From Trichodelitschia bisporula (Eukaryota > Ascomycota > Dothideomycetes > Phaeotrichales > Phaeotrichaceae), in NCBI GenBank assembly GCA_010356995.1, contig ML996690.1:747420-811419 (forward strand): a DNA stretch of 64,000 bases, read 5' to 3'. The position numbers and the translations under genes were made by a program. The notes under the pieces were generated by a model that saw only the letters and a program-made list of their open reading frames with translations, was not told the origin of the DNA and searched no databases. Every line of letters begins with the position of its first letter. Within the stretch, counting starts at the first letter, position 1. This document shows, in pieces, positions 1 to 64,000 of the stretch.

Positions 1-233
1 CGTCCGGCCAAATATCGAAACGCCCGCCAACCAGAACTAGCCCCGCGCCAAGGACAGTCCATCGCAGCCACTAGCGGATGGACGAACGGTCCAGCCCCCG
101 GATCCGCACACACCTGTTGCGACTCGGCTTTTCCTCATCTCGTGCTCAACTCGTGATGCCTCCTTTCTTCTCCACATACAAGATGCGCTAACGTCCCACA
201 CCAGGGCGGATCAATTCCCCTTTCCTCGGCAGC

Positions 234-1407
234 TCATGCGACGACGGTGATATCGACGTCGTCGTAGTCTTCGACGCCATGCTTTTGCCAGACATGTCGT
301 ACCAGACCCTTCGCACTCTCCAGCAGCGTGTCCTTGTCACGGAAGCGGTAACATAGCACGCAGGCAAATCCACCATTCTGGCGATGGCACTTGACCACGA
401 ACCGATTGTTGAGCAGATAGGTCCGTTCCTCGCGCACCTCCTCATCGTAAGCAGGCGTGGATATTCTGTCGCGCACCACCTCTTTGGCCACTTTCCACAC
501 ACGTCCCGGCCCAAGAGGAAGCACCGCACCGCACTCGAAACACGGACCGCCATGTACCAAGGAGTCGGGGAGTGGCATGCGCGGCAGGCGGATCAGCTCG
601 CGGCTGTATCGGCAAAAGAGCGGGCCAGTGGTGTCGAGCTCGAAGTTCTCCGTGGTTACGCTTTCCGGAGCCGGGAGTTGGCGCATCGTCGGCACCGACG
701 AGCTGTGCCGTAATGTCAAGCCGGGCCGTATCGGCTTCGACTGTTGTAGGCGCTGGTACTGCTGTTGCAGCGCGGAGATCGAACCGACGCGTGCGAGTTC
801 GGAGGCATTATACAATTTCCCGATGTTGTCAAGCCGGCCCGTCTCGAGCGCTTCCTGGAGCATCTTTATGACAGTTCCTTGGAGCATGATAATCTGTCCC
901 TGCAGCTGATTCTGTGTAATTGCTGCTTTACGTCAGCGTCGTTGGCAACTCTTGTGGTGGAACGTACTGTCGCCTAGGGCAAAGCGCTGGCCGAGCCGCG
1001 CGAAGTACCTGTCATACTCCTGCTGAATCGCCGGGCCACCCCGATGGAGCGACATTTGCAGGTCATCATCTCGCCGCCCGTAGTCTCGTCGATCATCTCG
1101 CCTGTCGTCCCGTCTGTCGTCCCTGTCATCGTCCCGGCGGCCTCCGTTTTTTCCCCGCTCCTCGGCGGCCTTGATCTCAGCCTCAAGCTCCTTGATCTTC
1201 TTGTTCTGGCCCTCATCGAGCTTCTTCTGGCGACGCTGCTGGCCAATACGGTCGTAAAGGTTGACACTGGTAGTAAAGGTTCCGATAATGGTGGATGCGA
1301 GTGTTGCTATAATGAAGGTTTTCTGCCGACGTCAGATCCGGCGCTTCAGCGCGCTAGAGATTGCTTACTTTGAGGTTTTTCTCCTCGATCATATTAGAGT
1401 AGTTCAT
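234..1407 (-). CDS. conserved fungal protein of unknown function, 3 exons
   Basis: Three exons, 1407-1369, 1322-968 and 922-234, join in frame to 360 residues. Intron 1 (1368-1323) starts GTAAGC. Intron 2 (967-923) starts GTACGT, has a CTGAC branch site, is 45 nt long and removes an in-frame TGA. Residues about 14-33 form a hydrophobic stretch rich in I, A and T (FIIATLASTIIGTF) that could be a membrane anchor. A lysine/glutamate coiled-coil-like segment (KKLDEGQNKKIKELEAEIKA) and a run of R-R-D-D repeats follow. The C-terminal half has paired cysteines (CFECG, CHRQ, CVLC) and a histidine near the end that could bind a metal. I recognise the general layout from uncharacterised ascomycete proteins but know no function. 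The start is the first ATG of exon 1. Exon structure is well supported by phase; function is unknown. Confidence 0.75.
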
Positions 1408-2658
1408 CTTGGCGGTGGGTATGCAAGCACACTTTGATCGAGTGGTAAATCGTGCGAGTGAGTTTGGGCCAGAGCTCGCGATAGCTTCGTGATCTTTGAC
1501 GTGGATCGCGGAGCGAACTCGGCTAGATATTGGGCTGGACGCGGCTGTGTGTACAACTCGGGGGCCAGGCTTCTGGTGGCGGATATGCGGAATGACGTCG
1601 ATTATTCCGGCCCGACGGCGAGGCCTACCCCACCTAGATCGACCACACCTGGCGGGAATATGGCAACTTTATCGGCACAATGGCACTTTACTTTCCCCAT
1701 TCGATTTACCATGGCTATTGAACCTTGATGTTACTCTTAATCATGCTCTTCTCATAAGACTATGGTCCCCTCCAAATTTCACCGTCAGGCTGGAAGAACT
1801 GGCCATGTAAGTGAATCTTCTGAAATGCCCAAAATCATACCTAAATCGCGCGAGCACTTCCCTATCTCGCCCAACATTCCAGCATCTTCCCTGCCAACCG
1901 TTCATTAACCATACCGCTACGTAGCATTAATTACCGCAACATGCAGCGTCCGACCCTACGACGTCATCATTCAGCTGACTTCATGATACCTAAAGACCTA
2001 ACTGCCCAACTGCCGCCCTCCAACCCGGCATGAAGAGCGGGGTTGGTGGGTAGGCAGGCGGTCTGCGCTGGAACGTACCGTAGTAAATGTAGCACGAAGG
2101 AAAGTTAAGCTTTCGCTTGCTTCCGGGCTGGGTCGGCGTTGATCTTATCGGACTCGGTTCGAGGCTTGACACCTTCTTGCCTGAAGAACGAGGGGCGCGC
2201 GGGTTTGGAGGGGCGGCCAAGGAACACTCTGATTCGCCAGATGGAACAAGCCGAGATCCCTTCGCACCCTCCCCGCCAAACGCCAAACTTCACCACAACT
2301 TGCATCACGTGCCCGCCGTACACCGCGTCTCCAGACCAAAACAACCGCGTATCTCACAAACCCACGTCTCCAAGCAAACCTCAGCTCCCTCGATCCTCGC
2401 TATCAGCTCCCATTCCGCCCGCCGTCTTTATTCACCCCACCTAACCCCCGCACTGCCCCGCCCAGCTGAGCTCGCCCTTTCATCCTCGGCGCGCAAGGCA
2501 CCGCCCGCTCACCGCCCCGGCCCTGGCACCACGCCCTCCCGCGCGCATCGCTACGCGGCACACTCGCGGTCTGGCTTACGGGGGATACGATTGCGGGCTC
2601 TACGAGTCGTGTGCTAGGACTGGGCTGAGGGGGGGTATATAAGGTGGTGCTCGCTGGT
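1408..2658. other. intergenic region, no gene recognised
   Basis: About 1.25 kb between two divergently transcribed genes. Short open frames occur on both strands but have biased, proline/serine-rich translations and no recognisable domain. The right end must hold the NAT4 promoter; a TATATAAG lies at 2636-2643. Confidence 0.6.
2636..2643 (+). promoter_or_regulatory. TATA-like box just upstream of the NAT4 start
   Basis: TATATAAG after a G-rich run, ending only 15 nt before the first NAT4 ATG at 2659. If it is a working TATA box, transcripts would begin at or beyond that ATG, and the next in-frame ATG at 2680 (Met8) or one further on would be used. Confidence 0.4.
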
Positions 2659-3566
2659 ATGGCGGGGGCAAAGCGGAAAATGGCGGTTAAGCCTCATACT
2701 CAGGAGGAATTTGCGCTGGCGATGGCGAAGCTGCGGGAGGATGGCGAGGGTGAGTTACCTTCCTCCTTCACTCCTCTCTGAAGATATATGCAAGGGCAAA
2801 GCTAACTCCCCCAGCGTCGAGCAAACGCGCTCGTCCCGCGACAGAGCCCACGGAAGCGCAAATGCTCGCCCACCTCGCCCCGCTCAACGCTCTCCCTCCA
2901 CCCTCATTCCTACGTACCTACGCCCCCTACCCCCTCTCTCCCTACACAACCAAACGCGGCATAACCTACGGTCTCTCGTTCACGCCCTTCGCCTCCTTAA
3001 CCCCCGCCGAACACACCGCCTGCCTGTCGCTCATTGAATACACCAGCGCCGCACACTACCGCGCCTCGCGACTAGGCTGGAATCCCACCGCCAAAAGCGA
3101 AGAAATGCGCGAGCCGGACCTGCGCTACATACTCGTGCGCCGCAGCGACACCGACGCCGCCAGTGATACCCCCGCGGCCAGTCCCGGCGGCTCGGGGTCC
3201 GAGCGCGATAGTCCCGTGCCTGACACCGCCGCCGAAGCCGAAGCTGGTATCGTGGGCTTCATGTCCATGATGCTGACGATCGAGGCGGAGCAGTTGGTGC
3301 TGTATATCTACGAATTGCATCTGCGCGAAGAGGCGCGCGGGACGGGGCTGGCGGGGCATTTGATGGGGTGGGCGCGGGGCGTGGGCAAGGCCACCGGGAT
3401 GAGCAAGTGCATGCTTACGGTTTATACGGCGAATGCGCGGGCGGAGGCATTTTATCGCCGACTGGGGTATGTGGAGGATGCGATTAGCCCGAAGGTGAAG
3501 AGTTTGAGGGGAGGGAGGGGGGTGAGGCCGGAGTATTTGATTATGAGTTTGGTGTTGGAGGGGTAA
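2659..3566 (+). CDS. NAT4: N-alpha-acetyltransferase 40 (histone H4/H2A NatD)
   Basis: Exons 2659-2749 and 2815-3566 join in frame to 280 residues; the intron starts GTGAGT and ends CCCCCAG. NatD enzymes acetylate the N-terminal serine of histones H4 and H2A using acetyl-CoA. The segment with SAAHYRASRLGWNPTAKSEE followed by a glutamate/arginine stretch matches the substrate-binding region of this family (human: WGWKDREKREEM). The C-terminal GNAT fold shows the acetyl-CoA loop (LREEARGTGLAGHLM) and the strand-helix TVYTANARAEAFYRRLGY. A Ser/Asp/Pro-rich insert of about 30 residues (around DTDAASDTPAASPGGSGSER) sits between the first strands and is not in the human protein. It is convergent with the PIG-U gene, with 117 bp between the stops and a T10 run at 3590. 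The start may be Met1 or Met8 because a TATA-like box lies very close. Confidence 0.85.
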
Positions 3567-3683
3567 TGTTTCGTGTTTTGTGGGTGAGCTTTTTTTTTTG
3601 GGCGGGCGGGAGCACGGTGCATAGCGTTTAGGCGCGGGGGTATCATCTGAATCGCATTTTATGTTTGTCACAAGTCTGCAAAG

Positions 3684-5040
3684 CTATATCTGCCGCGCTT
3701 CCTTGCCCTTCATGTCCGGCCGCTCGACCTCCCACTCGTCGCGCACAACGGCGTATATCAGGTCTGCGACTACGATGACGAGCGCCAGGCTCCACACCAG
3801 CGTGATGGCGTAGAAGAAGTTTGCATTGCCCGAGCCGGCGTAGATCCAGAGGTGGTAGAAGGCGGGGCCGAGGAGCGTGGCATACATGAGAGTTGCCGTG
3901 GCGAGGAAGGGGTAGCGCATGACTGCTTCGTTAGGGAACCGTTCAAGCTCAAGGGGCACTACTTACGCGGAAACACGTGCCGGTACAGCGGCACCACGCC
4001 TAGAAACAGCGCTGAGTCGGCGATGCTGGGGTAAGGCTGGAAAATGGCGATTATGCCGGTCATGGCGACGGCGGCGAAGAGGGGTTGCTTGCGGAGGCGG
4101 ATTGTTAAAGCAGCGACGTAGCTCCCCATGTGCAGCCAGAAGACACCGAGGAAGAATTCGCGGAAGGAATCGAATATCTCGATGAAGAAGTACCACCATA
4201 AGCCCACGTTGGGGGTTAGGTCGGGGAGGAGGAGGGGCGTGCCGTAGGTGCTTGCCACGAACTGCCATGAGCCGGTGATGAGGCGCGAGAGGCCCAGCAG
4301 GGCAGCGATGGCAGAGGAGACGCCGCCGGCTAGGGAGGCGGTGTATGCGCCTTGGGAGGGGGTTGTGCCGGAGCGTCGGATGTGTTGGTCGTAGAGGAGG
4401 ATGGCGAGGGGCGGGAAGAGGAGCGCGGGATAGAGGGAGAGGTAGGCGGCGGCGCTGAGGGCGAGGATGAAGGTTAGGGGGCGGGCGGTTGCGGCGCTGG
4501 CGAAGGCTTGCAGGATGAAGAAGTTTGTGATTACGCTGGTGGAGCGGCCGATGCAGATTGCGATGGTGAACGGGTTGAAGAGGAAGCCGGCTGCTATGGC
4601 GGCGCTGCTGTAGCGTGAGGACTGGCGGGGAGAGGTGTAGCGGAGGGATGAGACGGAGACGCCGGTTTCCGCAACTTTCATGAGGGCTTGGGCGCTGAGG
4701 AGATCGAGGGCGATGTAGAGGAGGTTCGTCAGGAGGGGGTATCGCGATGGGTCGGGGAGGAGGGAGAAGAGCGGTAGGAGGAGAGGCGCTTGGTGGAAGA
4801 CGCCGCCATCGTATGGTGAGACATTATGTGTATATAGAAAGAGGCCTTCTTGCACTGCACGCTTGTCAGTAGTGCCTCCGTGAACGCAAGGAGATGTGAC
4901 GTACGTCTCTTGAAGCTCGAAACCGGAGTGGAGACCTCCACGCGGCCTGTAAGAACGGACGGCAGCGAAGGAAAAACAGTGAACAGAAGAAAGCGAACTG
5001 CGGCCGCTGCGCCGAAGAGCAAAGGCTTGTGGTTCTCCAT
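3684..5040 (-). CDS. GAB1: GPI transamidase subunit PIG-U / Gab1
   Basis: Exons 5040-4905, 4854-3967 and 3922-3684 give 420 residues. Splice sites are GTACGT..GTGCAG with a CTACTGAC branch and GTAAGT..AAGCAG. PIG-U is a multi-pass ER membrane subunit of the GPI transamidase, which attaches GPI anchors to proteins in the ER lumen. Family features are clear: the N-terminal membrane helix, then SFKRLQEGLFLYTHNVSPYDGG and FHQAPLLLPLF, the long hydrophobic helices in the middle, and the late PYPSIADSALFLGVVPLYRH segment, which crosses the second intron into LMRYPFLATATLMYAT. An open frame continues 5' to a TTG, but the first ATG in frame is at 5040. Length is normal for fungal Gab1. High confidence. 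Confidence 0.93.
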
Positions 5041-6117
5041 GGTCAATTCGTCACGTCATAGCCCTTATGGCTGCTGCATTGCGAGTCGTTTTTTGGTGTT
5101 TACTACGGACCCGTGGACTTGGGAGGTTGAAGTTCGTGCCTGCAGCGCCAGGCGGCTGCTACCCCAGGCGCTGCGGCGGCACGTGGAGACGCGTTGGTGC
5201 GACCTCTGCCTTCGCGACATCGAACCTCGCATCATCATCCTTCATGAGGTCAAGATCCTGATTATTTTACAGTAGTATGCTCACCCCGATATGTGGTTCG
5301 CATGAAACTGGCTGCTGTCCCACGAAACAGACTCGAGAGAGCTTTCTGGCCTCCCTATGACGTATACAAGATCTGCAAACTCTTCTGAAGCAATTCCCAG
5401 TTCTATTCGCCATGTCGTCAGTCCACGAAATGGCTTTATGGAGTACTTGGCCGGTGGCGGCTCTGTTCTCTCTTCAATTACCCCAGACTACGTGTCTCCT
5501 GGCCTCCGACGATAACACCAGCATATGACCAGGCAGCAGCCTCTTCTTTCGAAGCCCGTCATCGTCGATTGACACTTGCCACTTTGGACGGGAAGTCCTC
5601 TAGGCATCATCGTTCGGAACTCTCACAAGCCGCAAGTCTTACGGCCGAAACGACCGAACCTTCGCTGGGAATTCCTCCAAACCGTTACCGGGGACAGCTG
5701 ATGTTAATATATCTGCCCCCATGCTCACGAACCACGGTCTCAATTCCGCTGCCATAGGCCAAAGTTCCTCCAAGCTTGCAACCACTTACAGGTAGCTTGG
5801 TACCTCCAGGCTGCTATATTCATATTCTGGAGCTCACGAGCTACTCATCCTGAATCTGGGTGCGTATCACGCACCAACCGGTCACCTCTCGGTCCACGGC
5901 ACTGCTACTGCGACTTGAAACACCTTCCATCCCTGCTTCAGATCTTGAACGAGTTAAATCGCCACGAGCTCTATAGATACCAAACCTCGGCCTGACGCAC
6001 GTGGCACTCCGTCATTCATGTGAAGCTGGCGCCACCGAGCATATGTACAAGGCTGTGCCCCACTGAGTCAACTGGCAGTGTCTCTTGCCCCTCACACAGC
6101 TTTCAGGAACCAGCGTC
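5041..6117. other. intergenic region, no gene recognised
   Basis: About 1.1 kb between the divergent PIG-U and P450 genes. The open frames inside are short and unlike known proteins. It should contain the promoters of both genes; no clear TATA box or known operator stands out. Confidence 0.6.
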
Positions 6118-7842
6118 ATGGCTTCTATTGTACCAGTTTTGATTTTGACCGCAGCTGCAGAGGCGTTCGCGCTCACTCTGCTGATACCAGAGCACCTTCC
6201 TCCACATCCGTTTGTGTGGACTCTGATCCGGACGAGTGCTCTGAACGTCGGGCTGTACACTCTGTGGACAGTTTTCATATATCCGTTCTTTGTCAGTCCG
6301 CTCCGTCACTTGCCTCAGCCAAAGGTAAGCATTTCCAGTATTTAGCTCGCTGCTTGCCCCTAACCAGCCCAGGGTTCCATTCCACTCGTTGGTCATGGCT
6401 ATGCCATGTTCAGGAAGCCTCCGGCCAAAGATTTTCTTAAATGGGTCACCGACATCCCCAATGACGGCTTGATTTACTTTCGCGGATTTCTATATCAAGA
6501 CCGGCTTCTTTTGACGAATCCGCAAACGCTGGCTGAAGTTCTTGTGCAAAAATCGTACGACTTTGAGAAGCCAACCAAGCTACGCAACTTCCTGCGTCGG
6601 ATTCTCGGCGATGGGCTCATCATTGTCGAAGGCGATGAGCACAAGTTCCAACGGAAGCATATTATGCCCGTCTTTGGCTTCCGCCACATCAAAGAGCTGT
6701 ACCCGATGATGTGGAAGAAGGCCGTCGCTCTGACCCAGGGCGTTGCTGAAGAGGTTGCGGAGGGCAGAGATGGGACTAAAGATACCGTTGTCGAAGTGAA
6801 CCACTGGGCAAACAAAGTGACCATGGACATCATCGGCGTGGCTGGTCTTGGACGGGACTTCGGCGCCCTGAGAAACTCGGACGACGAACTTATCCAAAAC
6901 TACGAGGAGATCTTGGAACCCACGTTGGAGAAGGTCCTCTATTTTGCCTCTCAGATCGTCGGCCCGCCAGCGATCATTGATAGGCTTCCTCTCAGAATCA
7001 ACAAGAGGATGAAGGCGACCACCGGCGCGCTGAACAGGATCTGCAATGAGCTTGTACGGGACAAGCGGAAGGCGATGGAAAAGGGCGGCGATGAACATCT
7101 TGACATCCTCTCTGTTCTCATCAAGTCGAACAACTTCTCGGACCAGCAGCTGGTGGATCAGTTGCTCACATTCCTCGCGGCAGGGTCCGTATCATGTTTC
7201 ACATAGGCTACGTTTGCTAACTTCCGAAGGCATGAGACCACGTCATCGGCGTTCACATGGACAACCTATCTCCTTGCCACCCATCCAGATATTCAGACTC
7301 GCTTACGCGAAGAAATCCGCTCTGCAGTCTCATCGGGCTTTAGCCCTGAGTTCGATCTCGCAGGAATCTTGGAAGGGTTACCTCTGCTCAACGCTGTTTG
7401 CAACGAGACTCTCCGCCTTTACCCCACGGTCCCCATTACCATCCGCGATTCCATCCGCCCAACCACAATCGGCGGCCAGTTCATCCCCAAGGACACGCAG
7501 ATTCTCATCTCGCCTTGGGCGGTCAACCGCTCACCGCACCTGTGGGGCGATAATGCCAGCGAATTCGTGCCGGACCGGTGGATCGACGCGAAGACGGGCA
7601 AGCCGAACAACAATGGTGGCACGTCGAGCAACTACAGCCTGCTGACCTTCTTGCATGGCCCGCGTAGCTGCATAGGAGAGAGGTTTGCAAAAGCTGAGCT
7701 GCGGTGCTTGGTGGCGTCGTTTGTGGGTGCGTTCGAGATGGAGGTTGCGTTTCCGGAGGAGGAGGTCGTTCCTGCTGGGGTGATTACGACGAAGCCTAGG
7801 GATGGGATGAAGCTGAGGCTCAGGCCTGTGGGGACCTGGTAG
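6118..7842 (+). CDS. cytochrome P450 monooxygenase
   Basis: Exons 6118-6324, 6373-7184 and 7230-7842 give 543 residues. Intron 1 is GTAAGC..CCCAG. Intron 2 has a weak donor (GTCCGT), a GCTAAC branch and ends GAAG; its choice is fixed by the I-helix motif it restores. P450s insert one oxygen atom into a substrate using haem and electrons from a reductase. Seen here: N-terminal hydrophobic membrane anchors (residues about 1-60), a proline-rich hinge, the oxygen-binding AAGHETTS around residue 340, ETLR at 399-402 and the haem-ligand loop FLHGPRSCIG with Cys at 487. It resembles the CYP4-like/class E group of fungal P450s, but the family number and substrate cannot be told by eye. An MFS transporter gene lies 1.1 kb downstream on the same strand; no core biosynthetic enzyme is nearby. 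Confidence 0.92.
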
Positions 7843-8985
7843 GCCCTTCCGAGGTTGGTCCCTCAGTCCTTTTCATGCATATATTCTGGAATTTCTCGTT
7901 ACATCTTTGGCGTCGCTTCTTGCTTCCTCTGTTCACTGATCTTCGTGCCATTTCGGACGACTTCCCTCTGTTTTCGGCGTGTAGCGTCTCGTGTTGGAAA
8001 GCTGTGATGTTGATGTGTATTGCATAACCGAACAGTCGTCATGGTTTCACGAATATATATACAATGTATGCATTTTTGAAGACGACCTCGTGCTGCCCCC
8101 TGATATGAACTAAGGAAGGAGCACTGGTATCCCTGGAAGAAATATACTGACCTGGGGAAGTGACAGAGGGCAAGACTGGAAGGAACCCCGAGGGAGCTCG
8201 GAAGGGGGATACGTGGCTCACGATCTCTTGTTCCTTGTCTTTCGTTCTACTTTCAATCATGCACTCATTGTTTTGGACACGTACCGTTGTGATGCTCCCA
8301 TTGCCCTCTCGCAGTCGGAACCTTAGCCGAGTTACATATGAAACTGCAGGCAAAGACGTTTTGAGCCGAGATCGACTGAACATGCAAACACCGCAGGCAC
8401 CAACAAGTTGCCAGTGCGCAGCACGCATGGCCAAAGCAATTTGTTTCCGGTACGTCAGGCCGACGGGCTAGTTTTGAAACAGCCCAGCTAACAAATGTTT
8501 GCGACTCCCAGTATCACCTTGATAGATGTAGGCTCGATACCAGTCTAACTTCACAGCCGTCTCCAACCCATATGCCCTGTCACAGAGAAGAAGTTTTATG
8601 CGGTCTACGACAGCGATTCTCAGTAGCGCGTATTTGCCATCTTGGGCCGGGTACTTGCCACGCAATGGTTCCTGTTAAGAATCTGCTATCTGTCTACGGT
8701 AAAGTGAAGATGGAGTTTCTGGTACGGGTGCTCGACCGACAAGATGAGGCTGTGATCCATCAAGATGTCTCTATCCCCCACTGGTACTTATCCTCGAGCC
8801 AGAAACTTGTCTGGGCGGTAGGCACTGTGCATTATTGCCAACACTTGTTTCTTTCCCTACTCAGTTGGGAAGAGTGTGCTGAATTTTGTTCTGGGTGTGG
8901 CTTCAAGGTTGCCTCAGCCTCGTTGCATCTTATTAGTTCAAGCTGAGCCTTGCGCTCATACCGTGGTTCATCCCCTTTTGTCACC
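7843..8985. other. intergenic region, no gene recognised
   Basis: About 1.1 kb between the P450 and MFS genes. An open frame on the plus strand (8160-8471) and one at 8572-8946 have no recognisable features and no convincing splice context. Confidence 0.55.
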
Positions 8986-10986
8986 ATGGGGCTCGGGGTG
9001 CTGGAGGATCGGCATATGGAGATGCCGCCGGGGACGACGAGGCTGGCGGATAAGCTCGACCGTACGCTCCCGCTTGTGTTAAATGCACAGCATTAACCGT
9101 AGTAGCCTTCGCCACACTCAAAGATGGAGCCGAAGCAGTCCAGCTAAAGCGATCGGGGGACATCATCCTCGTACCACAGCCTAGCGATGACCCTAACGAT
9201 CCACTCAACTGGTACTCACCCAACGGGTTTACGTGTTAAGCTTCTGACACCACTAGGCCAAACTGGACCAAAAACGTCATCATGATAATCCTCGGCATCA
9301 GTGTCGCAGTAACCACCTCGTAAGTTGGCCCCTACCTTTCTCGTGGGACATACTCATCCCCTCAGCCTTGGACCCATGATAACACCTGGGCTGCATCTCC
9401 TCTCGACGCGGTACCACGTCAGCGCCGACGAAGTCGACAGCCTCATGCTCGGCGCGCTGCAGTTCTGCATTGGATTCACGACGTTCTTCACCGCGGCGGG
9501 GGCAACGATATGGGGTAAGCGGCCGTTCTTCGTCATCTCCGCGCTTGTACTGCTGGCAACATGTGCGTGGGGGTATACCGCGACGGTAAGTGCGGCCATC
9601 GGATGTGAGAGCCTTTCTGACGCACTAGACATGGCGGTCACTCGTTGCCATGCGCTTTATTCAGGGCATGGCGTCCGCGCCGCTGGAGACGCTGGTCACG
9701 GCCTCGGTGGCCGATTTGTTCTTCGTGCATGAGCGGGGGTCGCGGCTTGCGATTTGGGGGATGATGGTGCATGGCGGCGTGGGAATCGGGTACGTTGCGC
9801 TCGGAGCTGCGAGCGGAGGGGACTAACAAGCGCAGCCAGGTGATATCTGGGTTCATCATCCAGGCGCTCGGCGTGCAGGCTACGTTCGGCGTATGCGCGC
9901 TGTGGTTCCTGGTCCTCGCGCCGCTGATCTTTGGCCTTGTCTTCGAGACAACGTATATGCGCAAGAGGGGCGAGTGGGAACCGGCTGCGGGCACGGAGAT
10001 GCAACAACTGCCAGAAAAGACGGGCAAACTCCCGCTTCCGGATGAGAAAGAAGTAGAAGAAGACGCCGACTCCAAGTCAGCGCCGGGCAAACGCGCGTCC
10101 TTCGCCATCCTCCACGCAAGCGAGAGCATTCCTCTCCGCGAGCCACATCGAGCACGCTTGCGTCTGTGGCGAGGACGCCTTTCAGCAGACTCGTACTGGA
10201 AAGCGGTGGTCAAGCCCGTACCGTTGATCTGCTATCCCGCTATTGCGTACAGCGCAGTGGTACACGGGTCGTTCTTCGTCTGGCTGGTGGTCATGGGCCT
10301 GCTCTCCCTGCAAGTCTTCACCGCGCCGCCGTACAACCTCTCCCCCGCGCAGATCGGCCTGACAAACATCCCACATGTTGTCGTTGCGCTGGTGTGCTCG
10401 CCCATTGCGGGCGTGTTATCCGACTGGGTAGCCAAGGTGCGTTTCCCGTATCACGAGTGGGTCCCCGGATTGACAGTGTAGTCCATGGCGCGGCGCAACG
10501 CCGGCGTCTTCGAACCCGAGTTCCGCCTCCCGCTCATGGCAATAGCGACACCCTTTGCCACGCTCGGGTTCCTCGGCTTCGGGCTCGCGGTCGAGCGCCG
10601 CGCGAGCCTACCCGTCATCCTCGTCTTCCAGAACTTGCAGGCTGTGTCCGTGCCATTTGCGAGCCAGGCCGCGCTCACGTACTTGCTGGACTGCCACCCG
10701 CGCGACACGAACCAGGCGTTTGTGACGGTGGGATTCGTCAAGGCGGTATTGATGTTTTTGGCTACGAGTCGGGTGGCCGGGTGGTATGCGGGGGTTGGGC
10801 CTTGGGGTGTCATGGTCGTTTGTGCGGTGGCTAATGCGGGGGTTTCGGTGCTTACGGTGCCGGTTTATGTGTTTGGGAAGAGGTGGCGGAGTAAGGTGAG
10901 TTTCTTCTTTTGTGCGTGAGGGTGAGATGCTGATGGAGTAGATTGCGAGGAGTGGGTTGGCGAGGAAGTTGGAGATGCGAGAATGA
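8986..10986 (+). CDS. MFS transporter (DHA1-like)
   Basis: Eight exons (8986-9061, 9106-9211, 9257-9319, 9366-9585, 9629-9789, 9836-10436, 10482-10895, 10942-10986) keep phase through to a stop, giving 561 residues. MFS proteins move small molecules across membranes, usually with protons. Features: a polar N-terminus, then DPNDPLNWPNWTKN, which opens many fungal drug:H+ antiporters; helix 1 (IMIILGISVAVTTSLGPMI); the loop 2-3 region IWGKRPFFVISALV; MRFIQGMASAPLETLVTASVADLFF in helices 4-5; a charged central loop of about 80 residues (EKTGKLPLPDEKEVEEDADS); and the second six-helix half from about residue 320. The first intron's acceptor (after TAGTAG at 9105) is the least certain join. The substrate is unknown. 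The nearby P450 suggests, but does not prove, a shared role. Confidence 0.88.
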
Positions 10987-11567
10987 GGGCTTCTCTGCTG
11001 TACGTGTCTACGCCTGAGGTGAGCTGGGCTGCGGCTTTGGTTGGTAGGTATCGTGGAAGCCGCTGTCGGGGGAGTTCGGTTGAACATGGAAATAGTATTC
11101 CAGCTGGATTTGTCTGGAGACACTCTTCTGGATTAGCCGTTCCAACAGTGTAAGATACGTAGTAGATAGTGTCAGGTAGCCAACGAGAGCTTTAATGTGT
11201 ACGGCGAAGAAGGCATCAACTGCGTCCCCAAGATCTTACAGTAAATCAGCGAAAGTGCTCAGACATCAATAGATCAACGGGTCGTCCAAATTGAAATCCA
11301 TACCCCCCACTAGGGTCGGGCCTTTCCCCGCAACCCCGCAAACATGCAGGGTCGCGGGCCACAATTCGCGGGGCGCCGCCGCATGCATCTCCGCTTGTGG
11401 CTACAAGGTGCGGGAGGGGTCGGCGCTAGCCGAGGCAAGGCGGGGAAGCTATATACTGAGCTCCCAGCACACGGCTGACGCTCATACGGGACGTCCGTAT
11501 CAAAGCCATTGAGCCACAGAAAGGAGAACTCAAACGGAGAAAATAATCATCGCAACTGTACCTCGAG
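10987..11567. other. intergenic region, no gene recognised
   Basis: About 580 bp between two plus-strand genes. No protein-like frame or RNA gene was seen; it should hold the acyl-CoA dehydrogenase promoter. Confidence 0.6.
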
Positions 11568-13116
11568 ATGGCCGCTGAAATCCCCCCTCTCGTCGCCCAC
11601 CGTGTGAGCGATAAGGCGAAGCGCACGCTGGATATCGTGTGTCCCCCCCCGCCCACACAGCCCCGCCCCCCATCTAACCCGCGCAGGTCAAGCAATTCGT
11701 CGAAGAAGAATGCATGCCCGCCGACGCCGTCGCCCGCGCCCAAATGGCCGACTTCCCGACGCGGTGGGGCGTCTACCCGCCCGTCATTGATGATTTGAAG
11801 GCTAAGGCCAAGGCGCTCGGCCTGTGGAACATGTTCCTGAGCAAGACGCACTACGCCGAGGGCGCGGGGTTGAGTAACCTTGAGTATGGGCTTATTGCGG
11901 GGGTGTTGGGGAAGAGTGGGCTGGCGTCTGAGGTGAGTGAAGCTTAAAAAGGGTTGGGACGAGGCGGATGCTGATGTTATGGGGGTGATGCCAGGCGGTG
12001 AATTGCTCGGCGCCGGATACGGGGAATATGGAGGTGCTGGCGAAGTATGGGACGCCAGAGCAGAAGAAGACCTGGCTGGAGCCGTTGCTGGATGGCACGA
12101 TTAGGAGTGCGTTTTTGATGACGGAGCGTGCGGTTGCGTCGTCTGATGCGCGCAATATCGAGATGAGTATGAAGCGCGAGGGGAACGAGTATGTGCTGAA
12201 TGGCTCGGTAAGTGTCCCCCCCCCTTCCCCGCCCCCAAGCACCGCGTATCGCTGCTAAGCATATCAGAAATGGTGGTCCAGCGGCGCCGGCGACCCGCGC
12301 TGCAAGATCTACGTCGTGCTCGGCAAGACCGACCCCAACAACCCGGACCCGTATAAGCAACAATCCGTCATCCTAGTGCCGGCGGGCACAGCCGGCGTCA
12401 AGATCGAGCGCATGCTGAGCGTGTACGGGTACGACGATGCGCCGCACGGCCATGCCGAGATTACATTTACCAATGTCCGCGTCCCGGCGAGTAACCTGGT
12501 ACTCGGCGAGGGGCGCGGGTTCGAGATCATCCAGGGCCGGTTGGGGCCGGGCAGGATCCATCATGCCATGCGGGCGGTCGGTTCGGTAGGCTGTTCTGCT
12601 TCACTTTGGGATAGTTCTGGGCTAATGAACGCCTAGGCGGAGCGCGCTCTCGAGCTCATGATCAGCCGCGTCAATGACCCCGCGCGGCGCACCTTCGGCA
12701 AGCGCCTGAACGAGCATGGCGTGATCCTGGAATGGATCGCGCGGTCGCGGATGGAGATCGACGCCGCGCGGCTCGTGGTGCTCAACGCAGCCATCAAAGT
12801 CGACGAGACGGATGCCAAGGGCGCGCAGTACGAGATCGCGGCGGCGAAGATCATGGTGCCGGAGATAGCGCTTGCGGTGATCGATCGCGCGGTACAGGCG
12901 CATGGGGCGGCGGGGGTGAGTGGGGATTTCCCGCTGGCGAGCATGTGGGCGCATATGCGGACGCTCAAGGTTGCGGATGGGCCGAGCGAGCTGCATTTGC
13001 AGCAGATGGGCAGGAATGAGAATAAGAAGAATCAGTTGATTTTGGGGAGGTTTGCGGAGCAGAGGAGGCGCGTGGAGCGGAAGTTGAAGGAGTATGGGTA
13101 TAAGTCTAACTTGTAG
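11568..13116 (+). CDS. acyl-CoA dehydrogenase (ACAD10/11-like)
   Basis: Five exons (11568-11636, 11687-11932, 11995-12207, 12268-12585, 12637-13116), all joined at codon boundaries, give 441 residues. Acyl-CoA dehydrogenases are FAD enzymes that make the first double bond in fatty-acid beta-oxidation. The N-terminal helical domain, the middle beta domain with [20 protein letters not shown], and the C-terminal helical domain with [33 protein letters not shown] and [20 protein letters not shown] are all present and match the ACAD10/11 type. The FAD/substrate motif usually reads MTEP.VASSD; here it is [10 protein letters not shown], with Arg in place of the usual Pro. There is no clear peroxisomal C-terminal SKL (the end is KSNL) and no obvious presequence. 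It converges on the U2 snRNA gene. Confidence 0.92.
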
Positions 13117-13224
13117 ATTGCCAGACTGTAATGCAAGCCTGAAGTCCGTACTTAGGCAAGCGATTCTTCTTCTCCAAAGCCCCGGCAAGCCGAATACTAT
13201 GGTGAAAAGGGAGGTTGTTCGCGT

Positions 13225-13402
13225 CAGCTCCAGATAGTGCAATAGGAGCGACACAGTGCTAGTCAACATGCGCAAGCACAGAGGCTGACTAGCGGGTGAC
13301 AAAAATAAGATTAATCTTGAAGTGACTCCGTAGAGTCGTTTCAGAGATTAAACTGAAAAGAACAGATACTACACTTGATCTAAGCCAAAGGCAAAGAGAG
13401 CT
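13225..13402 (-). ncRNA. U2: U2 spliceosomal snRNA
   Basis: On the minus strand this reads as a fungal U2 snRNA. The 5' part has stem-loop I (CTCTCTTTGCC..GGCTTAGATC), then AAGTGTAGTATCTGTTCTT, which contains the GUAGUA branch-site pairing sequence (13372-13367). Stem IIa (CAG..CTG around TTTAATCT) and stem IIb (GACTC..GAGTC) follow. An Sm site ATTTTTG lies at 13306-13300. Next comes a stem with GCTAGTCA/TGACTAGC arms (13293-13258). The last is stem-loop IV, GCTCC/GGAGC around TATTGCACTATCT (13249-13227), the conserved U2B''/U2A' binding loop. U2 pairs with intron branch sites, and those of this window (CTAAC, CTGAC) fit GUAGUA. Exact ends are estimates (plus or minus about 3 nt). A TATA-like element sits about 45 bp upstream. 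Confidence 0.93.
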
Positions 13403-13442
13403 GGAGAAAAGAGGAAGAGGTTTTGGAAGGGGAGAGGTTCGA

Positions 13443-13452
13443 CATTTATACA
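13443..13452 (-). promoter_or_regulatory. TATA-like element of the U2 snRNA gene
   Basis: On the minus strand TGTATAAATG, about 41-50 nt before the inferred U2 5' end at 13402. The position and the lack of any coding start nearby suggest a core promoter element for this snRNA gene. This is inferred. Confidence 0.5.
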
Positions 13453-13552
13453 CTGGGGCACGGGTGAGGCATCAAGGCAAATGGTGCCTGACAGAGAAGT
13501 AAATGCCTGGCAAGGCGAGTCGACAACGTCATATATGGACGAGGAAAGGGCC

Positions 13553-13598
13553 GATACGGGGCAGGAGCGCGGATACGGGGCAGGAGCGTGGATACGGA
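13553..13598 (+). repeat. 19-bp tandem repeat, about 2.4 copies
   Basis: GATACGGGGCAGGAGCGCG is repeated at 13553 and 13572 (one base differs) and begins again at 13591. It lies between the U2 promoter and the OXA1 stop codon. Confidence 0.8.
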
Positions 13599-13754
13599 GA
13601 GGAAGTAACATGAAAAGGAGATCAGTTACCCTTCAACATTCGCCCATCAGCGGGGATCATGATTACATACAAAGTACATCGTACTCATACAAACCCACGC
13701 CAACCATATGCACACGAGCATGCGTTTTTACCAACACCACCTGTATCTACCCAT

Positions 13755-15330
13755 CTATTGCCTCTGCCGCATCATCTCCTCCGCCTCCTTAACCTCCTGC
13801 TTCCGCCTCTTCTCATACGCCTCCGCCGTGCGCAAAAACTCCGCCGTCCGACGCGGGTCCTTCGACTTCTTCTGCCCCCCCGCCTTTTCTAGAAACTTAC
13901 CAAACTCCTGCTTCGCGCCCTTGAAGTCCGAAATCATGCCCTCGAGCGCACCCTTGCTCTTCTTCGCTTCAGCCGCGGTCGGCACCTTGCCCGCCGCGGT
14001 AAGCGTGCTCTTCACCGTCGGGGCCTTGTAGCTTTGGATGACGTTGAGGCGCGACGGGGTTGTGGGCCTCGACGACACGGCGGAGACGTTGATGACGGAC
14101 CCGAGGCTGGGATTGGCGCCGGGCTTAACAACGAGGGGAGCGAGGCCTAATGCCCGCCTGACGTCGGGGCTCTGCAGGAGTTGCGACTGGATGACGCCGA
14201 AGAAGAGGGAGACGAGGAAGCTGAGCTGCAGGGCTACGGGCATGAATGCCGTTACGGTGCCAAAGACGCCGGGAACGACATAGAGCATCATTGGCTTCAT
14301 GATGCCGGATACGACTTGCGCGCCTGACTCGCCGCCGCGCTGGGCGAAGTTAGCAGTGACTTGGAGAGAGACATGAGAATGACCTACCCGTCCGAGCATG
14401 TGGAGGACACCCACGAACATTAGAGGTAAGATGAAGTACGGATCAGTTTGTGTCAGGTCCGAAACCCAAAGGAAGCCCCCCGTTTCCAGGCCCGGCACGG
14501 GGAGGACCGACATAGCCCTCAGCAGCTTGAAGGTACAGAAGCCAAATACTGTCTGCACTAGCATGGGGCCGTACATCCACTTGTAATCCAGACCAGCAAA
14601 GATACTGATTCCCCTCAGCTCTGATAATAGCTTCTGTTGCCCCGCCGGGTCCTGATTCTGCTTCGCGACATCCATTGCGGCTTTGACCCTATCCATTTCC
14701 CCCTTAAGGGCCCCCATCTTCGCCATCTGGTCGGATTGTTTGACATATGGGTAGATCATAGCAATACGCCAAGCCGCGGCAGTCAGGGCAATAGATGCCC
14801 ACCAGGGTGTACCGGCGTAGATATGAACGTGCTCCAGTATCCATTCGATCATGCTTGTGGGGCCCCATCCATAGTCAAGTCCCAGCTCTTTCAGGAACCC
14901 GATTCTCTCCGGAATGTCGACGACATGTGGGAGGTCGATGGGAGTTGTGGATATGAAGTCTGGGAGCGGCTCGAAGGTGGGGGTACTCGCATCGGACGGA
15001 GAAGCGGGAGGGGCAGTGGCAGCGGTATCAGAAGGTGGGGACGGCGCTGTCGACTGGAAACGGCGAGGTACGGAGGAGAGTGCGGAAGCACCTAGTGAAG
15101 GAACTAGACGTCCTGCCTGCACCTGGGCGAACAATGCTCCCCGAGGCGACACGCGCTGCGAGATTACAGTGTGCCTTGCGGGCGAGTTGGAGAACTGGAA
15201 CAGTTAGATGAAGGCCGCTGGGTGCAATTGTGTGGCAAACCTGTCGTGTAAAGGTAGATTGGAAGCCCGAGGGCCGTACAAGGCGGCTCGCCGTGGCGGA
15301 GGCATAGCGCATGCCTCTGCTGGGAATCAT
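13755..15330 (-). CDS. OXA1: mitochondrial inner-membrane insertase OXA1
   Basis: Exons 15330-15241, 15194-14388 and 14339-13755 give 493 residues. Intron 2 (14387-14340) is 48 nt, a multiple of three without a stop, with GTAGGT, GCTAAC and CAG signals. Splicing restores MLGRRGGESGAQ, so it is probably a real intron although an unspliced frame stays open. Oxa1 inserts mitochondrially made and conservatively sorted proteins into the inner membrane. Seen: an arginine/serine-rich N-terminal presequence, the first core helix region (YAGTPWWASIALTAAAWRIA), the matrix loop QSDQMAKMGALKGEMDRVKA, later helices (MYGPMLVQTVFGFCTFKLL; YFILPLMFVGVLHMLG; VALQLSFLVSLFFGVIQSQLL) and a charged C-terminal coiled coil (EAYEKRRKQEVKEAEEMM) of the kind that binds mitoribosomes. 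An open frame continues 5' of 15330 only to a TTG, so that ATG was chosen. Confidence 0.92.
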
Positions 15331-15635
15331 TGTCGTGGCATGCAAAATCTCGCTCGGAGCATCATGAATTTGCTCGGTGTTGGCGTTGCAACGGCCAGAC
15401 CCCGACGATTTCTGCCTGACCGATATTATGTGGGTGCCTTAACGCCTTAAGTAACGACGGGGCTTCATGACGGATGGCCAGCATCACTAGTTCTACACAA
15501 GCAAATATCATATGGCCATGAAATCCCGACTCAAGGCTTAACACCCTGAGATCACAGGTTATGCTGTCACTTTATCAAAGTATAAGAGATATCATCAAAT
15601 TATACACCACAGCAGCTACCGTACTACATACACGC
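15331..15635. other. short intergenic region
   Basis: About 305 bp between the OXA1 start and the stop of the next minus-strand gene. It must hold the OXA1 promoter and the 3' end of the LVIVD gene; nothing else was seen. Confidence 0.6.
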
Positions 15636-17267
15636 CTATATCAGAGGAACGGTCGGCTTCAACACCCACGCACCACGCTCGATACTGTTCACGAAGATGT
15701 ATCCGCTCTTGAAGTACGAATAGCTACTCCACGTCCCCACAAACTCAGTCACACCTCCTCCCTCTGCTTTATCGTCCTCAGGGTAGATGTCGAAAAAGCC
15801 GACTTCAGTAACGCCACCGCCGGTGGGGTCCGACGGGATGCTCCGTACATCAAGAATGCGGAGACCGGCGCCATAGTTGCTCTGGTACGCGAACCCTTCG
15901 TGTACATACATATTGTGATCGATGCTGTGCGCCGTGGACCGGAAGTAGCCCGTCTGCTTCGGCTGCTGGAGGTTGCTGATGTTCCAGATATAGGTGACTG
16001 CGTAACCATCCTCAGCAGGGCCTTCGCCGTTGACCTCGTCGTATTCATCATCCATGAGGAGCCATTCCTGATTGTTCGGATCGAGAACCCAGCCTTGGTG
16101 AGTGTACGATGCGCCTTCGTACGAAGTCCGGGAGACGATGACGGGCGCCGTCTTCTCGGTGAAGTCGTAGATGGTCATCTTGTTCTCGTTGTAACCGTAG
16201 CAGATTTCATGGCCCAGGTACCTGCTGTCGGGACCTCTGTAGATCAGACACTGAGCGTCGTGAACGTAGCCATCAGCAGAAGCGCAGCCAGAAAACGTCG
16301 GGTTGGCGACATCGGTCATGTTGATGGCGATAATTCCGCTGCGGCAGGTGTCATTGCGAGGCACCGCGCCCACTTTGCGGAGAAGGTTAGCATAGCTCCA
16401 GGCTAAGGGGAGTTCCATGGGGCATACCGGAGTAGATGAAGTTCGACTCAGGGTTGGAAACAACATTGTGAGTGCGCCCGACAGGCAAGTCCTTGTAGTG
16501 GCCGGTGAGGTCCTTGAGGTTATCAAAGATAACGGGACTCGCAGGGTCAACCTTGAGAAGCTGTATACGTCAGTTACCGATACGAGACTCTCCAAGTGCT
16601 GCTCACCTTCTTCATGTCGAAGATCTGGATACCGTGCTTCTCCGCCTCGCTTCCGATGGCGACGTAGTCTTTAAATCCTCTGATCTCGCGCCAGACAGCT
16701 GGCTTCGCATCGGGATACTGCGCCAGGCGTCCCAGATACAGCATCTTGCCTTCCTTGTTGATCTCAACAAATGCGGTACCATCGGCCTGGCCAATGGCCA
16801 CAAACTCGCGGCCTTCGGGGGACGTCCAACCCCAGGAGGATGAACCCTGGCCGGTTTTGCTACCCAGGTCGGCATGACTCTTGAAATTGTAGAGATCCAT
16901 CTACGCCTGTGATCAGCTCCGTTCCGTTGACATATCTGCGTTGCTCACGTTCTTGCATTTGAACGTAACCATGGCGTCTCCCGGACTCGCTACCGCGAGG
17001 CCATTGACGCAGGGAACAACGCTAGAAATCTCCTTGTACTTCTTGGAGTTCAACCGGCCGAGCTGTTCTTGCCTCTGCCAAGTTTTCTTTGGAAATCAGC
17101 ATTTGTCGCGGACTGGACCTGTGGATGCTCACGAATTTCAAGGCCATGATCTCTTCCATGACCTGGCCAGACTCGTACATCGCCGCCTTAGCTTCGTTGA
17201 CGGCCATTTCTTTGCCTAGCACAAAGCTGGCCAGCGCCGCAGCGCCGAGGATCCGAAGCAACACCAT
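15636..17267 (-). CDS. secreted LVIVD-repeat / choice-of-anchor-B protein
   Basis: Five exons (17267-17133, 17074-16949, 16900-16607, 16560-16428, 16372-15636) give 474 residues. All introns have clear GTGAGC or GTATGC donors. An 18-residue signal peptide (MVLLRILGAAALASFVLG) opens the protein. After a helical stretch (NEAKAAMYESGQVMEEIMAL) come CVNGLAVASPGDAMVTFKCKN and NMDLYNFKSHADLGS, then WGWTSPEGREFVAIGQADGTAF. Further repeats of the beta-propeller type follow, each naming an event (IFDMKK.LLKVDPASP; IIAINMTDVANP; YTHQGWVLDPNNQEWLLMDDE; SIDHNMYVHEGFAYQSNYGAGLRILDV). This is the secreted LVIVD/choice-of-anchor-B family, found in fungi and bacteria; no enzymatic activity is established that I know of. 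It probably acts outside the cell. Family assignment is firm, function unknown. Confidence 0.88.
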
Positions 17268-19237
17268 ACTGAAAGGAAGAGACTGAAGGGAGTGACGATA
17301 CGCGACCAAAGTTCAGAGGTGACGCTGAAGGGCTGGGCGCACGACGAAGGGAAGATGGCTGTACGTCTTTATGTGACTTTGCAATCGTCGCCCCCGGGGC
17401 ATGGCTCGAGATAGGGCGGATACAACGGGCACTACCATGCCTATCCTTACCGCTTCGATAGGCACGGAACAAGGCCTTTCTCTGATATATGCCCTCCCGA
17501 ATGGGGAATGTGCCAGATGGGGTCCTCGGCGGAGAAATACATCGCACGGAATATAGCCCCGAGGGTGCAGATCTCGCCATGGGGGCGTCACTATAGCGAG
17601 CAAGTTCAAGAATCACGGACGATAGCGACTAGCAGAAGATGGTGCTGACAGCTTCTAGAACGACGAATAGGGAGGGAGGTCGTAAAGAGATCGTTTGGCG
17701 TTAACTCCAAACACCTCGGCTGTGAAGGTGAAATATATTGCTCCGCGCACGTAATACCTCCAACTACGGAACCCTGTCGTCCAAAGCTTCGACGAAAGCT
17801 TCATCTTGTGCTACAAGCGATTAGGATAGCAAGATGTTCATCAGCGAGCGTCAGCATGGGATGCAACCAAACCACGAGAGACATTCGTCATCGCTTGACC
17901 CCGGTTGCCTATCAGCCTCGCGAGCCGCGACTGTTGGGCAACTATCACATCACGAACTCGCGATAACGGAAATGAAAATGCCTCTATCCTCAAATTTGAA
18001 GCCCTTCCCGTATCAGTGACGGTAGTTTTGGGCTGGTTCCGGAATGGAGAGCATCTAGCCTCGTGGTCAGCTGCGGCATGTTGCAGGAGCTTAGAACTAG
18101 TCTCGCTCGCCAACGTTCGGTGCAAGGTTCAGCACCCGCATGCTGCAGGAACCGAGTCCTCTGCTATCTCATCGTGCGCCACCCCGTTAACTCATCGGAC
18201 CAGGCATCTCGGAGGTCTTAGACCCGGATCGAGTAGAGATATCTTGGCCCATGCTGGCCGTTTAGTGTCGATCCATTTGAAATACGGCTTCAGCCTTGCC
18301 TTGGGCGTTCGCGATCTCTACGCGATCCACACGGAATACACCCTTGGTGTGGCTGGGGTTCGTTCGAGACCGGAGCCTGGCTGCTATGGACTGGCCCACT
18401 CTTATCGACGAACGGTCGATGACATGGTCATTTGCTGCGGCCGTAGGCATACTGCACGTGGATGGCTCGCCAAGTGAGAACAACGCATTACAATGAGTGA
18501 CAGGAATTCTTTTTCTCGCCGGAAAATCAGCCTACGTCGAGCTAACCTAACTACTAACCCATTAGCACGACTGTTTCGTTATGGTCCAGCCCAGCCATAT
18601 AGAATGTTTCGCCGCCTCAAACCCCGTCCCACGCGAAAGCCGCCATCCCACCCTCCATGACGACGCCCGGGCGCCCGTGCAGCGCAATATGGAAAGGTTC
18701 CCGTGTCTGGCCGGCGCTTAAGTGCCGATACCTCGCTATAGGCGATTGATTGCACGGGAGAGATATCCGAGGGCAGAGCACAGAGCATGATCGCCGTCCA
18801 GCCGCGTCGGCATTGAATCGCGGGCGCGAAGGAAAATGGCGGCATTGGCGATGGAAGCTTGAGTAGAAGCCTGCGTGAGCATCCCGGTAGATCGAGTGCT
18901 TTGGGCGACTGGTGCCCTGAAGGCTGGACGTTCCTCGGTTGAGGCCGAGATGGAGGGGACTTGCCTTTTTGGGCGGCTGGCGACCTGGATGGGGAACTCG
19001 GCGACTAAGTTTATGGCATCGTGCTAATGCTACTTTCACTAAGCAAGAGAACGTCATGCACAAGACAATGCTAAAAAGGGTTATACGGAGGGGAATCTGC
19101 AAGTCTTTGGTACGGGCAACTTGGCCCTTCTAATTCAGCAACGGGCAAGCTAGACTACATAGACTAAAACACGAGCCTTAGACTCCAGCCTCGCGGTATT
19201 GACCTGACGTCCACCGCCCAAAGCCGAAAAGAAACAG
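17268..19237. other. gene-poor region, nothing recognised
   Basis: About 2 kb. Several open frames (for example 17905-18477 plus and 18617-19102 minus) lack family features, and the second begins at a TTG. Codon use looks random rather than gene-like. Confidence 0.55.
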
Positions 19238-19858
19238 CTACTTCTTCCACTTCAGCTCCTCAATCCTAACATCCTCCTTTTGAATCAACTGCTGCAACCA
19301 AGTATACATCCAAACCGTCCTCGCCAACCCCTCCTTATACCATTTATCCGCAGCCTAAGCCTTAACCCGCGTCCGATCCCATGTCCGCCGCTCATCCGCC
19401 AGGAACGCGATCCCATAGTTCGGGCCCTATCCCACCCGCAGGAAGAATTCTAGCTCGTGTCTACACACCCCCAAGCCACTTGAAACCTTACAGTCAAGGC
19501 AATTCTGCAGTTCACAGTGGCAACCAGTGGACTTGATGTATGGGAAGAGGGACCCCGTCACGCCCGGCCAGCTGGGATGGCGAACCAATCCAGGTCCAGG
19601 CATGGGAATCAACACCCGATCACGATTGCGCCATTCGGCATAGGCAGCTTTGATCTGTGCGCTGGACACTGAAGTCCGCCGCACGTAGGTTACTGGCTGC
19701 AGTTCTGCATTCGCGGCGACGTTCGGGGCTTTAGCCACCTGAAGCTCGACGTTTGCGGGTTGCTGATCTCCGCCGCCATTCCCGGGCTGCTTTATCAGGA
19801 TTTCGATACATATTTTCTGGGGGTTTCCATTATCACGATTACCATTAGGAGTCGCCAT
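19238..19858 (-). pseudogene. uncharacterised gene, probably decayed
   Basis: A minus-strand frame from ATG 19858 runs 207 codons to TAG 19240-19238 but carries two in-frame TAG codons (codons 144 and 168). The translation on both sides and between them looks like one protein: an N-terminal Asn/Gln-rich region, then QIKAAYAEWRNRDRVLIPMP, a cysteine-rich stretch (GCHCELQNCLDCKVSSGLGVC) and, after the stops, ADKWYKEGLARTVWMYTWLQ. Both TAGs could come from CAG by C-to-T change, as repeat-induced point mutation would do. Alternatively an 81-nt intron (19435-19355, GTGGGA..CTTAG) would remove both stops in frame, which would leave an intact gene. I do not recognise the family. Confidence 0.5.
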
Positions 19859-20304
19859 TGTGAGACGAGTGGAGATTCTGCCTGATTCTGCGAAGTGGGT
19901 TAGACGGGAGATGGAGTGAGGTTGGTAAAGGGAGGTGTTCGGAGGGTTTCATATTTCTATAGTGTTAGCCCATCTGAATTGCGTTGAAGTGAGTGCTTGG
20001 AAGGGTGACAGCGGATGGACGGGCTGAAAGCAGTCAACCTCTGGTTCAACACTTTTGAGTCCAATAGAAATCCCGTCCCATCATAGAGGCATCAATTTCG
20101 CCCTCACAGAAGCTCCCCTCCAAGCGTCAGAAAACACAAATTCACAAACCCAAGGCACAGTATCGCCGTAAGCCATCATCTTCAGTTGGTTACTAGAGTC
20201 TATACCTAGGCCGGGTCAAGTAATACGAGTCTTGAATCTTCACGCCACAGACGCCATATCTCGGAAGAGCCACAAGCTTTTGAATCTCCGAAGATTAGAC
20301 CCAT
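19859..20304. other. intergenic region
   Basis: About 450 bp holding the promoter side of the putative decayed gene and the 3' end of the Shp1-like gene. No other signal was seen. Confidence 0.55.
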
Positions 20305-21668
20305 TCAGAGCCACTTCTGCACAATCACGCCACCCCTTTTGAACTCCGGCAAGTCACCCAGTTGAGCCGCCTTGTCCTTCAGCTCGGTGCTCGGGAACGT
20401 CGTCATCAGCGCATAGGGACGCTGCTGGCTCGCCGGGCTGGAAGCCGACACAAAGTCGTAGACGTCACCGATGGTATGGTTGGTGTTGAAGCGCGACTGA
20501 AGGCGCGTGCCATCACCTAGGCGAATCTGCAGGCTGATAACCGGCTGCGAGCTGTCGATGTTGAGTGCAGCAGGCGACACACCAGACGCCGACGAGGAAG
20601 AGGCACCAACTTGCGCAGGCGCAGCAGACGAAGACGAAGATGCAATTCCGGGAGTCGGACTGCCGAGCCGGTTGCCACCGCCGGAAAACGCCTTGTACTT
20701 CTTCTTGGGCGCCACGTACGGCGTGTCCTTCTGATTGATCAGTTCCAGATCCACTTCCTGTCCACGCTCGACGTTCAGAAGATCGAGAGGCGCGCGACCC
20801 GAGTTGATCTGCTGCAGTGTAGCCGCGTTCGCAGGATCGTCGTAGCGATAGAGAGGGCCGTCGTCGACCGAGAAGCCATCCTGCCACAGGTTGAGCCGAC
20901 GGCGGACAGCCGGTGGACGCTGGCGGGGAGCGGGAGTGGGGTCCTCAATGACACGGCTAGGCTCGTCGTCACCTCCGAGTGTTACGCCCCGACCTGTGAA
21001 TCGGGAGGGCCGAGCCGCAGGCTCATCATCGCCACCGGGACGAGCAACGTTTCTGCGTTTGTCAGAATTATGAAAACGGTCAAAAGGAGTCCTTCATACC
21101 TCCGAGCACGCTCGAGCAAGCTGTTGACTGCATCTCTAGGATTAGCCGAATTCGGATTCTGCACCGCAAGGCCAGATTTCTCGCCTCCAGCGAAGTAGTC
21201 CTGATCATTGGGGTCATCGTCGCTATCTGAATGCGCATGACCATGACCATGGGCTCCCGGGTCGCCCTGCAGATCCTTCAAGGTCCGAAGTCCACGCTGC
21301 GGCTGTTTGGAACGGCTCGATGACGCAGGAGCAGCCGAAGAACCGGCCTGCGCTGAGGCCGGGCCACCTCCCAACGTCCTACCGCCACCAGGCACATGGC
21401 CGGCATCGGCAGAAGCTTCGTCCTCAGCGTCGTCCATGTCCGCGTCTGCGTCTGAACCCCAGTCCTCTTGTTCTTGTGCGGCAAACCAGTTGGCAACGGC
21501 TGTTTCGACATCCCAGTTTGCGGAAGCAAGAGCAGGGCCCGCCTAATCGGAGTAAAGTTAGTAGAGTACACGTGTTAGAGAAACACGAGTTTATACCTCC
21601 TCTGCGGAGGCTTGCGTGAAGCTGCAGAACTGCTGAATCAAGGCATCGTGATCAGCTTCCCCACTCAT
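20305..21668 (-). CDS. SHP1: Cdc48/p97 adaptor Shp1/p47 (UBA-SEP-UBX)
   Basis: Exons 21668-21597, 21542-21100 and 21052-20305 give 420 residues; introns are GTATAA..ATTAG and GTATGA..CGCAG. Shp1/p47 ties the Cdc48 ATPase to ubiquitinated or membrane substrates in degradation, membrane fusion and phosphatase-1 assembly. Domains in order: an N-terminal UBA-like three-helix segment (DHDALIQQFCSFTQASAEEA..ANWDVETAVANWF, residues about 5-45); a long acidic, low-complexity linker; the SEP domain beginning RRLNLWQDGFSVDDGPLYRY and including INSGRAPLDLL; and a C-terminal UBX domain (ISLQIRLGDGTRLQSRFN..) ending GGVIVQKWL. The UBX loop (MTTFPST) keeps the FP turn that contacts Cdc48. It is divergent from MIM1. 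Confidence 0.93.
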
Positions 21669-22418
21669 GGTGGCGAGGTTACAACTGCTGTTTTGCTAAG
21701 CGTTGAGTTTACAAAAAGCCTTTGCTCTGGAAAGAACTTCTGACAGGCAGTCGATGGGGGAAACTGATCGGAGTGAAGAGTGAGTGATGGCGAGGAGTGA
21801 GGTCAGGGAGCTTTGACGGAGCTGTTTGCGAGCTCAAGGCGATGGAAGCGTCACCTGGAGCCTGGCCCGGCCAGCGGAGAGCGGGGGCGGGGCGGGGCGG
21901 AGCGCCACGACTGCCAAGCGGGTGGAGAAATAGCTGCCTCACGCATTGAGCTTGGGAAAAGGATATAAGCCCGCAGTGACGTAGAAGGACTTAACAAGCT
22001 TGTTAGGGGTAAACTCAATTACTTAGGTGACCCTGTATACCGAGTGAAGGCATTTATCTATTGCGGCTTGTGGTCTTATGGTCATGGAAACCTGCCTTTC
22101 GACAGCGGGGAAGCGGCTTGCGTGCGGCAGTTACTTTTTTACCCGCATGAGCGCCAAGGGCGTCCACCTTGCGATTGCCTGGGGCAGAAATATCAACACC
22201 AAAGACAGCCGGCTTGGAATCGCAAGCGGCACCGGAGCATCTCTCGCGACGGTTGTCATTCTTCCTTCTTATCACGTTCTTTGGGAGCCACAGCGACTTA
22301 CGAGGTCCTCCTTCATCCGATTACGCGATATTTGTCGCCATTCGGCCCTGCGATTGCGTCGTCCTCCGCACCCCTCCCACTTCTCCGCCACCATCTCCGA
22401 CATCCACATAGCGCCGAG
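21669..22418. promoter_or_regulatory. shared promoter region of SHP1 and MIM1
   Basis: A 750-bp divergent spacer. A GC-rich run of three GGGGC units lies near 21884-21903, about 220 bp upstream of the SHP1 start. Open frames running through it (for example from 22044 plus) lack protein-like composition. Confidence 0.5.
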
Positions 22419-22870
22419 ATGGCCTCCAGTTCCCCCAGCGGTCCCAGCGATCTGACGCAATCCGGCGTCACCATCCCATCTGACAGCGAGATCTATGAGG
22501 GCAACAATGAGCTCTCCTCGTCGCCTCCCTCGTCTTCACCGCTCATCCTCTACTCCCCGCCTAGCGCCTGGGGACTCTTTCGCGGCGCCGTGATCAATCT
22601 CTTTCTCCCTTTCGTCAACGGTCTCATGCTTGGCTTTGGCGAGCTCTTCGCTCACGAAATGGCGTTTCGTCTGGGCTGGGCCAACACAAAGGCATTACTC
22701 CAAGTTGTGTATTGCTGGCATTGGGCACTTCTGACTATCTTTTTCAGGTCTTCCCTGCGTGGCGGAGCAGCACACGGAGTGCCGGCCCCGGCGTCGAGAT
22801 TAGGAACAATTCTAGCAGCAGCCGGCGGAAGCTGTCTGAAGACTTGGACCTGTACACCAGCTTGGAATGA
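22419..22870 (+). CDS. MIM1: mitochondrial import protein 1 (Mim1)
   Basis: Exons 22419-22691 and 22748-22870 give 131 residues. Mim1 sits in the mitochondrial outer membrane and helps insert alpha-helical outer-membrane proteins. The core INLFLPFVNGLMLGFGELFAHE matches the family's transmembrane helix with its GXXXG-like glycines (yeast: INLLLPFLNGMMLGFGELFAHE). It is preceded by a Ser/Pro-rich N-terminus and followed by RLGWANTKVFPAWR and an acidic tail. The intron lacks a good GT donor. The join that fits the family (ACAAAG then GTCTTCCC) uses GC at 22692-22693 with a CTGAC branch and TTTCAG acceptor. A GT at 22704 would add four residues (ALLQ) in frame. Small size is normal for Mim1. Confidence 0.88.
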
Positions 22871-23180
22871 ACGGAAGCCATCGACTGTTCCCCCAATGTA
22901 CATACTGTCATACTCCTCATCTCGGCGCCAATCTCCCATTTATGCCGCGTGGGGTTGTGGGACATATCAGGAAATAGACGGAGCATATGGCACACTCGAA
23001 GCAATGAATAAGTTATAGTTAGGTGACACCGAGGTGACGTTGTAGTTGTTGGGATTTTCTACCACCATTTAGGCCTGGCCTCAGTATCGAGGTATTGGAG
23101 AATCACTTCTCACAGCTTACCACTAACCTTGCTTAAGGACATCGCGATAAGCCGTGGAGTACGTATTCGCTGCAACTAAG

Positions 23181-23216
23181 GCCACCCGACGGGCCACCCG
23201 CCGGGCCACCCGTCGG
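23181..23216 (+). repeat. 12-bp tandem repeat, 3 copies, near-palindromic
   Basis: GCCACCCGACGG, GCCACCCGCCGG and GCCACCCGTCGG follow one another. Each holds CCCG-N-CGGG with a different centre base (with the following G), so each unit is a near-perfect inverted repeat. Confidence 0.85.
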
Positions 23217-23851
23217 GTCTCCCGTGAATGGTATCCCCCTGGCAATTGACGCAGCGCACGAATAACTCTCATCAACCGATCTCGAGTCTAATAACAGGAA
23301 CTTGGGTTTATAGATCCATTCGGACGTGGCTCAAGAAGCGGGGAAGCTGCCTGGCATTCGGTGGCAGCGAAACAGCACGCCACACCCGCCATCGAAGAAT
23401 CACATTTTACGGGATGAGTGTCGTCCTTGATTTCCGGCTCATACTTCCACGGGTATCAGTGCAGCGGGGTCATCGTTACTCGCGGCTCCGACGGGACGCG
23501 GCCGGACGGGAGTCAAGCATGTCGCCAAACAGTACTGTAAACATCAGGTCTGGACAGCCTCACGAATCCCCGCACCTTCTAGGCCTTCCATGCCGCCTTA
23601 TTCGGGGAGCCGTAAGGCGTTGCGCATACTGCCTAGCGTCTGCAACTTTTTTCAGCTCTGACTGAAGTAAGCTGCCGGGTTGCGACACCAAATGGAGGGG
23701 CCTCAACGCTGCGCGTTTCACCTGTTGCTTCAATCTGCGGAGCAGTGACACCATCTGCACCGTTACTTCCACGGTCCCTGGCCGTGTCGCACAACCTTAA
23801 ACGTCAATTTGGATTTTTATATTCTGTCTTCCTCCCCTCTCGCATTGTGAC

Positions 23852-23863
23852 ATGGCTAGCTAA
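23852..23863 (+). promoter_or_regulatory. three-codon upstream ORF before the DUF3405 start
   Basis: ATG GCT AGC TAA, followed after three bases by the main ATG at 23867 in the same frame. Ribosomes starting at the first ATG would stop at once and might reinitiate or be lost. Confidence 0.6.
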
Positions 23864-23866
23864 ATC

Positions 23867-26214
23867 ATGTTGCTCGTTGGTCGTTCATTTCATCTGGTGG
23901 CGATTGCCGTTTGTGTTTATCTTTCCTTGATATTTGTCTTTGGAACATCGAAGACTACACATGGTATTGATTATAGGGACAGCAGTCAGGAGCAGCATGG
24001 ACCAGTCGAGGAGATTCTCACATTGGAAGAGGCGGCCAATCTTTACACAGCCTCGAGTAGTGAAAGACCACTAGTGGCAGTGACCTCGACACATTGGGAG
24101 GTTGTGACGAAGACCGTAGAGCAAGCTGCGCAGGAGTCGACTTCAGCTGCAGCGTCGACAACTTCAACAGCAACGGAATCAGATGCCCCCCAGCAGACAG
24201 GAGTCCAGCTGGATGAATATCTCAAAGATCTGTTGAACTGGCAACGCCCGTTGGCAAGCGATGGCCATTGGCCGCGCTACGAGGACTACGCCGACAGAGA
24301 TTATGATCCTAACAGATGGGAAGCGTTCAAACTGTAATAGCTCTCTGTCTATTCGTAATGTCAGCTAATGAAGTCAGTGAGGACGGGTACTACAAGTCAG
24401 GCACGAAACGGCTACCATCAGATGAAGCCGATGCATTGAAGATCGACTCGCCATACCCGGATTACCGCTCCGAACAATGGAAACGCCGCTGGAAAGGCGA
24501 CTTCGTCCCCTGTGAAGGACCAAGAGGCATCGAACTGACAGACAGCATCGAGGATTCCGTCCGAGTGTACCCCGGCGTCCCGCCCAACTTCCCAAAGCCC
24601 CTCGTCGGCTCCTCCGCAGCCATTGGCCTAGCCGACAACATCTGCGTCGACCGACTGCAGCGCTACGGCCCGTACGGGTACAACCCGCTCCTCCGCTTCC
24701 CCATCAGCATCGTCGACTGGGACAACGTCGACTGGGGCGAGCTGCAGAACAAATGCCTAGGCCGGAATAAGGAGCGCTTTGCGCCCCACGCTCGCGTCCG
24801 CCCCGCTATGAAGCCCGACTTCGCGAACCAGGACCCGGTGGACGAGACCTTGCACGAGGAGATCCGTCGCGAGGAGCCGGACCCGCCTGAGGGCGAGCCG
24901 CAGTACGAGCCTCGCACCGCTGTGCTCATCCGTACTTGGGAGGGCTACGATTACTCGCAGAACGATGTGCTAGCCATTCGTGCCATGGTCTCGGAGCTGG
25001 CGCTGCGTACCGGCGGCACGTACCAAGTGTTCCTGTTCGTCAACATTAAGGACCGCGGGATGCCGATCCATACCTCGCCCGCGGCCTACGACCATATGCT
25101 CGCGAAAACGGTGCCGCGCGAATTGCGCTCCATCGCCGTGCTGTGGAACGAGGACATGGTGCAGCGGATGTACCCGCTTGTCGGCGATTGGCAGGTGTAC
25201 TGGCACCAGTACATGCCGGTGCAGTGGTTCGCGGAGACACATCCACAGTTCGATTACGTGTGGAACTGGGAGGTCGATGTGCGCTCTATCGGGAACCACT
25301 TCCATCTGCTCGACCGCCTAGGCGACTTTGCGGCGAAGCAGCCGCGCAAATATCTGTGGGAGCGCAATGCGCGCTTCTTCATCCCCTCACACCACGGGGA
25401 CGACTTTTCGGCCTTTGCCAAAGCAAGCAACGCCATTATCGCCGAATCCGCAGCGGCAGGCAACATCACCCCCGTTTGGGGTCCACAGCCCTTTTCCCCC
25501 TTGACCACCCCCCTCGGTCCGACTCCTCCCACCGCAGAATCCGCAGACGACTTCACCTGGGGCGTCGGCGAAGAAGCCGACTTCATAACCCTCCTCCCAA
25601 TGTGGGACCCCATCCATACATTTTGGACCATGAAGAACAAAGTCTGGAACTTCAGTCCTGGCATCGCGCCCTCCTTCACTGCCGAGCACCCAACCGACGA
25701 CGGCTTCTACCATCCGTATCTAGACACCATGCCACGGCGCGGGTTCATCAACACCGTGACACGGCTCAGCCGGCGCCTGCTCCGCGCCATGCACGCCGAG
25801 AATCGGGCCGGGCGCACCACACAGGCGGAAATGTGGCCCAGCACTGCGGCCCTCCATCATGGACTCAAGGCTGTGTACGCGCCGCACCCAGTGTACAGTG
25901 GGCATACGTGGCCGGGTCGATATGCGGATTTGGTGTTTAATGCGGATGGGGGGATTGGGGGGCGCTGGGGGCAAGAGAGGGATAGTATTTATAACCAGGA
26001 CCGTGAGGTTAATTTTAGGGATTGGAGTTGGTATTATCATGCGGGTTTCCCACGGGTGTTGTATCGCCGCTGGATGGGGTGGAGGGCGAGGGATGCGGCT
26101 GGGGAGTTTGGGGGGACGGAGTGGGAGGAGGGGGAACGCGGGCCTGGGGGGCGGATGTGCCTTCCGCCGATGCTGTTGCATCCGGTTAAGAGGGGGGATT
26201 TGGAGCTGGTGTAG
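23867..26214 (+). CDS. DUF3405 family type II membrane protein
   Basis: Exons 23867-24333 and 24378-26214 give 767 residues; the intron is GTAATA..GTCAG with a GCTAAT branch. A single hydrophobic segment near the N-terminus (FHLVAIAVCVYLSLIFVFG) precedes a Ser/Thr-rich stem, the topology of Golgi lumenal enzymes. The large C-terminal part (residues about 300-740) has the DUF3405 signature blocks: AVLIRTWEGYDYSQNDVLAIRAM, WQVYWHQYMPVQWFAETHPQFDYVWNWEVDVR, a tryptophan-rich GVGEEADFITLLPMWDP, and NFRDWSWYYHAGFPRVLYRRWMGW near the end. Function of the family is not established to my knowledge. The stem-plus-globular layout and the EVD within WNWEVD suggest a glycosyltransferase-like role, but that is inference. 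Confidence 0.85.
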
Positions 26215-26535
26215 GGTTTTTGGGGATGGAGTTTTGGGAAGCATAGGCATATCTTGGATAGAGAGGCGTTTCGGTCTTGATAATGAATCATGAAGCTCGT
26301 TTCCCTGACATCCAAGTGATGACCTTCAACCGAACTGCGAAGCTGATCCCACATCAACGCACCCCATAAGTGGTGGTGATCACCTTGTCGTGATTCCCCC
26401 GTATGGGGTTGCACATGCCAGCCCACCGTCCGATATCGGCCCCCCCGTTTGATCCCTGACATCATCCGCAAATCCACTCCAGATCTCCATCAAACCATCA
26501 CAAATATATCCTCTCTCCCCTCCACAAAGCCCACC
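26215..26535. other. short intergenic region
   Basis: About 320 bp between two plus-strand genes, holding the DUF3405 3' end and the PPX1 promoter. No distinct signal was identified. Confidence 0.5.
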
Positions 26536-27726
26536 ATGCCCCCCCGCCCCAACCTCACCTCCTTCCTCGCCGCCGCCAAGCAGGCCCTCCGCACCTCAAC
26601 ATTCCCCAATGCCACAACCCTAATCCTCGGCAACCCCTCGGCAGACCTAGACTCCCTAACCAGCGCCCTAACCCTCAGCTACATCCGCAGCATCACGCCC
26701 CCATTCGACCTACAAATCCCGATCCTGAACATCCCTGCCGCCGACCTCGCCCTGCGCCCTGAATTCACCGCTCTCCTACCGTACGCCGGTCTCCAACCGA
26801 GTCAGCTCATCACACTAGACGATGTACCCCCGACGCTGACACCGGGCGCCGTGTCTGTGCTGCTCGTGGATCACAATGCGATTACGGGGCCGATGGAGAG
26901 GTTCGCGGATGGTGTGAGCGGGTGTATTGATCACCATGACGACGAGGGCAAGGTGCCCGCAACAGCTGAGCTGCGCATCATCGAGCGCACTGGGAGCTGC
27001 ACCAGTTTGGTCGTCGGGCACGTAGCGGCCGCGTGGGACGCGCTGGACCCGGCGCCCGAAGTCGACGCGCAGGTCGCGAAGCTCGCTCTCGGTGCGATAC
27101 TCATCGACACGGGGTGTCTGGGGGACGGGGACAAGGTCACGGAGCACGACAGGCGGGCAGTAGATGTACTGGAGGGCAAGATCGCGGCGGCGTGGGAGGA
27201 GTGGGATAGGGAGGTGTTTTATGCTGCGCTGAGGCAAGCGAAGGAGGATCTTGGCCCGTTGGCACTGAGGGATGTTCTTCGCAAGGATTACAAGGAGTGG
27301 GATGAGAGCCTCCGCGTTGGTGTTGCGTCTGTTGTTAAGCCGCTTGCGTGGATGGCGGACAAGGCTGGGCGAGAAACGGGCAAGTCGCCCGCCGCTGCGC
27401 TCCTGGCCGACGTGGACGCCTTTGCGAAAGAGCGTAACGCGGGCCTGTTCGCCGTCATGACCACACATACAAACGACGACGGGCACTTCCACCGCGAGCT
27501 CCTACTGCTAGGCTTCGGCTCCGCAGGCATCGAGGCGGGTGAACGCTTCGTAGCCGAGTCAACCGAAGAACTCAGCCTCGCGCCGTGGGCCGGCAGCCTG
27601 AATCTCGCCGGCGCAGACGCAGACGGACAGACCCGGCGCTGGGCATGGGAGCAGCATGCTACACAACATAGCCGGAAGCGCGTAGGGCCATTGCTACGCG
27701 CAGCGGTGAGGCGGGGAGGGGGGTGA
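26536..27726 (+). CDS. PPX1: exopolyphosphatase Ppx1 (DHH superfamily)
   Basis: A single exon of 396 residues. Ppx1 removes terminal phosphates from inorganic polyphosphate; family II enzymes use two metal ions. The DHH motifs are all visible: GNPSADLDS (32-40, motif I), VDHN (111-114, motif II), DHHDDEG (132-138, motif III) and ILIDTGCLG (188-196, motif IV). The C-terminal DHHA2 domain shows YKEWDESLRVGVASVVKPL and the late HFHRELLLLGF. An open frame runs further 5' to a TTG, but 26536 is the first ATG and has the context CCACC. The lack of introns contrasts with most neighbours. High confidence. Confidence 0.93.
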   Translation: MPPRPNLTSFLAAAKQALRTSTFPNATTLILGNPSADLDSLTSALTLSYIRSITPPFDLQIPILNIPAADLALRPEFTALLPYAGLQPSQLITLDDVPPTLTPGAVSVLLVDHNAITGPMERFADGVSGCIDHHDDEGKVPATAELRIIERTGSCTSLVVGHVAAAWDALDPAPEVDAQVAKLALGAILIDTGCLGDGDKVTEHDRRAVDVLEGKIAAAWEEWDREVFYAALRQAKEDLGPLALRDVLRKDYKEWDESLRVGVASVVKPLAWMADKAGRETGKSPAAALLADVDAFAKERNAGLFAVMTTHTNDDGHFHRELLLLGFGSAGIEAGERFVAESTEELSLAPWAGSLNLAGADADGQTRRWAWEQHATQHSRKRVGPLLRAAVRRGGG

Positions 27727-30700
27727 GTTCGTTGCGCGCGGAAGGGGCGGGGGGCTGACATTCAGGGTGCCGATGTGAGGATCAGGATCGGGGCGAGGGC
27801 GGGGATGAGGTGGCGGGCGCGCTGTGTGAGGTGAGGTGGCTGATCGGCGGTGATCTGGATATGGGCTGAGGTGTTGGGCTGCTGTGGTGGGCGGATGATA
27901 GGGGGGAGGATGCGGAGATAGGCGAGCGGCGTTGGCGATGTTGGCCACCTGGCGATGATTTGGAGGTGGGGAGTTGCGGCGTGGTTGTGATGGTTTGATG
28001 GCTTGCTCGTCATGCTATCGCGAGCTGGAGCCTGGATTTGTGCAAGGCTTGATGCCAGTGCGAGGCCTGATGTTGCTGTACAAGTGCGGTCCGGTGTCAC
28101 GTGCCACGAGACTTGGCATATTTACTCTTTTCAGCATTTCAGAGCAAACCGACGTTTTCAAACTGTGTCTGCCTGACGGGAGGCCGGCTGGACGGACACG
28201 TCATGCGAGGAGATACGCAGGCTGAAGGCTGAAGGCTGTTCACTTGGACACCAGAGCTGAGAGGAAGCAAAGCAATTCTGACCGGCTGTTTGATATTCTT
28301 GACCGCAACCAGTGCAAATGATGCTATTCCGAATGAGCAAGACCCAGAGACCCAGTACCCAGTAGGCAGACGCGGATGCATGTTGGAAAGGGAGGTGTGA
28401 TGTCAAAACACGAGATACCGTTGTACAACCCCCCGCCAACCTCGGGCGTGCCATGAGAGGAAGGAGACGAGAAACCGGAGGTGTCCACGGAAGCTCAATG
28501 GACGACAAATCGCTCACAACAACACCGGCAAAGCGGCCGTGAAATTGGATCCAAAGAAAACTTGAGGCTGACCGGACGGGAAGCTAGATTGGACGAGTGA
28601 GCGAACCAAGGACGATAACAAGCTAAAAAGATGGGCGGAGATTGGTGATGCAGAAATGCATTGCAGGAAAGAAAAGCGAATTACCGGGCCGTGAATGGGC
28701 GAAATCGGACGATCCAACGACAATTTGCCACAAGGTACATAGCCGGGCCGAGATACATGAAATAAGTACCAGGCGCCCAAAGGGGAAAGAGGCACGGGTG
28801 GCCGACGACGACATCCAGCTGCAGGCGCGCCGTAAGGAGACGGCTGCAGGGCGCAAAGGTTAGTATGGCGACGAGTGAGGGACGGGCGCGGGCAAAATTG
28901 GGCATTCATCGCAGCTGGGCAGGCCGTCATTTAACGCAGCCGTGGGCGAAGTCACGACTTGTCGCTGTGACGGGCTGTGGCTTTGGGTTGAGGTTGACAG
29001 GTGCTGGGGCTGCCAACTCATCAAGCGCCATGCAAGCCGGGGGTCGGGGCGGGTGTGGTCGCGCGTACGTCTCGACCACTTGCCGGTTGCGACGGAGCGT
29101 ACGGTTCAAGGATGATGCGCGTTGAGAGAAAACAACAATTTGCAGTAAGCGAAAGGGATTGCTGCACCCATTGAAGCGAAGGAGGCCAATGTTTGGATGA
29201 GGTTGGGAAGCTGATGGAAGTTGGAGGGAGAGGTGAGATTGAGGAGAGAGGCAGAGAGGGTTAAGCGGTGCGGCTTACATAAGACTGTCAAAGTCTCAGC
29301 TGTTTTCCACGTGCACGGTCCACATTCCTTGCTGCTGATCAGCTTGCTCTCCGCCCCGCTGGCCTGGTGGGCGGCGCGGGGAGAGTGGAGGGACAGGGCG
29401 GGAGAGGGCGGGAGAGGGCGGTGGAAACGCGGGGGAAAAGGAATGGAAGTCGGGTATGCAGTTCGAGCCATGGTGAGTGGTGAGAAGTCGGGGAGTACGG
29501 AGTATCGGAAAGTATGCAAGTTACGCCCCAGCGAGCGAGTATCTGGCCGTGATAGCTCGCAAACAGCTTGCTTGCTGCCTCTGCGTCTGGATTGCTCTGG
29601 ATGCGAATACGGAAGCACAGTACGTTGCTAGTCTCCCTTTCATGCGCATGTTGCAGCTGTAGAATGTAACTCTGTTTGATGAAGAGAGAAGGACAGGCTG
29701 GAGCAGGCCTATCCTGTAGCCCACGCCAACTCTTTGCCGTCTTCACGCTCTTGTCCCCTACATGATCATGTAGCTAACAACCTGCAAGTCCAGGACAGGC
29801 CGTGCAGAGGAGAGCAAACAAGAGCCAGTGTTGCATCTGGAGAAATCTCTCCTCTTACCGGACTGCGGAGCGTACAGGTACATACGGAGTACATGATACT
29901 GTACACGTCCGTTGAGCCAGTAGAAGCGACGGCAGGTGTCTGTGGTGAGTGAAGAAGAAGAAGTCGAAGTGGCTTCTCTGTCTTCTTCTCCACCTCCAGG
30001 AGATGTTGCCTTCGTCCACTCCTCTACTGCACCACCCCTCCATCCCCACTTGCTTGGCTATGGTGAGTGGACATCGTGATTCGTCGCCGGCACTACGGCG
30101 ATGTGCTGGCCGTCTGCAAGTCATAGATTTGGGAAGGATTTTGTGGGTGAGAGAGACGAATTGTCTTCGTCGAACTGGCTGAAGCCTTGCATCTTTTGCA
30201 TCCACTGCCACATCCCCGTGTCTGCTTCTCTCCCCTTCTCACACCTATTTTCTGTGTGTGTTCGTAGCCCATCGCAAGTCGTCTCGCCCCATCGCCACTC
30301 ACAGAGGAGTGAGGAGTCAACCGCTCCCCCCCTCCCCCATCCCCACCACCCACCACCTCCGCCTCATCCATCCATCTCATCCCATCCAGCCCCAGCTTTT
30401 GCTCCCAACTTCATCTCAAAACCTTGCAAACTTTATCTCTGCTCATCTTTCTTTGCGTTGTTCAACAAGATCTTCACGGTGCAGCGTCGCTCTTCCTCTT
30501 CTTTTATCTTTCCGTGCCGAAGAGTGAAGCCCAACTCTTACCGAAGCGCGACTCGGCCTATCCCTCCCGTCCACCCCCCCGCTGGTCACCAATCAACACC
30601 AGCATCCCCGTCGAAGCCTTTGCGCTCCGCCAGCACATCGTACAGCAACACAAGTTGCCATTCAAACGTCGCTCGCCCGCCCGCCAACCCGTAACCACGC

Positions 30701-30844
30701 GCTTCCGCAACTTGTACTGCAGCTGCTGAGCTGGGCCTCATGCTGCTCTCTGGATAGCCGAAAGCGAGCCCAATCTAGTCATGATTTGACCTCATAGCGC
30801 CCTCCTCTTCCTCACGTAGTCCATCCCCCCCACCACATGGCGCG
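27727..30844. other. 3.1-kb gene-free stretch, long 5' regulatory region
   Basis: The longest space in the window. Open frames are many but short, with no recognisable domain. The last 700 bp, upstream of the large protein gene, are pyrimidine-rich on the plus strand (for example 30220-30440), as in fungal 5' untranslated regions. It could hold a long leader or a non-coding transcript. Nothing more can be supported by eye. Confidence 0.5.
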
Positions 30845-30848
30845 ATGA
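30837..30848 (+). promoter_or_regulatory. three-codon upstream ORF overlapping the main start codon
   Basis: ATG GCG CGA TGA. The TGA at 30846-30848 overlaps the main ATG at 30845-30847 as ATGA, an arrangement that permits termination-coupled reinitiation. Confidence 0.6.
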
Positions 30849-33800
30849 ACAGAAGCCAGCTTTCGTCGTCGTCGCCAGCGCCCGCGCCCTCTCCCTCTCG
30901 TAAGTCCACTTACCTACCTCCTACCCTATCCCAGAATGCAAAACTCCACTGCCACCTTGTTGTCCCTTCGCCGTGGATCCTATTGTTGCTCTGCCAATAA
31001 TCACTCGTTGTGCCCCCCTATGAGTTGGCACATGCTAACGTCGTCGCGCGGACCCTTCAGCCTCCTCCACCTCAATTACCTCCCCTCCTTCCGCCTCTCA
31101 AACTCCTACTCCTCCTTCCGACTCTCGTACCGAGTCGCATGAAAAAGTTCAGCGGGCTCCCATCCGGTCCCCGAGCCCTCCCAGGTCCCGCTCGTCACCC
31201 CAGCCGCGTCCTGATCACCAGAAAATGAGCAGTGGTGCTGGAGATCATACCAACAACAATGAACACGGGGACAACGCCTCCCAACAACCACAGCAACCAC
31301 GCCCACCCATGCCTTCATCATCAGCTTCGGCGCCGCTCGGACGACTGCCGCGTCTGCTTCCCCACGATCTTTCGCAGTACACGGACACCTCGCTCCCGAT
31401 AGCCGCCCTTCCCCATTCCAGCACCTCTCTTTCCGAACTCGCCCACCTCATCCGCCTCCAAAAGTACCAAGAGCAACGCCGGGCCCACTCGCGTGTCCGG
31501 TTACACCGATGGCTCGTATCCGCCGCCCTTTCGTCACGCCTCCTTCACTGCGGCGAGCTCGCCTATCGCACCCTCATTGAGAACTTTCGCTCCGACGACC
31601 GCAAAAGCTTTGCCACCCTGTACAATGCCATCCACGATGTGCGCAGTTCCTGCGACGCCACCCGGCGGTACGCTCTCTTGGAGCCCGACATGGAGACGGG
31701 CAAGACGAGGCTCTCGTCCAAGGCTGAGACCACCAACTTCTCAACCTTCATGCATGAGCTGCCTTCTCAGGTTCGCAATCCTCTGATCGAATTTGTGAGT
31801 GAGATTCGCACGAATCCCGATTTCTTGGCTGCTCGCATTGCCAGTCTGTCGCAGGCCGAGTTCTTCGCCCTCACCGGCTTCCGACCTCCCTTGGACCCGC
31901 AAGAGTCCGTCATGGCCTTGAGCAAAAATGCACCCATGAAGAAGCCTGTGTCCTCCGTTCCCAGCCCTGTTGAGCGTCTTCTTTCCTTTCAGCGTCACGA
32001 TCCCGTGTCCGCCCTCATCTACACTGTCTTTGCCAGCTCCTCCGGGCCAGATTCAGCTGAAGATTTGCGCCGCACCGATGCCTGGGCCACTACTTGCGCG
32101 CGCCTCATAACTGAGGCGAAGCCCGGCAGCACAAGACTGATCGGCAGCGTGCTCGACGCTTGGGCCGGTATGCGGGATTGGCCTGCCAAGGTCAACATTG
32201 AGCTGTTCCTCATGCAGGTTCTCCAGGAGGGCCAGTTCATCCTAGAAAAGGCCGACACTCAGCCGTCGAAGACTGGTGCCCTCGGCGACATGGTTGAGGC
32301 TACTGCCAAGCAGTTGGAGTACGCTGCAGAGGAGTTTTTCGACCGGTCTGTCAAGAAGCTGTTTGACGTGATTGACGATGAGCCCAGTGCTGGTGGCATG
32401 CCCGAGGGCGTGTTGGAGATTGGAAGCGCAATTCTGAAGAAGCTCAGCCACGCCAAAAAGCTGCGTCATGCGGCCGAAATCGTCATAATCCACCGCTGGT
32501 TTTTCTCGTCCTTTTTGCTTAGTGCACTCATCTTTCCAGAGGTATGGTCTTCACTCACCCGAAAGTGCACTTGCTAACGAAGACTAGAGCCATGGCATAA
32601 TGTCTGGCTATCATATCTCCAAGCCAGCTCGCGAGCTGATCCTCAAGGAGATCGCTCAGCGAGCCCAGAGACAGGTTCTTGGCATGGAGTACAACTTGTA
32701 AGTTTGCTTGGTCAACCATTGATTCAACGGAGTCTAACCGACTGCAGGAAGCAAACGGTGCAGATCATGCCCGAAGTCAAGAATCACATGGAGAATCTTC
32801 TTCAGCGTTTCAGGTTTCCGCGGTCCGCGACCCGGCCTGTCTTGTTGCCGGCGAAGGCCATCACCTCTCCGAGAGAGACGGTTGAGGTTCAGCCCTTTTT
32901 GGTTATCTGCCCCTCTGATTTGGTGACCCTCGTCAACTCACTCTTCCCGGAACGCCGGCCGTCATCGGAGCAGGGCGAGAAGAGCTTCTCCACCAGAGGC
33001 TTGGCCTCATCCGCTTCCTCAATGTCCGGGGTGTCAATCCCTTTCCATCTCAACTCAACCCCAGGCAATGGAAGCTCTGTACTCAGCAAGAGTGTGTCGT
33101 CAATGACGAGCGACACCACATCACGTGAGCCGCTGCTCGATCCCACTGACAAGGCAGACGACTCTGGTGATGGTCTTAACATTCAAGACCACAACGTTCC
33201 CTTCCGGATCGTGCCGACGGAGGATTGCGGTCGCCGTTTGCGGATGGCCTGCTCTGAGATGTCCAGGATCCTTGGCCAAGAGGCAACTGCCGGCTCGTGC
33301 CATCCGTGTGCCGAGAGGTGGGCGGTGCTCTACGTGTCTCCGGACGGCCAGAAGCTGAAGACCCGGATGGGCAAGGATGCCGAGGATGAGGATGAGCAAG
33401 AAGAGGATTCGCCGGACACCGACAGTGATGAAGACGGTCAGGGCTCCCAGATGGACCTTGCGTCGGACTACCACCAGGTCAAGGAGTCCATTGTCAAGCT
33501 GCTCCAGGAGTATGAACTTCCGAAGAATCTTGCTCCCGAGAACGAGTCGAAGCAGTTCAGCAACCGCACATCAACCCATCGCGGCCGCGGGGGTATGCGG
33601 AAGGACCGGATCACCACCATGCGTATAGATGAGGGAGCCTCCAACAGCCAGTTGTCGAGCCTCATTACTCATCAGCGTGGAGCCGGCTCTCGCCTTCGGC
33701 CTGGACAGCACGTCCGTAGCAACAGCGCCGGTGACCTGGAGGAGCCAAAGAAAGAGCGACCCGCGGATCTTGTTGTGATGCTTGAGGCTGCGTTTGTCCA

Positions 33801-36282
33801 GTGCCACAGCCGTAATGAGTTTGTCAATGCGCATCACTGGCACAAGACCCTCGAGCAGTTGCGCAAGATCACGTCGCCCTCTTTGACTCGGGATGGATAC
33901 GCACCGCTTCTCAACCTCTTTGCCCGCGGACCCCGGGATTCATTGAACAAGTCGTTCAGTGCCATCGAGGAGTTTGAGGCGTGGTTTGCCTGGCTCAAGC
34001 AGTCACAGGAGCGCCACGATGCCAACATCGAGGACATGCTCGTTGAGCTGAAGCATCTCCGCGACAAGATGTGGTACAAGACGGCCGTCTTGACGTCTGC
34101 TGGCTACGAAGAAGCCAAGAATGTTGCCGTCGCGCTCAAGCTAATGGCAGCGCCGACTAAGACATCAGATGGTAAGCCCATCAACCACAATCGGGGTCGC
34201 AACCTTTCCAAGGCGACCTCCAACTTCCTGCTGAAGCCGGAGGCTCAAACACTGGACCTGATGGCCGCGCCGGTTGAAAATGCTGGCCCGAACAAGTTGG
34301 TTGACGAGCAGGCCGAGCTGACATTGCGATGGTTGCAATCCTACGGGATTGAGAACTTTTGCAAAGGCGAGGAACGAATTCACCGCTTCTGTCTTGAAGT
34401 CGACAAGTGCGTCAACAAGCTGGTTGGTGATGGCGTCCTTGATGGTCCTGTGCTCTGGTCGAGCGAACTCTACCGCAGAGACAAGGATATCTTGGACAGT
34501 GGGCGGCAAAAGGGCGACCTTTGGCTGACTGGGGTTGGTACGCTGAGCATTGCGAGCGACGAGGAGTATGAGACACAGCCGGGCCGTACCCTTCCCAGGA
34601 GTCTTGACTTGGTCCAGCCTATGCCGTCAAGCCTGCGCAACGGTACACAGCGTGCCCCGATGCACAGCATTGATGCTGCGGTCAACAGCAACAATCGGCC
34701 CGTCAACCTGATGGACTCTCAGGATTATTTCGGCGTCGCCAACCCCGCGCTGTCAATCGACTCGACTGTTACTTTCTGGTCGCCGTTCCAGGCGCAGGCC
34801 CAGTCCCCGTCGGAGAAGTCGGGCACCATCAGGCCGATGGCCAACCCCTCGGCCCGCGGACCTGTGATGCTGAAGAGCTCAGCCACCGTCAATGACGACA
34901 AGCGCAGGTTCCTCCTCGACCTGAAGCAGACGCTAACTGGCCTGCTGCTCAGTGATCTCGGCACTCTTGTTTTCAACGGCGGCACTGAGACTGACGTCTG
35001 GTTCTCTAGCGATCTTGGCGAGGAGTGCATCCAGCGCAGCGAGGCCGAGGAACGCAGGCGGAAGCAGAAGCTGCTCCGCAAGAAGAGCATGAAGACGCTG
35101 AAAAGCTCGGCCCGGGAGCAGCGACAGAATGCCCTCGAGACGATTGGCCGCTCTGAGCGGGGCGGTCCGGCGGCCCCGGTAGCTACGCTTCAGAATGCTG
35201 ATGTCCTCCACCACTCAGCCGGCGAAATGAGCGATACTCCTGCCAATCTGCGCGGCGATCGCCTCTCCGCCGCCAAGAAGGCTGGGCTCCTAGAGTTCCC
35301 GTACAACGTCGCCTTCCGACGTCTGCTCCGCAAGTTCGCAACTCACCCCAACCCCTTCTCCAAACTTCACGCGCTATACGAACTCGAACTCCTCATCATC
35401 GCATCCCTTTCTTCAAAGTCTGCACGTTCCTACGGTGCCCGGATTGATCCGCTCCCCACTGTTCCGCAGTCGCCCAGCCTTGGCTCCATTCCTGAGCTGA
35501 GCTCACGTGAAGCCGCTGTCCATACTCCGCAGGCGCAGAACCTGCGGGAAGCCATCGCCAACGTGACGGAGCGGCGCTCGCACAGCATGAACACGCAAAA
35601 CAACGGACGCGGGTCCCCATCACCTCATCCCAACGACGGCCGGCGCTCGCCCAACGGTCCGCCAAGCACTGACATGATTGTCGAGGTGCTGCAGAGCCTG
35701 TTCCGCGATGCCGAGATCCGTCCCAAGACACTGTTCCGCGACTTGCAGTACATCGCCGCATTCGTTCCCGCCAGCATACTGGACAAGACGCCGCGCGGGA
35801 AGGCCTTCTGGGACGCTGGGCTCGTGGCTCTGTGGCTGAAGCAGGAAAGCGTCCGCTACATGATCGAGATTGCCGACGGTATTGTTGCCCAGAATACGGA
35901 GAGCCGGTTTGCGAGCACCAGCCAGCAGGGCGCGACGCCGACGCTGAGCTCCGACAGCGTGGCGCGGTGGTCCATGTCGGATGCCGCGCGCATGTACATC
36001 ATCACGGCCAAGGAGTGCGACCCGGTGGCGGAACGCGAGTTGGCCATCTTTTACCTCACCCATCCGGATCTGCTGCCTCGCACGCTGCTGCCGCTGTCGA
36101 AGCCGCGCGAGATTTTCAAGGACTCGCTGCTGAACCGCGACCGCAAGAAGGAGGATCCCAACCGCAGCGATCCGATGACGATGTGCGTTGCGCAGCACTG
36201 GATGGAGATGAGCAAGAAGGGTGGCGACGAGCTGGCCACCACGTATCTGCGCGGGAAAGACGAGATGGAGCGCATCCCTTAG
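30845..36282 (+). CDS. large conserved fungal protein with a possible RasGAP-like segment
   Basis: Exons 30845-30899, 31061-32541, 32588-32697 and 32748-36282 give 1726 residues; each junction keeps phase and each intron has a CTAAC branch. A Ser/Pro-rich N-terminus leads to a helical region (SELAHLIRLQKYQEQRRAHSRVRLHRWL). Around residues 495-550 the stretch FFSSFLLSALIFPE..SHGIMSGYHISKPARELIL resembles the FLRF.NPAI..P block of Ras GTPase-activating proteins, but the match is loose and the arginine pattern is not kept. Later parts include FLVICPSDLVTLVNSLFPER, an acidic stretch (EDEDEQEEDSPDTDSDEDGQ), a basic coiled stretch (SEAEERRRKQKLLRKKSMK) and a C-terminal DPVAERELAIFYLTHPDLLP that looks like a Sel1-type helix pair. 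There is no signal peptide. It is probably a cytoplasmic signalling or scaffold protein. Gene model firm, function uncertain. Confidence 0.75.
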
Positions 36283-38051
36283 GTCTTGTTTGCATTTTTT
36301 TACTTTGAGCACGAAAACGTGCTCTAGGTGGCTGGTTTGTCCTTTTTTAACCCCCTAGAGCGTTATGGAGCACTGGATGCTCATGCTGCCCGTGTTTGGA
36401 TAGAGCGGCTTCGGCAACCGTGGATATGACCTTTTGCCGGCTCGATTATGCTGGGGCTGCATATGGAACGGCCTTGGGGGTATGGCTTTTGATCTTTTGA
36501 TCGACGACCTCTCGGTATTGGACATAATTTGATGACATGTCAAGGAGATTTGTCGTTTTGTTTGAACTTTTGTCTTTCTTGCGTTGGACATCATCTACGG
36601 GTGAGGGGCATTGAGTGTCCCTGGAGCGATTTGTTTATGTTTCTTCTACTTTATTACCCCCATCCCCCCGCCCCGTTGCTTATGCACTTTTTACTCGCCG
36701 CACCCGTCCTTGCTTTCTCGGCATTGTATACGCCTTCTCTGCTTCTGCGACGAATCTCCCGAGTCTCTTTGCCAAAGCCGCACGCAGCTCTGGATGACGA
36801 CGACGATGACGATGGGACGAAGGGAAAGGGGGGGGGGGGGGGCATTATGGCGTACGAGACCTGGGGATTTCTGTCTTTCTTGTTATGTTGTGGAAGAAGG
36901 GCAGAGGCGTTGTTATGACGGCCGTGACGAATTAGCGAGAGTTGGCGTTCGTTGGCTTAGATATTTCATCCGACGTGTCTTTCGTCCTCGACGAAGAAAC
37001 ACGCATGCATAGCATTGAGCGGGATCCGCGAAAAGGAAAACGGAAATTAATACCCCCTGCATGATCTTTTGCGTTCTTCCTGCGTGCTTCGTGTCCTTCA
37101 GATGTTGACATTGAAGGAGCATTGTTATGGCAGGAAGGTACATACTAAGGGTCATGATGTAATGAGGACATGATAGAAGGAAGGAGCACAGGAGGATACT
37201 TGGCATCACGTATTTAAGTCTCCAGAGTCTCTCACTCTCTTCCTCTCTTTGTCTTCTACTTCAATCTTCAGTATTAGAGTTGCTTTCGCACGTAATGAGC
37301 CTTTGCTCCCATCACCTTCCATATCGGGCCATGCGAGCAGTATTCGGAGTGCACGGCGGCTTTCGGGACAGCAGCCGCAGCCTCGCTGCCTGCCGAACGA
37401 AAACCACGCAAAGAGGGCAAGTCGAGAAACGACCAAGGCAAATGCGCCTGAAGCAAGGTATGCCTTCCTCTCCCTCTGCCTCGATTCCCCGCTCGCTGCA
37501 GCGGTGTGAGCATCCTCTTGTCACGCGCGTCACGAGGGCCACCATTGGCCAGGCGGGGCAGGCGAGGGCGGGGGGGCCGCCGGGGTACTCAGAGTGATGT
37601 TTGCGGGGTTGGATGGGGGGGTTGGGGCGGGCGCCCTCAGCTCTCACTCACAGCCATCACTCTCACCGCGCTGCTCTCTCTCTCTCAACTGCATCCTCTC
37701 ACTCTTCTTTCTTTTCTCACCCGCGCAGCTTGCACTCACTCGTACCCCCACCCCCGCCACTCCCCTCCTAGGATCCAGTCCTTCCCCAAAGCGCTGCCAG
37801 TCCCAAAGCAGCGCCCTGCACGCATCTCGGCACCCGCGCACCGCTGGCAGCCGGACACGTCGTCGGGCGTGCGTGCCGCCTGCGTTTCGAGCCTGCGCGA
37901 GCGCGGCGGGTGCGCGGAAGGCCGGTTGGTCGCTGAACGCGAGCAACACGCCTCTCCCGCTTTTTTGCCTTTGCCTTTGCTGAGTTTTGCTTCGCTCGCT
38001 ACGCGACTCGCCTCGTTTGCTTACTTGCTTACTCGCTCACCCGTTGAGCGG
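36283..38051. other. intergenic region containing an LTR-like repeat
   Basis: About 1.8 kb. It contains a 14-base G run near 36828, the repeat copy at 37103-37314 and a C/T-rich leader before the ATG at 38052. The frame that continues upstream of 38052 has no in-frame ATG and low-complexity translation, so it is not taken as coding. Confidence 0.6.
37103..37314 (+). mobile_element. LTR-like dispersed repeat, copy A (fossil)
   Basis: About 212 bp similar, in opposite orientation, to 44653-44858. Shared blocks include GAAGGAGCATTGTTATG, ACTTGGCATCACGTATTTAAG (CTTGGCATCA and GTATTTAAGTCTC in both), TCTCTCACTCTCTTC and TCTTTGTCTTCTACTTCAA, ending TGCTCCCATCA. The TG..CA ends, a TATA-like TATTTAAG and a C/T-rich tract after it suggest a solo LTR. 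No internal region or clear target-site duplication is seen. Divergence between the copies suggests an old insertion. The family is not identified. Confidence 0.6.
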
Positions 38052-39056
38052 ATGCGGCTGTTTGCGCGCTTATTTGGCGCAGGGCGCGGGGTGGAGGAGG
38101 GCGCTGGAAATTTGTCTTCGCTCAACAACAACAGCAACGGCTTGACCTCCGTGCCGCTGCCCCCGCGGCCTGAATCTTCTACCGCACTACGGGACCTCGT
38201 CACCAACACGGAACGAACCACCACGCCCGGCACCACCGATCTCACCTCCCCCCCACCTACATCGGCCACCTTCGCCGCCCGCCTCGCCTCCCTCCGCGGC
38301 CTAGCCTCACCCGGCGGCGCAAACAGCACATCGAGCAGCGTGTCCTCAGCGCCCGTCCTAGTGCGTGCCTACTCAGGCCACGGTCGCTCGCGGCGCGGGC
38401 CGCGACGCGGGAGTGCGCGAGGGGGCGCGGGGAGCACCGCTCGGAACCAACCTATGACACAAGGCATGGCGGCGCGACTCCCGCCCTTGTCGGCGTTTTC
38501 TTTCGACGGCATGCTCCGGGCCGTGGAGCCGGAGATCGAGGACGCGCTGGAGGCGATTGCAAGGATATGTGCGCGGAGCAGGATGAGTTTGGCGGATGAG
38601 TATGGGGCGCATATTCCGCCGGCTGCGGAGTTTGTGGCGCCTGAGAGTGGGGAGAGGAGGGGGGGAAGGTTGGTGTTGCGCACGCAGGGGTTGGCGGTTG
38701 TGCCGGAGGCGAGTAGTGGGAGTGAGAGGGGGTCTGTGGTGGAGGGGGGGAGGCTGAGTGCGTATGGGAGTTTGAGGAGCGTGCTTGGGAAGGGGAAGGG
38801 GAGGGACGAGGGTGAGGTGGGGTGGATTGTTGAGGGGAGTCCGAGGAGGGCAATTGTCCTGGTTGCGAGTCCGGAGGCTTCGAAGCAGTTGAGTCTGGCG
38901 CCTGCGGTGGAGGTTTTCCCTGGTGAAGGGATCAGGGCGGAGGAGGAACGGGCGTCGTGGGTGCCGTGGAAGAGGCCTATTGGGCCTGGGGAGGGGAGGG
39001 CGAGCGCGGAGAGTGCTTTGAGGGGGCTGTTGAAGGGGGATGGTGGGTTGGCTTGA
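38052..39056 (+). CDS. conserved fungal protein of unknown function
   Basis: A single exon of 334 residues starting at the first ATG of a longer open frame. The N-terminus (MRLFARLFGAG) is short, basic and hydrophobic. A Ser/Thr/Pro-rich linker and an Arg/Gly-rich stretch (HGRSRRGPRRGSARGGAG) follow. The most protein-like part is residues about 145-200, with LSAFSFDGMLRAVEPEIEDALEAIARICARSRMSLADEY, a helical block that I believe recurs in uncharacterised ascomycete proteins. The C-terminal third has strands such as GWIVEGSPRRAIVLVASPE. No catalytic motif or membrane segment is visible. GC content rises sharply across the second half. Coding status is likely; function is unknown. Confidence 0.65.
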   Translation: MRLFARLFGAGRGVEEGAGNLSSLNNNSNGLTSVPLPPRPESSTALRDLVTNTERTTTPGTTDLTSPPPTSATFAARLASLRGLASPGGANSTSSSVSSAPVLVRAYSGHGRSRRGPRRGSARGGAGSTARNQPMTQGMAARLPPLSAFSFDGMLRAVEPEIEDALEAIARICARSRMSLADEYGAHIPPAAEFVAPESGERRGGRLVLRTQGLAVVPEASSGSERGSVVEGGRLSAYGSLRSVLGKGKGRDEGEVGWIVEGSPRRAIVLVASPEASKQLSLAPAVEVFPGEGIRAEEERASWVPWKRPIGPGEGRASAESALRGLLKGDGGLA

Positions 39057-39632
39057 TGTGATGGGGATGGATGCCTGTTCGGCGTGCCGACGGCGACGAT
39101 GGCTGACTTCTTCTCGACGCCATCTCTCTGTGCGGTATCAACAACATCCACGGATTCCGGCTTCTTATCGGCGCCATCTTCTCTACGACATCAACGAAAC
39201 CGCTAAACCTTCAGCACCGCACGACCCGACTCGGTTCCCCCCGCTTAGATTCAGACTGCCACCATTTGTTAGAGCACCAGGTTCGGCTTCGATTGCCATT
39301 CTCGCGTTGATCCATTGGGAGGAAAAAGATCTGCTGTTTTCGGGGAACTTGGATTGGCTAGATATCACGGATTTTGACGACTTACGGCTGGCAACAGACT
39401 TATGACTTGTACCTTGACGACTTGTATCTTAACGACGAACAGACTGATGATGTATGATTTAGATACCCAGTATGAATGGTAAACTGTTCAATGACTTGCT
39501 TGTTCGATGTTTTGAGGCACGGGATTGTTTGGCATGTGGCGTGTCGTGAAGCTGTTCATACGATGTCGGTCCAACCTTACAACAAAGCTGGGTCAAATAC
39601 GCAAGTCTAACAGTTTTAGGCATCAATCTCAT
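39057..39632. other. intergenic region upstream of tRNA-Leu
   Basis: About 575 bp holding the 3' end of the preceding gene. Nothing else was recognised. Confidence 0.55.
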
Positions 39633-39731
39633 GGCAAGGTGGCCGAGTTGGTTAAGGCGTCAGGTTAAGGTCTACCTTAGCACAATATCCTGATTCAGAA
39701 ATGAGCACGAGTTCGAATCTCGTCCTTGTCA
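39633..39731 (+). tRNA. tRNA-Leu(AAG) with an intron
   Basis: The acceptor stem GGCAAGG (39633-39639) pairs with CCTTGTC (39724-39730), with one G-U. The D arm (GCCGAGTTGGTTAAGGC), the anticodon stem TCAGG/CCTGA, the long variable arm of class II tRNAs and the T arm CGAG-TTCGAAT-CTCG are all present. The anticodon loop begins TTAAG, so the anticodon is AAG (leucine CUU/CUC after A-to-I editing). About 17 nt between the anticodon loop base 37 and base 38 form an intron at the canonical place. Discriminator A is at 39731. Confidence 0.9.
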
Positions 39732-39991
39732 ACATCCTTTTTGCCCTTTGCTTGAAGGGGTGGGGGTGGAATGGGCAAATCGGATTGCGAGCGCACTTCA
39801 ATTTTGGCATGCGTGTGGGTCGTGGTTCGCTCCCGCTGTGGGGCTTAGAGCCGCAAGGCCGAGTCCCTTTTTGATCCCCATAGCCATATACAACGCTAAG
39901 CGCAGGCCCAATTGGTATCTCGGTATCGGTATCCGCCACGCATCCATATATACAAAGGCAGCTCGCTCCCTTCCCATCATCAACACCTTCA

Positions 39992-40654
39992 TCATCTTCC
40001 CCTCCTGAAGACTCTCTTAACCCCCCTCCCCACCGGCCCAACCACTACCCGCGCAAACCACGGCGTCCCCCACACACTCACCGCCAGTCTCACCGGGAGT
40101 AAGGCCTTAACCACCGCCCACGCCGCCGCTACCTCCACCACGATCCGCATGCCCTTCTCACCAGTCCCAAACCATCCCCCCTCACCCACCCATCCCTTAC
40201 GACGGAAATACGCGCCGAAGCGCTCGATGCCTTCAGCGACCCAGCCGGTGGAGATGAGGAGGGAGGGAGGATGCGTGTAGTGGAAGAGCGTGGCGAGGAG
40301 GATTAGGGGCGTGAGCGCGGTGAGTTCGTGCAGGAGGAGGAAGGCGGTTATGTGGCTTAGGGGGGCGGAGAGGAGGGGGGTTGTGTAGGTCTGGAGGCGG
40401 GGGGAGACTGGATTTGTGGGTTAGAAGTTGGATTTATGAATGTATGGGATTATGAGAGCGGAAGGGGGGGGCATACGGCGCTGGTTTAGGCGGTGGAGGC
40501 GGGGGTGTGGTGTTGATGTTGAAGCGGGAGAAGTAGAGGCTGAGGTTGAGGTCGAGGGTTTGGGAGGGGAGGTGGAGGTGTGCCGTTTCGGGAGGGAGCG
40601 CGGGTGCTTGACGAGGGTGGAATTCCGGAGGTGGAGACGGCGGAGAGGGAGCAT
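39992..40654 (-). CDS. small mitochondrial membrane protein, Fmp10/FAM210-like
   Basis: Exons 40654-40477 and 40407-39992 give 197 residues; the intron starts GTATGC and ends ATCCAG. An Arg/Ser/Thr-rich N-terminus (MLPLRRLHLRNSTLVKHPRS) looks like a mitochondrial presequence. The core HITAFLLLHELTALTPLILLATLFHY is a membrane helix with the HELTA motif of this family. It is followed by GWVAEGIERFGAYFRRKGWVG and a second helix (VEVAAAWAVVKALLPVRLAVSVWGTPWFAR). This arrangement matches fungal Fmp10 proteins and the DUF1279/FAM210 group. Its role is not well known; an inner-membrane location is expected. Family assignment rests on recall of the motif pattern. Confidence 0.78.
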
Positions 40655-41352
40655 GGTGGAGAGTGGGTGGGGGGAGTGCTGGTGAGAGGTTTGCGGAGGT
40701 GACGTTGAGGCGGATCGCGTTATCGCGAAGTCATGTGATTTGAGTGAACATAAAAAAAGTTGGATCACCAAGAACCGACAATGGAGTCTGATCGCAAGTT
40801 CAAACTCTACTAACTAAAATTCACATCAGATCAGTTTAGCCGTTGGACACCCCAAGCCATCGAGGGGCATCTGAGCCCTCAATGAGGTTGGGGAAGTTGG
40901 GACTTGCCATCATGACGAAAGACACAATTCCAACGTCAACTCGACAAACTTTTCCACTCCAGAAGGCAAAAGTTGGCATGAAAATCAAGCCATGGCCATA
41001 GAACATGTTGTCAGGCGCATCATCCAGTCTTTTCCCAACCATGCTAATAACCAGGCAAAAACCATCGTGCCCTCTAGAATCAACTCGGCTGTCAACCCGG
41101 CAACCAGGCCCTCTCGAAAAACACAGGCCAAGTCCTCACGATCGGAGATGTAAAGAGGAGGAGGTTAGAATAGCGCCCCTGCCCCCCCCGCCGCCTAGAC
41201 GCCGCACCGTACCGCAGCGGGGGCAGTCTGCTCCACTTCTTTCCCCCGCGGGGCGCGGGTAGCGTCGGATATCGTCGGATGGCCGACCAGATCATGACCT
41301 GGTGGCCGGCAAAGGATAAATTAGCCGCGTCGCGTCGCCAACATTCGAAGCC

Positions 41353-41422
41353 GCTATGACACCGGCCGTGAAAATTTCATCGTGCTATGACACCGGCCAT
41401 GAAAACTTCATCGCGCTATGAG
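41353..41422 (+). repeat. 31-bp tandem repeat, 2 copies plus a start of a third
   Basis: GCTATGACACCGGCC..TTTCATCG units begin at 41353, 41384 and 41415 (partial), a period of exactly 31. The two full copies differ at only a few bases. Confidence 0.85.
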
Positions 41423-42255
41423 TGTATTGTGGCGCCGGGCCCGCCGTTCGGCATCCTTGCTTTGGAGCGTGCCGTGCGAGTGCTCTGCCCCGACTTGACA
41501 TCCGATGACTCCATGGCCGAAATATCTCCCCCTCGGCGAGGCTGGGCATGGGACCTTGATGAAGGCAACTAGCAGCATTCGCCATTAGCAATATTGGTCG
41601 TCGTGGTGGATGAAATCCTGGTTGCGTGAGAGGCGCGCGGCTTCGTTCCGTCGTGGCTGCGCACTGCTGAGAAAATGATATGATATCAGATGCACTCGTG
41701 GCCGGCGTAGGAGGAGTCATACGGCGCCCGGCTGGTATGCGGATGACGCTGGTGTCGCGCAGTTTCTGGCACAGTCAGATATGCATAATGACTCCAGCGC
41801 TGACAAAAGCGCCCGACATGTCTGAGCGCAGGGCGCGCGCCCTGTCATCGAGCTGCGGAAAAGTTACTACAGCCTTTACTGGTGCCCGCACTAGCAATTG
41901 GCGGCTATGAGTTCTTACTAATGCCCGCGCCCTGGGGTTGACATGCATGCCGCCATCGCGATCGGCCCGCTTGCCAGCCCTACGTAATTCTGGAATCCAC
42001 TCAGCCTGCGGCATCCCTCCGCTATTATTCAGAAAATAGTTTGCGGCTCCCCCTGCGGCATCCACTCCATCCTTGTAACCAGTGCCTGCCGATGATGCGG
42101 CGTCTAGTTTTAGTGGACATGCTGCAGGGGGCGCGTATTACGTTTTCTTGCGCCCTGGGATTGACATCGTGTAGTCTGGAAGGGCGTGGGTGTTGTTTGC
42201 TTACTTGATTGACAGGACGTCGAGTTGGGATTGGAAATATGGGGCCGAGCCGGAG

Positions 42256-42263
42256 TATATAAG
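42256..42263 (+). promoter_or_regulatory. TATA box of the small gene at 42465
   Basis: TATATAAG followed by G-rich sequence, 209 bp before the ATG. After it comes a leader rich in CA and CAA, typical of strongly expressed fungal genes. A start of transcription around 42290-42310 is likely. Confidence 0.6.
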
Positions 42264-42464
42264 GGGGTCAGAGGGTCGACGGGAGAATCAACATCAACAG
42301 CAAGCAGAACATTCAGTCCACTCGAGCTTCTACACTCTCAAACACTCAAGCAACTCAGCCTTAAAGCTTTACATCTCCTCCTCATCAGCACTCAACCACA
42401 AAGCATCTCCTCCACCCCCACCACCACCACACAACCACAACAACCACACCACCTCCCACCAACA

Positions 42465-42833
42465 ATGTCCTCCCCCCGCACCTCCACCACCTCCTCCCCC
42501 ACCCTCTCCCAGCGCTTCGCCGCCCACCACGCCTCCACCCAAGCCGCCTACGAAGCCTACTACGGCGCGGGGCTGCGTTCGGGCACCATGACGCCGCGCA
42601 GCACATCCTCCTCTTCCACCTCCTCCGCCTCCTCCACCAAGGCCGTCGACGCAACCGCCGCCCTGCCCCAGACCAAGGACAGCAGCGCGCGCAAGGCCTG
42701 GACTGCGCTCAAGCAGCGCGCGGCTGAGCACCACCGCTCTGTCAATGCTGCGTACGGTGTGTACTATGGCGCTGGGACGCGGTTCGGGGAGGAGAGGCGC
42801 GGGAGCCACGGGAGTGTTACGTACCGGGGTTGA
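42465..42833 (+). CDS. small protein with a duplicated YYGAG motif
   Basis: A single exon of 122 residues. Two copies of a helix-turn block are evident: RFAAHHASTQAAYEAYYGAGLRSG (about residues 15-38) and RAAEHHRSVNAAYGVYYGAGTRFG (about 85-108). They share HH.S..AAY..YYGAG.R.G and are linked by a Ser/Thr/Ala-rich spacer. There is no signal peptide or membrane helix, so it is probably cytoplasmic or nuclear. A TATA box and a CA-rich leader point to strong regulated expression. I recall short ascomycete proteins of similar texture but no function. The internal repeat argues that it is a real protein. Confidence 0.7.
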   Translation: MSSPRTSTTSSPTLSQRFAAHHASTQAAYEAYYGAGLRSGTMTPRSTSSSSTSSASSTKAVDATAALPQTKDSSARKAWTALKQRAAEHHRSVNAAYGVYYGAGTRFGEERRGSHGSVTYRG

Positions 42834-43320
42834 AGTTTTGAAGTTTGAAGCTTGAAGATTGGTTTTCAAAAATGTGTTCGGTTGGCGGTTTTGATGGGAT
42901 GAAGTTATGATACACGATCCGGCGTTGCGGTTTTTGCTTCTTGGGGGATTCGATGATGCCTTTTGGCGGGTTCGATAGAGGGGATTTGATAGATCACCAG
43001 TTTAATCTTAATGTCAGTTCGTTTTTACATAATTTTCAAGTGTTAACCTGGACCTGCAATTGATATCTCGATCGTCAACCTCCCCTTTCATCAAAATAGT
43101 CACGTGTCCCGCCAATATCATCCTCAGCCTCAGCCTCGTTTCACATAACTCGCCCCAAGATTTCTCACACCCCAATCTATTCGATACCCACGAACACCCG
43201 CCCGATGCACCCTTACCCCTCAGCCCTGTCAAAACCCAGATCCCGGGCTCCAAAAGTCGAAGAGCCACGCAACACATCCCTCACCTCAACCTCCATCTCT
43301 ACCTCCACCAACCACACACC
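42834..43320. other. intergenic region
   Basis: About 490 bp between two plus-strand genes. The right part is pyrimidine-rich and is likely the leader of the next gene. Confidence 0.5.
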
Positions 43321-44544
43321 ATGCCCCGCCGCACTCGCACCCTTAAACTTCTTCTACTCCTCCTCCTCTCCTACGTTCTCTACACCCTCTGGTCGCGCCG
43401 CCTCCCCCCACCCACCCCTCTAGACCCCTGGACCCTCCCAACCTCCCAAATCGCCCACCAAGCCACCCTCCTCGCCTCCACCCCCCCCCAGCATGGCCTT
43501 GTCGCCCAAGCCCTCCTCGAACTCTTTGACCCCGGCTTCAGCATCTTCGCCCGCAGGCCCTTCCAAAACGGGCACATCAGTATCCCAGCCCACGAAACCC
43601 ACGCCCTGCTCCACGCCCAGCGACACATAAGGCTCGGGAACGTTACGGCCTTGCACAAGGAACTGTCGGCGGCAGACACCGCCGCGCTGGGCGTGGCCGC
43701 CCTGTTGTTAGATGCGGAATGGGGGGATCAGGCTAGGGCTGATGCGGAGTGGATGGTGGCGAGGGCGCCGCGGTTTTTGAATGGGGCGATTAGCCATACA
43801 AGGGGGGTGAAGGAGGCGTGGGCGGAGTTCGTGTAAGCGTCTTTCGCGGTGCTTGAGTTGAGCCCGGCTGACGGGGACAGATACATGGTGCCGCCGTTTC
43901 TGGCCTACGTCTCCGTGGACACGGGGAATAGGACGTACATGGATGAGGCGGTGCGCCAATGCCGCTTGTACCATGATATGCTGGCTAGGAAACCGCCCGG
44001 CCTGCGGCTGTGGCGCCACGTGCTGGGGCCGTTGAACGGGGACGACGGGGCGTGGAGCATAGGGAACGGATTTGCAGCCGCAGGCCTCGCACGGATGATC
44101 GCGACGCTCGGAGCGTGGGAGGGCGGGAAAGGGATGGTATCCGCGAAAAAGGACATGGTGGGTTGGGTTAAGGGGATAGTGGAGGGAGTGAAGGGGGTGG
44201 ATGAGTCGTCGGGCGCAGAGAACGGGTTGTTGAGGAATTACGTTGATGACGAGAGTTGGTTTGGCGAGGTTGCGGGGACGGCGTTGATGGCGTCGGCGGT
44301 GTTTCGGATGGCGGTTTTGGAGCCGCGGGTTTTTGAACGGTATGTGGAGTGGGCGGAGAGGAAGGCGGAGGCGGTGCGCAGGCATACGAATCCCGATACC
44401 GGGATTGCGGCACCGGCGGTGCAGGAGCTTAATTCTATGGTTAGAGAGCCGATTGGGACGGGGAGTGCGGAGGGGCAGAGCTTCGTTATGCTGTTGTATG
44501 CGGCGAGGAGAGATTATATCCGGTGGCAGAAGGGGGAGATGTAG
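43321..44544 (+). CDS. six-hairpin glycosidase-like protein (GH88/GH105 type)
   Basis: Exons 43321-43832 and 43881-44544 give 391 residues; the intron is GTAAGC..GACAG with a CTGAC branch. A hydrophobic N-terminal anchor (LKLLLLLLLSYVLYTLW) is not followed by an obvious cleavage site, so the protein may be a type II membrane protein. The alpha/alpha-barrel of unsaturated uronyl/rhamnogalacturonyl hydrolases is suggested by VPPFLAYVSVDTGNRTYMDEAVRQCRLY, GDDGAWSIGNGFAAAGLARM (the W..GNG block) and NYVDDESWFGEVAGTALMASAVFRM. These enzymes remove unsaturated sugars from pectin or glycosaminoglycan fragments. The substrate here is unknown and the anchor suggests an endomembrane role rather than secretion. 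Confidence 0.78.
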
Positions 44545-45240
44545 GTCTGCTTTTGCGGCATTAGCATGGCTGGAGTACGCGGGGCTATTATACACGGCCA
44601 GACAGATCTAATGTGAAGTCTGAGTTTGAAGAGTTCGAATTTGCAATTAACCTGATGGGAGCAGAGCTCTAACACATGCAACGGTAACTGTGTTAACTGA
44701 ATGTTGAAGTAGAAGACAAAGAGAAGAAGAGAGTGAGAGACCCTCGAGACTTAAATACATGATGCCAAGCATTCTCCTTTGCGCCCTCCTTCTTTCATGC
44801 TCACATTACATTATATGCTCCTTCCCGACATAACAATGCTCCTTCCACGCCTTCATCAAGACCGCTGTTGAGTTCTTTCGTGAAGATCTACCGCCGCCTT
44901 TTATGATGATTCGCCGAGACACGTGACTCCGCGATAATGCGCTCGGCTTCAACGTCAACACTAGGCTTAGCATGCCAAGTTTTTTCGTACGACGGTTGTC
45001 AGTGACAGCAGGTGTCATTGCGCGTCTATGACTGTGACCGCGACCTTGTGGAAGCACGCCGTTGGTCCATCATCACCGGTCCGTTCTGGTGGCTCACCAT
45101 CTCGAAAAGGACTGACACAACGAGTTGGCTGTAGACACCTCTCCACTCGCCACAGTCCATCGCACCAGAGAGGAAAGTGAGTTGGCTGGGGAATGGACAA
45201 GAGAGAGTGAGAGTGTGAGAGAGAAAACGGACGATCGACA
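44545..45240. other. convergent intergenic region containing an LTR-like repeat
   Basis: About 700 bp between two convergent genes. The repeat at 44653-44858 is the only structured element noticed. Confidence 0.6.
44653..44858 (-). mobile_element. LTR-like dispersed repeat, copy B (fossil)
   Basis: About 206 bp, minus-strand counterpart of 37103-37314. Its ends read TGATG..CATCA, an inverted-repeat pair typical of LTR termini. It has GTATTTAAGTCTC as a TATA-like element and a C/T-rich tract after it. The flanking five bases (TAACC and AGACC) match only partly, so a target duplication is not clear. No coding internal part is next to it. Probably an old solo LTR; the family is not identified. 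Confidence 0.62.
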
Positions 45241-47141
45241 TCACCCAGACTCCTCCTCACCACGCCCCCTAGTCGACCCAAGTTCTGACTCCGACCCAAG
45301 CAACGTTCCCCCCTCGCCCATCGCAGCCCCAAACCCCCACCCGCCCTCCGCCTGAGGCCCAAAATCTACGCGAACCCCGACAATCCCATGCCGCTCATCG
45401 AACATATCCTCGATGTGCGCGACCGGGCGCCACGCCCGGTCTTCGAACAGTGCCGCCACAAGCGCCGGAATGCCCAGTCGGGCTTGCAGCTCGCCGACAT
45501 CGTGGTGCAGGGCTCGGGCCGCCTTGACCGCTAGCACGAGGCCCAGGGCGACGAAGAGCATGTTTGCGATAAGGTGTGCGGAGAGGGGCGCGATGGGCAC
45601 GCGGGCCACGAGGTGCGGCTCGCGGACTTGGTATTCAATGACCGGGACGGGTTTGAAGGACTGGATGGCCATGGCGAGGAAGATGCGCGAAAAGCTGAGG
45701 CTCAAGGCAGTGAGGTTGAAGGTTTGAGCAGTATGGTCAATGATCGGATAGCTATAGGGTGGGATCATGGCTGTGGTGATGGCTTGGAAGTTGGCGACAG
45801 TGGCAAACTGCTGGAATTGGCTGCTGCGTTTGATCATGTTGGAGACGGAGAGGTTGCTGATGGTTGGGGTGAAGCGAGTAATCCTATTGTCGACGGAGGT
45901 GTATTCTAGGTCGTACACGGATGTACTGCAGTTTCCAGGTTCGAGTACCATGAATACTGTAAAGACGTGGACCAATAATGCAAAGTAGAAGGGATTGCTG
46001 TCAAGGGTGCCAACAGTGCTGTTTTGGGTCATACTTGAATTGGTGTAAAAGAACATCTGATAGAGAGGGTTGTACATATCTTCCAAACTGATTAGGAGGT
46101 CTAAGCAGGACCAGGCATCTGTTCCGTCATTCAATTTCATCACCGAGCGGGGGCATCGGTCTTCAAGTAGTGTACAGCTAGTCTTTACAGCAAAAGAACG
46201 AGCAGTGTAGTCGAGCGAGTTCAGTCCTGGGTCCTGGGGAGGGCCGAGGTATGTGTAGGTTTCAGAGTCTAGATCGTCAGTATGAGTCTTGATCCGAGTG
46301 GTTTTGGAGGTGTCGTCCAGTGCGTCCTGGGTGGGAGTGTATTCCGAATGGTTAAATATGCAGTCGTTCCCCAGCGTCGCGCACGCGGGGGTCAGCGCAA
46401 AACTGTACGATGGAGGGGTGTCCGGGTTGCGTAGTGTGGTAAGGTTTATTAGGACGGTCTCCGTTGCGAAGTGAAGCCAGGAATCCGTCAGCAGCACCAG
46501 GAAACTAATCTCGTTAGCCACGCTTCGATGTTCGGCGCAGCACACCTGAGAAGCAGGCCCAGGGCCAAAGTAGTAGTCATTGTCTTCAAGGCTTTGCTTC
46601 GTTTCTCGCGCTTTCGTCCCCAGCGCAGGGTGTAGCTCAACCACTGCCACAACGAGCCGAGCCCGCTGCTGGCCAATATGCGCAGAACGAGAGAGAGTTC
46701 ATACGGCGTTAGCAGTTCGGCTGTGTCTCCTGATTCTGCAGCATGCAAAATGCTACGAGCGACGGGGTACGATATCAGGGTGACGATGAAGCCAACGAGA
46801 AGGGGTGCGAGTGTGCTTGACCACGAGGCCAGGGTGATGAAGATGGTGGCGCTGAAGTCCAGGTAGATAACGCCCGAATCTTTGTGCGTTGTATTAAACG
46901 CAAGATTTGGTGTGACAAATTGGTGGGGGTTGACGCGGTAGTGAAAGACCAGGAAGAGGATGAAGTAGGAGAGAAGCATCATTGGAACGGTTAAGGCGAT
47001 AAGGGCCCAGGAGATATCCCTTTGGCGGCCGCGGATGCGTCGTCCATCGGCGTTTTCTGGGCTCGCGGCACCAAGTCTATTCGAGAGCTGGCGGGTTGTT
47101 GGGCTTTCGAACACTTCCGGTTGCTTCGTTGGGGCATCCAT
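45241..47141 (-). CDS. multi-pass membrane protein of unknown function
   Basis: Exons 47141-46546 and 46504-45241 give 619 residues; the intron is GTGTGC..GATTAG with a GCTAAC branch, and the join lies inside a membrane helix (LALGLLLSFLVLL). Membrane segments: about residues 42-66 (SWALIALTVPMMLLSYFILF), 95-125 (FSATIFITLASWSSTLAPLL), 190-212, and one near residue 525 (LIANMLFVALGLVLAV). Between the third and fourth lies a loop of about 300 residues with several N-glycosylation sites (NLTT, NHSE, NSSM, NSTV, NCST, NLSV) and paired cysteines, probably extracellular. Both ends would then be cytoplasmic. It resembles fungal transmembrane proteins without assigned function; a receptor or cell-wall sensor role is only a guess. 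Confidence 0.8.
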
Positions 47142-48252
47142 TGCGACGGGGCCTTCGGAAGATTGAACAGCTTGGGCGGGAATCAGGCTGGGGAGTTCGA
47201 TTTAAAAAGTGTGGAGGGGGGGCAAGAAACCAAACTCCCAGTCTGCCTTGCCAGTTGGTGCTTCCGGCCAAGTGGGGAATTGGCATGCGATGCAGCTAAT
47301 ACGGATGTACTGAACACTCAGTCCATTCGCAGTGGGGGCTGAGGTTGCTCTGGTGAAGGCCGGGTGTCCAATAACGAGGTTGCAAACCATGCGCCGAGAT
47401 ATCTTTGCAGGAAACGATGGGACTCGCATCAGGCTGGCTATTTTGGCATGCTTCGATAAGGCACTTCAATCTCGAAGAACTCAACTGCTGCGATGCCCCT
47501 TGTTCGAGGCTGAGACTTGGAACCATGCTGCTCCTCTCAGTGAAGGATGCTACCAATATCTCGCGCAAGTCTCCATCACTCCATAATCGTCAAGCCATAC
47601 CCGCTGATAGCCGCTCCCGGCTATGGAACGGAGTGGAGCATCTGCCCTATCGTACTACCGTAAGGTGCAGGACGGCGTCTAGGCGGCGGGATAGCGGGAG
47701 CGTTATTCTAACCTCACCTCTGCTTGAACCGATCGTGGTTTCATCGCTACGGATGTATGGGGCGGAAGTGCTTCTCTTGCATTTTTATGGTTGCCGCGTT
47801 GACTGCCGAGCAGATTAAAGAGGGTACATGAAGTGTTGCAGAACGAAGTGCTGTTGTACGTTTGTAAAGAAGTGAGACGAAGAAGAGAACGGAGGTCGGA
47901 AGCAAACAGACCCTAAAATATAGCCCTTCCTTCATGGTTCGCTGCATCATTCTTGGCGTCTTGGCACAACCCCCTTTCCATCAATGCAACCTGTTCGCAC
48001 CATCTCTTTCGATTGGGACTTCAGTCAGAATAGTCCAAGTCGCGACTTCGGCAACGGCACTGGAGAGCTTAGGTGAATCATAATGGCTCAAGTGTTGCAC
48101 TTCAAGTTCTTCATCCTTCTTCACATTCATAGCTTAGGACATCTATCTAGTGCCTCAATCATCACGACTCCAGCCATATCATCGTCCCCCCTTTCCAAAC
48201 CCCTAACCCACAACTCCCCGCCCACCGAAACCCCAAACTCCCATCCCCACAC
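47142..48252. other. intergenic region, no gene recognised
   Basis: About 1.1 kb between two minus-strand genes. The frame at 47405-47818 plus has no recognisable features. The promoter of the membrane-protein gene and the MCM5 3' end lie here. Confidence 0.55.
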
Positions 48253-50509
48253 CTAAACCCCACTCCGATAAACCTGCGCCCCCCCATGCCTCAACTGCAC
48301 CGTATCCCTCCTGGTGAGAACCACAATCGCGCGATTAAGCGCCTGCTCCGAGTACCCACGTCCCGTGACAAACTCCCTTCTCAGCGTCGCCAGACTCGTA
48401 CTCCACCCAATTGGCAACCTGCGCCTCAACTCCTCTTCCACCTTCGAAACCTCATCCATAAGCTCACGACTCCCCTGCCCCTCCGCACCCTGCGCAACCG
48501 CGTCCATAGTACTCGCAAGAAACAGCCGAATCGCCTCGTCGACATGTTCCTCGCCCGCCACCGGGGAGAGGGCGAGCTTTGCGAGGGATTCGGAAATGCG
48601 GACTATGGCTTCCAATTGCCGCACGGTGATGGGGATAGAGCTGCGGGCGTTGGCGGATACTTCTGCGGCGTGTACCTGTCGTCGAATGGAAACGAAGTGG
48701 CTTGAGAGTTTCTCAGCGGCTTCGGGAGAGAGGCGGGGGGCGCATTTTCTGGTCCGCGTTAGTAAGGGGGTATGAGAGTGAGGGGGAGAGGGGACGTACT
48801 GCTTGCAGTAGCTAATATACCGCTTCATCTTGTCAACCGGAATCTCCGCCTGGACCTGCTCCTCCACGCCCCGGCCACCCATCGCAAGTCCCATCACGTG
48901 CTTTGCAATCCGCTCATCCCGTCCACGATCATGCTCATCCCTGACAATGAAAATCATATCGAAACGCGACAAGATCGTAGTTTGGAAATCGATATTCTCG
49001 CCCGGACTCTTCAGGTCGTCGTAGCGACCGAAGATCGGATTCGCAGCGGCAAGGACGCTCGTGCGCGCGTTGAGAATCGTAGTGATACCGGCTTTGGCGA
49101 TAGAAATAGTCTGCTGCTCCATGGCCTCGTGGATGGCGACGCGGTCCTCGTCGCGCATCTTATCGAACTCGTCAATGCAGACTACGCCCCCATCTGCCAG
49201 GACCATGGCTCCACCTTCAAGGTAGAACTCGCGCGTGTTCGCGTCGCGCTGCACCGAGGCAGTCAAACCGGCCGCCGAGGATCCCTTGCCAGACGTGTAA
49301 ATAGCAATTGGCGCCGCCTTCTCCACGAACTTGAGCAGCTGACTCTTCGCCGTCCCGGGGTCGCCGAGGAGAAGGACGTTGATATCACCACGCAGCTTCA
49401 TGCCGTCAGGGAGGATTTTCTTGCTCCCGCCCATGAGCAGGCAGGCGATCGCCTTTTTGATATCCGCGTTGCCGTAGATAGACGGCGCGATGCAATTCGC
49501 GAACACTTCGTAGAGATCGGGCCGCCGTGACAGCTCGAGAAATTCCTGTTCTTCTTCCTCTGTGAACGTGGCGCTGCCCTTCATCGTATGGTCGACATCA
49601 GCGTGGATGCCGACAGCGCGGATGTACGGGTTACGCAGCGCCACTGCGTTCCCACCCCCCTTCGCACCCTTGGACTGGTAGATAGAGAACACGCCCGTGA
49701 CAGTGCATCGCGAGCCAGGCACAACGCGGTTCGTCAAGTAGCGGTCCGCGGAAATGAGAATGTGCCGCGGCAGCTCGCCGACGGGCACCTGGTCCGGCGC
49801 CTCCTGCAGCTTGAGCACCTGCTGGTCGATGAACTGGCACTTCTCATGGACGATGAAATACGGGTCCAGCGGGCAATTCTCGCCTGTGTCGCCGGGGCCG
49901 CGCTGGTGGCTGCACGTCCGCGGCAGGGTTATGCCCGTAAACCCGCCCGTCACGGGGAGCGTGTTCTGGTGACCGCAGTTACGGCATTGCAGGGAGAGGG
50001 AGGTAGCTTTGGAGGAGAGAGTGGAGGCGCCGATTACGATGCCCGGGATGCGCACGAGGTGGGAAATGTTTTCGGAGGTTAGGTCGCGGATCGAGGTGTG
50101 TGCGGCGGAGGAGTGGAGGAGGAGTTGGTGCTCTGGGATTTGGACGTCGCGTTGGGAGGGGTAGACGATTTTTTGGGTGCAGACTTTGAGGGCGGCTTCG
50201 AACTGCGCTGTGTCAGTTGGGGTTGAAGAGGAGGGGGGCGAGACGCACGATGGGGAGGATCTCGGCCGGCTCGGTGGTGAGCTTGTGCGCGAGCTCTTCG
50301 TTGTAGGAGATGAGGTGGGCGATGTCAATGTCACAGTAGTACTGCTTGACGAGAACATTTTCGCGGATCTGGTCTCTGTATATGAAGACGCCGGCGAGTT
50401 GGAAATCGAGGACGAACTCGAGGATCTGGGCGTGGATGTCGGCGCGACTGTCGGGCTGGACGTCGGTCTGCAGACCGGTGTTGATTGAGAAGACGGATTG
50501 CCTGTCCAT
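48253..50509 (-). CDS. MCM5: DNA replication licensing factor MCM5
   Basis: Exons 50509-50249, 50202-48800 and 48748-48253 give 719 residues. Intron 2 (48799-48749) is 51 nt without a stop, so the unspliced frame stays open, but GTACGT, ACTAAC and CCAG signals and the restored YCKQKCAPRLS show that it is an intron. Mcm5 is one of six ATPase subunits of the Mcm2-7 helicase loaded at replication origins. Visible: the N-terminal domain with a zinc-binding CRNC..C..C set, Walker A GDPGTAKS near residue 367, Walker B CIDEFDKM near 430, the arginine finger SRFDMIF near 500, and the C-terminal winged helix ([20 protein letters not shown]). G1/S-type promoter motifs lie 100-170 bp upstream. High confidence. 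Confidence 0.95.
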
Positions 50510-51542
50510 GGTGGCGGCGATGGTGAGGAGTGGGGAATTCGACGATGGGTATCACGAGCGCGATGAGAATGGGCTTAATGTTGGTGGTGTTGGAGTCGCA
50601 GTCGCGGGTTGCGGTTGACAGGGAGACGCGAAGTCGCGTTGGCGCGTCAGAGTTTGGCGCTGAGTGGGGGGACGCGTTGCTCATTAAGCGCCTGCTTTGG
50701 GACTAGCGTCTCTTTCATCTCTCACTCTCTCCTCACCACCACTAAAGAAGGCGGAATCACTTTCCTACTTCGGCATGATGATGGACTTTGGGTTCTTCGG
50801 GATTTTAGAGCAGGTGTCAACAGCATGATGACGGGTCTGACAACATTGTAGAGTGAGATACTGTAGCCACCATCTACGGATGTAAGTCATCACGAACCCG
50901 TCCATAGGTACTCTAACATCTCGGGCTTCCTTTTGCTCCGTCAAACACTTCAATCGGCTCCGATCCGGACATCTGATTACTTATGCCTCGCCTATCCTCG
51001 GTGCCATGATCAGCCGACTCGCAGTACCACCTGCCGCCTTACGGCTCGCCTTATGCCTTCGGGCTTGCCACTGATCACCCCGGCATCACATGTGAAAATA
51101 ACCGACGAGTCTCCTGAACGCTGTGGAGCATGTACATTTTCGTCAGTGAAGCGACTTGCATGTAGAGTAGACAAGACAGCGAAAACATCCATATGCCATT
51201 GAGCCCATCCCCTCATTCTGGCCTTCAAACAAAGAGCCGACATATCCCCCCATCTCCGCATTCCTCAAACCCGCCGAGTCCCTTGCCCCCCCGCCAGGCT
51301 GTCGCATGACCAATCACCAGCCTCCCAGCCGCCGCCCATCTGTCCCATGCCTCGGCTCTCACCAGCGTCGGGGATCAGCTTCCCCAGAAAACCCCCGCCA
51401 CCACTGCACCGCCTCTACCGAACTCAACCACCTCTAAATACTGTCGCAATCGCCGTGCCTTTGTCCTAGACCTGTTCACTTTACTCCTCCGCAACTCCTC
51501 TCCTCGTCGCGAACCTTTCCGTCTCCTCTCGCCCCCTCAAAG
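50510..51542. other. divergent promoter region of MCM5 and nitronate monooxygenase
   Basis: About 1.0 kb. Apart from the MBF/E2F-type cluster near MCM5, the NMO side has a C/T-rich leader from about 51470. No gene was recognised. Confidence 0.6.
50625..50677 (-). promoter_or_regulatory. cluster of MBF/E2F-type sites upstream of MCM5
   Basis: An exact MluI cell-cycle box ACGCGT (50672-50677), an E2F-type TTTGGCGC (50653-50660), GACGCGAA (50625-50632), AACGCGA on the minus strand near 50634-50640 and GGCGCGTC (50641-50648) lie within about 55 bp, 116-168 bp before the MCM5 ATG. MCB sites bind MBF (Mbp1/Swi6 or Res/Cdc10) and switch on replication genes at G1/S. Confidence 0.7.
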
Positions 51543-52686
<1,144 letters not shown>

Positions 52687-53154
52687 GTGTAGAAAATAGA
52701 GCTCGGAATCGGTATCGGCATATCTCGCACTTGTGTACTATTTGGGTCGGGGTTAGCATGTTGCCTGCTCGCTATGTAAATGTCATGTATCGCGGTTGAG
52801 CTTGTTGCCCTTACTTCACAATGCTGACTCTTCCCCTAGATGGTCCCTGTAAAGCATATTGCGCGTCCAACGGCTCCCCTCTTACCTAACTCGGTTATCG
52901 TGAAGCCTATTCCGTCATGGCAGTCTCCAACTCTGGCACCTTAGACAAGCGACCCATACTCTGGCTTCCACCTGTTCTTTCACTGAATTTGTCGTCCGGG
53001 TCCTTCGCTTCTGATACTAAACCTCGTACTCTCACTCAAGTTCATCTCTCGATACTTGACATCCATCTCTCATCCATCTGATCCATCACGAACAAGCCCA
53101 ACTTCATCCCAAACCCATCGCTTCATCAAGACAAAGCCATTTCCCGCTGGAACC
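52687..53154. other. intergenic region
   Basis: About 470 bp. The right half is a C/A/T-rich leader (many CATC and TCATC) leading to the ATG at 53155. Confidence 0.55.
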
Positions 53155-56100
53155 ATGGTCATCTCATCCATGATGAGGGTCATCACCCTCCTCCTCCTCC
53201 TCGTTGTCACCACTGCAGCCCGAATGCTCGCTCTGCATAACTACTCGGAGTCGATACCCAACAACCAGACCCACCCATACTGCGAGATGCCCTATCACTC
53301 TCTCGACCTCAGCCGCATCGTAGCCATGTGCGGCATAACGAAAAACCAATGCGGGCAGTGTGTGTCCATCTGCGCCGGTGTGTCCTCCCCCCTTCCCTTT
53401 GCCCCATCCCCTCAAATCCCATCCATCAAACCATATCCCATCAAACCCATCACCACCTCCTAACTCCACATCAGTAAGCTGTCTCCCCTACTTCGTAATG
53501 GACACTTGCTACCTCCCCCCAACCTCCTTCATTCTCCCGCACCTCTCCGGTCCATCCATCCTCGAAACCCCCCGTCTCGGCTTCTACCGCGGAGTGAACA
53601 TAACCCCCATCGCCCCCGCCTACTGCCGCAAGGCCTGGACGGGTGAAATGAACGCCCCCGAAACCCTCACCGCCAACATCCAAGACGCATGGCAACTCAA
53701 GCTCTTCCGCGTCATGCTCGCCCTGCCCGAACCCAAGGATCTGCCCCCGCTGTGGCAGCCGCCGAGCAGGATGTATAAGCAGACGCAAGAGCCGAAGGGC
53801 CACCTGAAGGACGCACTCGATGCTTGGAAAAGCTGGATTGCGAAGAAGGGGAATGCTGTCCGGCGCTTCGTACGCCGCCTGCTGTACGGCCCGGGCCAAG
53901 CCGACGAGACGACAAACCTCCCCGGTGCCGAACACCCTGACCACTCGCCACTGCCCACGCCTCCGCCGGCTAAAGCCGCAGCCAAAGCCGACGCAGCCAA
54001 AGACAGCAACTGGCGCACCCGCCCCCTATTCCCTTTCCCCCTCGGCGCCCACGCGGCACCCGTCGAGCCGCCGCAGCCCCCCGCCGAGGTCAACACAGAT
54101 GAAGACGACAAAACCCCCCTCGAGCGTCCCGTCCTCCCGCTGAACTTCGGGCACGGGCCGCGGATCGATGCCATGGTGCTCGAGGCGCTGCAGCGCCTGG
54201 ACAAGCGGGTGAATAATGTTGCGACTTCGACTAGCGGTGGTGGATCCGAGGCCGAGGCCACCGGGACGCAAAAGGCTCTCCCCGTCCCGTTCGACTTCTC
54301 CGAGCGCGACCCCCCCAAGCACGGCGCGGAAGGCGGTGAGGGACTCGAGGCCGAAGCTACCAGGACGAACCCAGCGATCCCCGTCCCGTTCGACTTTTCC
54401 GAGCGCGAACCCCCCAAGCACGTCGCGGAAGGCGGTGAGCGGCATTTGCTGCATTGGCCTGGGCACCCGAAGAAGGGGTGGATGCCGAAGTTTGGAGTCC
54501 ATATTGAGAAAGACGGTGGACATGAAGACAAGCCTAGCGAGGCCAATGGAGTCGAAGCCGGAGCCACCGACGCCGGGGCTAGCGCCGTCAACGGAGTTGA
54601 AGCCGGAGCGGTCACAGTGTGCGAACAATACTGCAAGCGCCAGATGCTCGACCTCGCTACCCGCGCCGAGCGAGGCCACGGCCCGCGCGTCCCGGTGTCG
54701 GCGGATGAAGTTCTTGCCGCACTGCAGGAGCACCCCGGGCCCGAGCGCGCCCACGGCATAGCTCCCGTGGACAGCGTTGACGTCGTCGACGCTGAAGCCC
54801 ACGACATCGGTAACGCACCCCGCGGCGTCGCCCTCATCGACTTCGAAGCCACGAAAGCAAACTGGGTCTGCAACGAAGCCAACATCGCCGCCGCCGCCAC
54901 CGACGACGCAGACCACAAAGTAGACTGCGAGCGCCTCATGCCCGCCCTCGCCACGCTGCAACGACACTCAGGCAGCAGCTCCAATCCCGCGCACCTCGTA
55001 CCCCGCGGCGTCAACGTCATCGACTTCGAAGCCACGAAAGCGAACTGGGTGTGCAACGAAGCCAACATCGAAGCCGCCGCCAAGGACCCAGACCACAAAG
55101 TAGACTGCGAGCGCCTCATGCCCGCCCTTGCCGCGCTAAGAGAGCACACCGACACCAACCCCAATCCCGCGCACCTCGTACCCCGCCAATTTGGCGGGGA
55201 ACTGGACTCCTCCGGTTGGATCCCCAATGGGATGATCAATGAAGAGCACGGGGGGTTCGATTCGACGGGCTGGATTGCGCATGAGCTGGCTAGTGATAAT
55301 CCCCCGGGGCCTGATGTGTTCGGGTTGATGCCGAAGGGCAAAGGGGGAGATAGAATTAGAGAGGATATGGAGTGGGATGGGGGCGCGGCGGGACGGACGT
55401 TGAAGCTTGCCGGCGAGATCGCTAAAGCGGATGGAGAGGGGAGTAAGGAAGAGAAGGACGCAGGGAGTGTCGAGGGCGCCATTTCAGAGAGGCGGAACTG
55501 GGTGAAGCGCTCCGCAGCGGCATATGCCCCATGGGGATATGGCCCGCATGTGGGTCCCGGAATAGGGCATGGGCATGGGCATTGGCAGGGCGGGTATGCT
55601 GGAAAGGGTGATTGGGGAAAAGGCGGGTATGGTGGACAGGGTAATTGGGGTGAGGGTTATGGGGGTCATGGGGAGCACAGTGGGGAGTGGGATCACGGTG
55701 AAGGTGCTGTTCAGCCTGCCGCGCCTGCCGCTCATGAAGGCGCGCCTGCTCCTGCTCCTGCGCCTGCTCCAGAAGCCGCTCCTGCCCCTGCTCCCGCTCC
55801 TGCTCCCGTCCCCGAAGCTTCCCAACATCCCGAAGCCGCGCCTGCCCCAGCCCCCGCTCCCGAGGCACCTGAACAGCCCACCGCCCCCGCCCCGGAAGCC
55901 CCGGCACAACCTGCTCCGCCTGCGCCCGAAGTAACCGTCAACGCCGAGGCCACTGCCAATGCCGAAGCCGAAGCACTTCAGCAACCGCCACCCGAAGCAC
56001 CGCAGCAACCGCCACCAGAAGCATCCGCCAACGCTGAGGCATCTGCTAGCGCCGAAGCTCCTGCCCCGGCGCCCCCTGCGCCCGAGAAAACAGCCAACGC

Positions 56101-56539
56101 TGAAGCGGGCGCTGCTCCCGCGCCTGCGTCCGACGTTCCCGGTGCGAGCGCTAGTGCATGGGCAAGCGCAAGCGCGGGCGTGTGGGAAAGTGCGAGTGCA
56201 TCTGCCAGTGCATGTGAGTCGGTATGTGCATCTGCCAGTGCGTGGGCGTCGGCATCTGCCTCCGCCTCTGCGAGTGCACGGGCATCTGCGACGTCGACGA
56301 CGCGGGCCAGTCCCAGTTCCAGTGCCAGCGCTTCGGCGCGGAGCTCGCAGATCTGGACTGAGAGCATTGCAGCACATAGGGCGATGCCGCCTGCGAAGAC
56401 GATGGGATTTAACGGGGTGGCTATGGGGGTTCTCCTCTGTTTCTCTTTCTTTGCTCTGATGTTTGGGTATGGGCATGTCGTGTTTTCGTGGTATATTTGG
56501 TTGGGGGCGTGCTTGCTGAACGGCTTGGTTTCTTCGTAG
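53155..56539 (+). CDS. secreted mosaic repeat protein, unknown function
   Basis: Exons 53155-53377 and 53475-56539 give 1095 residues. A signal peptide (MMRVITLLLLLVVTTAARM) opens it. A cysteine-rich N-terminal domain follows (CEMPYHS, VAMCGITKNQCGQCVSICAVSCLPYFVMDTC). Next come a 33-residue tandem repeat with PVPFDFSER (333-398), a 60/61-residue tandem repeat with FEATKANWVCNEAN and DHKVDCERLMPAL (525-645), GWI repeats, and a Lys-Arg pair near residue 753 (NWVKR-SAAAY), a candidate Kex2 site. Then follow a Gly/His/Tyr/Trp-rich block with GHGHGHW (about 770-820), a long Pro/Ala/Glu block, a Ser/Ala/Trp block with ASASA runs, and a C-terminal membrane helix (VAMGVLLCFSFFALMFGYG). I recognise no family. 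It converges on the racemase gene with 99 bp between the stops. It could be a cell-surface or secreted, proteolytically processed protein. Confidence 0.72.
54248..54445 (+). repeat. 33-residue tandem repeat in the secreted protein, 2 copies
   Basis: EAEATGTQKALPVPFDFSER then EAEATRTNPAIPVPFDFSER, each followed by (D/E)PPKH.AEGGE. The second starts exactly 99 nt after the first (54248 and 54347). Confidence 0.9.
54824..55186 (+). repeat. 60/61-residue tandem repeat in the secreted protein, 2 copies
   Basis: Units begin at 54824 (GVALIDFEATKANWVCNEAN) and 55007 (GVNVIDFEATKANWVCNEAN). Both end NPAHLVPR and share DHKVDCERLMPALA. Each has two cysteines about 18-19 residues apart. Long stretches are nearly identical also at DNA level, pointing to recent duplication or gene conversion. 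Confidence 0.92.
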
Positions 56540-56638
56540 CGTGCTTTCTGGACTTTGGAGCCTGTTAGTGTTTGGTATACTTGATATATGTACACCCGCC
56601 TAGCGGGATAGACCTTAATAAATAATCCACACACTCTT

Positions 56639-57965
56639 TTACAACTTCCCAGTGTCCTTCCACCGTAATCCCCCATCCACAAGCTCAAACTGCCGTCCCC
56701 TCTTCCACCCAACCCACTGCTCCAACACCTCCTCTCCACCCACACCAGGCTTAAGCCCCCGCTCCACCCAACCCTTCCCCTTATCCCCGACTCCCTGCCC
56801 CTTCGCCGACCGCACCGCAACATCAGCTTCCCCCTCCACGCCCCCCGCAATCGCAAAGCCAGGCGTATCCCGCAGTGTCACCGGCGGGCGCTGATCGAAC
56901 CCGGTCTTCTCGAGCTCGCGCTGCTCAAGCACAGGCGTGCAGCACGCATCCGTCCCGTCGAACACGTCCTCCCACTCCTTACGCGTCTTGCTCTTAAACC
57001 GACGAGTAAAGAGCTCGCGGAGCGCGGGCCAGGTGCTCACATCTTCGCGCGGGCCTGGGAGGTCCTTCTCGGTCAGCCCCAGACCGCGGAGGAGTTGGGC
57101 GAAGAACTGCGGTTCGAGGGCGCCGCTGCAAGCACATTAGCCTTGTGCTCCGAAAGGGAAAAAAGGGCACATACACAGCCATATACTTCCCATCCCCCGT
57201 CTCATACGTATCATAATACGGGCTCCCTCCATCCAACATATTCGTCCCCCTCTCCCCCGCCCAAATCGGCCTCTTCATCGCCAACCTCGGCATAGTTGCC
57301 AAATACGCACTCCCATCCACCATATTCGCCTCCACGACCTGCCCCCGCCCCGTCCGCTGTCTCGCCAACAGCGCCAACAACACACCAAGGAAACACATAG
57401 CCCCACCCCCCGCAAAATCCCCCACAATATTCCCCGGCGGGTACGGCTTGTCGCCCGCCCTCCCCAACATCCCCAACACCCCACTCACAGCAATATAATT
57501 AATATCATGCCCCGCCATAAGCGCATACTTCCCATCCCGGCGAAAACCCGTCATGCGTGCCACCACCAGGCGCGGGTTTATAGCGAGCAACACCTCCTGC
57601 GGCGCCAGTCCCGCCTTCTCGAGTACGCCCGGCCGGAACGGGTCGATTACGACGTCGACGTGCGGGATGAGGGCTTTGATCAGCGCGAGCCCGGCGGCGG
57701 ACTTAATGTCGACTGCGATGCTGGTCTTGTGCCGCACGAGCTGGTCGGCGGTTTCAGGGGGTGGGGTGGCGGTGTGCGCGCCCGGCGCGGCGCGGTCGAG
57801 GCGGAGGACGCTGGCGCCGTAGTCGGCGAGGAGGAGGCCGGCGAAGGGGCCTGGGGGCATTAGCATTAACATCACAGCATTAAGTTGAGAGTGGGGAGAC
57901 GCACCGGGCGCCAGGCCGGCGAATTCGAGGACGCGGATGCCGGTGAGGGGCGGCGGAGAGGTCAT
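56639..57965 (-). CDS. alpha-methylacyl-CoA racemase-like CoA-transferase (family III)
   Basis: Exons 57965-57905, 57850-57175 and 57125-56639 give 407 residues; introns are GTGCGT..CCCAG and GTATGT..TGCAG. Family III CoA-transferases include AMACR, which interconverts R- and S-2-methylacyl-CoA for beta-oxidation of branched fats. Seen: [33 protein letters not shown] at the N-terminus, [70 protein letters not shown], and [15 protein letters not shown] with the conserved Asp. The C-terminal part has [24 protein letters not shown], the usual late block. No clear peroxisomal PTS1 (ends DTGKL). TATATAG on the minus strand near 58020 lies about 50 bp before the start. Confidence 0.9.
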
Positions 57966-58663
57966 GATTGCGGTAAGGTGCGAATTGTGAGGCTTAGTTA
58001 CTGTAGCTGAGGTGAGCTATATATCTACACGGCGCGGTTGCTGCGCTCGCGTTCATGCGGCCGCGCGCGCGGTGGCGGAGAAGCTGATCCGACAAGCGTG
58101 GAGGGCGTAGCCGAGGTCGGCGGGGTGAGGCGCGCGGGAGCCATGCGGCGTGCTGGTGGGGCGAGTTGTGGGGTAGCGCGGCTACCGTAGCGGCGTATGA
58201 GCCGCACGTCTCGGTGCTAGGCTGGTGTGATGGGTTCGACGATACGAGGGACTGGTTCCTGGTAGTTTAACATCGACTGAGAATTGGGGGGCTCATCCGG
58301 TTGGTCCGTGGGTTATGTGGTGTTCATGGGGCACGACATGAGGGCAATAACAGCATCACCTTGGCTGCATGTGGAGGATATAAATAGCCAGAGCTTCAAA
58401 AGCAGAAATGTCCCTCAATTGATGCGACACATATCTACCTCCTAACAACCACCCCACGCACGCTTCAATTCGCCCATAGAACAGATATGCCCAAATGCCT
58501 ACACAAGCTTACAGGCGCGCCTAGCAATCCTCATTGGTCAACATCACCAAACGCAAGGTCTAAACGCCCGATCAGAACCCGACTTTCCACCTGCAACGAT
58601 CGATAAGCCATCGCATTAGGGTATTCGGAGTGCAAACGAAAAATCTGCCGCTCTTTCTCTTAC
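57966..58663. other. intergenic region
   Basis: About 700 bp between two minus-strand genes. On the minus strand a TATATAG lies near 58015-58023, just upstream of the racemase gene. GATATAAATAG occurs near 58377. Nothing else was seen. Confidence 0.5.
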
Positions 58664-61010
58664 TCACTGCACCTGGTTGACAATCTCGCTTGCGCGCTTG
58701 AGCGACTCCACCATCTGGAGGCACTCCTTGCGCCGCCGAACAGTGTACTCGCTCTCCTTGAGCAGGTCATCAAGCTCGCTCTGCTTGTACATCTGCTCCA
58801 GGAGCTCAGGTTGCATGGTGTCCTTGGTATGGCTGACGAGGTTGAGCATGATGGCTTTGGGCACCATGTCGATCATCGTTCGCCGCACAATGTTGAAGTA
58901 GGAAGAGATAAGGAGTTCTGTACAATTAGCTTCGGTCGCCAAGGCAAAAGGATTTACATACTGATGACCTCAACCTCTTGCGACTCCTTCTCTGACAACG
59001 TACCGGACGCCTTGAGGGTCGGCGGTGGGGCCTCCATGGCAGCCATCTTCTTCTTGTTCTTGGAAGCGAAGAAGCTACCAAAGAAGCTGCCACCAGCTTC
59101 ACCATCCAGCGACGGGCTGGAAGAACGTGGCGGTACGGCAGAAGCTGGCAGCGGCTTGCCGGTCTTGGGATCCACCTGAGTCGGACGGGCAGAGCTATGC
59201 TTCTCGTGGACGATCGCCATGGCCCTCGATCCGTTGATGAAATCCGGGTGTCCAGTATTGATGTAGCACGCTTCCATGGCAACCAGGTCCCTCACAAGCT
59301 TGTTTGTCGGATCCATCGATTTCTTAAAGAAGTTGACAACAACCGTGTGGAACTTTTCCTTCAGAGCCGGATACCTGCGGAACATGGGCTTCTGGAGAAG
59401 TTGCGAGAGGATGCGAACAAGCTCGTCGTAGACCAGGGACACGCACTTCAAGCTCGGTTCCTCGAGGCGCTTGATTTGCTGCTTGACGATGAGCTCAAAG
59501 GCCGTAGTACCCACAAAAAGGGCAGGAGAGGGGCCAGAAGAGTTGTACAGGATGGTACGGATGTCGATATCCTTGACCACATCGAACGGATCCACGGCCT
59601 TGACGCCGTTGGCGTACAGTTCGTGGTACACAAAGCTGATGCGTGCGCCGCCGGAGAGTTCGATGCTGGACAGCTCCTGGTTCTTGCCCTCCAAAAGACT
59701 CTTGTACTCGTTGGTAAATTCGGTGATCATATTCAAAATGATATTGGACGAATTCCCAAGGATCGAGTCACCGAGTTGAGCAAGCTCTGCCGAGTATTTT
59801 TGCAGCGATGACGATATCCGCGCCTTGATTTCAGGGAGCGTCTGCTTGATGTGCATCATGAGAATCTGCGAGCGTCAGCCGTTGGTCTACCAGTAATACC
59901 AAGTCTCCGAACCAGGTTCAGCTTGCGGGCCAGGTACGGCGTGCCGCAGTACGATGCCTTGTTGCGATAAGCCTTGTGGTTCTCGAAAAATTGCCGCTCA
60001 TGCTCCAGGGCGTAGGAGATGGCCTTCTTGTTCTCGATGTCCCGCTGGCCACGGTTGACGACGGGAACGTAGCCAAGCCGCAGCGGAATGATGCGGCCAG
60101 CCAGGATATCCACAACGTCGGTACCATCATCCATGAGATCGACCTTTGTGAGGACGCCGATAGTGCGCTGGCCCTCTGGGTCGACCTCGCGCGCCAGCTT
60201 CAGGCCGTCAGAGTTGGCCAAATCCGTGTTCGCAGCAGTAACGGCGAGGATGATAGCGTTAGACTTGCTGATTTGCTTCAACACCATATCCTTGATCTGA
60301 CGCTCAATGTCCCGCGGTTGGTCTCCTACGGGGACCTTGGTGAGACCAGGCAAGTCGACGAGGGTGAGGGTCAAGACGTTGGGGGAGTATATCCGCAGGT
60401 TGATAGGCGCAGGAGAGATGCCGGCGTTTCTGCCCACCTTGGATTCGGTTTCGCGCACGATTTCATCCCGAATCTTGTTGAAGTCAAAGAACTTCTGACC
60501 CGGGATATGGAGGAACTCCCCCCACTCGTTGATGTTGGCTTCCTTATCCGTAGTCTTCATATCCTCCTTGACACCATTTGTCTCGGGCCCCGCGGCCGGG
60601 CGGTTGATAAGCTGCAGCACAAGCGGGCGGCGAGTGACGATGCCGGTACCGCGGGGGAGGCTAATCCGATGTCAGCGTCTGCCTGGAGACGATCGCTGAT
60701 ATACGTACAAGTCGCGGCCAACAATGTTTTCCAGTACAGAGCTCTTGCCGCTGGACTGTGATCCTACAACCACAATCTGGGGGAGATCTATGGGGTTTTG
60801 AACCTACGAACATAGCTGTTAGCATCGCCATTCAGCTCACGGCGGGAGGTTCCTCCACCTACCCCGACAGTCGTAAAGACATCTTGAAGTTTGTTTACGA
60901 GGGTGATTAGGCCAGGATCATTGACGCTCATGCTAACGACGGTCAGTTCATGATGTCCTCGGGGGATACAGGATCACCTACGCCGAGGGGCTAACCTGCG
61001 CTTGCGCCAT
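58664..61010 (-). CDS. VPS1: dynamin-like GTPase Vps1
   Basis: Six exons (61010-60982, 60932-60863, 60803-60709, 60660-59913, 59865-58962, 58917-58664) give 699 residues. The first join restores [29 protein letters not shown]; the fourth intron has a weak donor (GTTCGG), fixed by [17 protein letters not shown]. Vps1 assembles on membranes and drives vacuolar protein sorting, endocytosis and peroxisome fission. GTPase motifs: G1 GSQSSGKSS (47-55), switch I threonine within [12 protein letters not shown]3 DLPG, and G4 TKVD. The stalk and middle region follow, with a Ser-rich insert ([15 protein letters not shown]) and [14 protein letters not shown]. The GTPase effector domain ends the protein. 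There is no PH domain or proline-rich tail, as expected for Vps1. High confidence. Confidence 0.94.
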
Positions 61011-61688
61011 CGCTGGCGACCGTTGGAGGGGAAAATCAGGTAGCGGAGTGTGCGGCTCGACAGCGAGAGTCTGGACAATGTGCGAGTATCGCACTATTTC
61101 AAAGGGAGGAATGTGGGTTGAATGCGAAGGTGAATTATGCTGATGCCTTGGCCGGTCACTTGGAATAGATCAGCGAAGCGTCCTCATCCATGCATGCGCG
61201 CTGTCGCTCTGGAATGTGGCGCAGCTGCCTAGTGTGGCTGGGCAAATGGCTGGTGCGCCCCCTGCATTTGGGGGCAGATATCGATAAGCGGGTTCTGGAT
61301 TTCGTCCCTCCCGACATAAGATGTAGCAGGTAAACGTCTGTTCGCTGCTCCAGCGATCACTCTAGGCTCCAGAATCTGTGCACAAACGGGTCGCAGGAAA
61401 CCCCTTCTCGTGTTGCATTTCCGGATTTACAGTCTCATGCAAGAGGTTCAATGAGACATGCTGTCCCAATGCAGTATTTAAATGTGACCATTTGGCATGT
61501 GATGGCAAGCATGACATGCCCGGCTGACCTCACAAGCTTTCGAACTGGATTCGTAGAATCAATTCACGGATATCATGAGCATACATATACAGTAACCCTC
61601 AGTTTGCCAAGTTGTCCTGACGACTTTCGGCTACGAATGCGCTACCAGCTTCAAGAAAGAAGTGCTACAAAATGCCAAGGGACTTCCA
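61011..61688. other. intergenic region
   Basis: About 680 bp between two minus-strand genes. It holds the VPS1 promoter and VMA1 3' end; no RNA gene or repeat was recognised. Confidence 0.55.
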
Positions 61689-63699
61689 CTACTCGTCAAC
61701 GACAGAGGCGAACTTGTCCAGCATCTTAGCCATCAGAGCTTCATACTGTTGCGAGTTAGCACTGTAGACGAGTCTGTAAGATATCCGGGACGTACCTTCT
61801 TGACAATCTTCTCTTCACCTTCCGATGGCAGCTCGAACTTCAAGCTGCGGAGTGCAGACTGAATGTCCGAGGTCGCCTCGCGGACCCTAGCCCAGCTTTG
61901 CCCTTGAGCAATGGCTTTCTGCGCCTCATCGTGGAAGCCCATCATAAGCTTCATCATCCACTCCGTCTTCCACAGCGGACAGAACTGGTCGTAGTCGCTG
62001 TACCCATTCTGTTGGAGGAAGTCTTCCTTGATGAGCGTGGCAACGTCCAGGGTGATCTTGTCAGAATCACCAAGCGCCGACTTGCCAACAAGCTGGACGA
62101 CTTGGTCCAGGTCCTCAGACGTTGAGAGCAAATTCTTTATCCGCTCTCTCAGCCTCGGGAAATCGGGCTTGTGCTCCTGGTAATACGATTCCAGAGCGGC
62201 GTCATATTTGCTGTAGCTGATATTCGTGTTCACGGAGGGGAAGTGCTTGCGTTGCGCCAGCTTCTTGTCCAGTCCCCAGAACACCTGTACGATACCAAGA
62301 GTGGCAGACGTAACAGGGTCCGAGAAGTCACCGCCAGGCGGGCTGACGGCGCCGACAATGCTGACACTACCTTTGCGGTCGGGGCTACCGAGGGCGGTAA
62401 CACGCCCGGCGCGCTCGTAGAACGACGCCAGCTTCGCACCGAGGTATGCGGGGAAACCCTGATCGGCAGGCATTTCTCCCAGACGGCCCGAAATCTCACG
62501 CAGCGCCTCGGCCCACCGCGAGGAGGAGTCCGCCATCATGGCTACGTCCTTGCCTTGGTCGCGGAAGTATTCGGCCACCGTGATACCTGTGTAAATTGAG
62601 GCTTCACGAGCTGCGACAGGCATGTTCGAGGTGTTGGCAATGAGCGTCGTGCGCTTCATGATGGGTTCTTCGCGACCATCGACATTGATGGTTAGCTGGG
62701 AGAATCAGTATTTTCCACAAAATACCGGGTCGCGACAAACCTCCGGGAACTCCATCAGCACTTCGGCCATCTCATTACCGCGCTCGCCGCATCCAACGTA
62801 GATAATGATATCACTGTTAGAGAACTTGGACAAACTCTGACTGATGACCGTCTTGCCACAGCCGAATGCGCCTGGGATGCACACGGTACCGCCCTGGACA
62901 CTGGGAAATAGGGCATCAAGCACGCGCTGGCCGACGATGAGGGGCTGGTTCGAGGAAAGCTTCTCCGTAACCGGGCGCGGCACGCGAACGGGCCACTGGT
63001 GCATCATGCTGTACTCGGTCTTCTTGCCATCAAACTCCAGCTCCAGGATCTTCTCGTCCACTGTATAGCTGCCCTTCTCAGCAATCCGCGTGATAGTACC
63101 CCGCGCACGGGGCGGCAGCAGAATCTTGTGATCATTCAACAGTGAATTCTCGAAGACCGAGCCGAAGACATCGCCGCCAGTTATATGGTCCCCGACCTTT
63201 AGCTTGCCCGGGGTGAAGTCCCACTTCTTCTTGCGGTCGAGCGACGGCAAATCGATGCCGCGTGGGATGTAGATGCTGTTGGACATGTCCGCGATGCTTC
63301 GCAGAGGGCGCTGGATACCATCATAGATGGTTTCCATGAGACCAGGCCCCAGTTCAACGGATAACGGCTTTCCGGAGCGCTCGACAGGATCGCCAACGGT
63401 GACACCAGCTATGCGGACATTAGCAGCCTTCGCCGCTACAAAATGCAAGCCTACCAGTTTCCTCGTAGACCTGGATCGTCGCCCTATCGGCCTCGATGCG
63501 AATAACCTCACCGACGAGCTTGTCATGACCAACGCTCACCTACAGCCCGTTAACATTGTCCAAGAAGGGATTTCGAACAACATACGAGCTCGTACATAGC
63601 ACAGCCTATCATGTTCTCGGCGACGATGACGGGTCCCGAGACGGAGAAGACTGAGCCGAACATCTCGTCGGTCGCCTCATCTTTCTTTGCAGGTGCCAT
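61689..63699 (-). CDS. VMA1: V-type ATPase catalytic subunit A (Vma1)
   Basis: Five exons (63699-63586, 63539-63455, 63408-62741, 62695-61796, 61745-61689) give 607 residues. Subunit A hydrolyses ATP in the V1 head to pump protons into vacuoles and other endomembrane compartments. Visible: [17 protein letters not shown] at the N-terminus, the non-homologous insert ([20 protein letters not shown]), the P-loop GAFGCGKT (246-253), [73 protein letters not shown] and [19 protein letters not shown]. The intein of some yeasts, which sits at the P-loop site, is absent. An in-frame ATG at 63888 would add 63 residues, Ser/Pro/Thr-rich; the start at 63699 ([14 protein letters not shown]) fits the family's usual length. 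Confidence 0.95.
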
Positions 63700-64000
63700 T
63701 GCTGCGGGGTAGGGCGAAGATTCGAGGGACGATGTGCTTGCTGTGGTTGCTGGTGAACCTGGAAGTGATGCCTGGACGGGAGTCCCGTTGTCAGGAGAAG
63801 CGGGGTTGAAGCTGTCGGATGAGTGGCTAGCAATGAGGTCGAGGAGGGACGGACGGGGCTTCAGGCGCGAAGGTTGAAGTCCAAGCATACAAATGCCCTG
63901 TAGTTCTAAAAGCCAGGCGCAAGTTCCTGCGATAACGGTTGGTCCTCTTTAGCAAGGTGGGATGCCCCCAGTCCCTAGCTTTAAGCTCGTCACCAGCCGG
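63700..64000. other. VMA1 upstream region up to the window edge
   Basis: The frame upstream of the VMA1 start stays open to an ATG at 63888 and reads as a Ser/Pro/Thr-rich segment. Beyond that only about 110 bp remain. It may be an untranslated leader or coding for an extended form. Confidence 0.5.

Follow-up and report, generated by a model that had tools for sequence, protein, structure and literature searches.

The window, i.e., the whole 64,000-nucleotide stretch of DNA analysed here, corresponds to C4:747420-811419 of the genome of Trichodelitschia bisporula (Dothideomycetes, Phaeotrichales), which comprises 25.65 Mb in 30 contigs. It contains a two-exon gene (Table 1) whose exons, 53155-53377 and 53475-56539, give exactly 1095 residues when joined. 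The spliced product is 100% identical over its full length to a public hypothetical protein of T. bisporula, EJ06DRAFT_315857, so the start, the single intron and the length given in the original prediction match the public model; this identifier was absent from the literature searched. The intron has GT...AG ends and a CTAAC just upstream of its acceptor. Beyond the two adjoining genes listed in Table 1, an MCM5 gene is located farther upstream and a dynamin-family gene farther downstream (both by Pfam), and no functional cluster is obvious among these neighbours.

Table 1. Features of the mosaic gene and the genes adjoining it.
Feature	Position in the window	Strand	Details
Whole gene	53155-56539	+	Two exons, 1095 codons + stop; spliced translation, identity to EJ06DRAFT_315857
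Residues 1-22, signal-peptide-like hydrophobic start	53155-53220	+	19-residue hydropathy up to 2.34
Residues 23-140, eight-cysteine head, split by the intron	53221-53671	+	Spliced translation; sequons 29, 37
Single intron	53378-53474	+	97 nt, GTGTGT...CTAAC...CAG; implied by the identical public model
Repeat A, two copies (331-363, 364-396)	54242-54439	+	33 residues each, 26/33 identical
Repeat B, two copies (525-585, 586-645)	54824-55186	+	61 and 60 residues, 47/61 columns identical
Residues 753-820, Gly/His/Trp/Tyr block	55508-55711	+	Translation, composition
Residues 821-962, Ala/Pro/Glu block	55712-56137	+	52 Ala, 41 Pro, 17 Glu of 142
Residues 963-1043, Ser/Ala block	56138-56380	+	Ser+Thr 38%
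Residues 1044-1095, hydrophobic C-terminus	56381-56536	+	Hydropathy; putative anchor (membrane helix/hairpin) or GPI-type tail
Nitronate monooxygenase gene (PF03060)	Adjoins the mosaic gene on one side		Pfam 1e-36
CoA-transferase family III gene (PF02515)	Adjoins the mosaic gene on the other side	Opposite	Pfam 6.9e-52

The product is a mosaic of dissimilar parts. The signal-type start that had been described is hydrophobic by hydropathy, and the cysteine-rich head, the Gly/His/Trp, Pro/Ala/Glu and Ser/Ala blocks and the GHGHGHW motif were all located in the translation. The cysteines of the head are at residues 43, 59, 66, 69, 73, 77, 86, and 125, and both N-glycosylation sequons found by pattern lie in this region. 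GHGHGHW occurs once (residues 772-778, window 55565-55585), within a Gly-rich block whose translation contains recurring GGYxGxGxWG-like stretches; this single putative motif could bind metal ions. By an entropy cut-off, 511 of the 1095 residues are of low complexity. The share of Ser+Thr, highest in the Ser/Ala block, is 3-15% in the remaining parts after the signal (7-8% around repeats A and B). The predicted C-terminal membrane helix stands as far as hydrophobicity is concerned (hydropathy exceeds 1.4 in the 19-residue windows that begin at 1050-1062 and 1075-1076), but with about 45 residues the hydrophobic part exceeds one simple helix. A possible 73-nt GT...AG intron at 56467-56539 ends on the annotated stop and would give another hydrophobic tail and a protein of 1092 residues.

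Both tandem repeats are present, although each has only two copies, and the “60-residue unit” described earlier consists of 61 and 60 residues. The best 25-residue self-match within residues 321-760 scored 118, compared to a maximum of 49 in 200 shuffles. In repeat B, two cysteines are kept in each copy and both copies end in LVPR, as had been claimed, while APR precedes the first copy. The differences between copies of repeats A and B fall on codon positions 1, 2 and 3 in 14, 10 and 15 cases, without a third-position bias. By two methods, the estimates of dN and dS, respectively, were 0.148/0.240 and 0.145/0.275 for repeat A, and 0.134/0.190 and 0.109/0.544 for repeat B. The duplications look recent or under weak constraint. 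Residues 441-522 were considered as a further, degenerate copy of repeat B but were unconvincing, with 15 of 83 aligned columns identical.

The absence of a recognisable family held across Pfam, NCBIfam, PDB and protein-database searches; the head and the 60-residue unit, each run against Pfam and PDB, gave no family. With E up to 1, neither residues 1-830 nor the exon 2 frame gave any Pfam family. When exon 2 was scanned in eight pieces at E up to 10, there were only below-cut-off matches (the strongest being ETR1_N, 0.041, within the hydrophobic tail); positions 55751-56338 were covered by the whole exon 2 scan alone (E up to 1). Neither CFEM nor hydrophobin was matched in Pfam, whether with residues 1-830 (E up to 1) or with the head piece from exon 2 (E up to 10), and NCBIfam had no match at E up to 1. 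Among PDB sequences, even E up to 10 gave no match to the 139-residue piece of the head, and the best E values were only 0.41 for exon 2 and 0.84 for repeat B. The protein-database searches returned only EJ06DRAFT_315857 itself for the whole protein and for residues 24-330, and nothing for a 355-residue repeat piece. Since these searches took their words from a portion of the query and scored 7995, 6748 and 7993 candidates inside fixed length limits, the lack of relatives means none within the reach set by word sharing, length and candidates scored. The T. bisporula genome was searched with exon 2 except for 55535-56131 (the whole Pro/Ala/Glu block and most of the Gly/His/Trp block). The head part of exon 2, the middle and repeat B each found themselves only; the C-terminal piece found, besides itself, three weak matches (E 0.26-1.34, one with an internal stop). 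A viral source was rejected for the piece 53474-54175 (3 pattern matches in viral_contigs, 0 confirmed) and a bacterial one for 54500-55189 (92 pattern matches in genome_contigs, 0 confirmed), each in a narrow search with six short peptide patterns.

The open frame itself is unusually long: exon 2 holds 1020 stop-free codons, while the longest forward-strand run in 300 second-order Markov simulations of this exon was 614 codons (the longest run per simulation averaged 227). For codon usage, we used a table built from 2468 codons in nine Pfam-backed stretches of the window, which ranked the true frame first in all nine left-out stretches with scores from 0.019 to 0.225. Residues 1-330 scored 0.157, the best of six frames and inside this control range. 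Residues 331-660 also fell inside it (0.114) but were outscored by one antisense frame (0.142); for the protein as a whole, an antisense frame was slightly better than the sense one (0.070 vs. 0.052). The sense frame was the best of six in 6 of the 14 segments, residues 241-522 and 701-752 being among those where it was not. In the four segments of residues 753-1043, the scores were from -0.20 to -0.05 and GC3 was 0.46-0.57, with other frames higher; all four lay under the minimum among 49 control windows of 80 codons each (score -0.02, GC3 0.59), which were scored with a table that includes those same windows. At residues 1044-1095 the sense frame was again the best of six (0.04), with GC3 of 0.67. 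Thus, codon usage provides good evidence for the head, fair evidence for the middle and none for the simple blocks 753-1043; usage up to about residue 645 resembles that of the neighbouring genes, and the blocks 753-1043 differ from them. An antisense ORF of 620 residues inside the gene (53620-55482, minus strand) gave nothing noteworthy in Pfam (best E 0.67), and we take it as a by-product of GC-rich coding sequence.

One can suggest from these scores that the gene model is partly wrong, so that the head to repeat B would be coding and the 3' third misframed or otherwise spliced. The negative sense scores of residues 753-1043, the small number of segments where the sense frame leads, an antisense frame that is likewise stop-free over residues 761-1095 and the possible intron at 56467-56539, which would swap the tail end, all point this way. 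They are opposed by the public model, which uses the same frame, by the recovered codon usage of the C-terminus and by a strict intron scan of 55001-56560 (donor GT[AG]NG[TG], acceptor [CT]AG, branch point [CT]T[AG]A[CT]), which listed no intron and passed over the 56467 site. The simple-sequence arrays also bear on this question. Eight short, partly overlapping arrays were compared unit to unit by codon position, and in the Pro/Ala hexamer array (55745-55806) 11 of the 15 differences between successive units fell on third positions, as expected if the sense frame is constrained there (binomial P 0.0018, uncorrected, for one of eight arrays and with neighbouring comparisons that are not independent). 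Longer-period readings of the Pro/Ala stretch gave 9/13 and 9/14, and a neighbouring reading 3/4. In the four non-overlapping arrays besides this one (2/4, 0/2, 3/7 and 4/7, together 9/20), the bias is not clear, so the array differences support the sense frame in the Pro/Ala block only. Altogether, we regard a partly wrong gene model as improbable.

The fate of the product can also be read in different ways. One reading is a KEP or pheromone-like precursor from which Kex2 would release secreted peptides at KR or RR, perhaps with trimming by Ste13 after KR 752-753. It agrees with the single PF01483 (P_proprotein) match in the genome, probably a Kex2-type convertase, and with the sequence SAAAYAP after KR 752-753, where SA-AA-YA fits the XA dipeptide signature (PMC6339444). 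Nevertheless, the 6 KR/RR sites are no significant excess over a shuffle mean of 3.3 (a fraction of 0.12 of 2000 shuffles reach 6), and all four dibasic types together number 9 against 6.4 (0.18 of shuffles). Cuts at KR/RR after residue 22 would give pieces of 183, 4, 110, 144, 285, 5, and 342 residues, and neither KR nor RR lies between the repeat copies. Both published KEP surveys (PMC6339444, PMC7329392) ask for at least three repeats between dibasic sites (KR, RR, KK, RK), while the longer repeats here have two copies each. The KEP definition includes a signal peptide and the Le Marquer pipeline also excludes predicted membrane-located proteins; hydropathy suggests a signal at the start of the mosaic protein together with a C-terminal hydrophobic segment. 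The proposed resemblance to Kex2 precursors was not supported by the dibasic sites and the repeat numbers, and we consider such processing very unlikely. Its best remnant is KR 752-753 with SAAAYAP, which could be a lone processing site with a Ste13-like XA run. The LVPR that closes each copy of repeat B is a single-arginine end, and duplicates of a sequence would be expected to end alike. Kex2 is able to cut after Pro-Arg in a killer toxin. In the literature searched for such cutting, the Pro-Arg passages of the one matching paper concern a serpin. Exact DNA patterns for the two alpha pheromone types, two-cysteine and PYGxPxG, had no matches in the genome and hence none in this gene, diverged or intron-split motifs being beyond their reach; the backward-read control matched once each time, and PYGxPxG, widened at one position, follows PMC6339444. 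An ustiloxin-type RiPP precursor was rejected as well: among the 11 UstYa (PF11807, DUF3328) matches listed for the genome, a lower bound, none is on contig C4. These matches, all above cut-off, lie on contigs C2, C6, C9, C11, C12, C16, and C20, and ustiloxin-type RiPP clusters may be present there. Another suggestion is a secreted matrix or spore-coat protein, released from the cell, whose Gly/His/Trp and Ser/Ala blocks would aggregate or bind metal. The composition of the blocks and the repeated GGYxGxGxWG-like stretches agree with it, although the hydrophobic C-terminus favours anchoring and GHGHGHW is single and short; we find this rather unlikely.

The combination of a signal-type start, a cysteine head, a long low-complexity part and a hydrophobic end suggests a surface-held wall protein. 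We give about an even chance to a lineage-restricted T. bisporula gene for a wall or adhesin-type protein that carries its head on a spacer stalk. A disulphide-rich head would be presented outward on a long, mostly disordered stalk made of the repeats and the Gly/His/Trp, Pro/Ala/Glu and Ser/Ala blocks, while the hydrophobic tail would hold the protein at the surface. Its function would then be similar to that of fungal wall or adhesin-type proteins: a small binding or capping head plus a spacer. From hydropathy we infer secretion, and surface holding is plausible. Expansion of short GC-rich DNA repeats probably made the stalk longer, as the codon usage of residues 753-1043 is unlike that of neighbouring genes; compared with the head, it suggests an older head and a later-grown stalk, although amino-acid bias may contribute. 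Against the surface-held reading, Ser and Thr are abundant in residues 963-1043 only, unlike the long Ser/Thr-rich stalks of typical adhesins. The head without a known domain, the antisense frame that leads over the whole protein, and the lack of a clear third-position bias in repeats A and B and in the arrays besides Pro/Ala also count against it. The usual GPI signal is shorter than this hydrophobic tail. There is a slim chance that an ordinary-codon cysteine head was fused to expanded GC-rich blocks in a surface-matrix protein of the Trichodelitschia lineage, with silk-like Gly-rich and Ser/Ala segments self-assembling on the cell or spore surface.

The surface-held wall protein may be compared with known systems. 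A “typical” adhesin has 600-2500 residues, a secretion signal, an N-terminal domain, tandem repeats, a stalk and a C-terminal signal (PMC6023273). The mosaic protein is like the GPI-anchored fungal adhesins of that source in its size, secretion-type start, N-terminal domain, repeats, low-complexity stalk and hydrophobic C-terminus; by hydropathy, its two ends are candidates for the secretion and GPI-addition signals. It differs in that its stalk is mostly Pro/Ala/Glu and Gly rather than Ser/Thr, which is scarce at repeats A and B where adhesins have Ser/Thr-rich repeats, and the GPI signal is putative. Unlike many, though not all, of these adhesins, its head has no binding domain recognised in Pfam or PDB, and no sequence similarity to them was detected. 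Because the order of parts is matched and the Ser/Thr content is not, we propose only that it may function in the manner of wall or adhesin-type proteins, and do not assign it to that class. With Blastomyces Bad-1 (WI-1) it shares a secretion-type start and repeats with two cysteines and tryptophan. However, Bad-1 has 30-40 repeats of 24 residues with four Trp each and a C-terminal chitin-binding domain (PMC6023273), whereas the mosaic protein shows no Pfam domain and has two copies of 60-61 residues, with a single Trp in each. KEPs, a group that takes in alpha pheromones and ustiloxin-type RiPP precursors, also have a signal-like start and internal repeats, but the repeats of the mosaic protein are in fewer than three copies and not bounded by dibasic sites, and none of the UstYa matches listed is on the contig.

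Lineage-specific genes are pervasive, and in fungi homology-detection failure is enough to account for many of them (PMC7660931). The mosaic gene is ordinary in kind and no new mechanism is shown. If the surface reading is true, it adds one more lineage-specific wall protein, in which an ordinary head and a late-grown stalk are separable by codon usage within one gene. It would gain greater weight if the head represents a new fold or if the stalk assembles.

Other frames of the window deserve mention. For a 1234-codon stop-free frame at 32578-36279 (plus strand), Pfam gave no family at E up to 0.001. At 45244-47201 (minus strand), two overlapping stop-free stretches of 485 and 237 codons are possibly exons of one gene; a Pfam scan of the longer one found nothing (E up to 0.001). 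The frame at 24313-26211 (plus strand) encodes a protein with a strong match (1.8e-174) to DUF3405, a family whose function is unknown.
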